From the NCBI GenBank assembly GCA_000310025.1, contig FN649741.1:4911073-4963026 (forward strand): a stretch of 51,954 nt of DNA. The letters run 5' to 3'. Origin of the DNA: Ectocarpus siliculosus. Lineage: Eukaryota; Sar; Phaeophyceae; Ectocarpales; Ectocarpaceae. Every line of letters begins with the position of its first letter. Positions within the stretch are counted from its first letter, which is position 1. This document shows, one piece after another, positions 1-51,954 of the stretch. A program made the position numbers and the translations under genes. A model generated the notes under the pieces. It worked only from the letters and a program-made list of their open reading frames with translations, searched no databases and had not been told where the DNA came from.

Positions 1-3000
1 ACGAACTTGGCGGCACTGCCGCGCTCCTCCTGCACTTGGTGGACATGCCCATGATCACAAAAGAACCCGGCCGTTGAATGGCCTCGAGAACGGAAATCAA
101 ACTTTGGCGAAGGGGGCGATAGGCATCTCTGAGCATATATAGTAGAACGTTTAGCGGCACCCACATATCTAGGCTGGCAGCAACGCGAATACTTCTAGGG
201 CGAAACGTCCGACGTGGGCACGGCAAATGCGGCAATAAATGGATAGAAAAATACAACAGCGTACAACGTCACCACCCCTCCCCCCTCGGCTCCAGAGCAT
301 TGACTGGGCAAAGTGAGCGAAGACAACGGTACCAATCTGGGAAGGCACGCTCTTGGGGCAGGACACAAACAAAAGAGTGCAAAATGAAGACCTCTCGTTT
401 GTTCGGCATTCTCTCCACGTTGCCCACTCGACGAGAACAAAAAGTCCTCGTTGTATTTACTCCTGCGCATCCCCAGATCCGCTACGTTCGTACGACTGCG
501 GGGTGCATCATGTGAAACGGCCACAGCAGTACAAACGCCAAAAAAAGCAAAAAAAGCCGCCCTCTCTCACCTCTGTCAGCACCGCCACCAGCTGACGCAC
601 TGGCATCTCCTGCTCGGGACCCGCCTCGGCGAGCAAACCACACAGCGCGCTTCTGCTCTGCCCCAGCCTCGCAAGCGCGGCGTCAATCCTTCGGGCAAGG
701 TTCGCCCACGCCGTCGCCTCCGGGCCTAGCTCGTGACCCGGAACGGTCGCCGCCGCCGCCGCCGCCGCCCCCGCGACCGCCCCCGCCCCCGTGACCGCGC
801 CATCCCCGCCCGCGCCTGCTACTACTCCACGGACGTCTTCCCCGGGGCCTGTTGCCGCCGGTCTCCCCTTATCTCTGGACGACGGAGCATCGCCGCCTTG
901 GCGTTGCCGACTGGTCGGCGGCGAACCGGACGTGCCCACCACCACCTGCTCCACCCAGGCTCCGACGGGAGCGGCCAGAGTGCTAAACGACCAAGTGCTC
1001 GGTTCTTCTTCTTCACCTCCCCCGCCACCGCCCGCCGCCGTATCCTCGCCGATTGCTGACCTGGGCGTGGCCAGCCCGGGCTTCCGGTACTCTCGGGCAT
1101 CACTCCCGCCGCTAAACACCGCCTGCGTGATCGCGCCCGACATGGCCAGCGCCAGCGGGCACCCGCGGCACAGGTCCACCAGCCGGCCCCCCTCCTCACA
1201 CAGCGCCACCTCGCCCGCCGCCCTCGTCGCCAGCTGCCTGGCGACCTCCACGCCCAGCGGCTGCGCCATCGTCGCCTCCGCCCCGACCGCCTGCAGCAGA
1301 CCCTTCACCGGGCTGGTGACGAGCAGCTGGCAGCCCGACTTCCACAGGGCGTCCACCACCTCCCTCTCGTGCACGTCGTCCACCACCACCAGGCAGCGGA
1401 GACCGGCGAGCAGCGGCCCCCGGCACAGGTCCGCCACGTAGTTCACCGCCTGGTCCTGGTCCCGGAAACGCACCGGTTCTCGCAGGTTCGGGTCCGCCAG
1501 CGCGGCGCCCGGGTCGCCGCCGCCGCCGCCAGCGTCGCTGCCCCCGCCGCCGCTGCCCACGCTCCGCCTTAGCAACGCAGACGATGACGCCCCCCCCGCA
1601 TGCTCGCCGTCCGTCAGCCAGGCGTACACCGTGTCGGCGAGGCCCTGCAGGACCGAGACCAGGCGGTGGTTCGCCCCCTTCCCCGCGTGCAGCCAGAAGA
1701 CTCGGTCCCCGAACCGGCAGCGCACTGTGGCGTCCCGCACGACCGCCGCGGCGAGGACAGTCTTGCCTGACCCACTGGGCCCGCCGATCCCCGCGATCTC
1801 CAGCGGAAGGAAGGGGTGCAAGATGGTCGCCTCTATCTGCTCCGTGAGCTTCTCCCTGGGCACGTACGCCGGCGGGGGCGGGGGCACCCGCGGCAGGGGG
1901 AGCAGCTCGCCCGCTGCCACGAGCGTCGCCGAAAGAGCCCGCCTCAGCTCCCGGCCGAGCGCCGGGCCCTCCGCCCTCCGCACGCAGTTCCAGGCCGCGC
2001 TGTAGCCGCGGCTCGCCGGGCCCACGTCACTCGCGTGGGTCACGAGCTCCGCCAGCTCGGCGAACCGGGCGGGCTCGTGGAGCAACGTCAAGACGTCGGC
2101 GAGACGGTTCGGGGTGAGCTGGTCGAACTGCCCCTTCGCCCAGTAGGAAGGACAAGGCGGCAGCTTCAGGTCCATCGAGAAACTTCCCCGCCGCCCGGGC
2201 CTGCTGGAGCCACCGCCTCCTCCTGCCGACCCACCGGCGCCGGCGCCGGCGCCGGCGCCGCTGCTACCGCTGCGCTTGCCTCCCTCGCCCTCCTTCTCCG
2301 AGAGCTGGGCGATGGCCTTCTCTATCCTCGCGCAGGGCTCCTGCAGGTCGCCCCCTTCCCCGCCCGCGAGGATCTCTTCCCACGCCGTCGCCACCCCGAT
2401 GAGGGGCAGGGTGAAGCGCCGCACGACCGCGCTGGCCCTGTAGCGCTCCACGACGTCGATGAGCTGCAGGACGCTCGACTCTATCTTCCGAACCAGGTCC
2501 GTGGACTCCACGATGTCCTGCACCGTCCTCGAGATCAGCACCGCCCACGCCCGCGCGCACCTCCTGCAGACCTCGCCCAGCACCGGCCCGCACGCACGGA
2601 CGCACACGCTCGACACCGCCGCCTGGAAGCTGCGCAGCTTCTCGTAGACGCCGCCGAGGAGCATGGCCTTCGGCGCGCACGACGCCCCGAAGGAGGAGTT
2701 GATGTCCCACGTTGGCTCCAGCACCGCCCACAGCTCCTCAAAGCCCGAGGGCCCCTGGGCCGCTTCGTCCCGCGGGGCCCCGCCGCTCAGGTGCAGGCCG
2801 GACATGGCCGGGATCGCCCTCACCCCGGCGGTGGGCAGGTAGATCGAGGCCCTGGCCTCTCCCACCGCCCCGCCGGGCGGTGAGTCCGGAGACGTGCAAT
2901 CCGTGCCCCCGCTCCCTCGCCTGCCGTAGCTGGTGCCGCTCCCTCTGCTGCCGTAGCTGACCATGCTCCCCCGGCTGCCCCTGCTGCCGTTGAACGCCGT

Positions 3001-6000
3001 CCGCGCCGCCGCGGCCGCCGCCACCGTGGCCGGCGTGGGCGCGAAGGGCAGGCTGCCGCTGTCGCACGTCATGGTAGTCCCCGCCTCCGACGGCGCGGCG
3101 TACACGTCGGGAGACAGGGCGGGCTGGATGGTGAGCTTGCCGACAGACTTGTCCGAGTTCGGAGGGCCGAAGGAGTCGGTCCTGGAAGTGCCGAACGACT
3201 CCAGCCTGTCGACGGTCGTCATCATGCCCCCCGAGGCCTTCTCGCCCGCCGCGCCGCCCGTGCCCCCCCCCATGTCTTCGACCACGGAAGGGTGTCTCTC
3301 GTCTAAGAAGGGCAAGCTGCGGGAGGTGTGCGACGCGGCGGCGACGGTCTCGGGGCTCCGCCTCGAGACAAGCGTGGCGACACCAATTGCGGCGTCTTCT
3401 TCCGCTTGCCGGTGACGCCTGCCCGCCACCGTCTCTCGCTCCTGCGCCCCCCTCCCGGCCTTACTGACGGCCGACCGCCCCTCTTGCACACCTCGCGAGG
3501 CCGACGGGCCCGGGTGCGCCGGTGCGCCCGCGCTGCTCCTCCGCCCGCCCACCCCCACAACAACGTCCTCTTCCGAAAAGCTCGTAGAGCTCCTTACGTA
3601 CATGGGCCTATCAGTGTGGCGGGGGTGGTACGGCTCGTCAACCTCGAGGCTGTCCACCGACGAACTCCTGCTGAACCGTTGCTTCGCCGGGACCCCTCTT
3701 CGTTCCAACGCCCCGGCCCCTGCCCCGCGCGCCCCCCCGTTCCTAGGCACCGCTTCCGCCCTCCTCGGCGCCGCCGACACCTCTCGCCCGGACGATGACA
3801 GGGGCGGGGACTCGCTGCTGTCGTAGCTGCTGTCGCGATATATGGCCTCGAACCGCTTCTGCGCCTCCGCGGCTGTATCTGGGGGCGGCGGCGTCGCTTT
3901 CACCGCCGGGGGTCCCTGCTGCTGCTGCTGCTGCTGCTGCCGCTGCGATAGCGGCGGGTCCGCCGCTACAGGTCTTGCCAAGGGTGGTATATTTCGTTTG
4001 TCGACTATACGCGGTTCAAAGGCGGGGACGGCCCCCTTCGGTTTAGGCGCCGGCGCCAGCTCCGGCGGCGGCGGCGGCGATAGGACCGCGGCGGGGGTGG
4101 CGGGGGCGGTGGTGTTGCTGCTACGCGCGACCGTCCGCGAGAGCTCCGGCCGGCGCGAAAACGCGAAAGCTTCGTTCTGCAGCGCGCCGCCGCCGCCGCC
4201 GCCGGTGCCGGTGCCGGCCGGCGGCAGGGGCTGCGGGGGGTTTACCCGGCCTCGTCCGAGTGGCGGGCTTGCCCTCCCGTGTCTTTCTGGTGGGGACGAG
4301 TTCACCGGCCTAGACTTGCTACTGGCTCTGCTGGGCTGGGCAGGCGCCGGGTCTTGGAAAGCCGGCGCCGACTCCTTCGCGTCGGTGGCCAAGACCCCGC
4401 CGGGAGCGCTGGTCGGGCGACGGAGAGACTCCGCGGTCAGCCGGTCCTCCTTGCGGACGGCTAGCGGGCCGCTCGGGGAACCGTGACCGCCGCCATACAG
4501 CGTGGTGGTGTTGGTGGTGTTGGTGGTGGACGGATCGCTCGAGCTGCTTTTGTGCCGCAACCCCTCCGCCGAGACTCCCTCCCCCGCGTCCTCTTCCACG
4601 TCAGCCTTGCCCTCGATCGCGAGCCCGGTGTTCTTGAGGCGGGAAGCGGGCTGCGTCGCCGACTTCGACGCTGGCCCGGCGGCGGCGGCGGCGGCGGCGG
4701 CGGGGGAAGGGCCCCTCCTCTCGCTGGAATCCGAGAACCGGGCCCAAGTGGGGATCATCGAAGACGCCTTGCCGGCGCGCTTCGACTTGCGGACGTCGGT
4801 GGAGCCGAAGCCCACCATCCTCGACCTCATGATCGCGTCGGGGGACTCGGACGTACTCTTCGGCGACCGCTGTTGCGACCCGTCGAAGGACGACCCGGCC
4901 GGCCCGTCCCGCTCCTCGTCGCTCGAGGACGTCGACGCCCCGTCCACGTCAAGCAGCTCCGCCCCCAGGGTGTCGCTCACCGACCGCATCAGCATGCCCT
5001 CGCTGCGCCTGCCGGTCCTCCCTCTCATCCCGTTCGATCCCCCGGCCTCTCCCCGCACCCCGCCTCCGCTCCTCCTCATGTTCACCGGGTGGCCATTCGT
5101 GTTCCTGGCATCACCCGTCCCGGAGACACTGCGGGCACTCCGGGAGTGGTGCTCCAAAGCTCGCCGCGCCGACGCCGCGTTCTCGGAGGCCCGCACTCGG
5201 CCTCGCCCCCGCCCCCGCTCCCGCCCCAGCGCGACCCCCGCCCCACATCGACGGCCCGTCACCGCCAGGCGACAGGTGGTACATGTTTCTCGCGGCCAGG
5301 CCGGCGGCGGCGGCAGCGGAGGCGGAGGAGGCCGGGTCCCTGTCCACTCCGCCCACCTGCGCAGCGGTGACCGTCCCGCCCTGTTGCTGCTGCTGCCCGC
5401 CCCCCGACCCGTTCGGGAGCGCGGAGCCGGCCGGCCGGAAGAGCGCCACGAGGGCGGCGCACACTTCACGGGTTTCGACGGTCACGTAGAGGTTTCGGTT
5501 GCTGAACACGAAGACTAGGGTCCGCCCGGGACTCGCGGCCCTGCCTCCTTGGCCCCCAGGGACACTCGTTGCGGGCCCCACCTGAAAAGGATGATGGTGG
5601 TTCAAGTGTCGGTTGGCGCGAGGGAGGATGAGAGAGCGTCGACCGCAGGTAAGTAGAGTTGAGCGTTAGGTTCATGGGAAGTGCACCCAAGGCGGTGTCG
5701 AGGCAGAGAGGCACCACAGGAGGAGGAGGAGCAACACTGCTGATCTAAACACTCAACTTGCGCAGCATGCATGCATGCGGTGCAGTTGGCAAACAGGATG
5801 AAGTTTAGCCGCAGTTCCGTTATTTAGCTTGTGTGGGTGTTGGTGCTCCCAGTCCTCACGTGGATGTACATACACATACACACGCCAGGCCCAATGTGGT
5901 GTATCCCTCGCGACCGGCTGCTGTAGTGCCCACTACAGCAGTTGTAGGTACTTTCTACTCACGAGTGCTACACTGCTGCGTGTGTACACACAGACACTCA

Positions 6001-6603
6001 GAGAGGCGCCACTGCTCTCATTGACAATTCGACGGACTCGCAACGCATGTTCGTGTACACTTTTGTACCACACGGAAAGCAAATAAGTACACACACACAC
6101 GAGGGGCATGTGCAGCCTAAGGGCACCAACCAGCGTTGTGTTGAGTTTGAGTCATTGAAACCTCTGTGGCGGAAGGAAAGAAGACCGGCAGCAGCAGAGC
6201 GGAGGGACGAAGAGTTCTCTCGCCGATTTCAAGTCAAAAACTCATGGTCAAGCCGCGTGGCAATCAACAACAAATGGGCGTTGTGTGCCACGACTCATTA
6301 GACAGTTGCCAAACAACAAACAAGCGTTTTGTAGTGCAGCAGCTACATAATTCTCTCACGCACCTCTTCCAGGTTCCTCAGGTTGTACGTCCGAGTCTTC
6401 CGGTTGAAGTAGTACGCGTTCGTGCTCTGGCGGAAGACCTCCAGGGTCGAATCATCCGTGTCCAGGCGGAGCCGCCGCTGGTCGCTCTGGCCGCGGTTGT
6501 TGTGCTTCACGACCGGGATCCCGTCCCCGTTCTTGAGCACCGGGAGGATGTCATCCAGGCTCAGCACCAGCTCATCCCGCACCGGCGTGTTCCTCGCCGC
6601 CAT
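1..6603 (-). CDS. PH-domain / NB-ARC NTPase (NLR-like), 3' end beyond the window
   Basis: Proposed exons (minus): 6603-6364, 5581-5247, 5128-571, and possibly 29-1; about 1,711 codons to the donor at 570. Exons 1 and 2 join in phase 0 (LEE|VGPATS) and resemble a PLC-type PH fold: RRLRLDTDDSTLEVF, then RTLVFVFSNRNLYVTVET and a C-terminal helix (residues about 10-150). A long Ser/Gly/Pro-rich region with polyQ (about residue 585) follows, then a helical block (about 985-1140). The NB-ARC core shows a P-loop GGPSGSGKT (about 1,300; 1,750-1,795 nt), Walker B/kinase-2 CLVVVDDVHE (about 1,370-1,399 nt), an RNBS-B-like CQLLVTSP and a GLPL-like GCPLALAMSGA. In NB-ARC proteins this module is an ADP/ATP switch for intracellular sensing; repeats usually follow and would lie left of the window. 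Start uncertain: ATG 6603 is the first in-frame ATG of an open frame. The frame change near 5,130-5,245 needs a short intron. Confidence 0.72.
5918..5941. repeat. Short perfect palindrome in the first intron of the NB-ARC gene
   Basis: CTGCTGTAGTG and CACTACAGCAG are exact reverse complements separated by CC. They lie in the intron between the two PH-coding exons (6363-5582). The arms contain the CTGCTGTA core of a decamer that recurs elsewhere in the window. Function unknown. Confidence 0.7.
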
Positions 6604-9600
6604 CGTGCCCCACCGCGACAGCAGCGTATGCTGCTCTGCTGGTGTCCCACCGCCGCCGCCGCTGCTAGCCGTGTCGGCCTCAGCATGCAGTACCACACGG
6701 CAGCCGAGAATCTGTTTTCTGTGTTTTCAGATTCACCGCCCTCTGTCTTTTGCGTCCGATCTATGCAACAAGATGGCGGCGATTGATGCGGTGGCTAGTA
6801 GGGGCAAGGGACACGATGGTGACACACGACAGAGGGTGGGGGAACCATTTCGCTGGCCGGTCAGTCATGGGGTCAACGACTGGGAACCGAGGTGGTTCGA
6901 CGCTCTCAGTTTTGTAGGCAACAACAACAAAACGTTTTGACTGCTGCTCCTGCTGTGGGCAGCCAACAACGCGACTCTCCATCTAGCTGCTGAATAACAA
7001 AAATTCGTCGCTGTCTTGCTTACCTAACCTTGCTCGGGTGCTGTGGCCACACTAAAGTCTCTCTGTTTCTCTCTCTCTCTCTCACCTGTCCGCTGGACTT
7101 TTTTTCCCTCCCGCCGCCGCCGCGGCATACGTGATGGGGAAAAGAGGTAAATGAATGTCTGCGCGCGACGCAGCAGTCACATCCATGAAGCTCCGTATAT
7201 CACCGTCAATAGTCGGCGGAATCCCGACAAGTGGTGGGTTTCTTCCCACACCTCAAGTCAGTGAAGTTGAGCCGCAAACCCAGCCCAGCCGGACTTTAGC
7301 TTTGGAGGTGGCCCTCTTGTGCACACGTGTACGTCACGCACAAGTACTCATGACATTCATGCGCGAACAAGCAAGGTTTAGGTTTGCGCCGGCTTAGAGA
7401 AGCACGGAAAAATGGAGAAATGAACCAAATACATTGAAGCAGGAGGCAAAACAAAAAGACTTGCAGGTAGGTACTTTCTGACGCTATGAATACATTGCTA
7501 ATCTGTCTCAAACTCTTTTCTATGATAGAGATCGTTAAGTTGTGTCATATTAAGAAAAAAAAATAATAATAATAAATGCTGTCTGGGAAACCGTAGACAT
7601 ACAGGTACTTTCTACTTTCTGACGCTATGAATTCATTGCATATGATTGCTAATATCTGTCTCAGACTTTTCTATGATAGAGATGGATTCGTTGTGTCATA
7701 CTAAGAAAAAAAAAAAAATGAAGGTACCCAGGAACAAACAGCTTCCTACAGGCACTTCACGCGCAATTACTGGCGTACAAGCACTATTATTATAGTACAT
7801 ACAATAGTAGTCCAGTTGTTAACAATGGCGCATATATATGATGTACGGGTAGTAACCCGGGGATCAAAGGGGGTTATTTTTATGTGTTGGTTTCCCGCGT
7901 ACTACCGTGCGATGGGTTCTTCTTCGTCAAATTGTCAAAATTAATTCCACACGAACTCGGCGCCAGCGGAAAGAGAAAACGTTGTGTCATATGAAGAAAA
8001 AAAAAAAAAAACATAGTCTCACGAAAGGATGCCGTACTGTAAACCTATTATAATAGGCTGGCTACAGACTACTCACCGAGGGTACAGAGCACAAAAACGA
8101 GCTTCGGGCATACATACTGCTGTAGAAGACGTTTTATCAATTTAATTGGTGGCGCGTTTATTTGTACTCTTCCTTCGAAGGCCCCAACATCAACCTCTGA
8201 GTGATGAGTAGTGGGTTTTAGCGCAACAACGCCAGAGAGAGCGGCACACGGTCTTCGGGGGTATGATCGTCTTTCGTACGCGCGAAATTTCCATCATGCA
8301 TATGCCATCATCTACCGTCGTCGGAGTCATGCAACCAACCCTAGCTTCAACTTCTGGCTTTTTCACAAAAAGTATTACATAGGAGGGGTGTCCATTCTGC
8401 ATGCATGCGCGCATGCTTCATCCTCCTCGCAGTGCTGATGACAGACAGCGGCCTCTTCGCAAGGGAAGCAAGATTCACACTCGTCACATATGACAACACA
8501 GACTAATACATATTATGGGTGACACCAAATTCAATTTGTTGGAGGTAAAAACAGAACGCCGTGATCGAACCGCCGCCTGCCGCCACAAGAAGGAAAACAA
8601 GCTAGCTACGGTTGATTCATACACGAACGTGAGACGTGAGGAGAAAAAAACTACAAGCTTGTGCCTCATGTTGGTGCACCCAAAGCGGACAGACGTAAGT
8701 AAAGCTAGCTCTTCGTCCACGGCATACACAGTATCAGGTACCATCAGCTATGCACAAAACAAGCTACGTACTACAGACGACCCCAGACAAAAAAAACTGT
8801 CAGGATGCTCCGAGACACACCGCACTAATACTACCATTTGCTCAACTCGTACCATGCTACAATGCCTGCGCCATCGACATGATGGTGCTTTTATGCGGCC
8901 CAATACCGCTGTACTCGTCTGTCCGTGGACAAAAACAGCATCCTTTCGTGTCTCTCTTCGGCGAACACGCACATACCACACGTGGTTTGGTTCAACCTCC
9001 CACCACTACCACCACACATCCCCCACCGCCAAGGGTTTACAAAAAGATATTGGCGACACCATCCACATTGATCCACACAGAGGGCGGCAAAACGTTTTGA
9101 GCACGACGCGGCACGCCCCGTTCGGAACGCCACCGCTTCTACTATGTATGCTGCTAATATCTACATTCAGCTCACCGAAAGCAAAGAAAATCTTGCCCAG
9201 TCTCCTCGAGCTATACTATCGTCGCCACCTACTACTCTACCCACTCACGCAAGATTCCCAAACTTGCTTGACCTATAAAAAAAAACACAGTCCCGCTACA
9301 CCAGTCAATCGTTCTTGTAGATCGAACGACCGGAAGAAGAAGCATTCCATGCATCACGCGACAAGGCCACGCCACCCGCCTGAGCAGTGGAGTCACACCC
9401 AAAAACGTGCGTACCATCAGCGAACTCTCACCCGGTCAGCAGCGCACCGGCCGTGCGATTCAGCAACGATCAATCGCAGCCTCGCACCGTCGAACCGGCG
9501 CAGTATATAGCGCTACGGACCGATGGCGTGTTTCTGGGGGAAGACGCCGCCACGAAGCTACATAGCACGAACTCACCACCAAGAGTGCAAGCCAGGTCCA

Positions 9601-10013
9601 GATCCAGAGCCACCGGGAAACACAGCAAGTGGGCGCGCGTGCATGCCCACCGTTGATCGCACTACTACACTTTCGAGGGGAGAAGACCACACCCACCTTC
9701 TTTTGGGGAAGCACGTTACGACAAGAGTGTCACGACAGTCTTCCTCGTGCTCGCCACATACCATCTCTCAAGCGGCGAAACCAACATTTTTCAACCGGTC
9801 TGTAAAGCCCCGACGCCAACCGCTTGTCTATGGCAAAAGGGGGCGGGCAAAACACCCGGTACAACATGATGACTCGTTCTCTGGTGCGCCACATGGGCAC
9901 AAACGGCAACGTCGTTCCCTCTCGAAAAGCAAAAAAAACACACACACAAACGAACAGCCTTCCAAAAAGACGCTTCGTCATTTTCATCTTAACCTCTGCC
10001 CTCTCCTCCCCTA
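6604..10013. other. Intergenic region between the NB-ARC and PP2C genes
   Basis: No convincing gene was found in this stretch. The open frame across 8,515-9,510 (plus) has no domain-like or compositionally protein-like sequence and no homology I recognise. The stretch holds the probable 5' region of the NB-ARC gene (right of 6,603), the 3' region of the PP2C gene (left of 10,014), a CT tract near 7,060-7,085, the A-tailed repeats at 7,469-8,011, and one copy of the decamer TACTGCTGTA at 8,115-8,124. Confidence 0.55.
7469..8011 (+). repeat. Three related A-tailed repeat copies
   Basis: Two long copies (about 7,469-7,564 and 7,601-7,718) share GGTACTTTCT, TTCTGACGCTATGAAT, TTTTCTATGATAGAGAT and then GTTGTGTCAT-N3-AAG followed by an A tract. 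A third copy (about 7,980-8,011) keeps only the 3' end, GTTGTGTCATATGAAG plus 15 A. A shared 3' end followed by poly(A), with 5' truncation, is what short retroposed elements look like. The first two sit almost head to tail, so local duplication is also possible. Confidence 0.7.
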
Positions 10014-12943
10014 TCAGAGCGGCGCCTGCTGCGGCGGGGCCGGGGTAAAGTGAACCACCGTGGCGCACACGTCGTCGTGCAGCATCCTCCTCGACGAGCC
10101 CCGCGGCAACGCCCGCAGGGCGGGCACCGACATGCCGTGGCTCTGCGCCGAGCGCGCGAGCACGAAGTCGACGAGAGCGTCGCTGGTGAAGGGCACCGCC
10201 CCGCCGCTGCCGCCGCCGCCGCCGCCGGCCGCCGTACGACTAGCGGCCGACCGCTGCCGGCGACCCATGGAGCCGCTCGCAGACGCTAACGCTCCCGACA
10301 CGCATTGCACCGCTTCTTCGTTGGACACCTGCTCCCACACGCCGTCGCTCGCGAGCACCAAGAAGCGGTCCTTCGACGTGAGCTCCACGACTGTCACCTC
10401 GGGTTCGGCGGTGATGTACGGGACCCCCTCCTGGGAAGAAGCGCGAATTGATAGCCACCGTAACGATATGGGTCTTACTTACATGGGGGTGAGGGGATGG
10501 GGGCGTGGGGCGTGTACTCGTGCTGCTTCGCAAGGGACAAGAGTATGTCTGCCAAGCACGTGACGGGTACACGATGCGGTGCTGGCAACGGCCTTCGCAG
10601 CCATACCCACCGCCACAAAAACACCACAACAAACGGCAGCATCGCACACACCTTGTAAGGGCTGAAGCTGAACACTGCCCTCTTGAGGTACGCGTCCCCT
10701 ATCGCCCTGGTGACCGCGAGCGACCCCGCCACCCGCTTGATCGCCCGCGCGCCCTTCCACTCGTCGTTGCGGCTCGCGCGGATGGCGTTGTCATCTCCGC
10801 TGCGCGCCCGCACAAGCGCAACCTCGTCCGCGTCATCGCAGTTGTGATCCCGGGATAGAGCGATGGCCTTCAGCTCGCTGTCAGCGGCGCCGGCGGCCCG
10901 AAGCGGGGACCCCACACGCCTCGGCCCTGCCGTCGCCGTCGCCGTCGCCGCCCCCCCCCCCCCCTTGGAACACCTACCCCTGCCAGCCGCAGGCCCCCCG
11001 TCTCCCCCCTTGCCGCCGCTAGCACCGCGTTTTCCTCCTGCCGCTCCCACCCGCCCCTTCCCCGAACTACTCGGGGGCGAGGGCGACGGCGTGTTCTTAG
11101 CCGTGGACAGCAAGTCGGGGGGAAACCGAGCGGCGTCCGTGGTTCCCAGAACGACTCGGCAGTCCCCGACGTGAGCCAGGAAGAGCTGGGAGCGGACCAG
11201 GAGGGCGAGCACGACGCAGCAGCCGGCATTGATGTAGCCCCGGTTCTTCGTCGGATCGAGCTGGGCGATGAACTGCTCGTCGCAAGAGGTGAACGCGTCA
11301 GCTAACGACACCCGGATCTCTGCCTCGCGGCCGGCCCGGTCGTCGTCGCCACCACCGGCATCGCTCCCGCCTCGCCCCCGCGCCGTCGCCGGGGCTGCTG
11401 CCGCTTCTATCGACTCGACTCGCGTCAGGACGTCGGCCGCGAGGTTGTCGCACACGAACTGCGCGGCGCGGCTGCCGCCGTGGCCGTCGCACACGCAGTA
11501 GACCTTGATGCCGAGAGCGTCATGGGAGAGCTCCGCGTGGCGGTCCTCGGTAGGGTTGTTCGCCTCGTACACGCTCGTGTGGTGCCACGGGATGACCCCG
11601 CCCGGGCTGTTGAACGGAGCAGCAGCGGCAGCAGAGGGCTTGTTCGATGTCGGCGGTGGTTGTGCTGCCGCCGCCGCTTGAGCCGCAGCCGCTTGAGTCG
11701 CCGCCGCCGCCGCCGCCGCCGCGGACGGCGAGGCCCTGCCCTTCGTCTCGTCGAAACTCTTGCCCGTTACGCCACCCCTCGCCTCCCCGTTACCACTTCC
11801 GCAAGAAACCGGCCGCCGATCTGGATTTGGCGAGTCGGCGCTGCTGCAGCTGCTGGCGCGATCCCTGTCCAACTCTGGGTCCTGCACCGGCGGGCACGAC
11901 ATCCCGCCTACCGCACGTCCGGGGCTCCCGGTCCCGTGGGTTTCCCCGCCGCTGTGCGACGGCATCAGACACGCGTCCTCCTCAGGAAGGCCGCGCGACA
12001 TGAAAATGGGCTGACGGCCGATCTTGGCCTTCCACTCAATCGGTGCCACCGCCCTCATGCCGACGCCGCTACTGGCGCCTCTGCCGTTGCTACCGCCGCC
12101 GCCGCCGCCGCCACCGCTTGCGCCGCCGCTGCCGCCGCCGCTGCCGCCGCGGTCACCGTGCGTTTCCGCGTCTTTTGTGTCGTGCCGCTCGGTTTCCTCC
12201 TCTTCCTCCTCTCCGGCGCTGCCGGCCGCCTCGGCGCTGCCGCTGGCCTCGCTGTTGGCAAGAGACCCGCTTTGCTCCCTCCCTTCGTCCAGAGCAGCGC
12301 CGCTTCGCGGGCAGCTGATTTCCCTAATGCCCGTCCCTATCCTTCTTCGCTTCGGTGACGCCAGCGTCGACGCGCTAACCTTTGACCCCCCACCATCCCG
12401 ACGGGAAGCTGCCTGCTGGCTCCCCCTGTTGGAGCTGCTCTCGCCGTCGGCCTCCAAGCAGGTCTCTGGGCTCGAGGGTCTGGAACCCGCACGCCCATCG
12501 CCCCCGCCGCCGCCATGTTGCGCAGCGGGTCCTCGGCTTCGCCCCCGCCCCCGGCGGCCGCTTCTTCCCCGGCTGCGGCGGAACACCTCCCTTTCCGACA
12601 TCTCGTGCTCGTCGCTCTCGCGGCCTCCTCCCCCGCCGCCGCCGCCGCCGCCGCTACCCCCGCCGTAGAGGTGCACCGGCTCGTGGTCGGTGCTGCGCTC
12701 GGAGTCCGCGGCGTAGTCTCCTTCCTCCTCGCTAAATATCGCTCCCCCTATCAGCTGGCGCCACCCCCGCCCACCCACGCCGTCCCCGCTCCGGCTGCCA
12801 ACACCCGCTGTTCTCTCGCCCTCGCTCAGCGCCCCGCCCCCGAACCTCTCCCCCTCTGCGGGCCGGCCGCCGTCGCCGGGCTCCGCAACCCCTTCCCCCG
12901 CCGACACCTCGTCCGACGCGGGTATCATGCTGTCCTCCTCCAT
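10014..12943 (-). CDS. PP2C-type protein serine/threonine phosphatase with long disordered N-terminus
   Basis: Two exons: 12943-10652 and 10430-10014, with a 221-nt intron joined in phase 0 ([17 protein letters not shown]); about 902 residues. Residues 1 to about 440 are Gly/Ser/Ala/Glu-rich low complexity. The catalytic PP2C domain follows with its motifs in order: EDRHAE (about 468), [11 protein letters not shown] (about 486), [66 protein letters not shown] (about 790) and [12 protein letters not shown] (about 880). The acidic residues that bind the two metal ions in PP2C (ED, DG, SD, DD) are all present, so activity is expected. Low-complexity insertions interrupt the domain after AARFPPDL and before the last motif. 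Start taken as ATG 12943; the frame stays open upstream without another ATG, so a 5' exon is possible. The substrate cannot be inferred. Confidence 0.88.
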
Positions 12944-13775
12944 CGGCTCGGGAGCCGAAGCCACAGCCGGCGCAACGGGCGCAACAACAGTGGGGGGGGC
13001 AGCCGAGGTGGCGGTGGCCGTGGCGGCAGCGGCGGCGGCACCGCCGACACTTGTCGTCGGCCGGAAACTCCCGATCGCGTCTACATTGTTTTGGCCGGTG
13101 GGCGCGTCCCTGCTGCGTCTCCGCTTTCTCGCGCGGGTGTCCTGCCCGACATCGTCGCCGGGCGCCGGTGCTCCGCCGTCCGCGCAACCTCCCGCTGCAC
13201 CGACAGCCCCGCTCGCCCCGCCTCCCCCGCCGCCGCCGTCGTCAACTCCGGCGGCGCCGCTGCTCCCCGCGACTTTGCTTCCCCCGCGGCTTGCCGATTG
13301 TGCTGGTCCGCCTGGCCGACTCCCTCCGCTGCTGATCGGGCAAAGCGTAAGGGGGGGCCAGCACCCGCGTTGGTGGGAATAGGAATGGGCGGCAAATCAA
13401 ATTGTGATACACTACACGGCAGCGAAATGCCGCAGGGATAGAGGACACCCCCAACCGACCTCAAGAGGGTGTGAGCGGCGCATGCGGGGGGGCAGTAGAC
13501 TAGCGCGCCCTGAAGCTGCCTCCGATTTGAACGAAATAAAGGCCCGGAGAAGGCGAGAGTGCGTCGAAACTCCGATTGATGCTTGTAGCCATCGATGAGG
13601 CCCATTTCAACGACATGGTTGTCTAGTCCCGTGTTCACATCTACCAGAGGTCTGTTCCCAAATGTTGCATCCACACAACTCCGAACATGGACCAGCAACA
13701 TAACTGTAAGTCACCAGGTCAGCGTTTGAGCAGGAACTACGCGCTTAGAAGGAAACATACAAAAAACACAAAGCC

Positions 13776-16700
13776 TCACTTGAAGGTGTAGCCGTGGAAA
13801 CCTTTGGTGAGGGAGGCGGGGATGCAACTCTTCATGCCCATGTTGAGGGGAGGGACGCTCCCTTTCGGCATCGACTTCGCGAACAGGTTAAACCGGTCCA
13901 CGAGGCCCTCGGTGCTGTCGTGGTGGTTCGTTGTCGGGAGTAGACAAACAAATATTTCGACGGCAAGGCAGCGCAGCCGATCGCCCCACCAGGGTTAAAA
14001 CGTTAACACGGGATTGGATTGGACAGCCCATTTCGAAGCAAGCACGAAAGCTGGAAGAATCCTTCCACGCTTGGAAGGTCGCACAGAAGCGTCAGCCCTC
14101 GTTGGAAAACCGGCACCCACCAAAATGGCCCCAGTGAGGTATGTAGCTGCAGGAGCATCGCGTCATTGCTTTGCAGAAAAGAGTTATCCGAAAGTCGCTT
14201 TACAACTACAGCAAAATGCCCTGAAAAAGACACCCGCACTGGCACAAAAGACAGCAACGTCTGCTCTATTCACAACCCACAGGGACCGCATGTGCGATCG
14301 GATGTGAAGCCGTCGAGCACACCGAGTGTTGCGCGTCGTGTGGAGCTAGAACCTGCGCGAACGACACGCCCACATCATACCTGCAGTTTTGCTCGAACCG
14401 CACGCAAGCGATGCCGAAGACTTCCGCGTGGCACTGGGCCACCAGCCTCGCCGCCGCGGCCAGGTATTCTCCGGAGTCCACCCACGCCGAGCACAGCAGG
14501 ACCTTCTGCGACACGGGGATGAGCCTCCTTCGCAACTCTAGCGCCTACAAGTAACCAAGCCGGCGTCACGGTCATGCGGCGGAACAACGAAGAGCACGGC
14601 GATTGAAAAAAAAAAGCAGTGTCCCTTCAGCAGGCAGCGTCTTGGAAAAAACTAACCTCGTACTTCTTTGAGCAGAACAGGGACCCCATCTTTCCACACA
14701 GCGCATCAGTTGCTCGGGGCAGAGATCCGAACAGCCAGTTAAATTGGTTCGGAGCGACTACGCTTTGCTGCTACATCTCAAAACAAATTTTCGGCACGGG
14801 CAAAACTGCTGTTGTTTCCCAAAGGAGCACAAAAGAACATGCGAAAAAAGACATGCAGACAAGCGGCAGGCTTGACCTTCGCCCGCCGCAAGCACAACAC
14901 CCTGGCTCAAGACTCAGCCCCTGTGCATGTAATGCCACGCCCTGCATTTCTTTTTGCTTCTGATACATGCAAGAATAGCATCCCCACGGCAGAACGATCC
15001 CCTCAAAGCTCCACGAAACTTCCCGCTGCGAGACAGAGACTCACCTTCCGTGCGCCGGAGCTCTCGTCCAAAAACATCTCTCGCACGAACTCCGTGCTCT
15101 GCTGGCTGTCCGGGTCCACCTCCTGCGCGAACACGTACCCCGCCCGCGCCCTCGTCGCCAGCGCGGCGCCCACGGCCTCGCTCCACCCGTCCGCGTTCGC
15201 CGTCACCGACAGCACCGTCAGCTCGTCCCCGCTGAAAAAACTCTTCCCGCTTCTTGTTGTTGCAGCCGCCCCGCCCCCACCGCTACGGCTTGGCATTGCT
15301 CCCGTCGCCGCCGGACCCACGCCTCCGCCTCCGCCTCCAGTGGCGGCGGCGGCTGCTGCTGCGGCTGCGCCGCTACAGTCGCCATTTTGAGACGAGATTC
15401 CTCCTCCCCCCCCTCCTCTTGTTGAGTTTCTCTTTGCCGCCTGAGGGGACTCCACCCCCCCCCCCGCTGCCGGCGAAGCTTGAGCTGGCTGCTGCTGTCG
15501 CCGTGAGCGAGAGCGCGTTCTCCGCGTCGGCGCCAGCGCCTCGGGTTGTGCTGGCGGCGGTTCTGCCACGCCCGTGGCCGAGGGACCGGGAAGGGGAGGC
15601 AACGGCGGCTGCTCAACAGCGGGCGAGGGCGCCGCTCCTTGTGGTGCCACGACCGCTGCCGCTACCGGCGCGACGGTGTCCGAAGAGCGACCCTGGGCGC
15701 TAACGCGGGCCTGGACAAGACGGGAGTCCGTCTCGTCGCTGAGGTTCCCCTGAATCGTTGCCGTAGGTCACGAGAGAAATGACAGAGGTTGGTGCGCGGA
15801 AGCAGCAGGCAAGGAAGAAAGGAAAAACACTGAATGAAACGATCTCAACCTGACACACAAACAAAGTGGGGGGGGCGGGGGCGCCTGTGGATGGACAAGA
15901 AGCACAGGGAGACAGAGAGAGAGAGAGAGAGGCGGCGGCGGCGGGGGGTCGACACTTGAGGGACTGGGCGCCAACAACGACGGCGTGCAACGTACGCTAT
16001 CTACTGCTGTGGAGGGAAGCTCAGTTCTTGGAGAGCACCGTTTCTTTATTTTTTGTTGGCGAGAGCAAGAGGCTTGTTTGGTTGGAGATAGCAAGAGGGT
16101 TGAGTGCTCAAGATAATGGCGGGCGGGGACAAGAAGCCTTCCGGTTTGAGCTCCGCTCCGCCAGAGACATTATTTTCACATTGCCCATCGAGGAAGGACG
16201 ATGATTGAGTACCTGCACCCAATATCGACGGCATTCATCGTGTAACTATGTTACAAATATATATTTGCGCACAAGGAGCCCTGCGTCAACACCAACGTAT
16301 CGATCTGCGACTCCGATGCGCACATCTGATATAACAGCCTGCTGATGTCATGGTGTTCTTGGTGCAATTGAACATGCCGTTCGGTTTGGAGATTGTGAAG
16401 GTCGGGGCACTCACGTGCGCGGGCGTACTACAAATTTCAAACATCGTCGGTTGCCGACAGCAGTGCTTCGGAATTTTTTTACATCTCTAAATGTGACCTC
16501 GTTTTTCGAACGTCGTCCGTCTCCCGGTTCTGTGCACGGCCCCGTGCGCTTGCGTGTGTGTTACATTGCCTGGTCTGTCCCCCATTCAAGCCTATTTCTG
16601 TTGAGGCGCGAGTGTGTCGTCGCCCTACAATACCCTCCGCTGAGGAAGTAACCAGTAGATAGGCAAAGTTGTCGTGCATGTTACTTTCGTACTTGCACAC

Positions 16701-16930
16701 ACCTCTGCCTCGCTGTCCGTGGACTGGCTCTCGCTGCTGGCTTCGAGCACCCCCACCGGATCGTCGCCGTAAGCGTCGTAGGACGGATACCGGCTGCCGT
16801 TGCTCTGCTCGAGCCTGAAGTGTCTGCTGAGCTCGTCGATCAGGCTCGAGAATGACCTGCCGTTTGAGAACAGCGGAGCGAGCACATCTCGCACGTTCGT
16901 GTGCGCCTGCAGGGGGCCCACCATCGGCAT
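13776..16930 (-). CDS. Five-exon protein of unknown function
   Basis: Exons (minus): 16930-16703, 15749-15045, 14689-14657, 14544-14381, 13914-13776, each with GT/AG ends and matching phases; about 422 residues. Joins read SEAE|GNLSDETDSR, GARK|MGSLFCSKKYE, KKYE|ALELRRRLI and QNC(S)TEGLVDRF. The second exon is largely Gln/Pro/Ala/Gly low complexity. The conserved-looking core starts at FFSGDELTVLSVTANADGW and runs to the C-terminal KGFHGYTFK, with compact hydrophobic segments such as KVLLCSAWVDSGEYLAAAAR and CHAEVFGIACVRF. I do not recognise the family. The start is uncertain: ATG 16930 is the first ATG in the exon, but the frame is open upstream with an AG acceptor near 17,025, so an earlier exon may exist. 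The 33-nt third exon is small but keeps the frame. Confidence 0.68.
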
Positions 16931-17398
16931 TGCTACAGCCGGATTCGTGTTCCGCTGCTCCGCGACCAAGCTCCGGTGGCTCGGGAAGCCTGCGCGCTCC
17001 TCTCTCGCTTCCTCGCTGCTTTCCTTCTTGTTGCGAATTAGCAAACCACAGCGGATTCGCGAACACACAAAAACGGCACACACGCGCGGAGAGCTTTTTT
17101 TTCCCGCAAATCTTTTCAAAGCTGTGTCTCGTTGTCTTGCTTGCTTATTGGGTCCTCTCGCCGACGCCCTGAAGTCCCACGGTTCTCCACTCGACAAAGA
17201 GATATCTGCTATCGATCGTGTGCGCCCTCGCTCTCTGCTTACTCCTCTCGCTCGCCCACTGCCGTGCACTGACTACCCTCAACGACACGACGCCAGCTGA
17301 CGCTGTGCATCTCGCCGTCTCGCCCCCCTGCAAGTACCTCCAAGTACTGCCATCTGTGCGCCCCCCTCGAATCAGCAATTGTCAACAACCCAGCAAGC

Positions 17399-20300
17399 AT
17401 GTGCCCCTGCCTGTTCACCCCTGCACACCACCCTCTCCACACACACTTTCTCTCTATCGGCAACGGCTGGGAGAAGGGGCCGGGGCCTATGACGACAACA
17501 TCTGCGCAGAGGGCGCTCGAGGCCACGCTGGCCCGCCTGGGTAAGAGAAGCGCCGCGGGCCGGCAGCAGCTGAGGAGGAGATCTCGGGCATGCTGGAGCG
17601 GCGCAACTACGGCGGTGGCAGTGCGTGGCGAACGCTTCTTCAGCAGCACGGCCGTCACAGCCGCAGCGCCTTCTGCCGCCGTGGAGATCCCGGGGGGTAG
17701 GGGAAAGGGAGGGACAGGGGCAGCAGTGGTGGCGAAGAAGCCGATGGATGGGTACCTAAACAAGGTGTGTGGTCCTCTGCCGTGTAAGAGAGACAGCAGA
17801 CCAAGCGCGTACGTTGCAGGCAGGCAGGCATGACCTCCGTTCCGTCAACCCGCTCCTGCTGCTGTGTGCTGCATGCGTAGAACAGAGCACAGATACACGG
17901 GGCTTCACCTAGACGTCTTGCCTGGGCTGAGCATAGACCGCTCCCGGAAGCGTTGCGGGCGAAGCTAGAAACTAGCCACAGCAGTTTGGTTGACAAAAGT
18001 GAACATTTAAATTCCTGACTTCCGCCGCAGCATCAACGTTGCTCTTTGTAGTAAGATGTACTGCTTGCGTATCTTTGGGGTACATGTTGCATACAACGAG
18101 CGTGCGCCACATCGTGTATCATGTGTACTCCTACAGGACGGAGAGAGAGAGAGAGAGAGAGAGAGGGAGGAAGGTCATATCGGCGAGGATTCATTTACAT
18201 ACACAACGCTGTTGATGTGAGGAGATTCATATCCTCCTCTGCTGGGTTAGTTAAGACTCGCAGTCAGAGTATCGGCGCTGCGAGTCGGAGATTTGGAGAG
18301 AAACGAGCAAAGGTGGCCTGCAGACGCATTCACTCCTGTAAATCCCAGTCCTTCACCCTCAGCAATACGCTACAAAGTAGATAGTGCTTGACGTTAGTCC
18401 CAGGAAAAAGAAGCAGGCTGAGCTTCATGCTTGACTCCTTGCGAGGTCGTTCCTACACTGTCTGTTCGACCAGATACCATCGAACTCCTGTCTGTTGTAG
18501 GTACCCGCGCGCCCACGTGGTCGTGTGTTCTCGTCCACTCGAAAAATTCGCTAGTCCACATTTAATGTGTTTGACGTATTAGCCAGGGGCGCACAGGAGG
18601 AAGGTCACTCACACACAGGATTTTTTGCTTTTGCTGAACTACCCCACCGTTCCTCCTTCGGTGGTTGTTACCTTCGTTTTCATCGCGAGCCCTTTTGTCC
18701 CGTCCGTCCTCGTCGACGACCATGAAATGCTCGCGAAAAATTTGTTTTCAACACCAAATTGAAACACTTTCTTGTTCACTCCATCCAGAGAAGAGAGAAC
18801 CGAACTACTGTAGTAGACTCACGAGGTTGGGCACTAGACGTCCCTGGCGACCGGCTTGTAGACAGAGGGTGGAAGAATGAGACGTTGACAACAATGAAGT
18901 TGTTAATAATGACACTGACTTTGCAAGGGATTCGTTATTCTTGGCCGTAGGTGCTGAATGCGAGAGTATACGACGTGGCGATCGACACCCCGCTGCAGAA
19001 GGCGGTCAACATGTCCAACGACCTCAACAACAACATCTTCTTCAAGGTAACGTACCGTTCAGTCTATCCACTTTGGCTGCCTGGTTTTCCTGACCCAGTT
19101 TTTCGTGAAGAATTTTGTATTTTTTGTTTGTTTCGTTCGTTTCAGAATAGGCTGCAGATATGAGTGTTCTGGGTGTGTCGCACAATTTGTGCTGCTACCA
19201 CCGCCGCTGCTGCCGCTGCTTCTGCTGTTTACTTCTTTGCCCATCGCATGCCGTTGTAGACTCCCAGCACCCGTACTTGTATGCGGCGGCTGGCTGTGTG
19301 GTTTGCTGCGTCGGTGCCACACACGATGAGATTCGCCCCTGGCTCGGTTGGTGCGAAGTTGTTACACCGCCTTCACCCCTTGATTATTTTCGTGCTAGCC
19401 GGCCACTCCCTCCGGCGCCGTACCCGCCGGCGTACCTCCCACCTTGTCGCCGCCCTGTGGAATTCACGAATTCACCACACCGCCAAACTACCGGTTCTGT
19501 TCTATTGTGCTGCAGCAACCGCTTTGCTTGATGTTTGCAGCCTCGAAGTCTCTTGTTTTCTTCTTTGTGCTGTCGGTCGGCGAAACACCACGATAGCCCG
19601 CTAAGGGTCCGCACAACCTGTAAAATGCATCCATGCCAAACCCACCTCACCCATTGTCTCCCATCCCATCCCCCGCAATCTTGTCCCGACCCGTCCCATT
19701 TTAGCGAGAGGACCTGCAGCCTGTGCACTCGTTCAAGCTGCGAGGGGCCTACAACAAGATGAGCTCGCTGCCCCGATCTGCTCTTGATACGGGAGTGGTG
19801 GCCTGTAGGTACTTTTTTTTTTTCTTGCTTCTCGTACAACCACGGCTTCTGGTTCATGCATAGCAATTTGTCCGGTCAAGTTTGGGTTGACGACTTTTCA
19901 GCTGTCACGATTCAAAACCTGGAATAACCCATGGTCGTGACCTTTAGCAATCGAGTAGACCATGTGCTTGATTTGGGCTGCTAAACACGGCCGCTTGCAG
20001 GCATGTTGATAGCCGTAGAACGTTTTGATCATGCCTAGTTTTCACTTGTACACGTTACCGTGGTACCGTCTGACTCGCTGCTATCTACTCGTAACCTCTG
20101 TAACTTCATGAGGTAGCCTTCGTTTTTGGTGTCCATCGCTCTCTAGGTTGTTGGTGTGTTTTGCTTCCAAGAGATCAAGCTTTCGTGGTTCAACTCGTGA
20201 CGAAAACATATTGTTCCACCAGAAAACGTGGCATTGTGTTGGTTAGGTGTTGGTATGGATTTTATTGGTTTTTGCCGTACGCACGCAAAATCATGTGACT

Positions 20301-22467
20301 CCCCTCCTAAAGATTGCCGGATTTTTTTTCTGGTGATGATGATGATCGTGATTCTTTTGCCGTATTTTTTATGGTTGCGGCTGCTGCTGCTGCTGCTGAT
20401 GCCGCTACTGCTGCTGCTGTTCTGTTAGGTTCCCCGCTGCACGTGTCAAGCGTATTTTCTGTTTCTGCTTGGCTATCTCGGCAAGTTCAGTGCATTTATT
20501 TAAGTCGTTGTATTGTTGCTACTGCTGTTGTCGCTCGTCTTTTTCACGGTTCCCAGCGCCGGCAACCACGCACAGGGAGTCGCGCTCTCAGCGAAAAAGC
20601 TTAACGTCAAGGCGGTCATCGTCATGCCCCTGGCCACCCCCATGATCAAGGTGCAGTATTGAATAGTGGTGTGGGCGGCGGTGCTGACGTTGTTGTTGCT
20701 GCCGACGGCGGTGTGGGTATTGATGGTAGCAAGCGGTGGCGGCTACGACTTTCCGTCATTGGCACTACCGCAATGTTTCTTCGTCGTTCAAGCTGTTGTC
20801 GAACGAGAGAGATGGTAACGCTGTCTTTACTGTTGTTACGTGTGGCCCCGTGAGAAAAGAACAAAACCTTGTTGAACGAGAGAGATGGGAATATCGTCTT
20901 TACTTTAGATGCGTGTAGCACCTTCCGATGCGTACCGCACCTTTCCATGCGTGAGGTACATCACGGGCGCGGCAATAACAACAACAATAAAAACTAAAAT
21001 AATGACAACAACGAAAAGGTGAACGCTGTACGCAATCACGGCGGTCCGACGGTGAGCATCCGGCTGCACGGCATGAACTACGACGAGGCTGCCGAGGAGG
21101 CGAACAGGCTAGTCGAAGAAGAGGGCCTCTCGCTCATACACCCCTTCGACGACCCAGAGGTATGTATTGCGTGTCGGTGTTTGTTCCACGAACGTTAAAT
21201 ATTGGCATCATGTTTGTTTTGATGACTGGATGGAATGTTTTGTAAATAGGTGGGCCACTGTGTCAACTGATGTGCTTCGTCGTACGACGAATGCATGTGA
21301 AATGCGCTACACATGAGAAAATAACTTGTGAGAGAAGGCATGGCGAGCGCCCGGGGTCGGAGATAGCTCTGTAGCCAAGAGAAGCAAGGCCGAAGGGTAA
21401 AGACACCGAGAATATTCGCTAGGAAGTGCCAGGCAGATACCGCCGTTGTCCCCGGCTTGATTTTCCGGTCTCTCTTCCGTTAGCGTCAGCCTTAGGAAGA
21501 AATTGTCTGTTGCAGCACCAACGGCGGTGGCGGTGGTAGTGTCACGCTGAAAGAATAAAGGCAGTCAGGACAAGTTGCACGACAGGATGTGCTTTCCTAA
21601 TGCGGACCCTCCTATTTCGCACCTTTGTGTATGTGTTTCTCTTTTGCCTCTACCGGCGGCATCTGTTTTCCTTGTCGTTCTTGTTGCTGAGGGTGGCGGG
21701 CCCTGTTGAGCAACAGCGCGTCGTTTCCCCGACTCCGGCGGGTACACGTTGAGCTTCGATTGTAGACCGCCCGGTCCACGAAATAAATAAGTAGACACAA
21801 TTGAGAACATACACATGCGTTTTTTGTTCTACATGTACTTACTCGGTCATGGGTTTCACGCCAACGGGTGTTTGGGAGTTATTGTGCGGCGTGCTGGACG
21901 CGTTGATACAGGAATCTGCTTTACGAGGACGAATTTGCGTGTGATGCATCTAGTCGTCTGCGTGGTTGGCGTGTGCGCATGGAGACACGGGGCGCTTTGG
22001 CATAAACTCGTGCTTGAGGGGGTAGTCGTCGTCAGTATATTCATGGTATGGGAAAACAGGGGAGACGCAGATGGCGAAGGAATGGGAATAAAACGTATTA
22101 AATATACGCTCACGTAGAAAAAGGGGTATTTGTACAAAAAGCACAAGGGATTCTTCAGATATTTGTCATGAGCAAGTGGTCTTCGCACTCTTTCAGCAGA
22201 AAATGTAACTTTGTCTCTTTTGCTCTCTGTATTGATGCGACGTTTTTTTTCTCTCTCTTCGATGCGATACTTTGTTTCCCTCGTGTTGCTCATTCAGGTT
22301 ATCGCGGGGCAGGGCACGATCGGGATGGAGATCCTCAAAGAGCGAAACGGCCGGGCTCTGGATATCGTCTTCTGCTGCTGCGGGGGAGGGGGTCTCGTGG
22401 CCGGGGTTGCCGCGTACATCAAGCAAGTTCGACCGGAGGTCAAGGTAGACTTCTTCTGCTGAACTCT

Positions 22468-22508
<41 letters not shown>

Positions 22509-25500
22509 AGCTATGGTGGTGGTGGTGGTGGTGGTGGTGGCGGTGGCTTTTGATGCCTACGCCTAACGATGGCCTGCCCTCCCTGGCTCCTCCTCGGCTT
22601 GCGGTCTGTTCTCTTCCTCCGCGCGCTTGTTTCTCTGCTTCAGACCTCTGCTCGCCTGGCCTTATCCGTTGGCTGACTCGCCGCCCTTTTGCAATCGTTT
22701 CCTGAGTAATGCAGCACATCCGCCTGCCGTGTCCACCCAGCCTTGGTGTCTTGCCCCGTCTATATCGGAATATCCCGGTTCCCTCCTGCTATTGGCTGAG
22801 GGCTAAGTGATCCTGCGGTGCCCCTCTGGGGGCATTTTTTTTCGGAAGATCCTATCTCGTGCCTTGATTCTGAGCCTCTAAACTCGCGGACACTTCCAAC
22901 CATACCCTCACCCGACACATCGATTTTCCGTCTGTGGGCTACCATCCTCTTCCGCTGTGTAGATTATCCTGACGTTCAATTAACCAGTAAGAGACGATTG
23001 TTTTTTTTTTTTGTCCGTATTGGTGTGATGGTGAACCAGGTGATCGGCGTGGAGCCTGAAGACGCCGCGGGGATGACGCTCAGCACCAAGGCCGACCAGG
23101 TCATCACGCTGCCTTCGGTAAGTCCACAGAAACATGTGACTTAACTTCAGTGGACCGATTGCCTTCGACCTTGCGCGGTCGTGCACTCAGAAAGAAGCAA
23201 AAAAACGGTGGTGCTTAAGCCTGCTGTGGGCTAAACCGACATCATGAGAGGTGGCATGCAAAGTGAAAACCACTCAACAGCTGAGGAGGCCTTTGATCCT
23301 TTGGGCGATCGTGTCGCCTCCTGTTCATCCGAAAAGCGCGCCGAAAACCGACGGCCTCTTCTCACGCGTACATCTCTCCTGGCAAACGCTTTATCGCACG
23401 CGAATTGGGTGCTGCTGTTGTATGCAACGACTTTCGACAAAAACCGAAAACGAAAGGTGGGGCTGTTCGCTGACGGGGCGGCGGTTCGGACCACGGGAGC
23501 CGAGACGTTCCGCGTGGCGAGGGACTACGTCGACAGCATGATGACCGTCACCACCGACGAGATTTGCCAGGTGTGAATGTCGATGGGACACATAAGACAA
23601 CGGCGCTTGGGTCCTCGGACCCCCTCCCCCCCGCCTCAACAAGGCGGCTGGCCCTCGTTTCCTGATCTTGGCAGCCGTTGCTAGTCTGCTGCTGCTGCTG
23701 CTTGTAAGTATGACCGAAATTAGAAAGCTTGTCGAAACACGACGAACTGGCACTCGTCTCGTTCGGGTCTTTATTCCTTGTACGGCACCGGCTGGGCGAA
23801 CCGTTGTCGCCGGAGTAGAAAAGCAACCTACAGGTACACGGTCTTTTTCTCATGTTCCGACACGGCGGCATTGTGTTGCCTTCCTGTGCGCTGCGCCTGC
23901 TCTGCGTGTTTGCTATTTTTTTTTTTTGTCGTTGCGGACCGTGAATGATGTCAACAATAACGGCGTGGACCACAACGACCACGACGCCCGGCGGCGGAAC
24001 CGTAACTGGTGTAACCCCAATGAACACGACGCAAATGGAAGGCCATCAAGCTGGGTTTCAACGACACTCGGTGCGTCATGGAACCCGCGGGCGCCCTGGC
24101 CATCGCGGGGATGCGCAAGTACCTCAAGGACCAAGGGCTCGTCGGGCACTCCGTGAGTTCTTCGAAGACATGCGTACCACCTCTCCCCCTTTATCGTGCT
24201 TGTGTGTTTTTTTTTTTTTTTCTGCATGCCCCGTTTGTTACGGGTTTCTCGTTCATCTTGAGGAAGGTTTGTGTTATTGGGGGTCAAAAGGATGGGTTCG
24301 GCTGTGCTGCCGCCTTCGTTTTGGACGAGAGAAAGAATGCTTCGTTCGAAACGGTGTTGTTTCCCTCAAGACCTGGCTGTATGTAGGAGGTGTTTTGGAG
24401 ATGTGCAGAGCGCTTGCGTGGAAGCTTGGAAAAAGAAAACTGCCTGGCGTTTTGGGGCACACGAGAGCAATCATCCTCTCTGAACAAGGACAAACACCAG
24501 ACTATTACATTGTTGGCCAATAGAAAACCCCTTTCCTAATCTTGAAGTGTATGCGCACGGGCTCGCGCGTTGGGGGGGAGCGGCAGGTGGTTGCTGTGTG
24601 CTCCGGGGCGAACATGGATTTCGACCGGCTGCGGTTCGTGAGCGAGCGAGCGGACTCGAGCGAGACCCTCATCTCGGCCACCATTCCGGAGAGGCCGGGA
24701 GCCTTCCAGGTACGCCGCTACAACATGGGTACTTTTGTGTCTGTTGTTGTCTGTTGCTTGATGTTGCCTTCCTTGCCCTGGAAGGATTTTTTTTTTCGAT
24801 CGCGTGTTTGTGATTTTTTAGGTGGTCTGGGTTGTGATGGATCACGCGAACATGTACGGGGAGGGTTTTTCCGTATCCCTTGCCACGTTGTTGGTGGTCG
24901 TTTCCACAGAAATCACACGGAATTGGACAGAAGGCGACGGATCATAGAGTCGGATTGATACTTTGTTGACGTGTGGGTTGATCGGTGCGTTCCATCCCGT
25001 TTCTTCTGGGTTGCAATAGTGTACCGTGTACCATGTAACCAACTGGACGAAGAGGTCGTTTCCGAAACTTCATTGTTTGTACAAGCGTAGTGCGATCTCT
25101 CTGTCTCCTCCCCCCCGTTCTTTCTCGCCCGTACACACATGCGTGTACAAGACTGGCGCCTTGACATCGGTCAGCCGGCAAGCGCGCTCGATGCCATCTG
25201 TTGAATCGCATACACATCCTCTCTCTCTCTCTCTCCCCGTCTCTCCTGTGGTCTATGGCCTCGACAGGAACTCTACTCGGTGGTCTTTCCTCGCAACGTG
25301 ACGGAGTTCAGCTACCGCTACCACACGTCCAGCCGGGCGGACATGATGGTCAGCTTTCAGGCTCTCGAAGGGACCTCCAGGTATGCTTGCGCTGCTCTCG
25401 CTTCCATGACGTCGCACGGAGCGTGAGATCTAGCCCCTGCGTCTTGCCGCAGATGGCAGGCAAGGTTTGCCGGGATGCGCTTGGCCAAGACGGTTCTGCC

Positions 25501-27785
25501 AGGCGTTGCAACGCCTTAACCGAACTTGTCTTGCTTGAACCTTCAAGCCGGGAGGGCTCTTGACCCACTGCCCGTGCTGTACCTCTTTTGGTGGCGGATG
25601 TTGCCTTTGTGCTTGGGTGAGTGTTTTCACCGCCCCCACTTTGTTGGTTGCTGCGGATGTCATGTTTTTTTTCTTTTACATGCCGGCAGGAAGGACGACG
25701 CGCTGACGGTCGTTGAAGGGCTGCGCTCAAAAGGGATGGAGGTCATGGACCTCAGCTCCAACGAGCTCGCCAAGGCTAGTGCTAGTGTCGTTTGTGTTTA
25801 CGTGTGTGCATAATGTGCGCCATGTGTATTATTGTGATGCATGTACTGTGTGATCGATGCATAGAAGTACATCATCATATGTTTGTACGTGCGTGCGTGC
25901 GTGCGTGCGGCCGTTCACCTCGGCGGCGTGCGCACGATCCCATGTGAGTTTGGACCGAGAAGACCCCAAGCACCATGTCGACATCTGAACACACCCATGC
26001 CGAGACGCCAAGATGTTCAAGCGATGCGTTCCGGCGATCAGCACGCCACTAGTTGGATTTTTTCTCAGCAGCACGTCAAATCAGTGCGGCAAAGAGTCAG
26101 GATCTCAACGTTGCAGCTTCGGTCTGCGTTATTGGTACTACACCCAAACGGTTCCGAATTGGTAAGCCTCAAGTGCAACAATAGTCTAAACTATATGGTA
26201 CAGAACCCCGTCCTCCCCCCCCCCTCTGCGTCCCTTTGTCTGCTTCATGGTGACAATATGCAACAGGCACACGCTCGGCACATGGTAGGCGGTCGGTCCC
26301 CCAACGTGATGAATGAGGTCCTCTACCGCTTTGAGTTCCCGGAGTCCCCCGGAGCCCTGAGCCGCTTCCTGGCCGCGCTGAGCGGGGGGTGGAACGTGAG
26401 CCTTTTCCACTACCGTAACCACGGGAGCGACTTCGGGCGCGTGCTAGCGGGCATTCAGGTGCGTTTGTTGGTGCGGCCGTCGTCGTCGTTGTTGTCGTTG
26501 TTGCTGCTTGCTGTTGTTGTGGAAGCGTGTTGTTGCTTTGTCTGCTTTTTGGTGTGTTGACCTTGTCGCTTGTGTGTCATGTCTTTGTCCGTGTGTGTGT
26601 GTTTTCTTCAGATGCCATTTGTGTTTCGGCCTGTTGTTCTCAAGGCTTCTGGAAAAGGAAGAAACGCCTTCTGTTTACTCGCTTTGTTTGTCCGTGGCAA
26701 CTAGATTGTTGCGTTTGCAAGCGCCATTATGACGTCGAAAGCCCCATCGTGTTCCTATTCAAGCATCTGAATGTCGTCGTGTGCACAGACAGAGTTGAGT
26801 CCATCTCTGGCGGCATCTTCGAAAAACTTCAGCCCTGCTTTCATTCCTCAGGGATTTCGAAGTGCCTATAAGCCCCAAAGATTACTACTTCGAAGTAGTA
26901 GATATCGACATACACGAAAACACCTGTACGATATGTGCGACTCTGTTACCCAAGCCTGCAACAAAGCCTACAACAGCACATTGCTCGACTGCTATGTCTT
27001 GAATCCGGCACCCTTCACTCAACCACGATCTTCGGTGTACGTATTCTTTTCCATCGTGTCGCCCCCCCCCCCCCCACCCCAACAACACAACCAACNNNNN
27101 NNNNNNNNNNNNNNNNNNNNNNNNNNNNNNNNNNNNNNNNNNNNNNNNNNNNNNNNNNNNNNNNNNNNNNNNNNNNNNNNNNNNNNNNNNNNNNNCAAAG
27201 GTTTTGGAAAAGGGGAAAAACCCCTTTTTTTTCCTCGTTTTTTTTTTCCGGGGAAAATAGATTTTGGGGTTTGCAAGGCCCTTTAGGGCTTGAAAAGCCC
27301 CTTGGTGTTCTTTTTAAAGCTTTTAAATGTTTTGGGGGGCCCAAAAAGAGTGGGTCCCTTTTTGGGGGGCTTTTTGAAAAAATTTCACCCCTTTTTTCTT
27401 TCCTCGGGGTTTTGGAGGGGCTTTAAACCCCCAAAGTTTTTTTTTTGGAAGTGGTGGATTTCGACATCCCGAAAAACCCCTTTAAGTTTTGGGGGTTTTT
27501 TTTCCCCAACCCGGCAAAAAAGCTTAAAAAACCCCTTTTTTGGATTTTTTTTTTTTAATTCGGGCCCCTTTCCTTAACCCCCGTTTTTGGGGGTAGTTTT
27601 TTTTTTCCTTGGGGTCCCCCCCCCCCCCCCCACCCCCCCCCCCCTGCCTGCCTGCCTGCCTTTTTGTGCAGGTCCCTCCGGGAGAGATGGCGGAGTTTCA
27701 CGAGTTCCTCAAGGAGTTGGGGTACACGTACCATGACGAGAGCCGGAATCCCGTCTACAGCCAGTTCTTCAAGAGCGGTCGATGA
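17399..27785 (+). CDS. ilvA: Threonine deaminase (threonine ammonia-lyase), complete, 14 exons
   Basis: Converts threonine to 2-oxobutanoate and ammonia with PLP, the first step of isoleucine synthesis. Exons: 17489-17764 (or from 17399), 18951-19046, 19705-19808, 20557-20650, 21019-21159, 22298-22444, 23040-23117, 23457-23570, 24042-24152, 24587-24709, 25268-25380, 25690-25774, 26267-26458, 27672-27785; 595 residues from ATG 17489. The catalytic domain has the PLP-lysine motif [33 protein letters not shown] and the phosphate-binding loop [10 protein letters not shown]. The C-terminus carries two ACT-like regulatory domains ([52 protein letters not shown]), so allosteric feedback by isoleucine is expected. 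The N-terminal 80 residues are rich in Arg/Ser/Ala with few acidic residues, like an organelle presequence. Intron 12 has a GC donor (AAG|GCTAGT). The last intron contains an N gap that does not touch coding sequence. Confidence 0.95.
18138..18171. repeat. GA microsatellite in threonine deaminase intron 1
   Basis: A run of about fifteen GA dinucleotides, slightly interrupted at its 3' end, lies inside the 1,186-nt first intron of the threonine deaminase gene. Confidence 0.85.
22470..22548. repeat. CGT/GTG microsatellite in threonine deaminase intron 6
   Basis: About thirteen CGT/GTC triplets are followed, after a short TAGCTATG spacer, by about ten GTG triplets, just downstream of the donor at 22,445. 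It is intronic, so it does not add residues. Length polymorphism is likely. Confidence 0.85.
26640..27643 (+). repeat. Sequence before the N gap repeated in degraded form after it (probable assembly artefact)
   Basis: The sequence 26,640-27,085 and the block 27,196-27,643 are colinear over about 450 bases. They share TGGAAAAGG, then the run to the C tract ending in CCCACCCC. In the second copy each base tends to take the identity of its neighbours, giving long homopolymer runs. Translated in parallel frames the two give [10 protein letters not shown] versus [10 protein letters not shown] and IFEKLQPCF versus [10 protein letters not shown] genuine duplication would diverge randomly rather than by base smearing; a low-quality read end would look like this. 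Confidence 0.85.
27096..27195. other. Assembly gap of 100 N
   Basis: Exactly 100 unknown bases, the conventional placeholder size. The gap lies in the last intron of the threonine deaminase gene and is flanked by the two versions of the same sequence, so the real gap may be zero or negative in size. Confidence 0.95.
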
Positions 27786-29912
27786 AGGCGAGAGAGAGAG
27801 AGTGAGGTGCAGCCAAGACCAGGAAGGAAGGGAGGGAGCGAGCACGACTACCACGAAAGAATGACAAGAGATGGCTTTCATAAACCATGGAGGGATTTGT
27901 CGAAGTCTACACGCACGGGGCTGCGGGAGCCTTCGCGTGCAGCAACAGTACAGTATGCCCGGTCACGGGAGGGCTTGGCGGTGATCGATTCATGCCGCGT
28001 TTTTTTCGTCGGAACTCGACGACTTTGGAATGCGAGTCAAGTGTGGATGTCCCGCCCAAGACACCGAGCCGGAAACCTTGAAACGGGTGTTGGTGGCCCA
28101 TACAGAGTTTAATGAGAACGCGAGCCTCGCTTGTAGAGGTTCCCAAGCGAAGGGGAATGCGTGCGTAGAAGTGGACAGAAACTCACGCGTGCATAGTCAA
28201 CGCACTGGCTGACGTGAAAGCCGTCAGTTTTGGTCATCGTGTTGCAAGTAGCAGACTAAGTATTATAGTGGTACAGTGGTTCGCGGGAGTAACGCTGCGT
28301 AGTAGAAGGTTGACGTACCGGCTATCCATGTCTTCACCACAGCCCCACGAAGGCCTATTGATTTAACGTTGTTGTTGTGCGTGTTGTCCAGGGCGTATGA
28401 GTCGAGGACAGGGGCAGCAGGAAGATTGTTGCCCCCCCGAGGCATTCAAACCTCTCAATTTTTAGCGGCGCAGAAGGCACTAGTTACGAACGACAGCAGC
28501 CTTCGGATAGGAGGTGTTGCAGCTGGCATCTATGAACGTGCGCGTTGACCGAGCAAGTCGTAAGTGTCGTTTCTTCCCTAGTCGCCCTTTTTGTTACGAA
28601 AGGTTTTACAACCCCCCCGCTATCTCTCTTTTGCATACGGATTGACAGGATATCCCGTTCCATCCCTGGCAATATCCCCCCCCCCCCCTCTCCCCCTGTT
28701 CCGGTGAGAACCCGGCGTGCTCCGTCCCGGCTTTGTAGGGATGCGAGGTCAATGGTCAAACGACTACGGCATGCACGACTATGAGTACACCCCCCCTCTC
28801 CCCCCATTAGTGTTTTGATGTATTGGGTTTGTTCGGGCGGGGCGAAGGGTTACGTGAACTCTTGAATCTCTGCCTACGAAAGCATTATTGACCTCTTTGT
28901 TCGTTTTCTTCGTATGTGTGTTGCTGTTTGGGTTAGGGTTAGGCCACGTAACCTGCTCGTACAAGTATTTACACAGCAGTATTGGTTTTCCATTCAACAC
29001 CTTTCCATTCCATGTCTTGTGTTTCAACCGTCAAATCGCTAGTTCTTCTCTTCTCCTATTTGGAGGTCGCGGCGCCGTGAATGGCGTGCAGGCAAATAGG
29101 ATCCCTCCCCGTAGTCATGTGCAACGTGGTATTTGAAACCGTCAGTATTGAGCTTCCAGTGCTTGAAGTAAGAAATGGTGCCTGTCGTTAATGCCGCCAG
29201 TTGAATATTGAGGGTGACTGGAAGAACGTTGGAGGAAGGAATGGTGGACGGGACTCAGTCTACTGTGTTTCCATCGGTGTGGCCGGGGGTGCTGATGTAG
29301 GGGACACTCGGGCACCAAGGAAGCAGGGTTGTTCCGCTCGCTGGTCCCTCCCCCCCAGCAAGGGGCGTGCGTATTTTCAAACCGGCCAAAATCCATCTAT
29401 CCGGGCTTGGAGCAGTGGCATCCGGCTTGCTTGTCCCGACGCAACACATACATCTACCACGGGCGTGACAAAAACAACAAACGAAGGCCGATACTGTACA
29501 TATGCCGTCAGTCACCCCGTATGTAGCAGTCAAAATCAAGTCCGACGAGTTTCGGGCAGGGCAGAGTAGCAATGCCTTCCTGTCTGTGCGTCGTCCTCTC
29601 TCGAGTATCGAACCGGTCTGCATGACGGACGAAACAAATAGCAGATGAATCACGTCTTGGCCTACATGTGCGGGCACTTTACATGCCAAGCTATCTGGGG
29701 CAAAATTACACTTCTACGCCCCACCACGGCACCAAACCTGGGGGTTCGGAGTATCGCACTTGCCAGCCACCCCCCACCCCACCTCCACACAGCAGCTCCA
29801 GCAGCACTTACTTGTGGCTCGACAACCTCCCCCGCCAAAGTACCTCAAAACGGACATAACTACCCACACCCCAAAAAAACTAGCATGGACACAATATATT
29901 GGTTGTGACATT
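27786..29912. other. Region between the threonine deaminase and a small membrane-protein gene
   Basis: The 3' flank of the threonine deaminase comes first. No coding signal stands out after it. The stretch holds C-rich tracts, a short TTAGGG-like pair near 28,930, and the left arm of an inverted repeat at 28,701-28,794. Confidence 0.5.
28701..28794 (+). repeat. Left arm of a 93-bp inverted repeat
   Basis: This arm, beginning CCGGTGAGAAC and ending GACTATGAGTACACCCC, is nearly identical to the reverse complement of 30,626-30,717, with roughly five differences over about 93 bases. The arms are 1.8 kb apart and enclose the coding exons at 29,913-30,508. It may be two insertions of one repeat family in opposite orientation or the termini of one element. 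Confidence 0.85.
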
Positions 29913-30508
29913 TCACTTGGCGGCCCTCTTCTTTGGTGTTGCGGCGGCCTTCGTCCCCTTGCCCTTACTCGCAGCCCTGGCCGCTAATGTGGCGTCCTCG
30001 ATGCTGCCCAACGACAGCGCCACTCCGACCAGCGCCATGATCACCGCCACCATCAGAACGTTCGAGAAACTCTTCACGTCGATTTCCATGTCGCCTGCGC
30101 GAGGGAGCGGACGTGCACGGCCGGCAGGTTAGCCGAGGGCGAGGAGCGACTGGCGTGGCTGGAAGGCAAGGGAGCGAGCGCTAAGTAGCCGTTCGGATTG
30201 GGAGCGCCGTTGGTTGCGCTGGCTGAAAAATGAACGGAGGCTATATTGTAGGCAACATGTGCAGCACCGCCGTTCCGTTGCTATTTCTGCGACCAGACTT
30301 CGGACATCGGGGTGCCGTTCTCGCACGATTGCAATGTTGGGTGGACACCACCTGCAAAACACTTGTCCAAAACGCGGAGCAGAGGTGACGGCATGGTTTG
30401 TCCCCTACAGTAGACGGCCCCACTCACCGAAGCATTGTGTGTTGAGGATGAAGTGCGCCTTCCTGATGAAAGGATAGAGCGGGCTCTTGCTGTTGGAGTG
30501 CGAGGCGT
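29913..30508 (-). CDS. Small protein with one membrane segment and a basic tail (5' end not found)
   Basis: Proposed exons (minus): 30508-30428 (26 codons plus split bases) and 30094-29913. The donor TTCG|GTGAGTGG and acceptor GCGCAG|GCGACATG join in phase 1 to read TQCFGDMEIDVKSFSN. The last exon encodes a single hydrophobic helix (NVLMVAVIMALVGVALSLGS) and a short Lys/Ala-rich tail ending KKRAAK before the stop at 29,915-29,913. Read alone from ATG 30089, that exon would be a 58-residue protein. The upstream exon SPLYPFIRKAHFILN has normal protein composition and a good polypyrimidine tract before its acceptor, so more 5' exons are expected. Family not recognised. The whole lies between the two arms of an inverted repeat. 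Confidence 0.55.
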
Positions 30509-30625
30509 CTGTGCCATCATCGCCCGTTGACCAGCCGGGAGGGAGAGGGAGAGAGAAAAGGAGAAACAACATGTATCACAGGGGTACATTAGGGGAGTAC
30601 GGAAGGTTGAGATGGGGGCGGGGGG

Positions 30626-30717
30626 GGGTGTACTCATAGTCGTGCATGCCGTAGTCGTTAGACCATTGACCTCGCATCCCTACAATACCGGGACGGAGCA
30701 TGCCGTGTTCTCACCGG
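30626..30717 (-). repeat. Right arm of the 93-bp inverted repeat
   Basis: Reverse-complement partner of 28,701-28,794, beginning GGGGTGTACTCATAGTC and ending TTCTCACCGG. It lies just upstream of the small membrane-protein exon at 30,508. Confidence 0.85.
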
Positions 30718-32188
30718 ACCAGGCTATAACATCACCAAGCGCGAAGCACCGTGAGGTATTCGGCGAGTCGCATGAAGGGTGAGCTGCATCCTGCTAAGGG
30801 TGTTCGGCATCTTGTGCTTACTTCCTTGCGTACGGATGACAGCTGCGTATGACTTAATTTATTTTCTGGTGCTTTCACTTCCAGAGACAGTTATAAGTAC
30901 TGTAGCTGCCTCGAGGATGCGTCACCAATTTAACACAACGTGGTGCGATTATCCCCCTTGCGCGGAGTGAGGTTTCTCGACCCCGCACCACATGATCTAC
31001 TCGACCACCATTCAAGGTTACCGCAAAAAAAAACACACCAAAGGCAACAAAAAAAGCGGTAACCTGGTTGCGGAGATCGCGAAGTGATCGGCTTGTTTTA
31101 CAACATCGTTGCCAAGCGACGAAAACCCAACCCCGATGGCAAACACCGAGGGAGGCGGCTTGTTTTAGCGACAAAAACCCAACCCCGATGGCAAACATCG
31201 GATTGAGAGGGAGTGGAGATTTTATGTACAGTGCGTGACGAAAAACAAAAAACAATCCGAGGACATGCAAGGCTGAGAGATAAAGCGAAGGCGGGAATGG
31301 ACCAGATGTAGGTACAGACCCAAGACAGACCGGGGGGGTTTCCTGTCATGGCATGTGAGCAGTTCGAGTCGGAAAATTACAGCAGTGACAATCGACTCTC
31401 AAATTCTGGGGTGCCATTTCCCATTTCGATGTCAAAATATTCAATACTGCTGTTACGAACATTATGCATACACACGACCATCGCAAGACTATATACCCGT
31501 TCGAGAAAATACCACAGTCGAAAGTTCTTGCCACTATTATAGCGTCAAATAGTGTTGAGTACATGCAGTTGTAGTCTACGCAGGTTTTCAAGTGAGCAAA
31601 CAAATTGGATGGAGCATTGTAGAACCGGCCGCGTTGGGGTTTGGGCTTTAGGGTTTGGGTCAGGGCCTGCGTTCGCCCTGCCACGCCTCTTTCGTAATTA
31701 ATGTACTTCTTTGCGTAGGCAGTCCCATGCATACCCCACCATCGTTCTCACGGCATGGAAATGCTGTACGTGCTGCCAAAGCTTGAGCTTGAGCGGCATG
31801 ACTTGCATGGAGATTAGATGCCGCCACGGCGAAACTCTAGGTACAACGCGAAGTCTACTTTGAGCGGGCGGTACACCGTCTGTGGTGCAGGATACACTGG
31901 ATCCAGTGATGCATGGTATGCAGAATCGGTGGGTGTGGACGCTGGCCGGTGCTGGGCTACACCCAAAAAAGATGGTAGATGTTACGGAACTTGTGTCAAA
32001 CGAAATCTACAGCAGTACAGCCGTACCGCGCCAGTGCTGTACCGGTATGCTATCTTGGTTTGATATTGGAGAGACCGCGGGTTGGGGTCAATAACCAAAA
32101 CTGCTCGAATGTCGCCATAGCGCCAAAAACAAGCCTCAAACAGCTTTGCCTTAAACCATTCTTACGGTACTCTCATCTCTCTCTCTGT
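30718..32188. other. Non-coding region with a short tandem direct repeat
   Basis: No gene is supported. A 33-bp direct repeat occurs at 31,116-31,148 and 31,168-31,200 (core AACCCAACCCCGATGGCAAA, two differences between copies), each preceded by GGCTTGTTTTA. A telomere-like stretch (TTTAGGGTTTGGG) near 31,648 is too short to mean anything. One copy of the recurring decamer lies at 32,008-32,017 on the minus strand. Confidence 0.5.
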
Positions 32189-32440
32189 CTAGTTGAACCC
32201 TGCGATACACAAGGTGGTCCTGACGACAGGCGGTGGAGGAAGGGTACACAGCACACAGACACAGCACACAACAGGGCCGAGGACCGCAGAAGACGCGCTC
32301 AACGGGTTGGGTGTGATCTTCTTTCACTTACATTTCCCAAGCTGCTCCAGACCGATAGTGAGCAGCTGCAAGCTTACACTTGCCAACACAATCACCAGAG
32401 GGGCCAGAGTGGTCGCGACGAAGATGTTTCCTACGCCCAT
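32189..32440 (-). CDS. Candidate 39-residue single-pass membrane protein with an 11-nt last exon
   Basis: Exon 32440-32332 starts at ATG and encodes MGVGNIFVATT, a hydrophobic helix (LAPLVIVLASVSLQLLTIG) and LEQLGK. It ends at a strong donor (GGAAAT|GTAAGTG). An acceptor at GTATCGCAG|GG adds only GG TTC AAC and TAG, giving the C-terminus KWFN in frame. Without splicing, the frame ends two codons later at KCK. An acceptor (CCAGCAG) lies 15 nt upstream of the ATG and is in frame, so an earlier exon is possible. The size and single helix recall the tiny membrane subunits of oligosaccharyltransferase or respiratory and photosynthetic complexes, but I recognise no family. Confidence 0.45.
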
Positions 32441-32919
32441 CTTGTCCAGCCCTGCTGGTCGCACACACAAACAGGCGCGGACAGCGCACAGCAAGAGCCG
32501 CGAGAGAGATCATTCAAAGGGGGGCAAGGTGGGCTCAGCACAGGTCTCACAAGACCCAAAGAGACAGACTATTGCACTCTACAAGCAACACAGCCCCGCT
32601 GCCGCCAACCTGGGAAACGCAACAATAAACGCAATGCTCTTGCTTTTGACATAATCTACCCGTCGTACCTGGATAGATAGCTCACATACACCGGTGTGTT
32701 TCGCACTGCTGCCGAGCAGAGCCGCGAGAGCCGTGGCTGGGGGAGACGCAATTGGCAGGATTTTCAAAACGAACAGGGGGGGGGGTTCCCAGTCAGAAAC
32801 GCGGTGCAATTGCCATCCCATCGTCCCGCCTCGACCTGACACACACATAACACACAACAGCTCTCTTCATCCTTCTCCTGCTTCTCCCTCACCCCTCGAT
32901 ACACCTGCCCTTTGCTTGA

Positions 32920-35900
32920 ATGGGAAACGCGAAGTCAATGTCTTTGGGACCGGAAGCTGCTGCTATCGTAACCAAGGCGGTCTCTCCAATGCCTACTCCA
33001 GCGATTGTAGAGACAGGGATTTTCGCAGCGGGTGAGAGCTTGTTGAACCTGTTGCAGAGCGTGTCCAGTAGCGTAGTCAGTCAGACTTGCCGAAGACTCG
33101 CTCTGATCGGCGTGTGCCGTGCCACGTGTCTCCACCGACAGAGACCAAGGCAATTTTATCACACCCAAAGTTTTTTCCTCGGGGTGCAACCACATTTCAT
33201 GGCTCTTGTGCGTACGCAGCAAACGGCGGGGTTTCTCGAAAATGTTTTCTCTCTCCAAGTGGCTAAAAGGCAGATGCCATCATCCCGTTGTGCCGCACGC
33301 ACGCACTGGCTGACTTGATATACGGCTTAGCAGTCGCGCTGCCTCCACCACGGCGGTGGCCACGCCCTTCCTATCTTGTGCAACTGCTCTTTGCGACGAA
33401 TCAATCTCCCGTGAATCGTGGTGGTTTCGTGTCTTCTCTGGAAGTCACCGAAAGACAGGGCGCACAAAAACGTCAAGATGAAAATGCAGATGTTGCGTTC
33501 TCAAAGTTTGGTAGACCGCGCGGCGTCAAATTTAGACAGCACGACAACAAGAACACAATAGATAGCAGGACACCACAATTACTGCTGTATCATGCCATGC
33601 ATGTAGTTGTACGAATTACGGGGATCCGTTCTGCCATCTCTCCTGTTGAGAAGCACGTTGACCACTAGACCACTAGTCAGCTGCTCAACACAAGCTACTA
33701 TGATGTCCGTGGTTCGAATCTCCCCTTGAGCAAAATTTTCTCTGCCCCGAATTTATGAGGAAGAAAAAAGTCTGGGGATAGGCTTCGCAACATGAGCCGA
33801 TGAACCTCTTGTACCGATAGTGATTTCCGGGCAAGACAGCGCTGATGACAGGGATGGCAACCCTGAGGGGACGTGTTCGTGGCTGCAAAGTCAGACCGGA
33901 CACGGGCATTAACTTTTGTTGACAAGCACGATGACCACTAGACCACTAGTCAGCGCTGACAGCGCTGACTAGTGGTCTAGTGGTCATCGTGCTTCTCAAC
34001 ATCTCCCATCCGCCACCCATTACATCACCCGTGTATCTCCCCTTGGCATTGTAGTGTTTATCAATGAAGGGATAAACGGTACAATGGTCTGATTAGGCCA
34101 TCTGGTCGATCAGGCACGCCTAAGGGTTGTGCCTCGAGCATGCTGTGCGCACACTCAAGGGGTTGGGGTGAATTGAAGGGCATCTGCCCTACACTGTCTG
34201 ATAACTCTTTGCCGACACTCTTCGACAGGCACCGCATAGTTTCTAGTGAAGTCTACACATTTCGGACGCCTCGATGCCATTCCTTGCTATCTTCAGATGC
34301 GTCGAATTCGTACAAGATGAGGCTCTACACTTGAAGAGTCTGTTGTAGACTCTCTCCGAACGATTTTGACACTTATCCTCATCCTTTCACACCACCCATG
34401 CCATGCCTCACCCCCCCCCCAACGCGAGCAGGTTGTTTCTGGAGCGTCGAGTTGGCCTACCAACGCGTCCCGGGTGTCCTGGAAACGGAGGTGGGCTACA
34501 CCGACGGTCACAAGAAGGACCCGACGTACCAGGAGGTGTGCTCGGGATCGACGGGCCATACCGAAGCCCTCCGCGTCAAGTTCGATCCACGTGTCGGTGA
34601 GGTGATTTGTTTTTAGGACAAGTTTTTAGTCGAACGAGACACGGGCTTCTTGGGGGGATGGAGGGGGAGGGGGTATTGGTATGATACTGCTGTATGCTCT
34701 TGGCCCTTCAAGCCGCATTTGGTGTTTCTTGACAAGGATGGGGGCTGAAGTTTTTTGTTTGCCTAACGTTCGGCGACCTATTCAGTGTTTTCACACGTTC
34801 GGGAAATAAGCAGGAGATGACTGTTTGCGTGGAACGGCGTGGTTTGGACTGTTTTTTTTTTGTTAAGATACGTTCGCTTAGCTATATCATCTTCTCGCAT
34901 GTACACACAAGTATTGGAAGAGCTCTAGCTGCATCATACATTGTGGTTATCACTCGTACACCGTGTTGTTGGTCATACCCGCGACGCTGCTGATGGGGAT
35001 CGCCATAATTCATGCCGCTCAAAACCGGACCGTCCCGAAGATGAGGCTAGTTTTATCGTTGTTTTGCTGTGGTTTGCTGACTCGTCCCACGCAGTCAAGT
35101 ACAACGAGCTCTTGACCGTGCTGTGGGACAAGATCGACCCGACAACTCTCAACCGGCAAGGGAACGACTCCGGGACTCAGTACCGATCAGGGTGAGAGAG
35201 AGTTTCAAGTACCATGTTGTTTTTCAGAATGGGATTGGAAAAGAGAGGAGAAAGAGGGGAGCGAGAGAGGGAGGGAGGGGGGGAGGGAGGGAGAGAATGT
35301 ACAATATTATCCTGCCAGGTGTGTGCTGTTTTTATCGTTTTGCCTCGCCACTTGTCAACCGGGCAAGGCAGGGAGAGGTTTGTCCGCCCCCTTTCTGTGT
35401 AGCGGCGTGTTGGCTGCTGCGGCTGCTGCTGCTTCTTGTGGCCTGTTGCGGGTTGTCCTGAGAACTCCAGAACTCACTTGTGCATGCCCTTGATGACACA
35501 CTATTTCATCGCCTCCTGCAACGCCCACCCTTCCGGGGCCGTCCTTCTTTCTCGCCCAGGATCTACTACACTTCCGCAGAGCAAAAAGAAATCGCGCTCG
35601 CGTCGAAGGCGGCGGAGCAAGCGAAGCTGGACAAGTGAGTCTTCGTGTTTCCGTTTCACGCCACTCGCATTAACCCCGTCCTCGAAGACAAGTACATGGG
35701 CCTTTTGCCATCTGCTGGGCCTGTCTGTCTTACTTTTGCTTGCCAACGGTACGACCCCCCGTGTTTTATCACGAGTGGCGAAGCGGTCCGCATATTGCAA
35801 CGGGACAGTACACGTTGTTTTTCCGGCTGCCATTCCGTGAACAGGTTGTGTGACGACCATGCCACCCGTGTCTGAGCTTCGCCCGAAATCCCCGATGACG

Positions 35901-36346
35901 ACAATTTGTGAGCAGACCGATCGTGACGGAGATCAAAGAAGCCACGGAGTTCTACCGCGCAGAGGACTACCATCAGAAGGTACGACGGAAGCAATCGCAA
36001 TGGCTTGGTTGCCCCAAACGGAGATCGTACCTTTTCTTGTGCGCGGTTTTGCTAGGCGTTTACGCACCTTGTCATGCCCCCAAGCCTTTTCCCCACGCAC
36101 GATTTCACTTGCGCACGGATGCTTGAAGCACAGGCGGCATCCGCGAGCGGAATCTGCTGCTTCGCTATGTAGTGCAAAACGCCGGAATCAAGAAAGAATC
36201 TGGCAAGAGCCACATAGCGTAAGCTTACACCTCACATCGTCCTGCCCCCGTTCCGCCGGTTGCTTTGCTTGCCTCACCAGTACCTGGAGAAGGGCGGACA
36301 GTGCTCGTTGAAGGGAGACACGAGCAACATACGTTGCTACGGTTAG
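32920..36346 (+). CDS. MSRA: Peptide methionine-S-sulfoxide reductase MsrA, complete, six exons
   Basis: Reduces methionine S-sulfoxide in proteins and free form, normally using thioredoxin. Exons: 32920-33031, 34432-34596, 35095-35191, 35560-35634, 35916-35979, 36281-36346; 192 residues, all phases consistent. The catalytic motif GCFWSVE is itself split by intron 1 within its Gly codon. Further family marks are [61 protein letters not shown] and a plant-like C-terminus ending IRCYG. Besides the catalytic Cys, two C-terminal Cys residues (GGQCSLK and IRCYG) can serve as resolving residues. There is no presequence; the N-terminus MGNAKSMS fits the N-myristoylation consensus. Intron 1 (1.4 kb) carries a foldback repeat. 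Cytosolic or membrane-tethered location is inferred. Confidence 0.94.
33646..34000. repeat. Foldback, tRNA-like short repeat in MSRA intron 1
   Basis: The ends match in inverted orientation: GTTGAGAAGCACGTTGACC at 33,646 and the reverse complement of 33,963-34,000. A second, internal inverted copy makes a perfect palindrome with 35-bp arms (33,924-33,958 and 33,960-33,994) and a single-base spacer. Read on the plus strand, the right arm contains TAGTGGTCTAGTGG, which resembles a tRNA A box. The left part has GTGGTTCGAATC near 33,711, which resembles a B box. The two boxes now sit in the wrong relative order, as if a tRNA-derived element had its 5' half inverted and duplicated. Confidence 0.75.
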
Positions 36347-37699
36347 GTGTGGGTGGTTTGGTTCGGCCTTAGGTAGAAGGCGCCAGTTTGTGCCAAGGGT
36401 CCGGGTCGCAAGTGCACACAACGCACATGCAGGGAAATGCACTGCTTCCCTGCTGTTGTGGCGTTGAAAACTTGATCGCAGCCACCGCAGGTGGAAATTT
36501 GGCGTATTCCTCTCGTGGGACCCCCGCTGGCGCATCAAACAAATGCCGAAGGTGTACACTGGCGCCCAGAATCGTAGATGGGACGTCAACAAATAAATGT
36601 ATGTATACGTTTTGTGTTCCACGCAACGTGAGGGACGGCGGGAGTAGGTGGCACTTAGACGTTGGGGTGATATGCACAGGGGCTAAACGCTACTGCTGTA
36701 CATTGTTTCCCGGCTGCCGTAGATGATGTCTCGCTATAATTGGCTTGAGACGCAAGGCAGATCTGGGGCGGCGGGTTACCGCGTAGCGCACACAGAGTGC
36801 CAAGGGGTGCCATAAATATCAGCAACTTAAACGCTGCTGTAAGTGGTTCGACTGGCGTGGTAGGTTGTAGTTGACACGAGTTGCCCTTTTTTTCTAGGGT
36901 GTCTCTGTGTTTTGGTTTCGGGGTGAAGACGGATGGAAGCACGATCCTGATGATTTCTACGATACATGCCAATCAATGTGGTGTTTAGCTGCCGGTAGTT
37001 TGTCGAAGTGCGGTTTACCATGGGTTAGTAGCTGTCGGACCAGGTACGGGCGAGCTAACCCTCCAATGGGCAATGCCGAACAGCTCGAACGGGAACGGCA
37101 AACTGGCTACGTAGACTAAGCAGACCCAGGATCGATTCCGTCGACACAAACGAATAGATGCACACGGGCTTTGTTTTCTGTGGGGTGGGACCGAGTTCTC
37201 ACACAAAACGTTGATTGGTGGGTGACTTAGCGCCACCGCTTGTGCGGATGTACGTTACTCATGCGTGTTTCTGCCAGAAATGTTGATCCTCATGCTACAA
37301 AACATGTCGGATATCTTGCCGGAACAATCAGGGAAATCGGCTTGAAAGCTTGAAAGCTTGAAAAGCCAGAGAGGGTTCATTCGACCACCAACGAGGGGCC
37401 TCCCGGGCCTCCATGAACAGCTGCACCACTTCGACAAGGGTGGCATGCCCACACGCGTACCACACGTACACAAGTTAGGCGCACACGGGCGCTCTCTACA
37501 TCTATATTTGGCGTGGTGTTGCAATGTGCGCTGGCTCTCTCATATGCAGTAGTCTACCCCCGTGGGCACCTCATACAAATGCCTTGTTCTTGTGCGGGGC
37601 CCCTCAACGGAGCGGAGCGGAGCGGGCGTATCACATTCATTGTACACAGCACAGAGCAGTGCAGCGGTGTGCTCGTGTGCCGCGCGCAAGTCAAGCACC
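36347..37699. other. Region between the MSRA and OXA1 genes
   Basis: This is the 3' flank of MSRA and the promoter side of OXA1; I see no further gene. It holds the recurring decamer at 36,691-36,700 and three tandem GCTTGAAA units near 37,343-37,367. Confidence 0.5.
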
Positions 37700-40600
37700 A
37701 TGCTTCGTCTGGGCCAGTCCACTTCGAGGGTGACTCGGGGGGTGGCTGCTGCCTGTCGCAGCAATGCATTGCTGCCGTGTTCAGCAGGTCAGCAGCAACA
37801 TGGCGTGTCGATGCTCAGAGCGTTGGCCGCTGCTGAGTACTCCAAGGTCAACATCTCTGAACACAACAAGACCTGCACCACCTCTAGTGGTGAACAGCGG
37901 AGCAGGGCTTACGCCAGCAGGAGGAGACTGATCACATGGCCCGCTGCGCATCTACCGGGTGCGGTGTTTGGTGGTGCAACTTCAAAGCGACTCATGTCCA
38001 CCGCGGCTGGAACTGGGCACAGTGGAGACGTTGCGACGACCGCAGACCTTGGCCCTGATGCGATGGCGGGCGGTGCGGATGCCGCGATGGCTGCGGCCGG
38101 CACTGCAGACCAGGTGCGACACGGTTTTGCCTTCTCCCGTAACTTCATTGAGTAACTTCGAAACCTGCAACACATGAACACGTAAGGCTGCAAGGACGCA
38201 GGGCAGTCTCTCAAGTCCGTTCCTTGACTACCGTTGGTGACACAAGATACCACACCCCCTGGACCGATTTTCAAAGCTCGGTTATTCCACAGCCGAAAGA
38301 GTGGCGGCGCGGAAAATGGCGGCATTGCACCCGTGTCATCGACATCTTTCCGAAAACGGATCATTTGATAATGGCACCCTCTTCGTCGTGGAACTCTTCG
38401 TCGTGGAAGTCTATGTAGCGTTGACAATCGGTCCAGGGGGTGTGTTATCTTGTGTCACCTACGGTATTTACTGCGATTTGCTGTACCGCTATACAGGTAT
38501 GGTAGACAGCAAAAAAGGTTAGCTTCCCCCCACAGCAGTCTACACGTTCGCAAAAAAGCAGCTTCCCTCCACAGCACCCTGTACGTTCGATGTCCGGCTA
38601 AAGAGCAGTAGGAGACTCTGCTGGTGAGCCAGAGAACATGCGACGATGTACATAGGCTGTCCATTCCCAGCAACGGATGGTGTGTCTGACGTCTGACGTT
38701 CATTGGCATATCATGGATGTTCACGACCACCCAGGCAAGAGGCGAAGACAAGCTTACAACAGTTGTGCCTGGGGCCCCCCAAGGTTATCAATGGCAACGG
38801 GAGGGTTGAACTCCGAGCATATACTACTGCTGTACCACACACAATACCACAAGCGTGTACAGTAGTCCATCGTCGGACGTAACGATTTTTTGTCAATATG
38901 CTAGGGATCCCTCCGGTAGTGGGCTTATGAGAGCCGCTCCTGTCATCAAAGGGGAGAAGATGCAAATTGCAGAGTACGGAGTAGGAAGCAGGACCAGCCC
39001 ATTGCAGGTGGCTGTCAGCTCCCAGTTTTGACGTTTCCCAAGCTCAGCAGTTCACACAGCTGGCGTGCTTTGACTCGAAGAGCCCAGCGAACCTTGACGA
39101 ACTACACGACAAAATTTACAAACCTGTGTACTTTTTGAGTGTACTGTATTGATGTTGTACACTTTGCAACGTGGGACACATCTACTGTGCTGTGGTCTTA
39201 TTCCAAGTTGGTATTGATGACTGCTGAAAGCGTGCTCCTCGAAGGAGACTCTAGGTTGGTCGTGATCCCCAGGTTGGTATGCGCGTTGTCGTACTAAATA
39301 TGAGAGCCGTGACATGTGATGTGTAGATATTCGATTTGATTCGCCGGGTTGGAGGAAGGAAGATAGGGAGTGCCCCCGAGCTGGCCAGCGGGGGATCCAT
39401 ACATTGCCCTCCGGGAGAACTACCCCTCGGACTCCTATACTGTACGAAGAAAATGTGGAACCGCAGCATTTTGCCCACCAAACTGACTGCGTGACGTACG
39501 CAATCACACGAACACCAATAGGATCGAAATAACATCCATGGAATTCAATGAAAATGGGGACGAGCCCATCCAGGAACGTTGCTACTTTCATTCTCCATTT
39601 GCAACCCTCGCGTCTCTAAACAAAACTTACCTATCGCACGTATTGTGTGGGACCAATACTATCGATGCAGGCCCAGGCCGCGTTGGAGGTTGCACCGGAG
39701 ACCTTCAAGATGGCCCTCTACACGCCCCCTCAGGTGGCAATGATGGCGGTGGATTATGTTCACGCGACCACGGGAATGCCTTACTGGATGACCATCGTAG
39801 CCATCACCGTGGGGATCAGGACAGCGATCCTGCCGATCGGACTTCTCGCTGCTAGGAATGGGGCGAGGACGGCGGCGATGAAACCGGAAATGGATGAACT
39901 CCAAGCGGCCATCAAGGTGACACACCGTTTTTTTTATCCTCGCCGCATGGCAAACGGGAATGCGTTCTCGTTTGCCATCCAATTTCAAGGTCTTGGCCCC
40001 AATGTAACTCTGTTTGTTCCCTCTAGCGAGTTCTCCACATGGTCCGTGCTCCTACCGTTTCTGGATCGTTCTATTCGATGCAGATGCGATAGGTGCATTT
40101 ATCTTTTGACCCAGCGAGCCAGGCGCATAACGCGGGCGTCGCCGTTGGCCTTCTTGGGCCTCTCTCTCACTGAGAAAGGAATCCCGGCCTTCAATGTTTT
40201 TCGCGGCGCCCAGTGGTTATGTCGCGTCTTGTTCGATTTCGCACCCGGCATACTACATTTCAGAAATCGATTTAATCATGTGTACGCCACACACCAAAAA
40301 TCATGGTCGATGAGGAGTAGGAACGCTGGACCCTTTTTCTCGGGATAGAAATGAAGACAAGCACCGGAAGGTGGAGAAACACATACCAGGTATTTGGTAA
40401 ACTACAGCAGTGTGACCCCGGCTGACGCGCCCAGAACAATTACCAAAATATGTAAAATTGACGTTCAGCATAAATGGGACGACACATGCATGCGACACAT
40501 TGACCGGCTCGCCCTGTGCGTGTGTGCGTGTGTGCCGCCTTTACCTCTCCTGGTGCATCAATTGGCGGAGCAGGGAGATCAGCAGTCGTCCCAACCAAGG

Positions 40601-41953
40601 AAAGCAGACCGCTATCGGCAGGAGACGAAGGCCCTGTTCCAGAAGCACAAGGCTAGTCTCGTGATGAACGCGGCGCTGCCCATCGTCCAGCTGCCCCTCT
40701 TCATTGGCTTCTTCCTTGGGCTTCGGAGAATGCCGGATGTGGTCCCTGAGTTTGCCACTGGCGGGGTTTTGTGGTTTCAGGTGCGTGCGCGCGAAGTTGC
40801 ACCTCGGCTTTGACGTGATGTCCACAAGTCCGTTAACCCCCACCGCAGCCCCCCCCCCCTTGTCCGTCGTGTACATATGGTTCAGATGCCTCGCGTGTTC
40901 TGTAGTTTCCATTTCTGGTCATGGAGCTGCAACGAATACCCCTCTTTTCCCATGCGTGCAGGACCTCGGTGCGCCCGACCCGTACATGATTTTCCCGGTC
41001 ATGACCGGGGTGATGATGATGGCGATGGCAGAACTTGGTGGCGAGGGGGGCGCTTTGGCCGGCAGTTCGGTCAAGATGAAGGCGGGCATGCGTGGGATGG
41101 CGTTGCTGGTCACACCGTTGACCATGTACGTGTCGACGGGCGTGTTTGTGTACTGGACGACGTCCAACTTTTACTCCATCCTGCAGACTCTGGCCTTCAA
41201 GGTGCGAGGTGGCAAGCTTGTATCGTAGCGGAAAGGGACAAGAGAGAGAGGATACGCCGGCTGAATGGATACTGTTTGCAGACCTCCACTAGAAAACAGG
41301 CCCGCCGCGCGCTGTTTCTATTCAAAGCATCATCATCCTCCGTCGCACGTGTCGATCCCCTCTTTGCATCAGCCGTTCGCCGTAACGAAACCAGTATGGT
41401 GCGGGTCATCAACGTAGTCCCACGTCGCTTCGCAGCAACCGAATCAAGGAGCACTCGATGCACGAAACAGCCCCACCTTCGTCTCCTCCTCTCGCGTACC
41501 CCTCTTTACCCTTCGCCGGTCCTGGAGCAGTCATCTGGAATCAAGAAGTTCTTCGACTTCCCCGACCTTCCACCCAACAAGCTGAAGAGCAACACGGCCG
41601 AGAAGGAAATCGGCTGGTTGGACGTCCTCGGCGGTGATCACCCCATCAAGGAATACAGAAAAATGCAAGATCAGCGGGAAGTGCAGGCCTGGTTCGTGGA
41701 AGGGGAGGGGGGGTGGACCCGCAAAGCGCACAACGCTGAACAGGGAGAAGGCGGCAACGTCGCACGCGAGGGGGCGCCATTTCACGCGCCGCCCTCGATG
41801 GCGGGCCCTGTGTCCGGAAAGGCGAAAACGCCGTCGTTTGCTTCTTCTGCCGCTGCGGGCACACCGAAAGTAGTTTTGCGGTCAGTGCGACCAAAGCCCG
41901 CGGGGGATAGGGGTAAAACTGCGGCACGAGGGCCGAGAAAAAACAGGGGCTAA
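37700..41953 (+). CDS. OXA1: Mitochondrial Oxa1-type membrane protein insertase, complete, five exons
   Basis: YidC/Oxa1/Alb3 family: inserts proteins, including mitochondrially made subunits, into the inner membrane from the matrix. Exons: 37700-38113, 39671-39916, 40574-40780 (or from 40571), 40962-41201, 41531-41953; all phase 0, about 509 residues. The N-terminus MLRLGQSTSRVTRGVAAACR is Arg-rich without acidic residues, as in a mitochondrial presequence, and there is no plastid bipartite signal. The insertase core has segments YWMTIVAITVGIRTAILPIG, KASLVMNAALPIVQLPLFIG, YMIFPVMTGVMMMAMAEL and LLVTPLTMYVSTGVFVYWTT, with the TSNFYSILQTLAFK end typical of the last helix. A basic C-terminal tail (RSVRPKPAG to the stop) fits ribosome binding in the matrix. 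Intron 1 contains a MITE-like element. Confidence 0.92.
38229..38466. mobile_element. MITE-like element with 40-bp terminal inverted repeats in OXA1 intron 1
   Basis: Positions 38,229-38,268 (starting TACCGTTGGTGACACAAGAT) and 38,427-38,466 are reverse complements with only about two differences in 40 bases, and weaker pairing continues about 12 bases inward. The 238-bp unit has no coding capacity. This size and structure fit a miniature inverted-repeat transposable element. I could not identify a clear target-site duplication, so the superfamily stays open. Confidence 0.8.
38521..38589 (+). repeat. 30-bp direct repeat in OXA1 intron 1
   Basis: AGCTTCCCCCCACAGCAG at 38,521 and AGCTTCCCTCCACAGCAC at 38,560 each continue to a shared ACGTTCG, with four or five differences. 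It lies about 55 bases right of the MITE-like element. Confidence 0.7.
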
Positions 41954-42815
41954 TCCCAAACGATATGATCCGCAGGGATATTTGCGTGTGTGGTGGTTAG
42001 GTGGTGAAAGTTTACCGCGCTGTAGATAACGATAACCCCGTCGGGCGGATGAGCGGTGGTCACACTCCAAGATGAAATATGATTGGTTGGCGAGAGATCT
42101 CACCGTCTCGTTGTAATGGTGCATGTCAATGTGCCTACAGTAGCAACAAACGTAGGCTTGGGCCCAAAGAACGATGCTCACAAAGGTGTGCTGGGCTGTG
42201 TACCCAGCAGGACACCAAGGTCAGGGATCGCATCCGGAGCGTTTCCCGAAAAACAAAGAAACATATCTGTTGCTGCACATGCATAGTTCCCAACTCACCA
42301 CGCTGAACCGCTCGCAAATACGATGGCTCGAGCCGACCGACCGGTGAGGTTCAACCAAAAGATCGGTGGCTGCCAGCTATTACCTACACTAATGGTGACG
42401 ACTTCCAAGAGGTCATCAGGAGTTGACACGAGGACTATACACAGTGGAAGCGCCCCCCTCCTGCAGACTCCGCATGCGTCAGTGGAGACCTGACGCTCAA
42501 GGTAAAACAGCAGCAAGAAAGCCGCATCACGGCAAAGCACAAAGTGATGGGCGCCTGGATATTGTTGATGCCCGAGTGAAGCCTGACAGCACGGCTTGGG
42601 TTCGCGGTCACTCGCTAGTACAAACACTCCGAGGACGAAGCTTCGACGCCATGTGGGAGCCTTTCCAACTCCTCACGCCCACCACCGGAACAAAATCGCA
42701 GCACATAAAACTATGGCTTCTCGGCTCGGGGTTCGTCCGATTCACACGATGTGCTTCGTCCACCTGGCCGTTCGCGGGTAGACTTGATGACGTGGACTTG
42801 GTACGCGATGTGGAT
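41954..42815. other. Region between convergent OXA1 and the 11-residue repeat exon
   Basis: The 3' flanks of two convergent transcription units meet here. Several medium-length open frames exist on both strands, but none has protein-like composition or family motifs. No gene is called. Confidence 0.45.
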
Positions 42816-43583
42816 CTACGAACGTCCAAATGATGTCTTCGAACCTAGGCGGTCGGTGATTCGCCGCGTGTCAGAGCTGCTGGTGTTGGATGGCCGGGCA
42901 TTTTCCCTCGTTTCTACGACTTTCCTGAAGCTGCTGTCGCCGTTACTACCAGTGGCGTCGCGGCTGGTCGATTTCCCGCCGTATCCAATTTTAACGCGGC
43001 CGTTGACCTCCGCCGGCTTAACCGAGGCACTCGCCTCCTTCCGCGAAGTGGCAGAAGGCCGAGGACAGCGGAGGGCACCGAGGGGATCGTCGGTGGCGCC
43101 GCGATCTTTGTCATCGGCAAGTTTACCGCGGCCACTACCACCACCGGATTCCTTGATCGCCTCAATGAGCTCTACGGAGCGGCTGTCTCCTCTCCCGTGC
43201 CGGGGTTTGGTGTGGTATCCCTCCTGCTGCAGCTTGGGCTTTGTGTAGTATCCCCGCTGTTCTGGTCTCGGCATAGTGTTGTATCCCTGCTGCTCCGGTT
43301 TGGGTCTAGTGTTGTATCCCTGCTGCTCCGGTCTGGGTTTAGTGTGGTATCCCTGCTGTTCCGGCCTGGGTTTAGTGTAGCTTCCCTGCGGCTCCGGTCT
43401 GGGGTTAGCGTGACGTCCCTGGTTTGGATGGTATTCCTGGTCATGCTCGTGTTTGTTGTGATTTCCCTTGGATTCCTGCCATCGACGGGGCGGGCCCTGG
43501 TTCGGAGGCGTTGGTTCCGCCTGTGCACGGAAAGCTCTCCCACCACTGTGCGGCCTTCCTTGCAAGCGCCCGCCGCGGGTCAC
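42816..43583 (-). CDS. Exon of an unknown protein with six 11-residue repeats
   Basis: The frame runs from a good acceptor (CTTGCCGCAG|GTGACC, exon start 43,583) to a stop at 42,818-42,816, 255 codons. Residues about 57-125 contain six tandem units of the pattern GYHTKPRPEQQ: GSYTKPRPEQQ, GYHTKPRPEQQ, GYNTRPKPEQQ, GYNTMPRPEQR, GYYTKPKLQQE and GYHTKPRHGRG. The rest is charged and Ser-rich (KKDRG/RKEAS-like, ending KTSFGRS). In the other frames the same DNA gives hydrophobic Val/Leu/Ser repeats; the hydrophilic minus frame with its splice acceptor is the better choice. No start codon is in this exon and I could not place the upstream exon, so it may be partial or a pseudogene. Confidence 0.5.
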   Translation of the reverse strand: MTRGGRLQGRPHSGGRAFRAQAEPTPPNQGPPRRWQESKGNHNKHEHDQEYHPNQGRHANPRPEPQGSYTKPRPEQQGYHTKPRPEQQGYNTRPKPEQQGYNTMPRPEQRGYYTKPKLQQEGYHTKPRHGRGDSRSVELIEAIKESGGGSGRGKLADDKDRGATDDPLGALRCPRPSATSRKEASASVKPAEVNGRVKIGYGGKSTSRDATGSNGDSSFRKVVETRENARPSNTSSSDTRRITDRLGSKTSFGRS

Positions 43584-43643
43584 CTGCGGCAAGGAAGGGA
43601 GATTTCGATGACAAGAGGTACACTGCGTAGAAAAGGAGGGTCC

Positions 43644-44213
43644 TCCCTGTGAAAACCAAGGAACACCCCGCCCCCTTCCTGAACCAAGGTTGACGCTCAG
43701 GATCAGTAGGCTACGCTGTTTACTTGCAGCAGCCTAGTGTATGGGATTTCGTGTATATATATTAAAACTGTATATTGTTTGTTGTATTGGCTTTCCTGTC
43801 GTATTCTGAAACCCAAATAACACGGGGGTGACTAGGTTCAAGTAGGCCATACATCTCCTACAGGCTGAAACTACGGCGTTCTAGAATCCATATTTACCTG
43901 GGTTTGTAGGTTTGAGTGTAGGAATACTCTATCCTATAGGCTTTAGTGTCGTTCTAAAACTCGTACAATACCGGGGTGCATAGGTTTAAGTATGGTCATA
44001 ATAAAGCAAGTAACTTAATACCAGCTACTAAATGCCGAATAACTAAGCACGTACAAATTTTAGCATACACGATAAATCCCAAAAACTAAGCATATATCGG
44101 TTCAAGTATTACACGTCGAATCCCACACAACAGATCCCCCCCCCTCGCCCTCGCGACCAAGATTCAAGATTCGGGGGTAGCCTAGGGGGGTTCCTTGGTT
44201 TACACTGGGAGCG
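43644..44213. mobile_element. Possible non-autonomous transposon with 27-bp inverted ends
   Basis: Left end CTCCCTGTGAAAACCAAGG (about 43,644) and the reverse complement of the right end, CTCCCAGTGTAAACCAAGG (ending about 44,213), pair over about 27 bases with three or four differences. The 570-bp interior is AT-rich, lacks coding sequence and contains three degenerate 75-80 bp tandem units (about 43,808, 43,889 and 43,963) with the shared theme TAGGTTTRAGTATGG. Continuing outward on the right, the end reads CAGGGGCGCTCC on the minus strand, which resembles hAT-type termini, but the left end does not match that far. Confidence 0.6.
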
Positions 44214-44497
44214 CCCCTGTAGCTATTACGCTTAGGTGCCACCTGTGAGGCTGTAGCGGTCCAACAGCAACCAATTATCTCACTCTAAGAGTTAATGAAG
44301 AGTTAATGCTTCGCATGACACTTCTATCGCGGTGGAGACAGCATAGGCTGAGGCATTCTTAAAGTGTTTAAAGACATTTCCATTGTCGGTAATGGTAAGA
44401 ACAACGCATGTCGGTAACATCATCACCAGCGAAGGCTGAATTATGTGCATACGCTTTCCACTTGAGATAGCAGCGGGCGGACTTCGCGACGCCGGTC

Positions 44498-46303
44498 TCA
44501 GGTGGTCTTGGGTACCCTCCGTCTCACCTTGAGAATATTTCCATCTAACTTCTGGCCATCCATGCACTCGACCGCCTTCTCCATGCCCCGTTCGTTGTCG
44601 AAGCTGATGAAGGCGAAGCCGGAGCTTGCTGTGACCACAGCGGCCTTGGTCACCTCCTCTTTGGAGCCTTTCCGTTTGCTTGTTTCTTCCGCGCTGCAGC
44701 TGACTTTGTTGAAAATCACCTTGAATCCGTTGACATCGCCGAAGGCCGCAAAACGCTTGGCGAGCGTGGTAAATGTCGTTGAGAATGATAGCCCCCCAAC
44801 GTGCACGTAGAAACCACCCGTCGCTTGGTGCTGGTTTTCCCAAGGACTGCTGTTGAAGTCCTTGCGATCCCAAGTAGAGGAGCCCTGCTTGGGTAAGGAC
44901 TTCGATGAATCAAGGTCGTTGTCCCTCGCTCTGCTGCTGCTGCGGCGGGTGCGGCTGCCGCTTCGCGAGTCTCTCTGTTTATCCTTGTGCGATCTTCTGC
45001 TGCTATCCTCACGCTTCCTGTCTCGATCATCACCCTGCGGCCCTCCTTTGCTTTCTTCTCGAGTCCTCGTCTTGCCCTTGCGCTCGTCTGCGCGCTTCCC
45101 GACGGAGCCATGCCTGTCACCGCTGCTGTCGCGGCGCGTCTTCTTGCTCCTTGGCCGATGGTCGCCATCATTTTCGTCCTTTCGACTGCTTGGTTCTCGC
45201 TTCTTGCGCTCGTCGGTCTCTTCTCCCATGGAACGGCCGCCGCTGCGCGCCTTCTTGCTCTTTCTTGGGCCTTCGTGCCCCGGGGTGGGATCGACGCCTG
45301 ACCAGTCTTGCTTGCCCTGCTTCCGCGCCTCTTCTCGAGCCATCTCTCGTTCCGCCACAAGAAGCGCCGCTGCTTTGACAACTTCTTTCTCGAAGTCCTC
45401 TCCCTTGATAGATATTGGCGGCGGCATTGTGTACTCCGCGTCATCCGTCCAGGCGGCCGCGCGCCCGGGAAGCGGCACGCCATGAGATGCACTATTGGGC
45501 GGAGGAGGCCTGCGCATGGCCCCAGAGGGTACGTCGTCATCGCCGTACCCGTCATCGTTGCTGCGCGGTGGGACGCCAACGGAGCTCCCGGAAGCCCTAC
45601 GAGGCATCATGGCTCGGCCCCGAGGCCCGCGCAGTTGACCACCGTCATCGTAAGCAGAATTTCCATGGGCAACTTGAGAATCCGCGTCGTCGTACCATTC
45701 TGACGGTTGCGGACCGGTGGGACGACGGAACGACGGAGGAGGCTGCTGGCGCATCGGCGCTCGTTGCGCGGCCGGGAATTGGTTCCTATCGGGGCGCTCC
45801 CATGCAGCAGACTCGTCTGCTTCGCCGTGCCCGTGTCGCTGGTCCTGCCACTGCCGCTCCGCATAGTGGGCAGAACCACCTTCACCTCCGTACCTCGGAG
45901 CTACGGGAGCATTGGCCCCGCTCTGCTGTGGCTTCGGACGCCCGGATTGCCACGATTGGTGCTGTTGCTGTTGCCGCTGGTTGTGAGAGTAACCATCACC
46001 GTAAGTGTCCTGAGGCGGTGGCGGAGCGCGCTTACCCACCTGCAGCCCTTGCTGTGGGGGCGGGGGGCGCTCCCAACGCGCGTCCTCATGGCTATTGGCG
46101 TTGTGCCCCACTGCTGGGGGGTACCTTCTTCCGTTCTTGTCGTGGTTGGGGTCAGCATGCCTGTGATCCATTTCGCTGTGATAAGCGGCGCGGGCTGGCC
46201 CTGGGCCTGCAGTCGCGGTGACGCTGGCAGCGCTCGTAGGCGGGGGAGCACCCTGCGGGAGTGGCGGCGCGGAAGAGCCTGTGGGATCGCATGTTTGGAT
46301 CAC
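44498..46303 (-). CDS. RS-rich protein with a C-terminal RRM (RNA-binding, splicing-type)
   Basis: A single long exon. The first in-frame ATG is at 46,171 (557 residues), and the frame stays open to 46,303 where an acceptor (CCCACAG|GCTCTTCC) suggests an upstream exon. The N-terminal half is Pro/Gln/Gly/Asp-rich and disordered. The middle is Arg/Ser/Lys/Asp-rich with RS dipeptides (SRSGSRTRRSSSRARD), as in SR and SR-like splicing factors. A helix EDFEKEVVKAAALLVAERE lies between. The last 100 residues are an RRM: RNP2 FYVHVGGLSF, an insert KRKGSKEEVTKAAV, RNP1 GFAFISFDNERG and the final strand ILKVRR. Ending six residues after the RRM (RRVPKTT) is natural. Likely nuclear, in pre-mRNA processing (inference). 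Confidence 0.8.
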   Translation of the reverse strand: MIQTCDPTGSSAPPLPQGAPPPTSAASVTATAGPGPARAAYHSEMDHRHADPNHDKNGRRYPPAVGHNANSHEDARWERPPPPQQGLQVGKRAPPPPQDTYGDGYSHNQRQQQQHQSWQSGRPKPQQSGANAPVAPRYGGEGGSAHYAERQWQDQRHGHGEADESAAWERPDRNQFPAAQRAPMRQQPPPSFRRPTGPQPSEWYDDADSQVAHGNSAYDDGGQLRGPRGRAMMPRRASGSSVGVPPRSNDDGYGDDDVPSGAMRRPPPPNSASHGVPLPGRAAAWTDDAEYTMPPPISIKGEDFEKEVVKAAALLVAEREMAREEARKQGKQDWSGVDPTPGHEGPRKSKKARSGGRSMGEETDERKKREPSSRKDENDGDHRPRSKKTRRDSSGDRHGSVGKRADERKGKTRTREESKGGPQGDDRDRKREDSSRRSHKDKQRDSRSGSRTRRSSSRARDNDLDSSKSLPKQGSSTWDRKDFNSSPWENQHQATGGFYVHVGGLSFSTTFTTLAKRFAAFGDVNGFKVIFNKVSCSAEETSKRKGSKEEVTKAAVVTASSGFAFISFDNERGMEKAVECMDGQKLDGNILKVRRRVPKTT

Positions 46304-48270
46304 GCAGGCGATCGGGGCAGCGCGGGGAGGGTTACACGTTTGTCAAAAACTCACACAAACAAGCCACACTGAAGAGGGACGGATCTTCGTGGAAGGGTGT
46401 TCATCAGCCAGCGACAAAACAGGGTGCAGCATCATGCGACGGTACCTGGTAAAGAAGAGGTTCGACTGGCACATCGGAGGGATATCGTGTCCACACGATA
46501 CTTGATTACCGTTTGCGATGGTGTCTATCTGACTTGTAGCGCTTTTTGGGTTTCAAAACAATGTCCAATGTGTGGTATACAGGGTCGGGAGCTGACGCAT
46601 ACCGTACCCCGGGTGAAAATCGCCGGGTCGTTTGGGACTTGATAAAGCAAGAACCAGTATGCTGTGCAGGGAGAGAGTGAAAAGGAGGTTACGATAAACA
46701 ACATTGTCGTGTGCCCACGGGTGCTCCCCCAACTGATTTTCTCTCTACTTCGAATACAATTTCCTGTTTTTTTGGGAAATGATCAGCTCTTGTGACGCGA
46801 AGCTACGGGGAACCGATGTGGTGCGTTTGGCACAGACAGACAGATACGTGGCGAGTGGCCCCCGCAGCGACATTTGTTGCTGCAAAGCAGTCAGTGTGGG
46901 AGGTTGTCTGAATGACGAACGAACTGGGTAATGTGGGCGTTTTTTTTTGTAAAACCAAAAAACGTAAAAATGCGGTGGGTTGGCCGAGGGAAAAAATGAA
47001 GTGAGTTAGATCTCTATAGACTATTGAAGAGAATAACAACTCCTCCTGTAGACTTCGTCAACACATGTGGCTTCCGATGACATAAATAAGTCCTTCGCAC
47101 TTGATTTCCTCCCTTGTACGACTCCCCGCTGCAGGTCCCAGCATACTGCTGCTGCTGTACACCCCGCATGTTGCTCGCCATAGGACACGCAACAGACAAC
47201 AGACATGGTTCACCTCTTTCAGCTGTGACCTGCACTGACACGTACGTAAGGGTGCATGGCTGCTCTACAGGAGCAGCAGCAGTGAGGGGGGGGTTGTGTG
47301 GTTACAATAGTGTGCTTTTAATGTTCTGTATTTGCTGCTGCAGCTGCCGTGTCGCTATTACTAGTTTAGAGTGTGTTTCTGCTTGCTGCTGCTGTGTGCT
47401 ACGAGCAGAAAGAGAATAGCAGCAGGGCATATGTGTTGCCTATACAGCGGTGTGTGGGACAGAGCAGTGTAGGACGCACAGTGCATCGTTGTCTGTGATC
47501 CCGAACGAACCACGAACATAAAATTGGGGCGGCGGGGCAATAATTTTTTTACTGCCCAATAAATCACTCGAGGTTCGTTTGACTTTCTTTGTAAAATCTT
47601 GACTTTGTGCCTCTGGCTTGGATGAAGGCTACGATAAACAACTATGCAATTATCGGCAGAACATGAGCATCATATGTGGTACTTTTTGGAAGAACTGTTA
47701 CTATTCCGCCTACATGCGATATGAATGGCGCGAGAAAAAATCTTCGCAATAGGTCGCCTATTGGTCCTCAATCGTTTCAGGTGTCGGTTGACGAGCCCTC
47801 GCCAGGGGAGACGCTGTTGCTACCCACCGCCACAAACACGCGGGAGTCTGGAGTTGAAAAATTGGTTCGTTTTCATGTGGCTTTGGTGTACTGCATCTGA
47901 AGGATTGTCCAATTTCGGTATATTGTAGAGGTCCCGCGAATGATGGTCACAGCTGGGAAAACGTAGTTAGACGTCTTGCATAGGAACCTTCCGGAGCCCC
48001 TATGGTTTGCCTTTACCTCACCAATGTATAACCTCGACACTATTGTGGAACAGCACATGATGGTGTCGAACCGCATTTGACTATTTTAGCTGTAAAAAAT
48101 ACAGTAAACCTTTGGGTGGGGTGGGGAAACGTCAATGGTAGTGAAGCAAGATCGACGCCTTCTCATATCCACTTAAGTAGCACGAAGCAAACGTGTCCCA
48201 TGAGTTGCCACGGACCGGGGACGAGAACCATGATCCCTAGCACTGCCAAATTTGCTGCCGAGTTATGGTG
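46304..48270. other. Non-coding region upstream of the RS-rich RRM gene
   Basis: No gene found. Contains CTG-rich patches near 47,144 and 47,330-47,400, and a short repeated phrase TACGATAAACAAC at about 46,690 and 47,631. Probably holds the promoter and any 5' exon of the gene ending at 46,303. Confidence 0.45.
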
Positions 48271-50764
48271 TCAGAAATATTGAACTGTTCTGCTGGGTAC
48301 CTCCACGGAGGCGGCAAACGTGCTGTCGAGCTGTTTGTTAACCATTCGTTCCTTTGCCGCAATCCAGAACACGATGCAATACCGCCTATTTCCAGCAAAT
48401 TCCACCCCAATCTTGTCGAATAGCTGGAGAGCAACGAGAGCAATGAGCAACGTTTCAATCCCCAGCGACGGTGAGAGACCTACGTTCCCAGCGGGTGCAA
48501 AGGAATGCACGTTGTATACATGTGGGTGTGGTAAATGTTTAATGATGCTACAAGGCTCCCCTTGGGGAGTTTGGTGACTTGCCTCCGGGGGATGACGCAA
48601 GAGGACATGACCAACGTCATCACGGTTGCATCGTCGCATGTCAACATTCGGTACAGTGCCGGTTTTTCGTACAAATTGCAGAATGTGCGTCACGTGCACG
48701 GTAATTCTCATCGCGACTTTCGCGTGTGCGGAACGTGCTTTTATAGGCTAGCGGCATCTTTGTCGCAGATCCTACTTCTCTAACCCGCCGCGCTTGATCG
48801 CTCGCTCATCGTGCTAGGGACGATGTTTTAAACCGTGTTGCTCATCGTGTGTGGGAACGTTTGAGCCTGCGCAGGAATCAAAAGCCTTCCTGCTCATGCA
48901 AAGAAGGGTGTGAATTTCCTGCGAATCTATTTTTTGTTCGGAATGCCTCCCAGCGAAATAGAGCCAGTCGAGACGAATCTAGGCGTCGTTTGCACGTGAC
49001 ACGGGTGCCTGGCAGTCCTCGGGCATGCGCGGTATTGTACGGACGAGCCCCTGAGAAGGAAGACACGAGGAAATATTCGCTGCCGCGAGAGAAGTTGATG
49101 CCGAAGGACGAAAAACATCGAAGGACACATGAACCACAAGGCTCCCCTTCGGGAGTCTGGTGGGCTTGCCTCCCGGGGGCGACACAAGAGGACGTGACCA
49201 ATGCTCATAATAGTTTACCGTATCTCGACTCTCAGAATTCGGAGTGCTGGTTTCCATATGCACAACTGCAAAGTATCGCATCACGTGACGTGCGGTTGAC
49301 GGAAAAACGTTGTTTTCTCTCTCTCACTAATCGCGTGTGCGTGAGTGTCTGCTATTCCGGCGTCTTTGCCGCAGATCCTACTGCTGTAACCAGCTGCTTT
49401 TCAACCCCCTCTCTTGTGCATTTCAATCGTGTTGCTGATGGTGTTGTGGGAACGTACGTGTTTGTATTGCGCAGGAGTCAAACGTGTTCCTTTCTATGCA
49501 ACTATCTTGCATAGTTCCCTGCGGAGGCTTTTGTGGTGCGGAATGCCTCCCCGCGAAATAGAGCTAGTTGGGGCGATTCCAGGCGTCGATTGCACACGTG
49601 CCATGTATGCCTGGCATCCTCGGGGCATGCGCGGTATTTTACCGACGAGCCACCTGCGTGCCGCTGAGCAGCTGAGAAGAAACCGAAGAACGTTAAGTTG
49701 TGCCTGTAGCAAGATTCATGCCGAAAGAACAGATACCACACACATACGCCGTGGAGCCTTGCATGCTGGTCGTGTAAACACACACACACACCCAAAAAAA
49801 AATATCGCGACTCCCGCTATCAATCCTAGCAAGCACCCACCTGATGCTGCGATCCAGGCTGTGACAGGCCGGCCCAGTATCAATTTCCCGTGAACATGAG
49901 CGACCACCCTACTTGCATCTTCGGCCGAAGCGTATTCGACGACGCCCGTAGCCTTCGTTCGTTGCGTCGTTGCAGACGGACGTGGGATCAGAGAGAGACA
50001 GAGAGAAAAAGAGCGGCATCACTAAGCAGGATACGCGCGTATTTGTTCTTTTTGGGCAGCTCGCTGCTGCTGTTGCACTCATCCAAGCACATATGCATGT
50101 AACCCTCGCGTGAAAATCGGCAATGTGCGTGGAGTCTTAGTCCGCGGGGGGACGCTGTTGTGTGTGTGTGTGTGGACATGAGGTTTACGAAGATTCCAAA
50201 CATGATCAAAGATAACACACATCTGGTGCCGAACCACGAGACACACATCAGCACAACCCGAAGAGCACTCCAAGAACAACGCCTGCATCATACCATCCTA
50301 TTCCAACTGCTCGCAGCCCTTTAGCCTGCCGCGGAATGCGACCACAAGTCCGTACCGGGGAAACAGGATCGATCCCTGGTGGCTGCTGAAGGCGAAAATT
50401 AGTAACGCGTCCGAGCTGGCATAGAAGTGCCTTGAGGGCTTCCTTGTCCACGTCCCTGCGAGAGCAAATACATGAACTCGATGGCTTGGTGGGATGGAAC
50501 ACTGAGCTTGCTCTTCCTTGTGCAATGCACGTGCGGTCGAACGCGCACTTGGATACCAATATCTAGAGGAAGGGGCGCAACAAGGTATTGTACACACACG
50601 GCGGCAGAGTGCAGAAAGCAGTGTACTCCTGGAAAGAGGGTGTTCGTTTCCCGCGACCCGTACCTTTTCAGATTGCCAATGATGACGCTTGTATTCGTGG
50701 GGCCTCGGGCCTCGCCAGCATCTGACCCTGTCGCGATCGCAGATCCAGCGCCATTGGTAGACAT
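48271..50764 (-). CDS. Small RRM-domain RNA-binding protein, last exon tentative
   Basis: Exons (minus): 50764-50664 starting MSTNGAGSAIATG, 50455-50356, 49952-49841, and tentatively 48479-48271. The first three join in matching phases to give an RRM: RNP2 TSVIIGNLK, helix DVDKEALKALLCQLGRVTNF, RNP1-like ATGVVEYASAEDASRVV, and HGKLILGRPVTAWIAAS. RNP1 is degenerate (GVVEYA rather than GFGFVEF). After phase-1 donor 49,840, the acceptor AACGTAG at 48,480 restores the frame and yields SLGIETLLIALVALQLFDKI and a stop, for about 173 residues. The last exon rests only on phase and composition. The intervening 1.36-kb intron would contain a tandem duplication. Function beyond RNA binding cannot be told. 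Confidence 0.62.
48540..49660 (+). repeat. Diverged tandem duplication with a unit of about 590 bp
   Basis: Copy 1 (about 48,540-49,065) and copy 2 (about 49,130-49,660) share, in the same order, ACAAGGCTCCCCTT, AAGAGGACRTGACCAA, GCAGATCCTACT, GTGTGTGGGAACG-type sequence, CGGAATGCCTCCC-GCGAAATAGAGC, AGGCGTCGWTTGCAC and CCTCGGGCATGCGCGGTATT. Divergence is substantial (perhaps a quarter of positions), so it is not recent. No clear coding capacity. It falls inside the proposed last intron of the RRM gene. Confidence 0.8.
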
Positions 50765-50998
50765 GGTACGCGAATCGAAGGAATCGATGGTGCACTCCCC
50801 AGAGCAGTGCGGTGCAGCATCGCCCCCCCAGAAGCAAGGGGCGTGGGGTCTCAACGGTTTGAAAAACCATAGTGTACACCTATCTCTCTTTCAACGCGTT
50901 GGTATAGACTGCGTGCCCCCCCCATGTCGTAATCGCCGCGCGGTTACTGCCGTCTCGCGTCTCCCTCTGAGTGTCTCACAATACCTGCTGGTTCCAAC
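50765..50998. promoter_or_regulatory. Possible divergent promoter
   Basis: Only 234 bases separate the start codon of the RRM gene (50,764, minus) from the candidate start at 50,999 (plus). If both starts are right, this is a compact bidirectional promoter. I see no clear TATA box; the right part is pyrimidine-rich (CTCGCGTCTCCCTCTG), as initiator regions often are. Confidence 0.35.
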
Positions 50999-51043
50999 AT
51001 GAGCGGGATTTATCCCCGCCAGTGGGCCGACAGGAAGAAGCAG
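50999..51043 (+). CDS. Candidate first coding exon of a gene running rightward
   Basis: An ATG at 50,999 opens MSGIYPRQWADRKKQ and reaches a donor (AAGCAG|GTGACG) after exactly 15 codons. The sequence has protein-like composition, sits head to head with the RRM gene and follows a pyrimidine-rich stretch. I could not recognise a second exon before the window ends, so the call depends on position and splice consensus only. Confidence 0.35.
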
Positions 51044-51929
51044 GTGACGCGCGGAGATGGCGTTGCGTCGGTGCTGTGGTTGAGTTGTTGCCTTTTATAC
51101 GACGTGCGTTTTGGTGGATGGGATGAAAATTCAAATCCGTCTCCATGTGCAGGTCTTTCTACTTCCGGTATCTATGTGCCATGTAATGTTGCTCTGCCGC
51201 TGCTTTGGGTCGTCATGGGATAACCAGAATTGGGTTCCGACCAGGACGTACTTTTGCATGGGCTCACCATGAACGGAGATTAACCTTCGTCCCAAGCCAA
51301 AATGGTTGTGGGCAACTAGTCAAAGGAGATGCTGTATCGAGTGAGAGTTATCGCGGATCATACATCCGCCTGCTTTGCCTGCTGTCTCTTGATAACCCTG
51401 CCGCAATCCCCGCTCCATTTGCCGCATCACTGCTCATTTCTCTCTGCACTCGCATCCGAACCCGAAAAGCCCGCCTTGGTCCTGCTGCTTCTGGTGCCAC
51501 AAATGAAACCACCAGACATTCACTGCAAGTACAGTAGCTCTACAATACCGTCATCGCAAAATCTATACGCTGCACATCCCCATCTTGAGGCATTTTCTCG
51601 AACGGGTAGGATACTTACAGCACTGCTTCGATTTCGTAGGTGAATGCCAGGCATGCTATGCACACATGTTCTAGGAAACGGTACCGTATGTGGTACACAG
51701 GGCTACGTACGTGTTGCCAACCCCTTATCGTGCTTAACGCTTGACGCACGCATTTAGTCTGTAGCGGGGAGTCTTGGGATGCAGAAACCTGTGTCAGGGA
51801 AGAAGCTTGAGTACAGAATGGTGTGCACAACGACAAAATCCGAAACACGAACTGCTCTCGAACAGTCCTCTCAAGATTGCTGCTGTCAGCCTCTCGACTA
51901 TGCATGTACAAATAACCGAATTGTACCGC
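51044..51929. other. Right-end sequence without a supported gene
   Basis: If the exon at 50,999 is real, this is its first intron and possibly further exons. I see no frame with recognisable protein sequence on either strand. Confidence 0.4.
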
Positions 51930-51954
51930 GGGGGGGGGGGGGGGGGGGGGGGGG
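51930..51954. repeat. Terminal G homopolymer
   Basis: The window ends in 25 consecutive G. A homopolymer exactly at a sequence end is typical of a contig or read edge and may not be genomic. Confidence 0.8.

What the first reader, a model, noticed from the sequence alone, without database searches (positions are those of the whole stretch)
571..6603. PH-like domain fused to an NB-ARC NTPase in an algal NLR-like protein
Two exons that splice in phase give a PLC-type PH fold (RRLRLDTDDSTLEVF ... TLVFVFSNRNLYVTVET), and the following exon carries a complete NB-ARC signature (P-loop, kinase-2, RNBS-B-like, GLPL-like). NB-ARC proteins with TPR repeats are known from brown algae, but a PH-type N-terminus is not an architecture I know. 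It would point to phosphoinositide or membrane sensing by an immune-like switch. A helical block just before the NB-ARC could be the signalling module.
Basis: partly seen in the sequence, partly recalled or inferred. Interest (0 to 1): 0.8.

Follow-up and report, generated by a model that had tools for sequence, protein, structure and literature searches.

The report
Unusual algal NLR-like switch protein gene
This looks like one gene for a very large immune-receptor-like switch protein with an odd front end that may be a membrane-binding domain, but that front domain could not be proven and the switch part lacks one normally conserved residue.

Summary
Codon usage supports exon 1 strongly and exon 2 weakly to moderately; the favoured frame changes across the 118-nt second intron. 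Exon 3 encodes a real NB-ARC domain (PF00931, E 7e-11) with P-loop, kinase-2 and a GLPL-like motif. The signature is not complete: RNBS-B reads TSP where all 14 relatives that cover it, of 21 aligned, read T/S-T-R. The PH claim is unproven: no Pfam PH family, nothing but itself in the genome, no relative in two collections. A PLC/PRAF profile gives 3.6 bits (7 of 2000 shuffles as good; true members 14-42 bits) and ranks exon 1 first of 847 ORFs, but profiles without the recalled PRAF sequence rank it 10th to 60th. An ~860-aa low-complexity linker and a helical block precede the NB-ARC. The 3' part is unreadable, so TPR or LRR repeats are untested. In passing: a profile of helical N-termini of five other NB-ARC genes here hits only MLKL's four-helix bundle below E 0.01 in the PDB.

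The parts
6364..6603 (-). exon 1, start ATG at 6603-6601; residues 1-80; N-terminal half of the putative PH-like module
   Evidence: ORF and splice sites; codon score +0.77, 0 of 1964 stop-free frames elsewhere in the window as high; isolated single-sequence model: helix 16-24, strands 43-48, 53-59, 62-67, 72-77, mean pLDDT 51
5582..6363 (-). intron 1 (782 nt, GTGCGT...TTTTCAG)
   Evidence: splice borders; no consistently favoured open frame
5247..5581 (-). exon 2; C-terminal half of the putative PH-like module (RTLVFVFSNRNLYVTVETREVCAALVALF, 5524-5438), then low-complexity tail
   Evidence: frame and splice sites; codon score +0.24 over the exon
5129..5246 (-). intron 2 (118 nt, GTGGGG...CCGCAG); exact borders uncertain
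   Evidence: favoured frame changes here; without splicing exon 2's frame ends at TGA 5113-5111
571..5128 (-). exon 3: most of the linker, helical block, NB-ARC; donor GTGAGAG at 570
   Evidence: open frame and splice sites
2746..5128 (-). exon 3 share of the Ala/Ser/Gly/Pro-rich linker, presumably disordered (857 aa in all, beginning in exon 2)
   Evidence: composition A 13.9, S 13.3, G 12.8, P 10.0 percent; disorder itself was not predicted
2293..2745 (-). helix-rich block before the NB-ARC
   Evidence: single-sequence AlphaFold2 of 2766-2250, helices only, mean pLDDT 54; no Pfam family over its cut-off; best other match in the genome E 0.49
1141..1866 (-). NB-ARC domain up to GLPL: P-loop 1785-1759, kinase-2 1392-1369, RNBS-B-like LLVTSPV 1326-1306, GLPL-like CPLALAM 1161-1141
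   Evidence: PF00931 E 7e-11; motif alignment with 21 relatives; coordinates

Best explanation
A single gene encodes a STAND/NLR-like protein: a small N-terminal beta module, possibly a divergent PH domain of the PLC/PRAF type, an ~860-aa low-complexity tether, a helical block, then an NB-ARC switch; the 3' part is outside readable sequence. Most likely working: the N-terminal module holds or recruits the protein to a membrane or a partner through a long flexible tether; the NB-ARC domain binds nucleotide through an intact P-loop and kinase-2 motif and drives oligomerisation when released; the helical block is the adaptor or effector that oligomerisation brings together. Shown: reading frames and splice sites by sequence and codon usage, the NB-ARC homology, the missing RNBS-B arginine. 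Inferred: that the exons lie on one transcript, the PH fold, disorder of the linker, membrane binding, oligomerisation, role of the helical block. Because the RNBS-B arginine is absent, nucleotide sensing may differ from that of the other NB-ARC genes of this genome.
For: In-phase exons; coding-frame scans; PF00931 E 7e-11; 28 further matches in the genome, all within residues 312-573 of the 760-aa query, the NB-ARC part; a profile of five NB-ARCs of this genome, the window's included, finds Apaf-1 at E 3.6e-25 and also DARK, CED-4 and plant NLRs in the PDB (a result of the profile, not of the window sequence alone). For PH: PLC/PRAF profile 3.6 bits, 7 of 2000 shuffles as good (6 of 2000 with PLC beta added); pairwise with a recalled plant PRAF PH 2 of 2000; exon 1's ORF first of 847 ORFs with the first profile, second with the other; isolated exon 1 model helix then four strands.
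Against: No Pfam PH family. True PLC/PRAF PH domains left out of the profile score 42.5, 38.6, 39.4 and 14.2 bits with 0 of 1000 shuffles as good, against 3.6 for the query. Pairwise with PLC delta, gamma and beta 441, 881 and 1228 of 2000 shuffles are as good. PLC-only, own-genome and combined PH profiles: 164, 180 and 134 of 2000 shuffles as good, and exon 1's ORF ranks 10th, 60th and 55th of 847. hhalign probability 0.2 and the wrong region aligned. The exon 2 half scores below zero, ranks 312th or worse where it was scored and gives 270 of 2000 against PRAF. The Trp of the last helix, invariant in the three PH domains of A1, is absent. PRAF was chosen after the query was read. No transcript, no ortholog, no C-terminus.
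Confidence: 0.42

Rival explanations
1. One NB-ARC gene, but the N-terminal module is not a PH domain: another small beta domain or a lineage-specific sequence, acting as a protein-protein docking module.
For: No PH family hit; PH scores far below those of true members and dependent on one recalled sequence; no relative found in the genome or in two collections.
Against: The order of predicted elements and the L..G / K / RL..D.STL / NL..LEEV spacing fit PLC/PRAF PH domains, and with the PRAF-containing profiles exon 1's ORF ranks first or second of 847.
Confidence: 0.45
2. Two genes: exons 1-2 form a short protein ending at TGA 5113-5111, and the NB-ARC gene starts downstream.
For: Exon 2's frame can run on to TGA 5113-5111; intron 2 is short and its acceptor (TCCCGGAGTGCCCGCAG) has a poor pyrimidine tract; no RNA data; the codon signal near the junction is small.
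Against: Coding signal leaves exon 2's frame before that stop and exon 3's frame is favoured from about 5127 on; the first ATG of the exon 3 frame after that stop lies only tens of bases downstream, leaving little room for an ordinary terminator and promoter.
Confidence: 0.12
3. The NB-ARC is a degenerate switch: nucleotide may bind, but without the RNBS-B arginine the protein is a scaffold, regulator or decoy and not an ATP-gated oligomer. Not exclusive of the others.
For: RNBS-B TSP against T/S-T-R in 14 of 14 relatives that cover it (7 of 21 do not); kinase-2 DDVH where 14 of 16 covering relatives have W in the last place; long branch in the tree. Several of the relatives are close paralogs, so the counts are not independent.
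Against: P-loop and both kinase-2 acidic residues intact; long open frame kept; the downstream motifs (MHD) are not readable.
Confidence: 0.35

Closest known systems
[quoted passage not shown] known here only from passages of PMC11378527 and PMC12879055)
   Same: NB-ARC homologous to that of some two dozen loci of the same genome
   Different: 25-42 percent identical pieces at best (31-42), long branch, no TTR arginine, about 1280 residues in front of the NB-ARC, TPR part unseen; membership in the TPR class not shown, nor is the organism
Apaf-1 / CED-4 / plant NLR NB-ARC ATPases
   Same: P-loop, kinase-2, GLPL-like motif; a profile that contains the window domain finds them
   Different: RNBS-B arginine missing; effector and sensor parts unlike theirs or unseen
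PLC/PRAF-type PH domains (Pfam PF16457 PH_12)
   Same: Order and spacing of likely elements in exon 1
   Different: No hit to PF16457, no Trp in the last helix, scores far below true members
MLKL/HeLo-like four-helix bundles
   Same: Helix-rich block in front of an NTPase, as in several NB-ARC paralogs here
   Different: The window block does not match that profile convincingly: 11 of 500, 50 of 200 and 39 of 1000 shuffles as good, and its reversed sequence scores higher by hhalign

Membership tests
NB-ARC (PF00931) | profile match over the curated cut-off | tested here: met
   42.3 bits against cut-off 23.5, E 7e-11
NB-ARC (PF00931) | P-loop and kinase-2 motifs | tested here: met
   GGPSGSGKT and LVVVDDVH, aligned with relatives
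NB-ARC (PF00931) | RNBS-B / TTR arginine | tested here: not met
   TSP; 14 of 14 relatives with coverage have T/S-T-R, 7 of 21 lack coverage
NB-ARC (PF00931) | GLPL motif | tested here: inconclusive
   CPLALAM at 1161-1141 looks GLPL-like; the aligned relatives do not cover the motif
NB-ARC (PF00931) | MHD motif in ARC2 | not testable with these tools
   lies beyond the readable sequence
NLR | C-terminal sensor repeats (LRR, TPR, WD40, ANK) | not testable with these tools
   sequence left of the window reads N; no convincing next exon in 1-570
PH domain | match to a PH family profile | tested here: not met
   no PH family for the joined exons at E up to 10 (HMMER's filters drop most matches above about 0.1), while PLCD1, PLCG1 and the recalled PRAF PH hit PF16457 at 7.4e-11, 3.9e-7 and 2.1e-9
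PH domain | seven-strand barrel capped by a helix | tested here: inconclusive
MLKL/HeLo four-helix bundle (for the window's block) | profile similarity | tested here: inconclusive
   2.4 bits, 11 of 500 shuffles as good; hhalign 50 of 200, reversed sequence higher; half-profile with MLKL 39 of 1000

The most novel reading that the evidence does not exclude
A PH-type lipid-binding module tethered by ~860 low-complexity residues to an NB-ARC switch that lacks the RNBS-B arginine: a membrane-anchored NLR-like protein whose activation is gated by lipid or location instead of by the usual ATP contact, in a genome whose other NB-ARC genes carry MLKL-like killer helices.
Probability: 0.13. Interest if true: 0.75.

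Novelty: new variant of a known kind. Interest (0 to 1): 0.42.

Why it matters
If the organism is a brown alga (inferred), its lineage evolved multicellularity and immune-like receptors independently of plants and animals. A receptor-like switch that reads membrane lipids through a PH domain was not met in the papers searched here: searches returned no paper, nine (eight seen as listing only, one, PMC9585183, in passages: a 15-residue piece of a plant resistance gene analogue modelled on a PH-like template at 28 percent confidence), and PMC9815663, PMC4986451 and PMC12258605 contain neither 'pleckstrin' nor 'PH domain'. The missing RNBS-B arginine makes the gene a natural test of how much of the NB-ARC cycle is needed.

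Tried and rejected
PH by Pfam, PDB sequence search, PLC-only and own-genome PH profiles, hhalign: all negative or not significant. PF16457 in the whole genome: nothing, but the control rang nowhere either. A recalled PRAF PH in the genome: one weak place only, E 0.117, with a stop inside. Relatives of the NB-ARC region in viral contigs and of exons 1-2 in viral and prokaryote contigs: none. Foldseek of both low-confidence models: no match with E at or below 0.001, matches not interpreted. Pfam for the helical blocks: nothing over a cut-off. A second group of three paralog N-termini (A4) found nothing meaningful in the PDB, best E 0.084. The neighbour gene's N-terminal exon does not match the MLKL half-profile, 223 of 1000 shuffles as good. 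Next exon in 1-570: many weak acceptors, none convincing. A first attempt at the NB-ARC alignment caught no relatives and was redone. A first look at P-loop frames in 14 loci used too strict a pattern and was redone.

Full report
The observation. They join at GT-AG sites, in phase, into 1711 residues without a stop. A codon-usage score trained only on the NB-ARC end of exon 3 was slid along the strand. Exon 1's frame is favoured over 6600-6361, exon 2's frame over about 5520-5250, neither over about 5250-5130, and exon 3's frame from about 5127 on. Exon 1 scores higher than all 1964 stop-free 240-nt frames sampled elsewhere in the window; exon 2's first 240 nt are matched by 173 of 1964. Against this: windows inside intron 1 reach +0.42 in one frame, with one stop each, so exon 2's values (up to +0.49) are not far above noise. 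Exon 1 is very probably coding, exon 2 probably, and intron 2 fits the data, though its exact borders are not fixed. There is no transcript evidence.

The NB-ARC. Pfam gives PF00931 at E 7e-11. The search of the whole genome with the 760-residue end of exon 3 lists 29 matches: the gene itself and 28 others, all within residues 312-573, the NB-ARC part; some are two parts of one gene. The PF00931 search lists 27 matches, a lower bound, and does not list the window gene, which may reflect its divergence or the tool's loose first look. I aligned 21 fetched loci with the window domain. P-loop, RNBS-A and kinase-2 align well. RNBS-B does not: the window reads TSP, while 14 of 14 relatives that reach this motif read T/S-T-R; the other 7 of 21 do not reach it, and several of the 14 are close paralogs. 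That this arginine contacts nucleotide in related ATPases is recalled; the review passages I saw (PMC10586772) name a different ZAR1 arginine. The window gene sits on a long branch. A profile of five NB-ARCs, the window's included, finds Apaf-1, plant NLRs, DARK and CED-4 in the PDB.

The PH claim. The joined exons match no PH family in Pfam and nothing relevant in the PDB by sequence. Profiles from three PLC PH domains, from seven PH domains of the same genome (of 17 matches), and from both give -0.5, 0.4 and 0.2 bits; 164, 180 and 134 of 2000 shuffles do as well. These tests are weak: the seven genome PH domains themselves score only -0.5 to 5.8 bits against the PLC profile. A profile of PLC delta, PLC gamma and a plant PRAF PH domain gives 3.6 bits, with 7 of 2000 shuffles as good (6 of 2000 with PLC beta added); pairwise against PRAF 2 of 2000, but against PLC delta, gamma and beta 441, 881 and 1228 of 2000. 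Members of that set, each left out in turn, score 14.2 to 42.5 bits with 0 of 1000 shuffles as good, far above the query. Among 847 ORFs of the window exon 1's ORF ranks first (3.5 bits, runner-up 3.1) and second (4.2 against 4.8) with the two PRAF-containing profiles, but 10th, 55th and 60th with the PLC-only, combined and own-genome profiles; exon 2's ORF ranks 312th or worse where it is scored. The PRAF letters are recalled and were picked after I had read the query, so the best figures flatter the case. AlphaFold2 on exon 1 alone, without an alignment, gives a helix and four strands at mean pLDDT 51, compatible with the first half of a PLC-like PH but also with other folds; Foldseek found nothing significant. 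I put the PH fold at about 0.4, lowered from about even.

The middle. Some 857 residues rich in Ala, Ser, Gly and Pro lead to a helix-rich block. The block has no Pfam match over a cut-off, no significant paralog (best other E 0.49), and an all-helical low-confidence model.

Relatives. In 10 of the 21 loci (L002-L007, L030, L032, L037, L040) the NB-ARC exon also carries an N-terminal stretch that looks helix-rich by eye; L002, L004 and L031 show, by eye, a hydrophobic membrane-spanning-like segment before the NB-ARC. A profile of five of these blocks (L006, L030, L037, L040, L032) has six distinct sequences below E 0.01 in the PDB, all MLKL, the best at E 0.0015 over 77 gapless columns; the next hit is at 0.16. 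Six single blocks gave nothing over a cut-off in Pfam (L006, L037, L032, L002, L004, L003; best E 0.0037, CHAD, for L002). The other three-block profile found nothing meaningful. HeLo/MLKL-type bundles are known as N-termini of fungal NLRs and plant CNLs (PMC10197012, passages). For brown algae I found no such report: of the 100 papers ten were listed, and the two that held all three terms cite brown algal NB-ARC genes in the passages I saw without naming such a domain. The two main papers on these receptors are not held, so this may be in print. The window's own block is not convincingly of this kind: 11 of 500 shuffles, 50 of 200 with the reversed sequence scoring higher, 39 of 1000.

Limits. 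The sequence left of the window reads N in the held genome, so ARC2, MHD and any TPR, LRR or WD40 repeats cannot be seen. The collections on hand offered no other eukaryotic genome. Literature: searches returned no paper; one search returned nine, eight read as listing only and one (PMC9585183) in passages, where a 15-residue piece of a plant resistance gene analogue was modelled on a PH-like template at low confidence.

Verdict. A real NB-ARC gene, probably one transcript with an unusual, very long N-terminus, and a missing RNBS-B arginine; the PH reading is plausible and open.

Noticed in passing
L006, L030, L037, L040, L032 (L005 and L007 look alike by eye); NB-ARC loci of the same genome: N-terminal blocks of NB-ARC genes: a five-sequence profile has only MLKL four-helix-bundle chains (six distinct sequences, best E 0.0015) below E 0.01 in the PDB, which suggests a killer-type effector domain on these receptors.
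   Followed up: partly
L002, L004, L031: By eye, a hydrophobic transmembrane-like segment lies before the NB-ARC; in L002 and L004 it follows the helix-rich block.
   Followed up: no
L012 and L008: A neighbouring NB-ARC-like gene on the opposite strand, tail to tail with the window gene, with its own helix-rich N-terminal exon.
   Followed up: partly
window 10020-13396 (-): Protein phosphatase 2C gene (PF00481, E 2.6e-18 and 1.8e-12 on two frames).
   Followed up: no
window 39620-41225 (+): Two frames resembling the Oxa1/YidC membrane insertase family (PF02096, E 3.5e-4 and 1.5e-7, both below the curated cut-off).
   Followed up: no
window 44501-46342 (-): 614-residue frame with an RNA recognition motif (PF00076, E 2.4e-11).
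   Followed up: no
window 43203-43421: 33-bp tandem repeat, 6.6 copies, within an open frame on the minus strand.
   Followed up: no
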